Shown here: one piece after another, positions 1-15,965 of the stretch
Position numbering within the stretch: position 1 is the first letter of the stretch
Layout of the letters: each line of letters starts with the position of its first letter
Origin: Zetaproteobacteria bacterium
Lineage (GTDB): Bacteria > Pseudomonadota > Zetaproteobacteria > Mariprofundales > Mariprofundaceae
NCBI GenBank assembly: GCA_021545665.1
Contig: JAJRTX010000275.1
Span: 1-15,965 of the forward strand
Length of the DNA: 15,965 nt
Reading direction: 5' to 3'
The notes under the pieces: generated by a model
Told to the model about the DNA's origin: nothing
Database searches by the model: none
The model's input: the letters and a program-made list of their open reading frames with translations, nothing else
Made by a program: the position numbers and the translations under genes

Positions 1-87
1 GAAGCCAAAGTTAGCCTTGAAGAAGGTGTGGACCGATTGTGCACGCGCATTCTTGAGCGCATTAAAGAGATAGGTTCACCAGGTTAA
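1..87 (+). CDS. C-terminal end of an unidentified protein (partial)
   Basis: An open frame enters from the left edge and stops with TAA just before the epimerase gene. Only 28 residues are visible. They form a charged amphipathic stretch (LEEGVDRLCTRILERIKE) of the kind that ends many fold-type I PLP aminotransferases, but this is far too short to assign a family. The gap to the next ATG is 29 bases on the same strand, so the two genes may be cotranscribed. The reading frame is well supported; the function is not. Confidence 0.5.
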   Translation, partial: EAKVSLEEGVDRLCTRILERIKEIGSPG

Positions 88-116
88 TCCATTCCAGGGT
101 TTTGAAAGGCGCTGAC

Positions 117-1157
117 ATGAATATCCTAACCGTGGTCGGTGCGCGACCACAGTTTATCAAAGTTGCTGCTGTATCGCGTATCATTGAGCAAACCTCAGGT
201 ATAAATGAAAAAATCATCCACACCGGGCAGCATTTTGACGCCAATCTGTCGAGCATATTTTTCTCTGAACTCCGCATTCCAGAACCTTCCCATAATCTAG
301 AGGTTATGGGCGGTGGCCATGGCGCAATGACTGGGCGCATGATGGAAAAACTCGAAACTGTTATGCTTAAAGAAAAACCAGATGGTGTTTTGATATATGG
401 TGATACCAATTCAACTCTTGCCGGAGCGCTGGTGGCTGTAAAGCTGCATATTCCATTGTTCCATGTCGAGGCTGGATTGCGCTCCTTTAATCGAGCGATG
501 CCCGAAGAGATCAATCGTATTATTTCCGACCAGTTATCAGAACAACTGTTTTGTCCAACCAGTCTTTCGGTTGCCAATCTTGAAAAAGAAGGGATCACCA
601 AAGGCGTGCATCATGTAGGTGATGTTATGTATGATGCAACCTTGTTTGCGAGCGAAAGCTCTCGCGCGCAATCAGATATTCTCGACCGGATAGGAGTTGA
701 GGACGGCGATTATCTTCTTTGTACCCTGCATAGGGCCGAGAACACCGATGACGAACAGCGCTTTCGTAAAATTATTTCCTTTCTTGAAGAGGCGGCAACA
801 GATCGGGTAATGGTCTTTCCGGTCCATCCGCGAACCAAACAGGTAATGCAGAAATATAACATTATACCAAAGGGCATCAAGCTGATTGATCCGGTTGGCT
901 ATCTCGACATTCATCGTTTACTGGCAGGAGCTGTAGGAGTTTATACCGATTCCGGCGGCTTGCAGAAGGAAGCCTATTTTCATAATACTCCATGCGTTAC
1001 CCTGCGTGATGAAACGGAGTGGGTCGAAACCATTGAATCGGGCTGGAACCGCCTGTGGACCAGCGAAGAATACAGTACACCCCGACGCGCTATAACAGAT
1101 TATGGTGAAGGACAATCGGCGCGTAAAATCGTCGATATTCTACTTTCTCCCTCATAA
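117..1157 (+). CDS. wecB: UDP-N-acetylglucosamine 2-epimerase, non-hydrolysing (WecB/WbpI type)
   Basis: This cytosolic enzyme interconverts UDP-GlcNAc-type sugars at C2, supplying a ManNAc-type nucleotide sugar for surface polysaccharide. The 346-residue length fits the family. Visible signatures are the N-terminal GARPQFIK (8-15), HTGQH (35-39), YGDTNST (94-100), HVEAGLRS (116-123) with MPEEINR after it (128-134), CTLHRAEN (202-209) and, near the C-terminus, TDSGGLQKEA. These carry the family's catalytic Asp and Glu residues and its UDP-binding residues. The YGDTNST/MPEEINR wording is closer to the WbpI-like branch (2,3-diacetamido-glucuronate 2-epimerases) than to enterobacterial WecB, so the exact sugar is uncertain. 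I chose the ATG at 117, which has GAAAGG at 104-109 upstream; an in-frame TTG at 102 adds only five residues. The neighbours are sugar-related. Confidence 0.93.
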   Translation: MNILTVVGARPQFIKVAAVSRIIEQTSGINEKIIHTGQHFDANLSSIFFSELRIPEPSHNLEVMGGGHGAMTGRMMEKLETVMLKEKPDGVLIYGDTNSTLAGALVAVKLHIPLFHVEAGLRSFNRAMPEEINRIISDQLSEQLFCPTSLSVANLEKEGITKGVHHVGDVMYDATLFASESSRAQSDILDRIGVEDGDYLLCTLHRAENTDDEQRFRKIISFLEEAATDRVMVFPVHPRTKQVMQKYNIIPKGIKLIDPVGYLDIHRLLAGAVGVYTDSGGLQKEAYFHNTPCVTLRDETEWVETIESGWNRLWTSEEYSTPRRAITDYGEGQSARKIVDILLSPS

Positions 1158-1197
1158 GTCAGCCTCTACCTCCAGATGAGTATAGTAACCAGCTCTC

Positions 1198-1214
1198 GCC
1201 GAAATTATTTCGGC
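1198..1214. other. Perfect 7-bp hairpin downstream of wecB
   Basis: GCCGAAA, a 3-base loop (TTA) and TTTCGGC form a perfect inverted repeat 41 bases after the epimerase stop. No T-run follows on either strand, so it is not a standard intrinsic terminator. It may still mark the transcript's 3' end, or belong to the decayed insertion element that begins just after it. Confidence 0.4.
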
Positions 1215-1237
1215 ATTCCATATCCGGGGCTGCACAA

Positions 1238-1474
1238 TTGAGAGGTAACCCTCACAACAATGCGCGCGCCGATAGCTTCTTCAACCATCTGAAGCGTAAA
1301 CGTATCAGACGCTGAGCATATAAAATCAGACAAGATGCAAGACGCGATGTGTTCGACTGAATCGAAATGTCTTATTACAAGTAACACAATCACGCTGATA
1401 ACGGACGCCATCAAACCTTGAAAGGCAAAACTCCAATGGGGTACACTCGAATTACTCAAACTTATGCAGTATGA
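1238..1474 (+). pseudogene. Decayed C-terminal fragment of an IS3-family transposase (OrfB, rve integrase core)
   Basis: Read in one frame, this stretch gives LRGNPHNNARADSFFNHLKR, then KRIRR-stop, AYKIRQDARRDVFD-stop, IEMSYYK-stop, and then HQTLKGKTPM. This is the signature end of IS3-type OrfB transposases: the (K/R)GNxxDNAxAESFFxxLK block with the last catalytic Glu, then the YKTRxEARxDVFDYIEMFYN block. In-frame stops lie at 1313-1315 (TGA), 1358-1360 (TGA) and 1382-1384 (TAA). The Glu of the DDE triad position (AESFF) reads as Asp here (ADSFF). The N-terminal half, OrfA and terminal inverted repeats are not visible. The element is therefore an old, inactive scar between wecB and the glycosyltransferase gene. 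The assignment rests on remembered family motifs, not on a search. Confidence 0.75.
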
Positions 1475-1476
1475 GT

Positions 1477-1505
1477 TTCAAAACACGAGGTTATTCATCT
1501 ATACA
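1477..1505 (+). promoter_or_regulatory. Possible promoter of the CgeB-like gene
   Basis: TTCAAA (1477-1482) and TATACA (1500-1505) are 17 bases apart; each matches the sigma-70 consensus at 4 of 6 positions. Transcription would start near 1512, which leaves a leader only if translation begins at the ATG at 1550 rather than at 1514. This is weak evidence from pattern alone. Confidence 0.25.
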
Positions 1506-1549
1506 CATCAGGAATGGCAAATACTTGGTATACAAAAGAGCATGATTTA

Positions 1550-3277
1550 ATGGACAAGCATTCCAGGCGCCTTGATTTATTGTTAATATGCAATTTTGAA
1601 CCAGGTCAGGCGCAAACTTGTAAGGATCATATTAAGGCATTTGATGCCTTTTCCCGGCATAATGTGCAAATTTATTCAGGATTGGGTGATCTGCCGGATG
1701 ATCTTGAGCTGGAACGGTATGACGGAGTTATCCTGCATTTTACGATTTCAGTACGCCTTGACAGTTATCTGTCTCCGCTTGCCAGATATCGATTGCGTTG
1801 CTTCGATGGTCATAAATCTATGTTCATTCAAGATGAATACCGTGAAATTAACGATACGATCGAGGCCATTGATTATCTTGGCATTGATATGTTGTTTACC
1901 TGTGTACCAGAAGGCGAAATAGAAAAGGTCTACCCTCCTGCACGCCTACCTAACCTCAAATGTATCAATGTGCTAACGGGTTATGTTCCACAGCTTTTGC
2001 TTGATAAGGATGTGCCATCCTTTTCCCAACGTACGCTTGATATTGGTTATCGCGGGAGGGTTTATCCTGCATGGCACGGTCAGCTAGGCCGAGAAAAATG
2101 GATGATTGCGGATTTTTTTTTACGCGATGCCCCTAGTTACAATTTAACCTGTGATATTTCTACGCAAGAGAAAGACCGTATTTACGGTGGAAAGTGGATT
2201 GATTTCCTCAGTCAGAGCAAGGCTGTTCTGGCGGTTGAAAGTGGCGCAAGTATATTTGATTTTACTGGCCAGATTGCTAAAAGTGTTGAAGCTCATGTGG
2301 CACGTCAGCCCGAAGTTTCTTATGCTGAATTACGACGGCTTTATTTTGCAGATGAAGAGGGCTCTATCCGCCTTAACCAGATTTCACCGCGCTGTTTTGA
2401 AGCTGCCGCTCTTCGCACACTGATTATCGCATATGAGGGAGAGTATTCCGGGGTACTTGAGCCATGGCGCCATTTCATACCGCTGAAAAAAGATCATTCC
2501 AATATGGATGAAGTAGTGGCTGTCCTTCGCGATAAGGAACGCTCCCAGATGATCATCAAGACAGTCTATGATGAAGTCGCCTGTAATGAAAAATATAGCT
2601 ATAGCGGTTTTATGCAACGGGTTGATAGCGAGCTGCTGACACTGATAAAACCTAACGATTGTGTACGGAAAAGTTATGACAATGTTGAATTTATTAGCCG
2701 TTTTGGGCGTTATGACCGGCCCTTGCGAAGCCATCTTTTAAGATCTTCAGTGATTAGAAAACTCGTTGAGTTCAGTCGTTACAGTGTATTGCCCTTACTT
2801 CCCCGTAGATTACGGCCAGCGGCTACAAATATGGCTAGAAAGACAATCAAGATGATATCAGAGTTACGTGCAAAACGTCGCTTAAAAGTGCCTACTGTCG
2901 TACTTCCCCAACAACTTAAAAAGGTAATTAGGAGTCCACAGGAACAAGAGGAGGTTGTACATTTTCTGGAATTAATCACTCTAATGTCAAGACTATCAAT
3001 ACGAATTAATCGACCAATAATTGTTACTACATACGATAAATCAACGGGTTGTGTAAGCTTCATTCCGGGAACTGGAAACACTGATCAAACATCATACGAT
3101 CAGTTTGAAACAGCGATTAGATATAGTAAAATTAATTGCATACAATGGGATTTTGGATCGCGCATGGGGCTTGGTAAACTTACCCGTTGGCGCAAAATAA
3201 AGAAGTTTCCTGCCATCGTTGGACTGTTGCAGCGTGAACCTGATCTTATTCGTTTCTTCACCCTGAATACCCCCTAG
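1550..3277 (+). CDS. CgeB-like glycosyltransferase with an uncharacterised C-terminal extension
   Basis: This 575-residue protein has no signal peptide or membrane segment that I can see, and it resembles GT-B glycosyltransferases of the spore-maturation CgeB type. The N-terminal part starts with a strand-like LDLLLICNF and contains YDGVILHF and a long first domain. The second domain carries GYRGRVYPAWHGQLGREKW and, at 279-284, SPRCFE followed by AAALRTLIIAYEGEYSG. That block is the typical nucleotide-sugar-binding 'PxRxFEaaa..g..li' pattern of the CgeB C-terminal domain. After about residue 370 comes a basic linker and an unrecognised segment of some 200 residues. I prefer the ATG at 1550 because AAAGAG lies 10 bases upstream; the ATG at 1514, which adds 12 residues, has its AGGA immediately adjacent. 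Sugar donor and acceptor are unknown. The gene probably belongs with wecB in surface glycan synthesis. Confidence 0.7.
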   Translation: MDKHSRRLDLLLICNFEPGQAQTCKDHIKAFDAFSRHNVQIYSGLGDLPDDLELERYDGVILHFTISVRLDSYLSPLARYRLRCFDGHKSMFIQDEYREINDTIEAIDYLGIDMLFTCVPEGEIEKVYPPARLPNLKCINVLTGYVPQLLLDKDVPSFSQRTLDIGYRGRVYPAWHGQLGREKWMIADFFLRDAPSYNLTCDISTQEKDRIYGGKWIDFLSQSKAVLAVESGASIFDFTGQIAKSVEAHVARQPEVSYAELRRLYFADEEGSIRLNQISPRCFEAAALRTLIIAYEGEYSGVLEPWRHFIPLKKDHSNMDEVVAVLRDKERSQMIIKTVYDEVACNEKYSYSGFMQRVDSELLTLIKPNDCVRKSYDNVEFISRFGRYDRPLRSHLLRSSVIRKLVEFSRYSVLPLLPRRLRPAATNMARKTIKMISELRAKRRLKVPTVVLPQQLKKVIRSPQEQEEVVHFLELITLMSRLSIRINRPIIVTTYDKSTGCVSFIPGTGNTDQTSYDQFETAIRYSKINCIQWDFGSRMGLGKLTRWRKIKKFPAIVGLLQREPDLIRFFTLNTP

Positions 3278-3416
3278 AATTATAGACACTTTGTTCCCAA
3301 AACTGCGGGCAATGAGAATATAAAATGAGGCGGACATGGCAAATAAAGACAAGTTGATACCAGTGACGTCGGAATTGTTGAAAGTGAATTCAAAGCACAT
3401 TTTTTTCCTGGCTGGA

Positions 3417-4832
3417 TTATCCTCTAATCAAAGCCAGTTTTGCATAATCAACCTTTGAGCGATGTCTGCGGTCTAGTGGTATTTCTACAATCTTGACAAC
3501 TTCGATTTCGCCGATCTTGCTTGCCTGACTTTGCCACAAACCGTGTGCCGGTTCCTCGCCCTCAATTGCGAGCTTTGGAGGGGAAGTATCGGGGATCAGC
3601 GCAACTGCATTAACACCATCCCAACTGCGTGCAGCTACCTCAATCTCAAAGGGAAACAATTCGCCAGCTTTTGCTGACCATCTGCCCCGTAACCATAATC
3701 TGCCTTCATTATCAAATCTGCCAGCATCCCCGGTACGATGCCAAACCTCACCATCAATCATAATTTTATTTTCATCATCGCCATAGCCATCAAGGTAAGA
3801 TTTATTGACGTGCTCACCAGTGACAATGATTTCATCTTCTATGATGTCTGTCTTGATTTGTGCAACAGGCTTGCCGGCCAGCAAGCCTGACCCTGTCTCC
3901 ATTGCAGCCCATTCTTCAGGACTAATATCTTCAACTAGTTGATGTGAAATTGGCTCAGCTTCGGTTGAGCCATATACCGCCATGACTCTTGTAGCCGGCA
4001 TTACTTGCTGCAAGCGCTTCATAAGATCCGGAAAAATCGGTCCACCGCCTGTATAGATGGTATCGAGGTTTAGATTGAGAGCTTCGCGGGAGAGAAGATC
4101 ACAAATGGATGGGGGCAGCAACGCCCGGGTAACATTCTGTTTTTTAACCAATTCAGCAATTGAAAAAGGATTCGCCTGATCATGATGGGTCAGTTTCCAG
4201 TTTGGCAGTACAGAAGTTACCCCCAAACCCAGATTAACGATGACAAAAACAGGGAATGCAACCAGATCAATCTCATTGTCATTTTCGGAAGCCAGCATCT
4301 CTGACACACACGCATTTTGCGCAGCAAGAAAGCCGTGACTTCTGACAATGCCTTTGGGTCTGCCGGTCGAACCACTAGTGAATGAAATCAAAGCAGGGTG
4401 ATCGGGCTCTACTTCCGTGAGAATATCATTTTTACTAACGGCATCAGAAACATGTAAGCGAAGAGGAACTTTCCAAAGTTCTGGAGTAATAAAAGGCAGT
4501 ATTTTGTACCAGCTTGAAGTCAGCACGGCCTTGGGACGCGTCATTGAAATTGCATGTTTTAATCCCTTGAGGCCCATTGCAGGTTCAGGAAAAACTATAG
4601 TTGCTCCAAGACGCCAAAGGGCGGCGATGCTGGCATAAAGATCTATGCCCACAGGCATTGCCAACAGAACCCTATCACCACTTTCAACACCTCTGGCGCA
4701 CCAATGGCTTGCCAGTCCTGCAGATTTACGAGCTAAATCCTTGTATGTGATGTACTCACCATTTCCAGCAACCACAGCCACAACATCACTACGCCTGAGG
4801 GCCGTTTCAAGAAATGTCGAAATCAGGTTCAT
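3417..4832 (-). CDS. AMP-forming acyl ligase of the ANL superfamily, OleC-like
   Basis: This enzyme should activate a carboxylic acid with ATP to an acyl-adenylate, then pass it to CoA or another acceptor. Core motifs are all present: P-loop SFTSGSTGRPKG (150-161), YGSTEAEP (287-294), WHRTGD (364-369) and a C-terminal RRHRSKVDY with the expected catalytic lysine at 460. At 471 residues it is short for an acyl-CoA synthetase (usually 500-560). The segment FPVFVIVNLGLGVTSVLP and the RH-x-x-K ending recall OleC-type enzymes, which adenylate beta-hydroxy acids and form beta-lactones. That similarity is from memory and moderate. The start is the ATG at 4832 with AGGCG upstream; a TTG directly before it is possible. 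It is the last gene of the operon, 10 bases after the GNAT gene, and may load the acid moiety of the product. Substrate unknown. Confidence 0.8.
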   Translation of the reverse strand: MNLISTFLETALRRSDVVAVVAGNGEYITYKDLARKSAGLASHWCARGVESGDRVLLAMPVGIDLYASIAALWRLGATIVFPEPAMGLKGLKHAISMTRPKAVLTSSWYKILPFITPELWKVPLRLHVSDAVSKNDILTEVEPDHPALISFTSGSTGRPKGIVRSHGFLAAQNACVSEMLASENDNEIDLVAFPVFVIVNLGLGVTSVLPNWKLTHHDQANPFSIAELVKKQNVTRALLPPSICDLLSREALNLNLDTIYTGGGPIFPDLMKRLQQVMPATRVMAVYGSTEAEPISHQLVEDISPEEWAAMETGSGLLAGKPVAQIKTDIIEDEIIVTGEHVNKSYLDGYGDDENKIMIDGEVWHRTGDAGRFDNEGRLWLRGRWSAKAGELFPFEIEVAARSWDGVNAVALIPDTSPPKLAIEGEEPAHGLWQSQASKIGEIEVVKIVEIPLDRRHRSKVDYAKLALIRG

Positions 4833-4842
4833 CAAATAACGC

Positions 4843-5685
4843 CTAAAGTTTACGACCCATCAGGGCATATCTTCTGAATACATCCGCTTTATGTACCTCA
4901 CTGCGGCTTCGCGATATATTGTCTTCGTGAATGAGGGCGTGGATTACGGATTCAAACCCCATTTCTATGGCGCGTCGGTGATAGGTATCGGCCAAAAGGT
5001 GGCCAACACCGTACATCCTGCTTGCATAGGATTTCAGTATGACAGAGGGCTTGCCGGAATGATCCATGAAGTCAGGTGAACCAAACAAAAATCCCTTAAG
5101 TGCATTTTCCTCATCGCGAGCAAAAAATACATGTTCTTTCTGTATCAAGGGCAGTAGAGGTTCATAAATTGCCATAAAGTCTTCAAAGGCAATGGGCGAG
5201 AAAAATTTGTTCCCTGCAAATGCTTCTGCTGACATGTCGAATAAATCGCGGATCAATGCCTCACCATTCTCACCATCCCATGGCCGGATCGTAACGCCGG
5301 GAATTTCGGCAGGTCTCTTACCCAGTGTATCTGCGAGTTTAGCTTTTGCTGAAATATATTTCGAAATCGGTTCAAAATCTGACTGCTCAAAAATTGCAAG
5401 ATCGTGTTCACCGCTGGTCGGCTCCATCAGAAACGGCGCTGAACCATCGCTTTGGCACACAAGGCGATAAGAGTGCCAGGTATCACCATCAAGTGGTCCC
5501 ACAAGTGCTTCATAACCTTCATCGCTGCATTTGGCAGCAACCCGGGTTAAAAGTTCAACGCCTTCCGCAACAGATTTGAATTTAATACCGCCGATCGCAG
5601 CAGTTTTGAACTCACCCCAGGAGGGCGCCTTTCGATAGAGTGTTGCTTTAGAATTTTCAATTGAAAAGACTTCTGGTTTTACCAT
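4843..5685 (-). CDS. GNAT-superfamily acyltransferase-like protein
   Basis: This is a 280-residue soluble protein. Its C-terminal half (about 150-280) has the look of a GNAT fold: VFFARDEENALKGFLFGSP as the beta-strand pair, then SYASRMYGVGHLLADTYHRR, resembling the acyl-CoA-loop and helix region, then a final strand region with HALIHEDN. The N-terminal half contains a conserved-looking GPLDGDTWHSYRLV (63-76), which I associate with uncharacterised GNAT proteins of this size. It would transfer an acyl group from an acyl-CoA to an amine or hydroxyl. The start at ATG 5685 overlaps the preceding stop by one base (TGATG) and has GGAG eight bases upstream; longer in-frame extensions lie inside the preceding gene. 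It sits directly before the acyl ligase, so the two may act in succession. Substrate unknown. Confidence 0.65.
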   Translation of the reverse strand: MVKPEVFSIENSKATLYRKAPSWGEFKTAAIGGIKFKSVAEGVELLTRVAAKCSDEGYEALVGPLDGDTWHSYRLVCQSDGSAPFLMEPTSGEHDLAIFEQSDFEPISKYISAKAKLADTLGKRPAEIPGVTIRPWDGENGEALIRDLFDMSAEAFAGNKFFSPIAFEDFMAIYEPLLPLIQKEHVFFARDEENALKGFLFGSPDFMDHSGKPSVILKSYASRMYGVGHLLADTYHRRAIEMGFESVIHALIHEDNISRSRSEVHKADVFRRYALMGRKL

Positions 5686-7019
5686 CACAAAACTCCATCG
5701 ATAAAAAACAGGCTTGCTGGAACAATTAATGCAATTCCAAATACTTTTGGGCCACGCCAGCTGGAAAACCAACCGGGCATTGCCCATGCAACAATAGTTG
5801 AAAGAGCGACGCTAAGCAGAACTGGGGGCCATATAGGATCATACCAGAGCGCTTCCTTCGGGTTCATATAGGTGATGAGAGTACATACCCCAACGATAGC
5901 CAGGTTAATAGGAATTACTGTAAACCGCCATTTGCTGCCTTCAGCTTTTCCTAACACAGCCAGAGTTGCAAAAATGGCTGCGGCACCAGCGAAGGTCATA
6001 TTAAAAAGATTGATTGTCGTTGTCTCAATAGCTTCACCAGCGAGCAGCCAAAGCAACGCAACGCCTGCTGAAGCTGCTATTAAGTCAAGAACCGGTGAGC
6101 GGCTTACGCATGGATTAAGTTTGCCAGCGAGAGCATGAGTAAATATCGCAAAAAACGGAAGGGTTGCATTCACCGGATTAGTTACGGTCAGTATCAGAAA
6201 TATCAAAATTGTACGAGATCTGGCTTCGTGGGGTGTGATACCTAAAACACCAGAAAACCGAATTGCAGCTAGTATCATACTTACAAAAAACAAGGCTGCC
6301 AGAATAAGTACCCAGGGTTCTGAGGCAAGATATCTTTCCAGGAATAAGTGAGCGCCTATTGGAACAAACAGATTGTCAAGTCCACGCCATGAATCTGCTT
6401 CAACCAATGCGCAAAAGGCTGCGATAAGCAATGAAAGCAAGATCACATTAACTCGCCCTGCATCACTCATGAGTAGTAAGACAATCATTGCGCTTATCCA
6501 TGTCACCATGAAAAATGCAACCACACCTTCAATGCTTTTTGTGCCTTCTGCAACTGCAAATCGAAGCTTGCCGTAAGTGATACCCACCAATGCAGAAGCG
6601 GTGTCTGATAATGTTATAACAAGCAGAGGCAGGACATATAAAACCGGATTTGCATCTGATCTGAAAAAGAGAAAAGCCACAGAAAGCGCAAGATAAATTT
6701 CACCATAGGAAGCGCGGCTAACCGAATGCAGAACAGAGCCGATACCATGTTCTTTTGTCTTGCTACGCCGCATTGCAAGCATAACAAATATTGTGCAAGT
6801 GATAAGAATCAAAACTGGAATAGAGGTTGAGAAAACCAGTGGAAAGAAAAGGGATGAGATACCCACAGCAACATGGACGATCTTGCGCTGTATCTCAGGT
6901 GATAGCCCAAACTTACCTGCAAGGTAGCGTACGGCTGTCATTAAAAGCAGGATGCTGATGATTACCGGTAGCACCAACCCGATTTCCAACCAGTTTATGA
7001 CCAACCATTTTTCGCTCAA
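5685..7019 (-). CDS. Phytol/dolichol-kinase-like membrane protein with extra C-terminal membrane domain
   Basis: This is a highly hydrophobic 444-residue integral membrane protein with roughly a dozen predicted helices by eye. The first 220 residues carry the CTP-dependent polyprenol kinase pattern (VTE5, Sec59, CDP-DAG-synthase-like): RKIVHVAVG (45-53), SDTASALVG (138-146) followed by YGK, KSIEG (161-165), and EADSWRGLDN (207-216) near the family's 'E...D(N)' site. The known reaction is phosphorylation of phytol, farnesol or dolichol. The second half (about 230-444) is more membrane segments, including TPHEARSRT and TVTNPVNATLPFF, and is unusual for a simple phytol kinase of 200-300 residues. 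The start is probably TTG at 7019, overlapping the preceding stop as TTGA; another TTG lies at 7022 and no ATG is nearby. It would phosphorylate the lipid alcohol of this pathway. Confidence 0.7.
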   Translation of the reverse strand: MSEKWLVINWLEIGLVLPVIISILLLMTAVRYLAGKFGLSPEIQRKIVHVAVGISSLFFPLVFSTSIPVLILITCTIFVMLAMRRSKTKEHGIGSVLHSVSRASYGEIYLALSVAFLFFRSDANPVLYVLPLLVITLSDTASALVGITYGKLRFAVAEGTKSIEGVVAFFMVTWISAMIVLLLMSDAGRVNVILLSLLIAAFCALVEADSWRGLDNLFVPIGAHLFLERYLASEPWVLILAALFFVSMILAAIRFSGVLGITPHEARSRTILIFLILTVTNPVNATLPFFAIFTHALAGKLNPCVSRSPVLDLIAASAGVALLWLLAGEAIETTTINLFNMTFAGAAAIFATLAVLGKAEGSKWRFTVIPINLAIVGVCTLITYMNPKEALWYDPIWPPVLLSVALSTIVAWAMPGWFSSWRGPKVFGIALIVPASLFFIDGVL

Positions 7020-8113
7020 CAAACCTGCTCCACAACGAAATCAGAATAGAAAAACGCCTTGTCCATGGTTTTGCCCCTATCTTCAACCTCCGTTAGACGT
7101 ATCATTTTTTTGGAAAACGAGGTTGGCATGCGGCGTGGCACCATCATGTTCCAATAGACCAAACGTGCTCCAGGGTTTGACGCATTCAAGATTGAACGGT
7201 AAACTTCCTCGAAAATTTCTTCGTTCATGTATTCAAAGATGTCAGAAAGGTTGAAGCCGTCAGCCTTTTCTCCAATTTCCATACAGTCTTCAAGTGAACC
7301 GCAGCGCAGGTCCAGCCTATCCAGTCTCTCGCGAATGGTATTATAATGTTCTTCGCGCCAGGGAAGTGGCAGAGCTTCACCCTGCATACCTTTCAGAATA
7401 TAATGAAGATATGGATTTTTGCTTGGATCCAGATCGATACCCGCGTGATCTAGCCGGCTTGCAACATGATCTGCCAGTGACCCTTCTACATGGTCGAAGA
7501 ATGCAGGATCACGTCCCAGGCGGCCCATGACAAAATTTGAAAAGAAAACTTTCAGCAGTAGCTTCCAGCGCCAATTGTTCCAGCGTGTGTTGAAGAATAT
7601 TTCGCGCTCTGCTCTGGGCTTGGAGTGAAAGACTTCATCTACGGTGGCGCGCGATTGCGCTAAAGGTAAAATTTTGTTCTTGAAAATTCGAAAGTAGCGT
7701 TCAAATTTGCCAACCCCGCCGATACCCAGCAAACTAACTTCATCCCTTTGTTTTGCCCAGAAGATTGCAGTGTTTTCATCCAAATCATTCAAAAGGCGAT
7801 CAAACAGTTCAGCGCGTCTATTTGATTTACGAGCGCCCATTAGCTCCAAAAATTCTGTATGTGACAGCTTTCTGTAAGCTGCAATGCGTATTTCCAGACA
7901 GGCGATTTGTGCTGGTGACAGATCAATCGCAATCACCTTTTCTGGATCAAGCAACAGCATGGCAAGAGCATTGTCACCTGCTGAACATATTGAGACCAGT
8001 CTCTTGCCTTTTTGATTACCCAGCGCATCTACCAGCACGTCCGCATCTTCCCAAAGTTGGGCATAACGAATAGCCTCAAAGTTTGCACGCGAAGCAATAT
8101 CAGCGTTCTTCAT
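7016..8113 (-). CDS. DUF3419 / BtaA-like S-adenosylmethionine 3-amino-3-carboxypropyl transferase
   Basis: BtaA moves the 3-amino-3-carboxypropyl group of SAM onto diacylglycerol to begin betaine-lipid synthesis. This 365-residue homologue has the family landmarks: YAQLWED (17-23), SICSAGDN (41-48), AIDLSPAQ (62-69), LLGIGGVGKFERYF (128-141) and FNLSDIFEYM (287-296). SICSAGDN and AIDLSPAQ form the SAM-binding loops of a Rossmann-like methyltransferase fold. The protein has no signal peptide. The start is the ATG at 8113 with GGAGGG upstream, overlapping the previous stop as ATGA. No BtaB-type N-methyltransferase is present in the window, and the flanking genes are isoprenoid-type, so the acceptor may not be diacylglycerol. 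Family assignment is firm; the reaction here is inferred. Confidence 0.85.
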   Translation of the reverse strand: MKNADIASRANFEAIRYAQLWEDADVLVDALGNQKGKRLVSICSAGDNALAMLLLDPEKVIAIDLSPAQIACLEIRIAAYRKLSHTEFLELMGARKSNRRAELFDRLLNDLDENTAIFWAKQRDEVSLLGIGGVGKFERYFRIFKNKILPLAQSRATVDEVFHSKPRAEREIFFNTRWNNWRWKLLLKVFFSNFVMGRLGRDPAFFDHVEGSLADHVASRLDHAGIDLDPSKNPYLHYILKGMQGEALPLPWREEHYNTIRERLDRLDLRCGSLEDCMEIGEKADGFNLSDIFEYMNEEIFEEVYRSILNASNPGARLVYWNMMVPRRMPTSFSKKMIRLTEVEDRGKTMDKAFFYSDFVVEQVC

Positions 8114-10557
8114 GAAACCCTCCGAACGCGGCCGGTTCCGCCATCAACTTCGATCGTTTCACCGTCCTTTATCCAGCCCATAGCGCCTTTCATACCGACA
8201 ACACAGGGGATGCCCAGTTCTCGAGCAACAATTGCCGAGTGAGATAAAAGGCTACCGCGTTCAACGACAATTGCAGACGCATTTGCGAACACTGCAATCC
8301 AACCCGGATCAGTGTGACGGGCAACAAGTATATCCCCTTTTTTTAGTACTTCCGTCCGCGGATCGTGAATGATTCTTGCATTTGCCGTAACGACACCAGC
8401 GCTACATCCCGTGCCCATTCGCTCGATGTCCTCACTATTTTCTTCCCCGGCAGAGGGAATAATGGATTGCAGGTTTGCAAAGATGGCACCGCGTATTTCG
8501 ATGCGTTCATCGAGATCCGGTTTGGCTTTGGCAAGTTCAAGTTCCTTACGCCTCATATTCACAAGTGTTTTTAAGTCTGTTGTTAGTCCAAAGCCTTCAA
8601 TGGCTCCCAGAATTTCCTGCACCGTCAAAAAGAAAATATCGTCTGCTGCATCCAGCAATCCATTTGCAGTGGATTGTGTTCCAATAGCGCGGAACAAATG
8701 TCGCGCCCGGCCAAATATACGAGTCCGCTCAAAGCGAAGGTTTTCCCTATCGCGTACACGGGCTTTTGCCCATTTCATGACAGTACGTGCAATCACCCTT
8801 TTTAACGGATTACTGGCAAAAAGATCATTGAGGCTTTTTTTCTCTGCATTATTAACGCTCCCCTGGCTTCCACCGCCGCCAGATGCAATGGCGCGATAAA
8901 GTGGTTTTGGGTCACGGTTCAGCGTTATGGATTCCAATTTCAGTTCTTCAACACAACGATCAGAAAACTTGGCCAGATAATCAGATATTTCTTTTACAAG
9001 TTTTGGGTGATTTTTAAGATTTTCGCCATTCCCTTCTGCCAGCTCTTGCTGGAGATCGGTATGACCTTCAAGCATTTTTCCCATATTCCGGATGCGCTGA
9101 GCAGGTTCCGCTGATATAATATCACCCTGGCCAATCATGATATCGTTGTGTATTTCAAGCCCGTTGGAACCCGCCCATTTTTCCAGCATTTTACGCGATG
9201 CACCAAAGGCAATCATACACAGGAAATCATTGATAAGAGGGGCGTCCCAACGGTCAAGCAAGTTAGCCTCTATACGGCGATATTCTTTCGCCAAGTCAGT
9301 AAGAGGCATTGTATCAAGTGTTGAGGCAGGTTGTTCAAGCGCAGAGTTGAGGCGCTTGTAAAAGCCCTTGCGTGTTGATGGCAGCCTAAAGGCTTCGAAG
9401 ATAAGCAGGGCCATTGATTTCGCAACCCGCAACCATTCAATAACAAGGGTCAGCCCCTTGGCCGGAGGCGGACCAAGATTATCTGATATCTCAGCAGGCA
9501 TTGGTTCATCAACGCCCATCATGGTTTCCATATATGCGCTATTAATTGAGAAACCTGGAAGGAGTGCAAGAGCCTTGTACCAATTGACCAGATTATAATA
9601 AATTCTACCGTCTATGCGAGTGAGCATGTTGTCAAAAATAGCAGCATTATAAGAAATCGTTTGCTCACTAACACCCAGTAATTTTACAAAAGAACGATAG
9701 ACACGAGCGTATGCATATTGGGCAAAGGAATAGGTAAGAGGGGAAGTTATCCCCGGATAGGATTCCACAATGTTAGAGTTATCGAAAACCGTAAGCATGG
9801 TGTCTTTAATAGGTTCAGGCAGTAGTTCAGTGGTTATAGGGCGGGCCTGTAGAAGGAAAATCTCATCACCTTCAAATGCCCATTCTATATCCTGCGGGCA
9901 GCCGCAGGTTTCCTCGACACGAGTTGCAAGTTTATGAAGTGCAGCAATATCCTGATTTGTAAGAACGCCTTGTTCCGCTGTTCTTTCCAGAACTTTGCCT
10001 GACTTATCAAGGATATAAGTCTCACCATCTTCCTCGCCGCCAACCAACTTGTCGCCAAGTCCTTCTATCGCAGAAATAACAATTCGGTCCCTCTTTCCAC
10101 TTACTGGGTCGGCGGTGAAAGCGACGCCTGCCACGCGAGCATCAACCATTTGCTGGACCATAACAGCTGTGCCACCTCCTTCACCTTCAAGCCCTCGCGA
10201 TGCGCGGTAACCGGTAACGCTATCCTGCTTTCCGCTCATAAAAACCTTGAAGCATGCAGCCGGCAATTGTCGTTTAGTAAGATTCAGCAGGGACAAAAAC
10301 TGCCCTGCATGGGAATGCGCGTCGCCATCTTCTTCTACAGCTGAAGAGCGCGCTGCAAACGGCCCCGGCCCAAGTTTATTTACCGTTTCCAGCAATTGCA
10401 TGCGGACCGCTTTATCAATACTTTTCTTAGTGAAGGAATCAGGTGTCACCGTCAAAAATGCCGGTATATTAAAACCAGCCTTTAGAAGTCGCATTAGGGC
10501 GGCAGATTTGCCGCCTGTTTTGGCAATATCCTGCTTTCCATCCATTGAGATAATCAC
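8110..10557 (-). CDS. PEP-synthase/rifampicin-phosphotransferase-like dikinase (ATP-grasp + swivelling His domain)
   Basis: This 815-residue cytosolic protein has an N-terminal ATP-grasp domain: GGKSAAL (15-21), then ARSSAVEEDGDAHSHAGQF, GVAFTADPVSGKRD and DIEWAFEGDEIFLLQARPIT. A long central region of about 440 residues begins SPLTYSFAQYAYARVYRSF. The C-terminal phosphohistidine domain has DPGWIAVFANASAIV, GSLLSHSAIVARELGIPCVVG and the catalytic His at about 773. The PEP/pyruvate TIM barrel of true PEP synthase is absent. This order (ATP-grasp, substrate domain, His domain) is that of rifampicin phosphotransferase, which splits ATP to AMP and Pi and phosphorylates a small-molecule hydroxyl through His. 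I chose GTG 10557 because it overlaps the UbiA stop as GTGA and gives a full domain start; ATG 10545 is the alternative. It probably phosphorylates a pathway intermediate. Confidence 0.85.
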   Translation of the reverse strand: MIISMDGKQDIAKTGGKSAALMRLLKAGFNIPAFLTVTPDSFTKKSIDKAVRMQLLETVNKLGPGPFAARSSAVEEDGDAHSHAGQFLSLLNLTKRQLPAACFKVFMSGKQDSVTGYRASRGLEGEGGGTAVMVQQMVDARVAGVAFTADPVSGKRDRIVISAIEGLGDKLVGGEEDGETYILDKSGKVLERTAEQGVLTNQDIAALHKLATRVEETCGCPQDIEWAFEGDEIFLLQARPITTELLPEPIKDTMLTVFDNSNIVESYPGITSPLTYSFAQYAYARVYRSFVKLLGVSEQTISYNAAIFDNMLTRIDGRIYYNLVNWYKALALLPGFSINSAYMETMMGVDEPMPAEISDNLGPPPAKGLTLVIEWLRVAKSMALLIFEAFRLPSTRKGFYKRLNSALEQPASTLDTMPLTDLAKEYRRIEANLLDRWDAPLINDFLCMIAFGASRKMLEKWAGSNGLEIHNDIMIGQGDIISAEPAQRIRNMGKMLEGHTDLQQELAEGNGENLKNHPKLVKEISDYLAKFSDRCVEELKLESITLNRDPKPLYRAIASGGGGSQGSVNNAEKKSLNDLFASNPLKRVIARTVMKWAKARVRDRENLRFERTRIFGRARHLFRAIGTQSTANGLLDAADDIFFLTVQEILGAIEGFGLTTDLKTLVNMRRKELELAKAKPDLDERIEIRGAIFANLQSIIPSAGEENSEDIERMGTGCSAGVVTANARIIHDPRTEVLKKGDILVARHTDPGWIAVFANASAIVVERGSLLSHSAIVARELGIPCVVGMKGAMGWIKDGETIEVDGGTGRVRRVS

Positions 10558-11504
10558 GATATAATCCAACTCGAAATGAAAGGTGCAAAGCCTGCAAGGC
10601 AGTAGCACACAAAAACCCACATCCCTGCAATATCCTCAATCGCCTTTTCCCGTTTAACGTCTGGCGACATGGTAAATTTCTTCGCAGTAAATATGGCGAC
10701 CAAGAGTGCTAAAAAACCAGGGCCGGCAACAGCAAATGGTGCCTGTACCAAATACCCGACGCCTAAAAGTAGAAGCCAGGCAAGCATACACATTGCAGCC
10801 CATATCCATGCTGCGCGTGTTGGCCCCCAAAGAGCTGAATAGGTTTCAACACCATCCAACTCGCTTTCAGGCGCCCAAACTTTCCGGCCAATCTCCAAAA
10901 TGCATCCATTTACAAAACTAAGTGCCAGAAAGAGCCATAAGCCAGCGGGCGGGTAGCCATCATGTGGTATCCATTCCGCAGCAGTTATAAACAGATCTAT
11001 CAATGGCATGATCATCATATGAGAGACAAGGTAAACAAGTGGTCTTGCTTTAAGCCAATCCGGAGCAAAAAACTCAAATGTCATAAAACCGAGCCAAAGC
11101 CAGACGACAGCCAATGGCAACAACAAAAGGGAATTGTTGCTTATTGCCAGGACGATCGCAATCAGCGCTCCTGTCAATGCCATAGCGACAACCAACCGAA
11201 GCGTTATCAGGCCACTGGGTATCGGACGCTTCGGGCGATATTTCCTGTCATCTTCGAGGTCTTTCCATTCATCACAGGCACGCATCTGAAAGAAAATGAT
11301 AAAAGTGACAATCCAGATGCTGATCAGAGTTGAGATAGCGGGTAATTCACGCCCACCAAGATGCGCGGAAACGCTGATGCTGGCAGTTGAAAAAACAGCC
11401 AGCAGCAATGCAGTTTTGAAGACTGGAAACCGTTCAGACTGATAGATCCATAGTCTTTCTATCAGACTGGCATCTGCTTTCGGATGCATGGGAACGCCGA
11501 TCAT
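10554..11504 (-). CDS. UbiA-family prenyltransferase
   Basis: This is a 316-residue polytopic membrane protein with about eight hydrophobic helices. UbiA enzymes transfer a polyprenyl group from its diphosphate to an aromatic or other acceptor at the membrane. The first Asp-rich motif appears as DEWKDLEDD (78-86), that is DExxDxxxD, followed by RPKRPIPSGLI (90-100), which is the conserved RPxRPxPSG. The second motif region reads EIGRKVWAPESELDG (204-218) and is rich in Glu and Asp, but not the usual DxxxDxxGD. Both departures place it outside the ubiquinone, menaquinone and heme O groups. The start is the ATG at 11504, overlapping the HMG-CoA reductase stop as ATGA; a second ATG at residue 6 is possible. 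Placement straight after HMG-CoA reductase supports isoprenoid chemistry. Prenyl donor and acceptor are unknown. Confidence 0.8.
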   Translation of the reverse strand: MIGVPMHPKADASLIERLWIYQSERFPVFKTALLLAVFSTASISVSAHLGGRELPAISTLISIWIVTFIIFFQMRACDEWKDLEDDRKYRPKRPIPSGLITLRLVVAMALTGALIAIVLAISNNSLLLLPLAVVWLWLGFMTFEFFAPDWLKARPLVYLVSHMMIMPLIDLFITAAEWIPHDGYPPAGLWLFLALSFVNGCILEIGRKVWAPESELDGVETYSALWGPTRAAWIWAAMCMLAWLLLLGVGYLVQAPFAVAGPGFLALLVAIFTAKKFTMSPDVKREKAIEDIAGMWVFVCYCLAGFAPFISSWIIS

Positions 11505-12778
11505 CTATGGCGCGCCAGTTTTTGATGCGCATTGGTGAAGTGGTCTGCCGAGATTGCAGCGATGATAGAAATTTCACCGCATAAACAAACAGCTGCCGTG
11601 ACTTCAGCCAATGCTTTGGCATTGCCCGCACCTTTCAATCCAAGTATTGATAAGGCTGATGACTGACTAGGCAGCCCTGTTCCGCCGCCCACTGTGCCAA
11701 CTATAATATTTGGCATAGTGACTGAAAAAAACAATCCGTTATCCCGCGGTTCCATGCGAGTAAAACCAACGGCAGATTCGGCGACACATGCTACGTCCTG
11801 TCCGGTTGCAAGATAAAGTGCTGCCAGACCGTTTGCATAATGGGCTTGGGCCCCAAGTTGCCCGCTTAGAACAGCGCCAAGACTTGCAACCTTTCCATAA
11901 GTGAGCATGGTTTCTGGATCTGCACGTAGATGCTGTCTGATAATATCATAGGGAATTGTTACGCTGGCTGTGACCTTGCGACCGCGGCCATTATGCATAC
12001 CCAAATAGGAAGCCTTCTTGTCACCGGAAAAATTAGCTTCAATGAACCAGTTTTTTGATTTAACAGGGCAGTTTTCGACGATATATTTACACATTGCGTG
12101 TGTTGCAACGGTCACCATGTTTTGCCCAGCCGCGTCAGCTGTCGTGAAACGGCAAACAAGAAAGACAATATCTACGTCCATAAACGGCTCAATAAGAACC
12201 AGTTTGCCAAACCGTGTTGTAGATTCCGCTGCTGCCTTGATTCCTTCCGTGTGCTCCGCAATCCAGTTTATAAAACTTCCGGAACTGATTATGTCATCAA
12301 ATACAAAGGCCGGGGTCCTTAAAACACCTTCCCGCACCACCGCAGCAGATACGCCACCTGCTTTGGAACATACTTCAGCTCCACGCCCATAAGAAGCGAT
12401 CAACGCCGCTTCTGAGGTAGCCATAGGTACAAAATAGTCACCAGAGGCGTTAAGACCGTTAATTCTTAACGGCCCGATTACACCCAGTGGAATTTTAGTT
12501 GTTCCGATATAATTTTCGATGTTGGAGCAGTATGTTTTCGCCCTTGCAATTGACTGGTCATCGGCCAGCTCACTCTTGTCATCATCAGTTGCGGGGCCAT
12601 CATCAATAAGTCGTTGCCAAAAAGAATTTACTGATTGCGGTGTTGATGTCTTCCTTGGCCTTAGTCGCGCAGCAGCAGGGAGGTTTGAAGCAACAAGTCT
12701 TTTGCTCAATTCCATTGTACTGCCCTGGCTCTGCAGGGACTGCAGCATGGCAATTACACTCTGAGGCAATAAATTCAT
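11501..12778 (-). CDS. Hydroxymethylglutaryl-CoA reductase, class I-like, soluble
   Basis: The enzyme reduces HMG-CoA to mevalonate with two NADPH. This 425-residue form lacks the eukaryotic membrane anchor. Signatures include ENYIGTTKIPLGVIGPL (88-104), PMATSEAALIAS (118-129) with catalytic Glu123, DAAGQNM (215-221) in place of the usual DAMGMN coenzyme motif, SGDKK (251-255) with catalytic Lys254, TGQD (325-328) with catalytic Asp328, GGGTGLPSQSSALSILG (364-380), and a C-terminal catalytic His418 (ADHFTNAHQK). All four catalytic residues are therefore in place. It starts at ATG 12778 behind a GGTGG-type ribosome site and is first in the operon. Most alphaproteobacteria make isoprenoids by the MEP route, so an HMG-CoA reductase embedded in a specialised cluster, without other mevalonate genes in view, is notable. 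Confidence 0.9.
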   Translation of the reverse strand: MNLLPQSVIAMLQSLQSQGSTMELSKRLVASNLPAAARLRPRKTSTPQSVNSFWQRLIDDGPATDDDKSELADDQSIARAKTYCSNIENYIGTTKIPLGVIGPLRINGLNASGDYFVPMATSEAALIASYGRGAEVCSKAGGVSAAVVREGVLRTPAFVFDDIISSGSFINWIAEHTEGIKAAAESTTRFGKLVLIEPFMDVDIVFLVCRFTTADAAGQNMVTVATHAMCKYIVENCPVKSKNWFIEANFSGDKKASYLGMHNGRGRKVTASVTIPYDIIRQHLRADPETMLTYGKVASLGAVLSGQLGAQAHYANGLAALYLATGQDVACVAESAVGFTRMEPRDNGLFFSVTMPNIIVGTVGGGTGLPSQSSALSILGLKGAGNAKALAEVTAAVCLCGEISIIAAISADHFTNAHQKLARHR

Positions 12779-12939
12779 ACACCATTTCCCACCAAATCGT
12801 CCTTCGAACTTCGTATGAAAGTAACGTCGAGTACTTAAGAAAGGGTTTTTGGTAGGAATTTTGCCGTGGTTACCATTTGTATAATATTTTTTTAGTATGC
12901 TTGATGGAGTTTGAATTCAAGTGAGCGGACGATTGATTT
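12779..12939. promoter_or_regulatory. Divergent promoter region between HMG-CoA reductase and sulfotransferase genes
   Basis: This 161-base AT-rich gap must hold the promoters of both the seven-gene operon (leftward) and the sulfotransferase/P450 pair (rightward). A consensus TATAAT lies at 12880-12885, rightward, with a poor -35 (AATTTT) 17 bases upstream. Leftward, TATTAT on the minus strand overlaps the same spot, so the two promoters may compete. A perfect palindrome TTGAATTCAA sits at about 12911-12920 and could be an operator. No regulator gene is present in the window. Confidence 0.5.
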
Positions 12940-14061
12940 ATGTCAGAGCAACTAAAACATCGTTGGAGTATCAGCCATAATTATATGACCGGCATTACCT
13001 TTGGAAAGTGGTGCAGATTATTGGCTGACAACAATTTCAATATCTCACCTGCATATTGGCACCGGGCTGCATTTATCTCATTTGCAAGTATGGCGAATTC
13101 AGTTTTTGCAGCAATCGAACATCATAAGTTTGGCGACAAAATCGCGGCTGTAAAAATAACAAAGCCACCTCTTTTTATTCTTGGTCACTGGAGAAGTGGT
13201 ACAACATTGCTGCATGATTTGCTCGCAAAGGATAACGCCCAATTCCAGTTTGCAAACACCTATCAGGTTGTGAACCCTCTTACGTTTCTGACAACTGAAA
13301 ACTTCATTACACGAATGTTTCCCGGTTTGGTTCCACCCAGGCGCCCAATGGATAATATGGAGCTTAAATTTACTTCGCCGCAAGAAGACGAATTTGCACC
13401 GCTTTTAATGACGCTTCAATCCGTATATATGGGTGTTAGTTTCCCCAAACGTACAGAGCATTATGAAAAATATTTGTCCTTCAGGGGGGGGCCAAAGGAT
13501 GAAATAAAAAAGTGGCAGGATGCTTTTGTCCTATTTTGCAAAAAGCTCTCACTTAACGACGATCGCTCACTGTTGTTAAAGTCACCACCTCATACAGCTC
13601 GAATAAAAACCATCCTGGAAATGTTTCCTGATGCGCGGTTTGTTCATATTCATCGAGATCCTTATCGGGTGTTTCAATCCCAAAGGCATTTTTTTGATAC
13701 CGCCGGGTGGTATACGTATTTGCAAAAGCCGGACTTGGCTGCGATTGATGAGGGGATTCTGAGACGGTATGAACGGATGTTTGATGCCTATTTTGAAGAC
13801 CTTTCATTGATCCCTGAAGGTAATTTTTGTGAACTCAGGTTTGATGAACTTGAAGCAAATCCAATAGATGAAATCAAAAGTGTCTATGAACAATTATCTC
13901 TTGATAACTATGAGGGGTTTAAGCCCGATCTGGCGCGGTATGTGTCTTCACTTAAAGGCTATCAAAAAAACAAGTTTTCCAATCTTGATGGTCCCACTCG
14001 TAAAATTGTTGCCGAAAGGTGGAAGAGAAGTTTTGAAACCTGGGGTTATAAAACCTATTGA
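12940..14061 (+). CDS. PAPS-dependent sulfotransferase family protein
   Basis: The family moves a sulfuryl group from PAPS onto a hydroxyl or amine of a sugar, lipid or small molecule. This 373-residue protein has the 5'-phosphosulfate loop GHWRSGTT (82-89) after a hydrophobic strand PPLFIL. The 3'-phosphate-binding segment FVHIHRDPYRVFQS (234-247) follows, with LLLKSPPHTARI (211-222) before it. These match the bacterial Sulfotransfer_3-like group, in which the loop is G(H/C)xRSGTT. No signal peptide or membrane anchor is seen, so it is probably cytosolic. A run of eight G's lies within codons 182-185. The start is the ATG at 12940; the ribosome site is weak. It diverges from the HMG-CoA reductase operon and precedes a P450, so it may sulfate the operon's product. 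Confidence 0.85.
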   Translation: MSEQLKHRWSISHNYMTGITFGKWCRLLADNNFNISPAYWHRAAFISFASMANSVFAAIEHHKFGDKIAAVKITKPPLFILGHWRSGTTLLHDLLAKDNAQFQFANTYQVVNPLTFLTTENFITRMFPGLVPPRRPMDNMELKFTSPQEDEFAPLLMTLQSVYMGVSFPKRTEHYEKYLSFRGGPKDEIKKWQDAFVLFCKKLSLNDDRSLLLKSPPHTARIKTILEMFPDARFVHIHRDPYRVFQSQRHFFDTAGWYTYLQKPDLAAIDEGILRRYERMFDAYFEDLSLIPEGNFCELRFDELEANPIDEIKSVYEQLSLDNYEGFKPDLARYVSSLKGYQKNKFSNLDGPTRKIVAERWKRSFETWGYKTY

Positions 14062-14063
14062 AG

Positions 14064-14092
14064 TTGACATGGCAGAAACAGCCAACCATTAG
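14064..14092 (+). promoter_or_regulatory. Possible promoter ahead of the P450 gene
   Basis: A perfect TTGACA (14064-14069) sits three bases past the sulfotransferase stop, followed after 17 bases by CATTAG, a 3-of-6 match to TATAAT. The P450 ATG is 27 bases further on. The -10 is poor, so cotranscription with the sulfotransferase gene remains as likely. Confidence 0.25.
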
Positions 14093-14118
14093 GTTTCGGA
14101 GTAAGGTACCATACTGAT

Positions 14119-15423
14119 ATGACACAAATAAAAACTGATAAGCCACAACGGGCACCTGGCCCCAAGGGAACCTTCTTTTTGGGATCTCTTTCTGCTGTCA
14201 AGCAGGATGCAATTGGCTTTCTATCTCAGTCAGTGGATAAGTATGGTGATATTGTTCGTTTCCGATTCGGTCCGATTACGGCCCATTTGATCAACCACCC
14301 AGATTACATTGAACAGGTATTGTCCCGTGATGCAGAAAATTACGACAAGAATACACACAGCGTTCAACAAATTCGAGCAACATGCGGTGATAGTCTTCTC
14401 TCTGCCAATGAACAAGCCTGGCAACGTCATCGCAAGTTAATCCAGCCCGTATTCCAGCCTCGCTATCTGGAAGCGATTGATTCTACAATCGATCAATCCA
14501 TGCAGCCAATGCTGGAGCGCTGGCAAAAAACTGCGGATAATAATGGCTCAATTGATATCGTGTCCGAGATGATGCATTTAGTGATTTCAACATCTGCCAA
14601 TATTCTATTTGGATCTGATGTAAATACTGCATTGATCGAAAATTCTCTTGCCATTATTTTAGATGATACTTGGCGGCGTCTGCAGTCACCTTTGAATTTA
14701 TCGGCACTTTCGGACAAATTTCACAGGCGGAAATTTAAACAAGCAGTTGCTGAAATTGACAGTATTATTTTCAGGATTATTAAGGACCGTCGCAATAATA
14801 ACATCACCAGGGATGACTTGCTCTCACGCCTGTTAAATGCACATGAAGCCGAAGATGCTGAGGGTTTAACCGACAAAGAGCTTCGTGATGCTGCAGTAAC
14901 TTTATTGCTGGCTGGGCATGAGACTACAGCCAATGCCCTGACATGGGCATTTTATCTTGTTGCAAAATCACCAGGACATAAGTTTGAAGAAACTGACATG
15001 AATGATGTGTTTTCAGAAGCAGTCCGCATGTATCCCTCAATCTGGATTATTGAGCGTCGGACAATCAATGATCAGCAAATTGGTGATTATCACATTCCTC
15101 GCAGGTCATCAGTTCTCATTTCACCTTACCTGCTTCATCGCCACAAGAGTTTCTGGATTGATGCAGAACAATTTGACCCGGGTCGATTTTCTGAAGAGAA
15201 AAAAAATAGCCGCCCGCGCAATGCCTATATTCCATTTGGATTGGGAAAACACCGCTGTGTTGGGTTACATATGGCCCGCAAGGTAGCAACCCGAGTTATG
15301 GCAAATGTGTATAAACAGTTTCATCTTCAACTCGTGAACAATGATATTCCAGAAATGGTTCCCGGAATTACGTTGAGACACCTGGGTGAGCTACGCATGA
15401 ATATCAGGAAACATAATGAATAG
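14119..15423 (+). CDS. Cytochrome P450 with a shortened I-to-K helix connection
   Basis: This haem monooxygenase would hydroxylate or otherwise oxidise a substrate using an external ferredoxin/reductase pair; none is encoded nearby. The 434-residue protein has the proline-rich start RAPGPKG, the C-helix WQRHRKLIQP, the I-helix AGHETT (265-270) with its oxygen-activating Thr, the K-helix EAVR (300-303; ExxR), and the haem loop FGLGKHRCVG with the ligand Cys380. It lacks an N-terminal membrane anchor, as is usual for bacterial P450s. Only 33 residues separate the HETT His from the ExxR Glu, whereas I would expect roughly 55, so the J and J' helices are largely missing. The gene starts 57 bases after the sulfotransferase stop on the same strand. 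The two are probably cotranscribed and may be tailoring enzymes for the divergent operon. Confidence 0.92.
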   Translation: MTQIKTDKPQRAPGPKGTFFLGSLSAVKQDAIGFLSQSVDKYGDIVRFRFGPITAHLINHPDYIEQVLSRDAENYDKNTHSVQQIRATCGDSLLSANEQAWQRHRKLIQPVFQPRYLEAIDSTIDQSMQPMLERWQKTADNNGSIDIVSEMMHLVISTSANILFGSDVNTALIENSLAIILDDTWRRLQSPLNLSALSDKFHRRKFKQAVAEIDSIIFRIIKDRRNNNITRDDLLSRLLNAHEAEDAEGLTDKELRDAAVTLLLAGHETTANALTWAFYLVAKSPGHKFEETDMNDVFSEAVRMYPSIWIIERRTINDQQIGDYHIPRRSSVLISPYLLHRHKSFWIDAEQFDPGRFSEEKKNSRPRNAYIPFGLGKHRCVGLHMARKVATRVMANVYKQFHLQLVNNDIPEMVPGITLRHLGELRMNIRKHNE

Positions 15424-15462
15424 CCCCTTGAGCTTGAAGAATTCCCACCTGCATCCGACACC

Positions 15463-15666
15463 GTGACGGCCTATGATCGACAATGTTTCAAGCTCTACAT
15501 CATGCTGCTTGATGCGGATGCTTCTGGTGAGGAATGGCCTCATGCTTACAAAAGAATTTTTGAAAAAAGCGCGATTCAGAACAATGAACGCGCATTTAAG
15601 CACTATCAGGCGCATCTGAAGCGGGCCAAATGGTTGTCCACTACCGGCTATCAGCAATTACTCTAA
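15463..15666 (+). CDS. Small DUF2285-type protein, possibly truncated or frameshifted at its start
   Basis: From GTG 15463 the frame encodes 67 residues, with TAYDRQCFKLYIMLLDADAS early on and AFKHYQAHLKRAKWLSTTGY near the end. This matches my memory of short DUF2285 (PF10074-associated) proteins, commonly xPPASDxLTxYDRxxxxxYxRLLDAEAxGxDW...HLxRARWMTxxGYRxLL, which are frequent in alphaproteobacterial integrative elements. The conserved part appears to extend upstream (FPPASDTV), where the only in-frame codon after the P450 stop is not a start. GTG 15463 has no ribosome site. By contrast ATG 15416, overlapping the P450 stop, has AGGAAA at 15403-15408 but reads in another frame and stops within 17 codons. 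A lost base may have split the gene. Function unknown; DNA binding is assumed only from the family name. Confidence 0.5.
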   Translation: MTAYDRQCFKLYIMLLDADASGEEWPHAYKRIFEKSAIQNNERAFKHYQAHLKRAKWLSTTGYQQLL

Positions 15667-15667
15667 C

Positions 15668-15711
15668 ATCGAACAATGGATTTTTATGGCATAATTGGCT
15701 GAATGTTCGAT
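15668..15711. repeat. 8-bp inverted repeat downstream of the DUF2285-like gene
   Basis: ATCGAACA (15668-15675) is mirrored by TGTTCGAT (15704-15711) across 28 bases. The first arm begins two bases after the small gene's stop. It could be a weak hairpin or arms of a recombination site. Confidence 0.35.
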
Positions 15712-15716
15712 TCACG

Positions 15717-15737
15717 GTGACTACATAGTGACTACAT
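15717..15737 (+). repeat. Tandem direct repeat GTGACTACAT, 11-base period
   Basis: Two exact copies of GTGACTACAT (15717-15726 and 15728-15737) are separated by one base. The 11-base spacing equals about one helical turn, which would put two bound proteins on the same DNA face. It lies between the small DUF2285-like gene and the tRNA, in otherwise AT-rich DNA with no gene. Confidence 0.6.
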
Positions 15738-15804
15738 GAGCATCAAAACATAAATTCATTTTTGATTGTTATTACAAATAATCATTATAAATCAAATAGT
15801 TATT

Positions 15805-15881
<77 letters not shown>

Positions 15882-15885
15882 TTAG

Positions 15886-15904
15886 GGTTGAAATCAATTC
15901 AACC
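15886..15904. repeat. Inverted repeat GGTTGAA/TTCAACC upstream of the tRNA
   Basis: GGTTGAA (15886-15892) and TTCAACC (15898-15904) pair across five bases, four bases from the 5' end of the tRNA gene. A second hairpin, ATTGCTT/AAGCAAT with a five-base loop, lies near 15912-15930. These may be processing or regulatory structures in the tRNA leader, or the end of a gene beyond the window. Confidence 0.4.
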
Positions 15905-15965
15905 TGATGGATTGCTTAAGCGAAGCAATTCCATGTTCTGTCTTTGTTATATTACCATCCCGGTA

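Follow-up and report, generated by a model that had tools for sequence, protein, structure and literature searches.

A conserved seven-gene cassette with an altered HMG-CoA reductase homolog looks like an undescribed route to a lipid-like molecule

In the phytol salvage pathway of plants, the kinases VTE5 and VTE6 convert an alcohol to its phosphate and then to its diphosphate, and a UbiA-type transfer follows. Aminocarboxypropyl transfer from S-adenosylmethionine (SAM) is established for relatives of the DUF3419 protein that we describe below, and for those relatives only. A third relevant enzyme is HMG-CoA reductase. Why some bacteria with the MEP route also carry an orphan HMG-CoA reductase is a recognized puzzle. 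A passage in a 2026 review (PMC13001223) notes HmgR next to a full MEP pathway in several Streptomyces and calls for more work on whether a lone HmgR gene aids isoprenoid synthesis. Here we describe a cassette that places an orphan HMG-CoA reductase homolog in a constant gene neighborhood and offers an alternative that can be tested. Should this enzyme act on a substrate other than HMG-CoA, a well-known family of drug targets would have a second chemistry.

The window is the 15,965-nucleotide stretch of a Zetaproteobacterial contig that we analyzed. It contains an operon of seven densely packed genes on the minus strand (12778 to 3417). In order of transcription, these encode a class I type HMG-CoA reductase homolog (11501..12778; PF00368, E = 1.4e-109), a UbiA-superfamily membrane protein (10554..11504), a PPS/RPH-like phosphotransferase with an ATP-grasp domain and a C-terminal His-domain (8110..10545), a DUF3419 (BtaA-like) protein that is a putative SAM 3-amino-3-carboxypropyl transferase (7016..8113), a membrane protein that resembles polyprenol, phytol, or diacylglycerol kinases and has an extra C-terminal helical half (5685..7022), a tandem GNAT acyltransferase (4843..5685), and an AMP-forming acid-CoA ligase (3417..4835). 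A divergent intergenic region of 161 bases (12779..12939), delimited by the ORF ends, separates the operon from a plus-strand sulfotransferase (12940..14061; PF13469, E = 2.5e-35), which is followed by a cytochrome P450 on the same strand (14119..15423; PF00067, E = 1.5e-71). The P450 lies beyond the range given in the initial annotation. Pfam identifies HMG-CoA_red, UbiA, PPDK_N with PEP-utilizers, DUF3419, AMP-binding, and Sulfotransfer_3 in the region, and it has no match for the kinase-like (7022-5685) or GNAT (5685-4843) products.

The tight packing of the operon and the divergent sulfotransferase and P450, as initially annotated, are confirmed. All seven genes and the sulfotransferase are complete ORFs. 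Of the six gene junctions, four are overlaps of 1-7 nt, and about 7-10 nt separate the genes at the remaining two. The reductase/UbiA and PPS-like/DUF3419 junctions are ATGA overlaps, the kinase-like gene overlaps the DUF3419 gene at a TTG start, and the kinase-like and GNAT genes overlap as TGATG. Three starts needed attention: the GNAT gene starts at 5685 (corrected from 5787), the most probable start of the PPS-like gene is 10545 (corrected from 10620), and the ligase may start at the ATG at 4832.

The initial annotation proposed checking whether the seven genes occur together in other genomes, and they do. All seven are present, in one order and on one strand, in 73 of 81 loci that contain a relative of the DUF3419 gene, where the 81 loci are the best 80 of at least 507 confirmed matches plus one plasmid and hence a non-random sample of the closest relatives. 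(The 73 include one locus, L046, with fragmented matches.) In each of the remaining 8 loci, the contig runs out on the side where the missing gene would lie. Whole-genome searches of 248 genomes drawn at the family level are a less biased test of co-occurrence. In 13 of these genomes, the searches found the kinase-like gene together with an operon-type reductase, always on one strand and 5.4-5.7 kb apart. Two more genomes had the kinase-like gene only, and in both, the contig is cut inside the PPS-like gene. In a phylum-level draw of 398 genomes, the kinase-like profile found the center genome and one short relative, and no variant cluster; in a class-level draw of 385 genomes, the cassette-type reductase was found nowhere outside the center genome. 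The distribution of the cassette is patchy and includes distantly related species. In the tree, two Halomonas cluster with three Chelativorans (local support of 1.0), and the cassette has apparently spread by lateral transfer. Because the carriers include named cultured strains, from both marine and soil habitats, the product can be sought directly.

For the residue comparisons below, we extracted 72 reductases, 60 UbiA proteins, 77 PPS-like proteins, 82 DUF3419 proteins, 79 kinase-like proteins, 78 GNAT proteins, and 77 ligases, with the window included in each set. Other sequences were left out by filters on length and completeness, and at least one UbiA protein (from locus L014) was missed because of a fault in the extraction.

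We mapped the reductase residues onto human, plant, and archaeal chains. In human numbering, we take the catalytic residues to be Glu559, Lys691, Asp767, and His866, and equivalents of all four are present in 72/72 cassette reductases. By counting along the human sequence, the catalytic His corresponds to position 418, which is invariant. We ruled out position 413, where the residue varies (His in 47, Asp in 15, Glu in 6, Gln in 3, and Arg in 1 of 72).

The presumed HMG-binding pocket is altered. In known structures, Ser684 and Lys735 bind the HMG carboxylate. The cassette reductases have Glu at the position of Ser684 (72/72, versus 0/12 non-cassette reductases), and they all lack the KNL motif of Lys735; the 735 column is Ala in all 4 of the cassette sequences that were aligned. 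A shift of Lys735 to position 296 of the window's protein was rejected, as this column is Arg in 42, Gln in 24, Lys in 4, and Glu in 2 of the 72 sequences. Both Ser684 and Lys735 are kept in 9 of the 12 non-cassette reductases, namely the human, plant, and archaeal chains and six other, putative reductases. The other three, all of them orphan alphaproteobacterial reductases, also lack Lys735, so its loss is not specific to the cassette. The equivalents of Arg590, Asp690, and Lys692 are kept in 72/72 cassette reductases, so these enzymes may still bind an HMG-like group. A purely hydrophobic tail would not call for Glu at the Ser684 position; this Glu may pair with one of the kept Lys or Arg residues, or it may bind a polar substrate. 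Judging by these patterns, this homolog of the enzyme that statins inhibit probably now acts on a different substrate.

The genomes of the carriers bear on whether this enzyme forms mevalonate, as the initial annotation had it. Given that an HMG-CoA reductase homolog adjoins a UbiA gene and two phosphotransferase-like genes, the operon might be thought to supply isoprenoid precursors via the mevalonate pathway. Yet among 33 carrier genomes (their completeness is not given and they include several metagenome bins, so that single absences are weak evidence), none contains HMG-CoA synthase (PF08540), as compared to 4 of 14 controls, and none contains a mevalonate kinase above the TIGR00549 cutoff (2 of 33 have weak matches below it), as compared to 5 of 14 controls. 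Dxr of the MEP route is present in 26 of the 33. We reject an isoprenoid-supply operon as extremely improbable, since the missing enzymes contradict it. Together with the altered pocket, these results weaken the claim of mevalonate formation, at least as a source of isoprenoids.

Alternatively, the enzyme could be a true HMG-CoA reductase that acts on HMG-CoA from leucine breakdown, with mevalonate becoming a C6 unit of the product instead of IPP, and with the PPS-like or the kinase-like protein phosphorylating it. The intact catalytic residues and the retained Arg590, Asp690, and Lys692 fit this reading. HMG-CoA lyase is above its cutoff in 21 of the 33 carriers, so most of them could have HMG-CoA from leucine available. 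But the other 12 carriers lack both an above-cutoff lyase and the synthase (in one of these, G022, the lyase is split, and this copy is probably broken or misassembled), and the changes at Ser684 and Lys735 in every cassette reductase also argue against it. We consider this reading unlikely.

We favor, at slightly better than an even chance, the view that the seven genes are one mobile cassette for a lipid-like amphiphile with an N-acylated 3-amino-3-carboxypropyl (homoserine-type) group, and that the HMG-CoA reductase homolog does not supply isoprenoids. The other proteins indicate what the steps might be.

The UbiA protein matches PF01040 with 51.8 bits (the cutoff is 34.2; E = 8.7e-14). Its first motif is DExKDxxxD, a variant of NDxxDxxxD, in 60/60 extracted sequences. 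We compared it to the UbiA proteins of four carrier genomes and to one archaeal chain. The second Asp-rich motif is absent from the cassette protein: at the site where the four UbiA proteins of carrier genomes have YDTxYAxxDxxDD, it has GRKxW...E..GVxTY. This makes the use of an alkyl diphosphate doubtful. The family and the first motif fit the prenyl transfer that was initially assigned, and the missing second motif leaves the reaction uncertain.

In the PPS-like protein, which has 836 residues, Pfam finds PPDK_N and PEP-utilizers only, and the PEP-utilizers match spans 760-830. The C-terminal PEP/pyruvate-binding barrel is absent by Pfam, and we rejected PEP synthase on this domain content. 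The best PDB chain is 5fbs (E = 3.5e-42), which was deposited as phosphoenolpyruvate synthase and which we take to be the RPH of Listeria. His794 is conserved in 75 of 77 sequences; one of the others is gapped and one differs in an evidently misaligned stretch. All model scores are below cutoff where one is given: 631 bits for the uncharacterized PRK06241.2-2 (cutoff 883), 196 bits for the RPH model NF041857 (cutoff 999), and 243 bits for PigC.

No Pfam or PDB matches were found for the kinase-like protein. Its assignment draws on the names that some sources give to its relatives (phytol/dolichol kinase or diacylglycerol/polyprenol kinase) and on a stand-alone 221-aa relative that shares motifs with it and that matches the kinase-like model only at positions 10-225. 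The predicted structure is all-helical (pLDDT of 90.2). A fold search with it gave no matches at E of 0.001 or better, but the fold may nevertheless be a known one.

The DUF3419 protein matches PF11899 with 202.5 bits (gathering cutoff of 28.2; E = 1.6e-59). In 7 of the 33 carrier genomes, there is a separate BtaA-type paralog. Cassette copies score 175-207 bits, versus 345-379 bits for the paralog, and by these scores, the cassette enzyme is outside the canonical BtaA subfamily. The BtaA-like enzyme of the initial annotation is supported as a DUF3419 member distinct from BtaA itself. Because this is the family of BtaA, we considered a variant of the betaine-lipid (DGTS) pathway. At 4 of the 5 BtaA-type loci inspected, a methyltransferase, which we presume to be BtaB-like, is among the longest ORFs, while none of the seven cassette genes encodes a methyltransferase. 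With this gap and the low BtaA-type scores, we rejected the betaine-lipid reading as very unlikely.

The 280-aa GNAT protein, which is distantly YghO-like, was modeled as a tandem GNAT, with a GNAT fold and an acyl-CoA loop. This agrees with the acyltransferase that was initially proposed. The ligase (PF00501, E = 5.2e-42) is nearest to the PRK09274 group, and it scores 259.7 bits against NF006754, which is below the cutoff of 478. These two proteins raise the possibility of a ceramide-like route, in which the aminocarboxypropyl group would be transferred first, its own carboxyl would be activated by the ligase and reduced by the reductase homolog to an amino alcohol, the GNAT would N-acylate it, and the kinase-like proteins would phosphorylate it. 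This would match the single ligase and the single reductase to a single carboxyl, and the ammonium group could be bound by the Glu that is invariant in the reductase pocket. A bacterial ceramide synthase is presumably akin to YghO, which would fit the GNAT, but a literature search for this kinship found no paper. In the pertinent passages of PMC11087976, YghO is termed just an acyltransferase. Also, UbiA would have no obvious role. We consider the ceramide-like route rather improbable.

Returning to the N-acylated amphiphile, we tentatively propose that the HMG-CoA reductase homolog has become a dedicated acyl-CoA-to-alcohol reductase that feeds an alcohol-phosphate-diphosphate-UbiA route to an N-acylated homoserine-type head group, which would be a new family of lipid-like products. 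The substrate of the ligase would be an acid, possibly an isoprenoid or fatty acid with a 3-methyl branch. The ligase would convert it to its CoA thioester, which the reductase homolog would reduce with NADPH to a primary alcohol. The kinase-like protein would form the monophosphate, and the PPS/RPH-like enzyme would add a second phosphate or otherwise phosphorylate an intermediate. The UbiA-type protein would move the activated chain onto an acceptor, the DUF3419 enzyme would use SAM to place an aminocarboxypropyl group on a hydroxyl, and the GNAT would acylate the new amine. The product and the order of steps are inferred from the predicted functions of the genes, and exactly this order is unlikely to be right throughout.

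Where both accessory genes occur, the P450 would hydroxylate the product and the sulfotransferase would sulfate it. The pair is found in 15 of the 81 loci, so the sulfotransferase and P450 that the initial annotation pointed out are a facultative module. The two NCBIfam models nearest to the P450 are terpene oxidases, with matches far below cutoff. When we clustered the flanks of the 81 loci, we also saw one group from 21 loci (~349 aa, at mixed distances and on both sides); besides the P450 and the sulfotransferase, the other groups span at most 4 loci.

Each of these protein families is known, and a pathway with this gene set was not found among the literature matches listed, which covered few subscription papers. 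This is in line with the initial annotation, which knew of no such pathway.

The proposed phosphorylation and transfer steps would parallel plant phytol salvage, as the cassette encodes a UbiA-superfamily protein next to two candidate phosphorylating enzymes, one of which is the kinase-like membrane protein. It differs in that the second phosphotransferase is of the PPS/RPH type, in that UbiA lacks its second motif, and in the addition of an acid ligase, an HMG-CoA reductase homolog, a DUF3419 protein, and a GNAT. As in BtaA/BtaB betaine-lipid synthesis, a DUF3419 enzyme is expected to transfer the aminocarboxypropyl group of SAM, but the cassette enzyme belongs to a separate subfamily, has no methyltransferase partner, and is accompanied by an additional BtaA-type paralog in some carriers. 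RPH and the prodiginine ligases PigC and RedH share with the PPS-like protein an ATP-grasp domain and a terminal His domain (and they act on small molecules), and the nearest PDB chain is the presumed RPH; however, the PPS-like protein fits PRK06241.2-2 far better than it fits the RPH or PigC models. The Ebo operon also has a UbiA-like protein (EboC) in a cluster of unknown product, but the cassette UbiA scores just 22 bits on the EboC model (cutoff of 250), and we know of no other family that the two clusters have in common. Finally, the cassette reductase shares its sequence family and catalytic residues with class I HMG-CoA reductases, but it has Glu for Ser684, it has lost the Lys735 motif, and it is found in carriers without HMG-CoA synthase (n = 33).

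The seven genes lie on the minus strand of the window, from 12778 to 3417, and encode an HMG-CoA-reductase homologue, a UbiA-superfamily protein, a PPS/RPH-like phosphotransferase (PPS-like), a DUF3419 (BtaA-like) protein, a polyprenol/phytol-kinase-like membrane protein (kinase-like), a tandem GNAT, and an AMP-forming ligase. Neighbouring genes overlap by 1-7 nt at four of their six junctions; about 7-10 nt separate them at the remaining two. The start of the GNAT gene was corrected to 5685 and that of the PPS-like gene to about 10545. A sulfotransferase and a P450 diverge from the operon across a 161-base gap; past them is a tRNA-Met (cat) on the minus strand (15805-15881). The window also contains a UDP-GlcNAc 2-epimerase gene (102-1157) and a gene for a 587-residue protein without a Pfam match (1514-3277), which are possibly surface polysaccharide genes.

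An alignment of 26 DUF3419 relatives served as the query for a scan in which each species was represented by one genome. The best 80 of at least 507 confirmed relatives were retained, and we added a Roseinatronobacter plasmid, whose reductase gene runs across the start of the record. Among these 81 loci, which were chosen by their DUF3419 gene, 73 contain all seven genes in one order and on one strand. (The 73 include L046, although its matches are fragmented.) In the other eight, genes are missing only where the contig ends.

Because choosing loci by one gene could bias this result, two profiles, one of the reductase and one of the kinase-like protein, were also run against 248 genomes from a single family. 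Reductase hits came from 15 genomes; in 13 of them the hit was of the cassette type (at least 545 bits), and in the remaining two, at 318 and 227 bits, it belonged to other types. The kinase-like protein was matched in the same 13 genomes and in two more, in which the contig starts within the PPS-like gene; one of these two contigs is as long as that of locus L072 and is probably identical to it. In the 13 genomes, 5.4-5.7 kb separates the two genes, which share a strand; at least four of these genomes (G010, G017, G019, and G021) were already represented among the 81 loci. Co-occurrence of the seven genes, which the initial annotation had proposed as a check, is strong. In genome G429, a cassette-type reductase gives a match in two pieces (C1:2551296-2552557), which could be either decay or an assembly error.

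In a wider draw of 385 genomes of the class, a cassette-type reductase was found solely in the genome at the centre of the draw. The kinase-like profile, run on 398 genomes of the phylum, matched the central genome and, besides it, a single short relative. At this breadth the cassette is therefore rare and patchily distributed.

The genes that flank the cassette have little in common among the 81 loci. The sulfotransferase/P450 pair is present at 15 of them. A different type of P450, 22-23% identical to the P450 in the window, adjoins the cassette at six loci that lack the pair (L019, L021, L022, L035, L048, and L075). Otherwise, one group of flanking genes is found at 21 loci, at mixed distances, and the rest at four loci or fewer. 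In one strain the cassette is on a plasmid. Cultured carriers include Roseovarius nubinhibens ISM and Ruegeria arenilitoris. A midpoint-rooted FastTree phylogeny of the joined alignments of 71 gene sets places two Halomonas (Gammaproteobacteria) and three Chelativorans (Alphaproteobacteria) in one group, whose local support is 1.0; we read this as lateral transfer. The cassette seems to be mobile.

Relatives of two of the proteins are found in other contexts. Plasmid pMK-2 of Rhizobium carries a distant DUF3419 gene next to genes for an MBL-fold hydrolase, a "CoF synthetase," and a hypothetical protein (L091:835-5155); given this different gene row, DUF3419 proteins may serve further pathways as well. 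On a plasmid of Deefgea piscis, a DUF3419 gene is flanked by genes for an iron-containing redox enzyme and adenosylmethionine decarboxylase (L092:5168-7397). PPS-like relatives on two Streptomyces plasmids (L132:4669-14991 and L133:10024-16702) adjoin AfsA-related and isoprenylcysteine methyltransferase-type genes. One of the two loci also has a nitroreductase and a P450, the other an oxidoreductase.

What does the reductase make? If it formed mevalonate for isoprenoids, then the remaining enzymes of the mevalonate route would be expected in the genomes that carry the cassette. HMG-CoA synthase was found in 0 of 33 carriers (several of which are metagenome bins, with completeness not given) and in 4 of 14 controls. 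Mevalonate kinase exceeded the cut-off in none of the 33, with two weak matches, and in 5 of the 14 controls. Dxr, from the non-mevalonate route to isoprenoids, was over the cut-off in 26 of the 33, and the other seven carriers may use DXR-II instead. Among alphaproteobacteria, this enzyme is reported chiefly from Rhizobiales, and one table has a row for Chelativorans (PMC3847144). The counts in the carriers weaken the initial annotation's proposal of mevalonate formation, at least as far as isoprenoid supply is concerned. HMG-CoA lyase, taken here as a marker for leucine breakdown via HMG-CoA, was over the cut-off in 21 of the 33 carriers; among the other 12, G022 has a split match (171 bits), possibly from a gene that is broken or was misassembled.

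We then compared the active sites of 72 cassette reductases (from 71 loci and the window), using the numbering of human HMG-CoA reductase. The equivalents of Glu559, Lys691, Asp767, and His866, which we take to be the catalytic residues, are invariant, as are those of Arg590, Asp690, and Lys692. In HMG-CoA reductase, Ser684 and Lys735 bind HMG through its distal carboxylate. All 72 cassette proteins have Glu (Glu247) where the human enzyme has Ser684, and the Lys735 motif is replaced. For comparison, we took 12 reductases from outside the cassette, of which three are human, plant, and archaeal chains and nine come from the family- and class-search genomes. None of them has Glu at 684, and nine keep both Ser684 and Lys735. 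The other three, which are alphaproteobacterial orphans, lack Lys735, so its loss is not peculiar to the cassette. Glu at 684 does appear peculiar to it, as far as these 12 reductases go. Two of the orphans (L084:1187-2443 and L085:1474-2661) have Pro at the Ser684 position and Ser in place of Arg590; the third is at L137:4150-5445. The other operon genes were not found in the 3.9-9.5 kb covered at the orphan loci. Altered reductases may be more widespread.

Together, the retained catalytic residues, the changes at 684 and 735, and the missing mevalonate-route enzymes suggest that the cassette reductase is functional and acts on a thioester other than HMG-CoA, although the conserved Arg590 and Lys692 equivalents keep this short of proof. 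A less likely alternative is that it yields true mevalonate, incorporated as a C6 unit.

An economical scheme employs all seven enzymes, each at a predicted step. The ligase would convert an acid to its acyl-CoA, which the reductase would reduce to an alcohol. The kinase-like protein would phosphorylate the alcohol, and the PPS-like enzyme would phosphorylate it further. The UbiA-type protein would couple the phosphorylated chain, the DUF3419 enzyme would convert the coupled product to an aminocarboxypropyl ether, and the GNAT would N-acylate this ether. Oxidation and sulfation would be optional. We consider it quite improbable that the route is ceramide-like, with reduction of the carboxyl that derives from SAM. 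A candidate for the acid is a 3-methyl-branched isoprenoid acid, which would resemble HMG-CoA near the thioester. The two NCBIfam models closest to either type of P450 describe terpene oxidases, with scores that fall far short of the cut-off, and the third is a RiPP P450; this is a weak hint in the same direction.

Within the open-licence full-text literature, we found no paper describing the seven-gene set among the matches listed, in line with the initial annotation, which knew of no described pathway with this set. We could not find a description there of this combination or of the altered reductase; the kinds of enzyme are all known. We classify the cassette as a biosynthetic gene cluster, with a product whose chemistry is predicted only.
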